DNA of 6,088 nt from Planctomycetota bacterium. GTDB taxonomy: Bacteria; Planctomycetota; B15-G4. Below are positions 1-6,088 of the stretch, piece after piece. Numbering within the stretch: the stretch's first letter is position 1; every line of letters begins with the position of its first letter. The notes below the pieces were generated by a model, which was not told where the DNA came from, searched no databases, and was given only the letters and a program-made list of their open reading frames with translations. The stretch is taken from assembly GCA_003644265.1 (NCBI GenBank), contig QNBX01000223.1, forward strand, positions 1 to 6,088, written 5' to 3'. The position numbers were made by a program, and so were the translations under genes.

Positions 1-418
1 CGCGCGGCACATCCTCGGCACGCAGTCGGTCGATGGTGCCGGTCGCGGTCAGCATGGCGCGGTTCTCGCCCGTGCCCAGGTGCACCGTGGCCCCGGTCGG
101 GATGACCTCGTCGATCGTGATGGTCGATGTGTCCACGCCCCGGTCCCGCAGGGCTTCGAGGATGGCGTGGCCGAGGATGTCATTGCCGACCACCCCACCG
201 TGAGCCACTCTGAGGCCCAATCGGGCGACGCCGCAGGCCGTGATGGACGACGAGCCGCCGACCGTCATCTTGATCGTGCCGACGTACTTCTCGACCTGCC
301 CGAACTCCGGCACCACATCCGCGTCGATGACGAGGATGTCCGGATTGACGTCACCGATGACGTAGAGGTCGGTTTCGCGCTCCGGCGTGTCAGTCACCTG
401 CTCCGGCGTGTCAGTCAC
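1..418 (-). CDS. PfkB-family sugar kinase, N-terminal part (cut by window edge)
   Basis: Reading leftward from GTG at 418, 139 codons are visible before the left edge cuts the gene, so the C-terminal catalytic half (GAGD motif) is not seen. The translation opens a ribokinase-type fold: a VIGDVNPDILV strand (residues 20-30), the substrate-side glycine pair in TVGGSSSITACGVARLG (52-68), then GGVVGNDILG (74-83). The family (PF00294) phosphorylates sugars or sugar phosphates with ATP in the cytoplasm. The GTG overlaps the upstream aldolase stop by 8 bp (GTGACTGA), implying translational coupling. A 21-nt tandem duplication gives a second in-frame GTG at 397, so the N-terminus could be seven residues shorter. 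By context it probably phosphorylates the ketose phosphate made by the SIS enzyme, like a tagatose-6-phosphate kinase, supplying the adjacent aldolase. The family call is secure; the substrate is inferred. Confidence 0.9.
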   Translation of the reverse strand, partial: MTDTPEQVTDTPERETDLYVIGDVNPDILVIDADVVPEFGQVEKYVGTIKMTVGGSSSITACGVARLGLRVAHGGVVGNDILGHAILEALRDRGVDTSTITIDEVIPTGATVHLGTGENRAMLTATGTIDRLRAEDVPR

Positions 419-419
419 C
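379..419. repeat. Tandem 20-nt duplication (period 21) over the kinase start
   Basis: Positions 379-398 and 400-419 are identical over 20 nt with a period of 21 nt. On the minus strand each copy contains GTGACTGACACGCCGGAG, so the kinase N-terminus reads VTDTPEQ then VTDTPER. The period equals seven codons, so the frame is kept and the start codon is duplicated. The first copy also contains the aldolase stop codon (411-413). Confidence 0.9.
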
Positions 420-1394
420 CGTACAACCCGGATAGCCGGTGTACCAGCCTTCGCCGGGCTCAGCCTGGTCGAGCAGGGGAGAGCGCTCGCGCCACGGCCG
501 GGCCTCGCTGTCGACGATGTCCACGAGCCGCTGCATTCGGGCCACGCCCTCCGATGCTAGCCAGGTATCACGCTCGGCGCCGACCATGGTGGCGCCTTCC
601 TTCCATACCGAGCGACCCACCAGCACGCCCGATGCGCCGGCCGCGCAGGCGACCTCGGTCTGGGCCTCGAAGGTGGCGTCATCAACGCCGGCCGAGAGGA
701 TGGCCCAGGGGATGGCAGACGCCTCCTCGAGCTCAGCGCAGGCTTCCTTCCAGCGGGTCCTGTCGGAAACCGAGGCGTCGTAGGGGAACTCGCACTTGAG
801 CACGTCGCCACCGAGCGCGGTGAGCCGGCGGGCTGTGCGCACCACCACGTCGCGGCGGGCGTCGTCGGTCAGCTTGGCCTCGTTCTCGTCGATGGGGAAG
901 CCCAGCGTCTCGAGGAACAGCGGCAGATCGGAGTCGGCGCAGCACTCGGCGACCTCGATGAGCAGGCGCTCCTGGTCCTCGGCGTTGGCAGCATCGGGGT
1001 GGTAGTAGAGCAGCAGTTTCACCGCGTCCCCGCCAAGTCGCTTGATCTGGGACACGCTCCAGCCGGGCAAGATGCGGCTCTGTCGGGCTATCGGAGAGCC
1101 CTCGTAGCCGCTCTTCTCGACCGCCACGAGCAGTCCGCAGCCTGATGGCAGCGAGCCGTCGGCCACGGCCGGACCGGCGCCGAGGTCGGGGTCCAGGAGG
1201 ATGCCGCTGGCAGTGCCGGCGATGGCGCGCACGATGGAGCGCTTCACGTCCACCATCAGCTCGTAGGTGACCGAGCCGGGGTCATCCGGGCCGAGCATGC
1301 GGCGCAGGTTGTTACGATGATCAAGCGCCAGGACCGAGAACGTGCCCTTGTCAGAGGCACAGGCGTCCAGGCCGCGAAGTGTGCCGAGCCTCAC
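411..1394 (-). CDS. LacD/DeoC-type class I aldolase (tagatose-1,6-bisphosphate aldolase-like)
   Basis: A 327-residue cytoplasmic enzyme starting at GTG 1394, with GGAGG at 1403-1407 (minus strand) eight nt upstream. It matches the class I LacD/YihT aldolase group (PF01791), which cleaves ketose 1,6-bisphosphates or 6-sulfofructose 1-phosphate into DHAP and an aldehyde. Visible motifs: LALDHRNNLRRML (residues 22-34), the barrel strand AVKLLLYYHPD (124-134, K126), LFLETL (159-164, E162) and GGDVLKCEFP (195-204). K200 aligns with the Schiff-base lysine of LacD. SAGVDD (234-239) and GVLVGRSVW (256-264) resemble the C-terminal phosphate-binding strands. The length is typical of LacD. It is the first gene of the leftward unit and is coupled to a PfkB kinase, supporting a kinase-aldolase pair. 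Tagatose/fructose bisphosphate is the likeliest substrate; a sulfosugar phosphate cannot be excluded. Confidence 0.9.
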   Translation of the reverse strand: MRLGTLRGLDACASDKGTFSVLALDHRNNLRRMLGPDDPGSVTYELMVDVKRSIVRAIAGTASGILLDPDLGAGPAVADGSLPSGCGLLVAVEKSGYEGSPIARQSRILPGWSVSQIKRLGGDAVKLLLYYHPDAANAEDQERLLIEVAECCADSDLPLFLETLGFPIDENEAKLTDDARRDVVVRTARRLTALGGDVLKCEFPYDASVSDRTRWKEACAELEEASAIPWAILSAGVDDATFEAQTEVACAAGASGVLVGRSVWKEGATMVGAERDTWLASEGVARMQRLVDIVDSEARPWRERSPLLDQAEPGEGWYTGYPGCTGD

Positions 1395-1472
1395 GGCAGC
1401 TTCCTCCCTGTGTGTCGATGGGCCCCGTCGTCAGGGGCCGCCGTCCGGATGCTACCATCGCCGGCGCCGGAC

Positions 1473-1488
1473 ATACGGACGTCCGTAT
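1473..1488. promoter_or_regulatory. Operator candidate 1: perfect 16-bp palindrome
   Basis: ATACGGACGTCCGTAT is a perfect inverted repeat with no central spacer. Its core CGGACGTCCGTA (1476-1487) recurs exactly at 1519-1530. A homodimeric GntR/HutC regulator encoded next to it would bind such a site. The sequence differs from the DasR/NagR box (TGGTCTAGACCA) although the overall shape is similar. It sits just upstream of the rightward TTGACA and within the spacer of the proposed leftward promoter. Confidence 0.7.
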
Positions 1489-1493
1489 CTCCC

Positions 1494-1499
1494 TTGACA
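1494..1499 (+). promoter_or_regulatory. TTGACA -35-like element for the gntR operon
   Basis: A perfect TTGACA hexamer faces gntR, between the two operator candidates. No good -10 hexamer is present 16-18 nt downstream, where the sequence is ACCGGA-like, so only the -35 half is supported. The second operator falls where the -10/+1 region would be, consistent with autorepression. Confidence 0.35.
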
Positions 1500-1518
1500 A
1501 TCGTGGCACCATGATGAC

Positions 1519-1530
1519 CGGACGTCCGTA
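1519..1530. promoter_or_regulatory. Operator candidate 2: repeat of the palindrome core
   Basis: CGGACGTCCGTA repeats the core of the upstream 16-bp palindrome. Ten of its bases (1519-1528, CGGACGTCCG) are self-complementary, and a further ACGTCC follows at 1530-1535. The offset between copies is 43 bp, close to four helical turns, so two dimers would lie on the same DNA face. It precedes the preferred gntR start at 1589, which keeps it outside the coding region. Confidence 0.55.
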
Positions 1531-1588
1531 CGTCCTGATGTCGAGCACGCCGGCGCCCGGATCTGGGGTCGGCCGGGAGGAGCAGCGC

Positions 1589-2317
1589 GTGGCGGTCGAG
1601 GCCGGGGGAACGCCCCTCTATCGACGCATCCAGTCCGATCTGCGTGAGCGCGTGGCCAGCGGTGAGTTGGCGCCCGGCGCCCAGGTGGAGACGGAGCTGG
1701 AGCTGATGGCGCGCCATGGCGTCAGCCGTGCCACCGTCCGTCAGGCCCTCGCGGGGCTGGTCTCCGAGGGATTGCTGGAGATACGCCGCGGACGTGGCAC
1801 GTTCGTGCATGGATCCGCGCTGGAGCACCGTCTCGGTGGCTTCTACACCTTCAGCCGCGAGATCGAGCGGCATGGCATGCGCCCCGGCACCCGCGTTCGT
1901 GGCATCGGCGTGGAGCGGGCAGCCGACGACGTCGCCGACGGCCTTGGCTTGGCGCCCGACACACCGGTCGTGGCACTTTCCCGCGTCCGCCTCGCCGATG
2001 AGCAGGCCATCGTGTCCGAGACCAGCTACCTGCCCGCGGCCCGCTTCAAGGGGCTCGAGGAGGTCGACTTCTCCACCGCCAGTCAGTATGAGACGCTGAC
2101 GACCACCTTCGGCGTGCGACCGGTGCGGGCCCGCGAGACCTTCGTGCCCGTGCTGCTCGACGACGATGACGCGGCCGTCCTCGGCGGCGCTACCGGCGAC
2201 CCGGTGCTGAGCGTCGAACGCACCACCTACGACGCCGACGATCTGATCATCGAGTTCTGCCAATCCATCCTCCGCGCCGATCGCTACCGCTACTCGGTCG
2301 AGCTGCGCGACGTTTGA
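1589..2317 (+). CDS. GntR/HutC-family transcriptional regulator with UTRA domain
   Basis: A 242-residue DNA-binding regulator. Residues 8-73 form the GntR winged helix: TPLYRRIQSDLRERVASG, then SRATVRQALAGLVSEGLL (46-63) as the recognition region and RRGRGTFV (66-73) as the wing. From about residue 84 comes a UTRA ligand-binding domain (GFYTFSREIERHG, SRVRLADEQAI, ETSYLPAARF, ending DRYRYSVEL), which in HutC-group proteins binds small effectors such as sugar phosphates. The start is GTG 1589, because GGGAGGAG (1575-1582) lies eight nt before it and the length then fits the family. In-frame ATGs at 1511, 1514 and 1538 would add a low-complexity tail and put the second operator inside the gene. 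It probably represses both divergent units through the nearby palindromes. The effector is unknown; a phosphorylated amino sugar is a guess from context. Confidence 0.93.
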   Translation: MAVEAGGTPLYRRIQSDLRERVASGELAPGAQVETELELMARHGVSRATVRQALAGLVSEGLLEIRRGRGTFVHGSALEHRLGGFYTFSREIERHGMRPGTRVRGIGVERAADDVADGLGLAPDTPVVALSRVRLADEQAIVSETSYLPAARFKGLEEVDFSTASQYETLTTTFGVRPVRARETFVPVLLDDDDAAVLGGATGDPVLSVERTTYDADDLIIEFCQSILRADRYRYSVELRDV

Positions 2318-2336
2318 TCCCTGCACAGGAGCATCC

Positions 2337-3392
2337 ATGACCACGCCCCAGACCCTCTCTGCCGCCGACATCCGTGAGCGCGTCACTGCGACCACGCCCT
2401 GGCGCGAAGCCAGCACCGGAGGCGAGGCCATCGCGGCTGCGCTCAAGGTCGCGCGGTCGGCGTCACAGGACATCGTCGACCGCCTCGACGGCGCCTCCCG
2501 CATCGTCATCACCGGCGCCGGCTCGTCGTTGTACATCTCACAGGTGGCGGCCTTCTCGATGCGTGCCCGCGCCAACCTGCCCGCCGAGGCCCAACCGCTG
2601 TCCGAGGTGCTCCTGCAGCCCGACGCCGTCTTCGCCGGTCAGTCGCTGGCCGACCAACCCGTCATCGTTGTCTCCCGCTCGGGCTCGACCACCGAAGCAC
2701 TGGAGGTCATCAAGGCTGCCCAGGCCCGCGGTCAGTACACCATCGCGGTCACCTGTCGCCCACACGCGCCCATGGCCGGCCTGGCCGATGCCACGTTGGC
2801 GGTACCCGAGGGCGATGAGGAAGCCATCGTGATGACGCGCTCGTTCGCGTCGCAGACCGCGCTGCTGATGCGTCTCGGTGCCCGTCTCGGTGATGAGGCC
2901 TTCGCTGCCGACCTCGATGCCATGCCGGACCAGTGGCCGGGCCTCGCTCCCTGGATCGAGCAGGCCTTCGAGCTGGCCGCCACGAACCCATCGCGCCTCA
3001 TCGTGCTCGGTGGTGGCGCTGCCTTCGGGCTCGCCAACGAGGCGGTGCTGAAGGCGACCGAGATGAGCCAGGTCCCTGCCTCTGCATTCCATCCGCTCGA
3101 GTTTCGCCACGGGCCCATGTCCGTGTGTGAGCCGGGTGTGATCGTGGTCGGTATCCTGGGTGGATCGTCGGAGGAAACAGAGCGGCGCGTCATCGAGGAG
3201 ACGGCGGTCCTGGGCGCGACCACGCTGCTGTTCGGTCCTGACGGTCCCGGCGCCGATCTGGATGAGATCGCCCGACTTCCGCTGGTGCTGCACGTACTGC
3301 AGGCCCTGGCGCTGGGTATCGCCGTTGGTCGGGGCCTTGATCCCGAGTCACCCCGGCACCTCGACCAGGTCGTCGTGATCGACGACCAGTAG
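2337..3392 (+). CDS. Tandem-SIS sugar-phosphate isomerase/deaminase (GlmS isomerase-domain/AgaS-like)
   Basis: A 351-residue cytoplasmic enzyme starting at ATG 2337, with AGGAG (2327-2331) five nt upstream and 19 bp after gntR. It has two SIS domains (PF01380). The first (about 45-185) has GAGSSLYISQ (60-69) and VSRSGSTTEA (112-121), the phosphosugar-binding serine loop. The second (about 215-345) has GGGAAFGLANEAVLKATEMS (225-244) and FRHGPMS (256-262), and the tail reads DPESPRHLD (335-343). E242 and H258 keep the 16-residue spacing of the GlmS catalytic pair E488/H504. No N-terminal glutaminase domain exists, so it cannot use glutamine as GlmS does. The position of the GlmS ring-opening lysine (K603) is Q344. 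This favours a catabolic aldose-ketose isomerase or amino-sugar-phosphate deaminase, as in AgaS or archaeal GlmD. A fructosamine deglycase is an alternative. Confidence 0.88.
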   Translation: MTTPQTLSAADIRERVTATTPWREASTGGEAIAAALKVARSASQDIVDRLDGASRIVITGAGSSLYISQVAAFSMRARANLPAEAQPLSEVLLQPDAVFAGQSLADQPVIVVSRSGSTTEALEVIKAAQARGQYTIAVTCRPHAPMAGLADATLAVPEGDEEAIVMTRSFASQTALLMRLGARLGDEAFAADLDAMPDQWPGLAPWIEQAFELAATNPSRLIVLGGGAAFGLANEAVLKATEMSQVPASAFHPLEFRHGPMSVCEPGVIVVGILGGSSEETERRVIEETAVLGATTLLFGPDGPGADLDEIARLPLVLHVLQALALGIAVGRGLDPESPRHLDQVVVIDDQ

Positions 3393-3397
3393 CCACC

Positions 3398-3799
3398 TTG
3401 CTCCGCTTCGACCTGTCGACGAGCCGGCCCACGCAGGCCATCGACATCACGCACCTCTTTGCCTCGCGTGAGTGGCCCGATGGCTTGCTGCTGGCCTCGG
3501 TCGAGCACACCACCGCGGCCATCTTCCTGGGCGAATCGGGGTCCGAGATGTTCGCGGACTACGAGCGTGTTGCGGCCGGCCTGGTCGAGCAGTACGGACC
3601 CTGGCAGCACGAGACCTGGAACCCGGGCAACGCCCAGTCCCACGTGCTGTCCAGCTTCATCGGCACGCAACTGCTGTTGCCCATCAGTGGCGGCGGCCTT
3701 GATGTCGGAACCTGGCAGAGGGTCATCTTCCTGGAGCTGGATGGCCCGCGCCAGCGCTCCATCGCGGTGGCGAGCCTGGGCGCCCGGCCACTGCGGTAG
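3398..3799 (+). CDS. yjbQ: YjbQ/UPF0047-family protein
   Basis: A 133-residue protein of the YjbQ family (PF01894), whose true function is unsettled; databases often name it secondary thiamine-phosphate synthase from weak activity. Landmarks: IDITHLF (15-21), VEHTTAAIFLGES (35-47), AQSHVLSSFIG (79-89), LPISGGGLDVGTWQRVIFLE (94-113) and DGPRQR (115-120). The conserved histidines (H37, H82), E46, GTWQ (104-107) and E113 are present, so a metal/active-site pocket is probably intact. The start is TTG 3398, five bp after the SIS stop with no clear ribosome binding site. No in-frame ATG or GTG lies nearby, so translation probably depends on coupling to the SIS gene. Its place inside the sugar operon suggests a role in that pathway rather than thiamine synthesis. 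The family call is firm; the role is unknown. Confidence 0.92.
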   Translation: MLRFDLSTSRPTQAIDITHLFASREWPDGLLLASVEHTTAAIFLGESGSEMFADYERVAAGLVEQYGPWQHETWNPGNAQSHVLSSFIGTQLLLPISGGGLDVGTWQRVIFLELDGPRQRSIAVASLGARPLR

Positions 3800-3826
3800 C
3801 GGCGGCCGATGTTGAAGGAGGCAGAT

Positions 3827-4531
3827 ATGCGCGTGATGGCGATCGGTGCTCATCCCGACGACCTTGAGATCCTGTGTGCGGGGACGCTGGCCCGGTACGT
3901 CGCCGAGGGGCATGCCGTCACCATGTGCCACATCGCGCGTGGCGACCGCGGGTCCTACGAGCACACCCGCGAGGAGATCGCGACGATCCGCGACGGAGAA
4001 GCGCGCCGGGCCGCCGAGCTGATCGGTGCTGAGTACCTGGCGCTCGGTGTCGCCGACGGCGAGGTCAACGCGTCCGATCCGGGGCAGCGGGAGATCGTGG
4101 CCGAGGCGGTCCGGGTGGCCCGGCCGGACGTCGTGCTTGCACACGCCCCCAACGACTACATGACCGATCATGTCGAGGCCTCACGGCTGGCGCTCGACTC
4201 GAGTTTCCTGGCCACGCTCCCGCTGTTCGAGACCGAGTCGCCACACCTCGAGAACGTGCCGGCCCTGGCCTACATGGAGACCGTCACCGGGAACGACTTC
4301 GTACCCACCGAGTTCGTCGACATCTCCGGCTTCATCGAGACCAAGCTGACCATGCTCTCGAAGCATGAGAGCCAGTTGCGATGGCTGGCCGACCACGATG
4401 GCGTCGACATGCTGGACCAGATTCGCACGGTGTCGCGGTTTCGCGGACTGCAGTGCGGTGTCGAGTACGCCGAGGGGTTCATCCCCTGCAACGTCTGGTT
4501 GCGAGCCCGGGCGAACCGCTTCCTGCCCTGA
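3827..4531 (+). CDS. PIG-L-family zinc deacetylase
   Basis: A 234-residue LmbE/PIG-L enzyme (PF02585), the family that includes GlcNAc-PI, mycothiol-precursor (MshB) and bacillithiol-precursor deacetylases and archaeal diacetylchitobiose deacetylase. The signature AHPDD lies at residues 8-12. H9 and D12 are expected zinc ligands, D11 the catalytic base and H115 in YMTDH (111-115) the third ligand. Other matches are ARGDRGSY (37-44), IRDGEARRAAELIG (54-67) and RPDVVLAHAPND (99-110). The start is ATG 3827, five nt after AAGGAGG (3815-3821). An in-frame ATG at 3809 lies upstream of that site and is unlikely. No signal peptide or membrane segment is seen, so it acts on a cytoplasmic substrate. 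As the last gene of the unit it probably deacetylates the N-acetylated sugar, or its phosphate, before the SIS step. A thiol-cofactor role is less likely, since no such genes are near. Confidence 0.92.
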   Translation: MRVMAIGAHPDDLEILCAGTLARYVAEGHAVTMCHIARGDRGSYEHTREEIATIRDGEARRAAELIGAEYLALGVADGEVNASDPGQREIVAEAVRVARPDVVLAHAPNDYMTDHVEASRLALDSSFLATLPLFETESPHLENVPALAYMETVTGNDFVPTEFVDISGFIETKLTMLSKHESQLRWLADHDGVDMLDQIRTVSRFRGLQCGVEYAEGFIPCNVWLRARANRFLP

Positions 4532-4557
4532 GCCCGGGCCCGGGCCCGGGGTCGCTC
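4532..4557. terminator. GC-rich inverted repeat between convergent operons (candidate terminator)
   Basis: Directly after the PIG-L stop, 4533-4550 is three tandem CCCGGG units, an 18-bp perfect self-complementary stretch. It is flanked by GAGC (4530-4533) and GCTC (4554-4557). The site lies in the 36-bp gap between two convergent genes, where a bidirectional terminator is expected. There is no U tract, so it is not a classical intrinsic terminator. Confidence 0.4.
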
Positions 4558-4567
4558 GCCTGGAGGG

Positions 4568-5029
4568 TCAATCGAGGAAGAGATCCAGGCCGATCAGGAT
4601 CGAACCGGTGATGAGCACGGCGTAGACGAAGACGCTGATGACCGAGGCGACCAGGAACGGCCGCGAGGCCATGCCCAGCCCCTTGGCTGCTAGCGCCATG
4701 GTCCAGACGCCGAGGAGGGGCGTAGCGACGAAGACCAACGCCACGCCATAGCGGGAGAGAAGACGCTCGACACGCTCCCGGCGCAGCTTGGCCAGCCAGT
4801 GGTCGACTCGGTCGACGCGGCGCAGGCGCTCATAGCCGAAATCGATCAGGAACAGCGGCACGATGTTGCCCAGCGCCGACCAGACGGTCGCCGAGATGGG
4901 GTCAAGCCCGGCCGCCAGCCCGACGGGGATGGCGACGTAGATCTCGAATAGCGGGAAGAAGCCGACGAACCAGGCTAGCGCCGCCGCCGCGAGGTAGTTG
5001 ACGACGCTCGACCGGGCAGGGCTTCGCGA
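4568..5029 (-). CDS. Small multidrug export-family membrane protein (COG2426), start codon unresolved
   Basis: The open frame from the TGA at 5032-5030 down to the TGA at 4568-4570 encodes up to 153 residues, matching the Sm_multidrug_ex family (PF06695), whose transport function is only putative. The first membrane segment runs through LAWFVGFFPLFEIYVAIPVG, with the conserved P-x-x-E and IP signature. SALGNIVPLFLIDFG follows, then a charged cytoplasmic linker rich in R and D, then YGVALVFVATPLLGVWTMAL and a last hydrophobic helix near the C-terminus. The conserved frame has no ATG, GTG or TTG before the first helix. The first GTG is at 4861, inside the GN-I-V-P motif, and starting there would remove the signature helix. 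Candidates are near-cognate GTC codons at 5005 and 5002, or an indel or sequencing error upstream. It lies just downstream of the ABM gene, so coupling is possible. The family is clear; integrity is uncertain. Confidence 0.75.
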   Translation of the reverse strand, partial: SRSPARSSVVNYLAAAALAWFVGFFPLFEIYVAIPVGLAAGLDPISATVWSALGNIVPLFLIDFGYERLRRVDRVDHWLAKLRRERVERLLSRYGVALVFVATPLLGVWTMALAAKGLGMASRPFLVASVISVFVYAVLITGSILIGLDLFLD

Positions 5030-5033
5030 TCAG

Positions 5034-5384
5034 TTAGCGGGTGATGCCGCCGAGGCGCTCGTAGTGGACGGTCTCGACATCCTTCAGTTCCGCCCAGAGG
5101 TCTTCGTTGACGTCACCGATGACGGCGATCTTGACCTTGTCCAACGTGTCGAACAGGGCCGGCACCAGGTCGGCCACGTGGCGGTTGTGAAACACGAAGG
5201 CGTCGGCATCCTTGAATACCTCGATGTTCACGTTCTTCGTGCCATCGGCCGTGAGGAAGAACTCGTAGCGCAGCGTGCCCGGCTCCTCTTGCGTCTTGGC
5301 GAAGAGCGGCGCGGCGGCGGCCTTGAAGTCGTCAGTGCGACCGGGCTTGATGTCGAACTCGACGAACAGTGTGGTCTCAGCCAT
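5034..5384 (-). CDS. Antibiotic-biosynthesis-monooxygenase (ABM) fold protein
   Basis: A 116-residue protein starting at ATG 5384, with GGAGG (5395-5391) six nt upstream and 20 nt after the methyltransferase stop. It matches the dimeric ferredoxin-like ABM fold (PF03992, YgiN-like): the first strand is TLFVEFDIKPG (5-15), followed by a helix, then EEPGTLRYEFF (33-43), VNIEVFKDADAFVFHNRHV (52-70) with H66, and a C-terminal helix and strand. The family includes heme-degrading and quinol mono-oxygenases, but most small stand-alone members have no known reaction. It lies between an RNA methyltransferase and a membrane protein, a mixed context that does not indicate a substrate. Family confidence is high; the domain name should not be read as a proven role in antibiotic biosynthesis. 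Confidence 0.85.
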   Translation of the reverse strand: MAETTLFVEFDIKPGRTDDFKAAAAPLFAKTQEEPGTLRYEFFLTADGTKNVNIEVFKDADAFVFHNRHVADLVPALFDTLDKVKIAVIGDVNEDLWAELKDVETVHYERLGGITR

Positions 5385-5404
5385 GGGATCCCTCCGTTTG
5401 GTTT

Positions 5405-6088
5405 CTAGCGATCGGCGGTGCGACGTTGCCGCCGTGCCTCATAGAAGAGTACGGCTGCGCTGGCCGAGACATTGAGGCTGTCCGCCAACCCCAGCATGGG
5501 GATGTTCAGCGGTGTCACGCCTTCGCCCTCCCAGGCCTCGGTGAGGCCGATCGTCTCGGCACCGACCACGAGAGCGACCGGAGCAGTCAGGTCGGCCGCG
5601 TCGTAGTCGGTCTCCGCCCCGACGCGTGCAGTGAGGATGGCGATGCCGTGCTCGCGCAGGAAGGCCAGCGCTTCAGTCGATGAGGCGGCGGCCAGCGGCA
5701 GGCTGAAGATCGTGCCCAGGCTGGCGCGGATGGCGTTGGGGTTCCAGATGTCCGACACCGGATCGGCCACGATGACCACGTCGACGCCGGCGCCATCGGC
5801 CGAGCGCAATAGCGCACCGAGGTTGCCGGGCTTCTCTACGCGCTCCACCACCGCGATGAGCGGTCGCTCCGGCAGCTCCAGCCGATCGAGGTCGGTCGGT
5901 GGTGTTTCGAGCACGGCCACGATGCCCTCGTCGCGCTCCCCGTAGGCCAGCCGCGCCAGCAGCTCCGGGGTCGCCTCGATGAACTCGCCACTCGACGCGG
6001 CCAGCCGCGGCAGCAGCGCCGCCGCGGCGTCGCTGCGAACGCGCTCGACCGCCACCCAGGCTTCGACGAGCGGAACGCCGGCATCGAG
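5405..6088 (-). CDS. SpoU/TrmH-family RNA 2'-O-ribose methyltransferase (5' end outside window)
   Basis: The frame is open to the right edge, so the N-terminus is missing; about 227 residues are visible, ending at the TAG at 5405-5407. A GTG at 6055 is probably internal, because the frame upstream (LDAGVPLVEAW) continues a typical SpoU substrate-binding domain. The C-terminal SPOUT knot is complete: motif 1 EKPGNLGALLRSADGAGVD with its conserved N and R, the DIWNPNAIRASLGTIFSLPL segment, motif 2 ALVVGAETIGL, and motif 3 LNIPMLGLADSLNVSASAAV followed by LFYEARRQR. The enzyme uses S-adenosylmethionine to methylate a ribose 2'-OH in rRNA or tRNA. Related proteins include RlmB and the thiostrepton-resistance methyltransferase TsnR; the exact target cannot be read here. 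It is the first visible gene of the leftward unit. Confidence 0.92.
   Translation of the reverse strand, partial: LDAGVPLVEAWVAVERVRSDAAAALLPRLAASSGEFIEATPELLARLAYGERDEGIVAVLETPPTDLDRLELPERPLIAVVERVEKPGNLGALLRSADGAGVDVVIVADPVSDIWNPNAIRASLGTIFSLPLAAASSTEALAFLREHGIAILTARVGAETDYDAADLTAPVALVVGAETIGLTEAWEGEGVTPLNIPMLGLADSLNVSASAAVLFYEARRQRRTADR

Follow-up and report, generated by a model that had tools for sequence, protein, structure and literature searches.

The window analysed here (the whole stretch of 6,088 nucleotides) carries a divergent locus that we interpret, with moderate confidence, as an aga-type amino-sugar pathway in which a PIG-L protein would take the role of the deacetylase, apparently an unreported variant of that pathway. 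As judged from gene families and the neighbourhoods of relatives, its substrate is most likely an N-acetylated amino sugar, probably GalNAc or GalN(Ac)-containing oligosaccharides.

Gene content and conservation of the locus

Pfam profile searches detected four enzyme families, arranged in two divergent arms: a PfkB kinase and a LacD/DeoC aldolase on the reverse strand, and a SIS protein and a PIG-L deacetylase on the forward strand, where the gene order is GntR, SIS, YjbQ, PIG-L. PfkB and LacD overlap by 8 bp, the gaps of the forward arm measure 19 bp (GntR-SIS), 5 bp (SIS-YjbQ) and 27 bp (YjbQ-PIG-L), and about 194 bp (1395-1588) separate the arms. The first-pass annotation had described these four families in a divergent, tightly spaced locus, and all four were confirmed by Pfam matches; its inventory had overlooked, however, the GntR/UTRA regulator and the YjbQ/UPF0047 gene.

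The best homologues of SIS, LacD and PIG-L were 93%, 92% and 90% identical, respectively, over 98-100% of length (for PIG-L, leaving out the window's own protein P0241), which indicates that the window genes are real and conserved. The homologue lists of SIS and the aldolase had 14 contigs of the same size (41 versus 41 contigs above 5 kb; 0.075 expected in a rough simulation), four contig sizes coincided between the SIS and PIG-L lists (15 PIG-L contigs, one being the window's own), and two (220,882 and 1,472,007 bases) were common to all three lists. The joint occurrence of these homologues on shared contigs is more than chance. The conserved neighbourhood on which the first-pass annotation had made its reading depend was thus found among closer homologues, but it did not extend to the more distant SIS neighbourhoods, where PIG-L was present in 0 of 48.

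In the relatives' neighbourhoods (annotated with several automatic ORF picks in the wrong frame), related SIS, LacD and PfkB genes adjoin ABC sugar importers, and GatZ/KbaZ or LacC-like genes occur in SIS loci. The divergent plan LacD-PfkB / GntR-SIS is alike in the window and L002. As for glycosidases, G305 contains two GH114 (galactosaminidase) domains, both within its SIS cluster, and is the sole genome with a GH114 among the eight searched; a GH36 protein of G462 matches 'A type blood alpha-D-galactosamine galactosaminidase' (E 6e-63), and in L103 a GH20 gene adjoins SIS. All three come from single distant relatives, and no galactosamine-specific glycosidase was found in the closest readable relatives. 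Two further candidates were rejected: the name of a GH109 N-acetylgalactosaminidase was absent among the best 60 of 63 PDB matches of the L100 Gfo/Idh protein, and the L001 GH4 protein matched glucosidases and a galacturonidase rather than an enzyme for GalN.

The GntR/UTRA regulator (1589-2317, forward strand; PF07702, E 2.1e-39; PF00392) is HutC-like, HutC being its best NCBIfam model with 124.5 bits, below the cut-off of 220, and it is 62-66% identical to the regulators of L001, L002 and L003. Between the two arms lie two palindromic repeats, spaced by 43 bp (1475-1486 and 1518-1529, no strand), which are weak candidate operators, with two matches at up to two mismatches against 0.68 expected, and at least two in 26 of 200 shuffles. 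A promoter/terminator scan of 1350-1700 found nothing.

The YjbQ/UPF0047 protein (3398-3799, forward strand; PF01894, E 3.5e-24) scored 70.8 bits with TIGR00149 (cut-off 67.75); none of the 20 SIS loci compared contained a relative. YjbQ is a widespread protein whose function is so far tentative, and its lack of a step in the pathway counts against the amino-sugar reading.

The SIS protein

The SIS-domain protein (2337-3392, forward strand; PF01380, E 8.9e-23) is proposed to be a galactosamine-6-phosphate deaminase/isomerase. Among curated models it fell below all deaminase family cut-offs, scoring 95.2 bits with GlmD (NF041128, cut-off 580), 91.3 with NagB-II (NF046059, cut-off 430) and 68.8 with AgaS (TIGR02815, cut-off 529.2); the GlmS model gave 97 bits. 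An Amadori-sugar (FrlB) function was discarded, the fructoselysine-6-phosphate deglycase model reaching just 30.9 bits against 430. In an alignment where the NagB-II rows L117 and L118 were misread and several rows carried extra N-terminal residues back to the previous stop, GlmS-type Glu242 and His258 were kept and Gln344 occupied the place of the C-terminal Lys. In the tree, calculated without L117, L118, L004, L005, L006 and L009 and with in-row stops set to X, a 99/97 split separated the protein, together with AgaS, from GlmS/NagB-II, the AgaS branch being long and unsure. The SIS match of G303 contains one in-frame TAG.

A better NagB-II-like SIS was encoded elsewhere in all four Chloroflexota genomes tested, which makes the cluster SIS a paralogue. 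This bears on the alternative that the locus handles GlcNAc or some amino sugar other than GalNAc, which SIS would convert to fructose-6-phosphate, with PfkB as the pathway's own phosphofructokinase and LacD as its fructose-bisphosphate aldolase. GlmS, GlmD and NagB-II models all outscored AgaS, and the GH20 of L103 would suit GlcNAc equally; nevertheless, we regard this alternative as unlikely, given the separate NagB-II-like SIS and the KbaZ, LacC-like and GH114/GH36 genes of relatives; moreover, a dedicated aldolase would seem needless for fructose-6-phosphate.

The PIG-L protein

The PIG-L (LmbE-like) deacetylase lies in the open frame 3809-4531 on the forward strand, with a likely ATG start at 3827 (3827-4531), and passes PF02585 (E 6.9e-25; 88.5 bits vs 28.2). 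The conserved family motif, which we take to be the metal site, was invariant in 22 aligned sequences. We propose this protein as the GalNAc deacetylase. No amidohydrolase is present among the window's nine proteins, and all six relatives with this PfkB possess an Amidohydro_2 gene, in whose stead the window has YjbQ and PIG-L; the Amidohydro_2 protein may be a deacetylase that PIG-L has displaced. When its structure was modelled from five relatives (mean pLDDT 74.9), the fold resembled many amidohydrolase barrels, with 2dvt at the top (TM 0.53). No sugar deacetylase stood out among its best 50 structural matches, and nothing in the PDB matched the sequence of the L105 protein at E values of 1 or below. 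The literature searched, mostly without subscription journals, gave no report of GalN with PIG-L and tagatose or with tagatose-6-phosphate and SIS, and for PIG-L with SIS/chitin a single match, a Bacillus pellicle proteome.

PIG-L might also stand outside the pathway, making a bacillithiol-like thiol or acting on another conjugate, and be merely co-located in the operon. Its best NCBIfam model is indeed BshB1 (TIGR04001, 124.6 bits), its top fold matches are BshB and BC1534 (Dac structures were matched as well), and the distant SIS loci lack it. Still, we find this improbable, since the BshB1 cut-off of 182.5 was not reached, PIG-L homologues share contigs with those of SIS and LacD, and PIG-L relatives adjoin ROK, SIS or NagB-like genes. 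In L086, a 61% identical relative overlaps a ROK gene divergent to ABC-SIS. Low-GC Actinomycetota contribute 12 loci with relatives 42-48% identical, and a NagB-like protein is nearby in 11 of these. The NagB-like label comes from a single member (TIGR00502, E 6e-24, below cut-off; no Pfam match at 1e-6).

The aldolase and the kinases

The LacD/DeoC-type class I aldolase (411-1394, reverse strand; PF01791, E 2.1e-27) passed the tagatose-1,6-bisphosphate aldolase model NF009498 (267.7 bits, cut-off 184) and fell below the stricter LacD equivalog TIGR01232 (105 vs 432); tagatose-1,6-bisphosphate aldolase is its proposed function. Lys200 and Glu162 sit in conserved motifs and presumably have catalytic roles, Lys200 being the candidate Schiff-base residue.

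The PfkB-family kinase, a proposed amino-sugar 6-kinase, is cut by the left edge of the window, leaving its N-terminal 139 residues (2-418, reverse strand; PF00294, E 5.6e-15). It is 45-54% identical to the IolC-like/ribokinase-like PfkB of L002, L012, L034, L045, L102/L132 and L133. A tagatose-6-phosphate kinase (LacC or AgaZ/KbaZ) is not present inside the window. However, 11 of 20 relative SIS loci encode two kinases, a sugar kinase plus a LacC-like PfkB or KbaZ, so the tagatose-6-phosphate kinase probably lies beyond the left edge; and as the second gene adjoins PfkB in relatives, the window PfkB probably phosphorylates the sugar ahead of the SIS reaction.

It is very improbable that PfkB and LacD act on another keto-sugar, of the inositol type (5-dehydro-2-deoxygluconate) or in sulfoglycolysis (sulfofructose): among five neighbouring PfkB relatives, four have IolC (TIGR04382) as their best model (119-137 bits; L045 reached 88.9, just under ribokinase), and the aldolase matches DUF2090, the uncharacterised DUF2090 protein 8tnf (its top PDB match) and YihT structures (best E 2.9e-25), but the IolC cut-off of 300 was reached neither by the window fragment (44.7 bits) nor by full-length relatives (at most 137), the aldolase passed the tagatose-bisphosphate model and is closer to LacD structures (E 3.3e-34), and KbaZ and LacC-like genes are neighbours.

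Proposed pathway

We infer the following aga-type scheme. The sugar would be taken up by an ABC importer whose genes are either unlinked or situated past the left edge; PIG-L would remove the acetyl group, and the window PfkB would form GalN-6-phosphate. SIS would deaminate and isomerise this to tagatose-6-phosphate. A further kinase, predicted to be encoded immediately outside the left edge as a LacC-like PfkB or KbaZ, would convert tagatose-6-phosphate to tagatose-1,6-bisphosphate, to be split by LacD into two triose phosphates. The GntR/UTRA protein would repress both arms.

The first-pass annotation had suggested amino-sugar catabolism that combines a PIG-L hydrolase and a candidate SIS deaminase with a tagatose-type end. 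This gains support from the relatives, which have ABC importers, glycosidases for hexosamine/galactosamine, and LacC-like or GatZ/KbaZ genes. As for the consecutive steps it listed (deacetylation, deamination/isomerisation, phosphorylation, aldol cleavage), the families stand, whereas PfkB, given the second kinase of relatives, probably belongs before SIS and not after it. The amino-sugar reading is weakened by the absence of PIG-L from distant SIS loci, the subthreshold deaminase scores and the want of GalN-specific glycosidases in the closest readable relatives. One can go further and suppose that PIG-L is a bacterial enzyme dedicated to GalNAc deacetylation, distinct from those acting on chitobiose or bacillithiol, and that it displaced an amidohydrolase in a gene set for exopolysaccharides rich in galactosamine (e.g. 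fungal galactosaminogalactan or bacterial Pel), YjbQ being a new step or accessory; this we consider doubtful.

If the proposed pathway is true, PIG-L proteins would have a catabolic amino-sugar role in bacteria, YjbQ would be placed in a testable pathway, and GalNAc pathways could escape searches for NagA/AgaA alone. It would also point to a way in which polymers of galactosamine could be exploited by some uncultured Chloroflexota.

Comparison with known systems

The textbook bacterial pathway employs a deacetylase unrelated to PIG-L, and Dac/GlmD constitute the archaeal chitin pathway. The first-pass annotation had joined Dac/GlmD to a tagatose end; this is not the best description, since SIS scores far under the GlmD cut-off, and an aga-type GalN/GalNAc pathway fits better. 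The window differs from the archaeal system also in the missing C-terminal Lys and the tagatose-type end. Unlike with the bacillithiol deacetylase BshB1, the neighbours of the window PIG-L, itself below that family's cut-off, are sugar-catabolic. The Chloroflexota/Actinomycetota clusters L002, L102/L132, L105/L133 and L034 all resemble the window in SIS and IolC-like PfkB, and three (not L034) in LacD, but they have Amidohydro_2, an ABC importer and glycosidases where the window has YjbQ and PIG-L.

Sulfo-EMP YihV/YihT (PMC9594981) likewise pair a PfkB kinase with a class I aldolase, both from the Pfam families seen in the window; the window aldolase is nearer LacD, and the annotated stretches contained no recognisable yihS- or yihQ-like gene. 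Finally, the aga GalN/GalNAc pathway comprises AgaS, AgaZ or LacC, AgaY or LacD, and AgaA (PMC4694137, PMC12118421). The window departs from it in PIG-L replacing the NagA/AgaA amidohydrolase, in the IolC-like PfkB and YjbQ, in showing no PTS and in a SIS below the AgaS cut-off, while both have a SIS-family deaminase (a candidate in the window), a LacD-type aldolase, a HutC-like GntR regulator and the tagatose logic. The aga pathway proceeds through the same steps as proposed here, the first two being the most variable (PMC4694137, PMC12118421).

Gene organization and neighbourhoods of SIS relatives

The 6,088-bp window comprises two divergent arms. Leftward run a LacD-type aldolase gene (411-1394) and, overlapping it by 8 bp, a PfkB gene (2-418) left incomplete by the window edge. 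The rightward arm encodes GntR/UTRA (1589-2317), SIS (2337-3392), YjbQ/UPF0047 (3398-3799) and PIG-L (3827-4531) proteins. All four families proposed by the first-pass annotation (PfkB, LacD-type aldolase, SIS and PIG-L) were located, and the YjbQ gene had been overlooked. This gene, inserted between SIS and PIG-L, had no counterpart in the 20 SIS loci searched. Past 4531, a small membrane protein (weak Sm_multidrug_ex match), an ABM-domain protein and a SpoU-type RNA methylase are encoded on the minus strand (4568-6088); the recognised genes there look unrelated to the operon.

The loci examined were L001-L003, L010, L012, L019, L034, L045, L086, L100-L105 and L127-L131. The first eight were drawn from a set of 48 SIS loci, the other 40 of which were scanned with the window's proteins only. 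In L002, aldolase and PfkB diverge from GH4, ABC importer, GntR, SIS and Amidohydro_2 genes, which is the window's plan plus further genes. A ROK variant has the order Gfo/Idh-ROK-SIS-LacC-LacD (L100, L101, L130, L131); in L104, where the contig stops, it appears without aldolase. GH4 genes were present in seven loci (L001, L002, L034, L045, L102, L128, L129; glucosidases are among the matches of the L001 protein), and GH20 adjoins SIS in L103. Seven loci also carry, alongside SIS, a conserved Amidohydro_2 protein (L001 6761-7831, L002 11005-12072, L012, L034, L045, L102, L105). In L105, a galactosamine-type cluster, DUF4874/DUF4832 and CBM9 proteins (12645-15112) lie between importer and LacD.

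In low-GC Actinomycetota (L087-L098), a PIG-L relative (42-48%) adjoins a NagB-like gene, in many loci together with Gfo/Idh, ROK, URO-D, BadF-type and ribose-type ABC genes. These clusters possibly represent another amino-sugar route with PIG-L.

Co-occurrence and lineage

Close homologues were compared by the lengths of their contigs alone. Fourteen contig sizes were common to 41 SIS and 41 aldolase contigs (>5 kb), with about 0.08 expected from a rough simulation, a large contig in common not being equivalent to adjacent genes. Four sizes were common to SIS and 15 PIG-L contigs (identity of 65% or more; the window's own is among the 15). Contigs of 220,882 and 1,472,007 bases occurred in all three lists. 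Because each homologue row gives its longest contig only, an unmatched size does not mean absence.

The 14 best SpoU methylase matches (50-57% identity) come from genomes that probably belong to the class of Chloroflexota genome CSP1-4; homologues P0050 and P0172 carry the name Candidatus Limnocylindrales. Within this class, the SIS gene is rare (3/177 genomes, E <= 1e-60), and PIG-L was matched in one of 177 (E <= 1e-50, 39% identity).

SIS protein and kinases

The window's SIS retains the GlmS-type Glu242 and His258, and has Gln344 where GlmS and NagB-II-like proteins carry Lys; in GlmS-type enzymes, the Glu, His and Lys residues have catalytic roles. At the Lys position, Ala occurs in the ROK-type relatives and Arg in most of those from Actinomycetota; overall, Gln, Ala, Ser or Arg replaces Lys in cluster SIS proteins. 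The tree sets cluster SIS and AgaS apart from GlmS and NagB-II (99/97), the AgaS and FrlB branches being long and uncertain. Against the AgaS, GlmD and NagB-II family models, the window's SIS fell below all three cut-offs. In all four Chloroflexota genomes tested (G002, G305, G462, G474), a further SIS gene located elsewhere encodes the better NagB-II-like protein (216-251 bits against a cut-off of 430).

A sugar kinase (IolC/ribokinase-like PfkB, or ROK) accompanies LacC-like PfkB or KbaZ in 11 of the 20 loci (L002, L012, L034, L045, L100, L101, L102/L132, L104, L105/L133, L130, L131). ROK is the sole kinase in L086 and L103, and L019 has a LacC-like and a partial ROK match. Kinases were found in none of L001, L003, L010, L127, L128 and L129 (L001, L003 and L127 being short contigs), and neither LacD nor KbaZ in L012 and L045. 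Since the window's PfkB groups with the sugar-kinase kind, its product would probably be an amino-sugar 6-phosphate.

Galactosamine as the probable substrate, and the aga pathway

The SIS cluster of genome G305 includes a pair of GH114 domains, scoring 297 and 98 bits, and G305 was the only one of eight genomes searched with any GH114; none was found in G001-G003, the closest readable relatives (SIS 49-54%). According to PMC12054363, GH114 substrates are galactosamine-containing exopolysaccharides. A GH36 protein of G462 matched the structure 'A type blood alpha-D-galactosamine galactosaminidase' (E 6e-63). A similar score was given by 8x1b, a structure named alpha-galactosidase; its match spans an identical range at a fixed offset of 17, and the two structures may be of one protein. 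FpGalNase is described in PMC11762096 as acting jointly with a GalNAc deacetylase. Three points limit this evidence for galactosamine: G305 and G462 are distant relatives (SIS 38% and 36%, respectively), GH114 is missing from the closer G001-G003, and the GH4 protein of L001 matched glucosidases.

In G305 and G462, GatZ/KbaZ comes after LacD-PfkB; in L034 it comes after PfkB. The window's GntR matched HutC best, below the HutC cut-off; PMC4694137 places streptococcal AgaR regulators in this subfamily. The best-supported reading, which we consider somewhat more likely than not, is an aga-like pathway variant with a candidate non-orthologous deacetylase and with predicted substrate and chemistry. 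For the aga pathway itself, PMC4694137 and PMC12118421 propose AgaZ/KbaZ as tagatose-6-phosphate kinase, assign bisphosphate cleavage to LacD and describe the first two steps as the most variable part.
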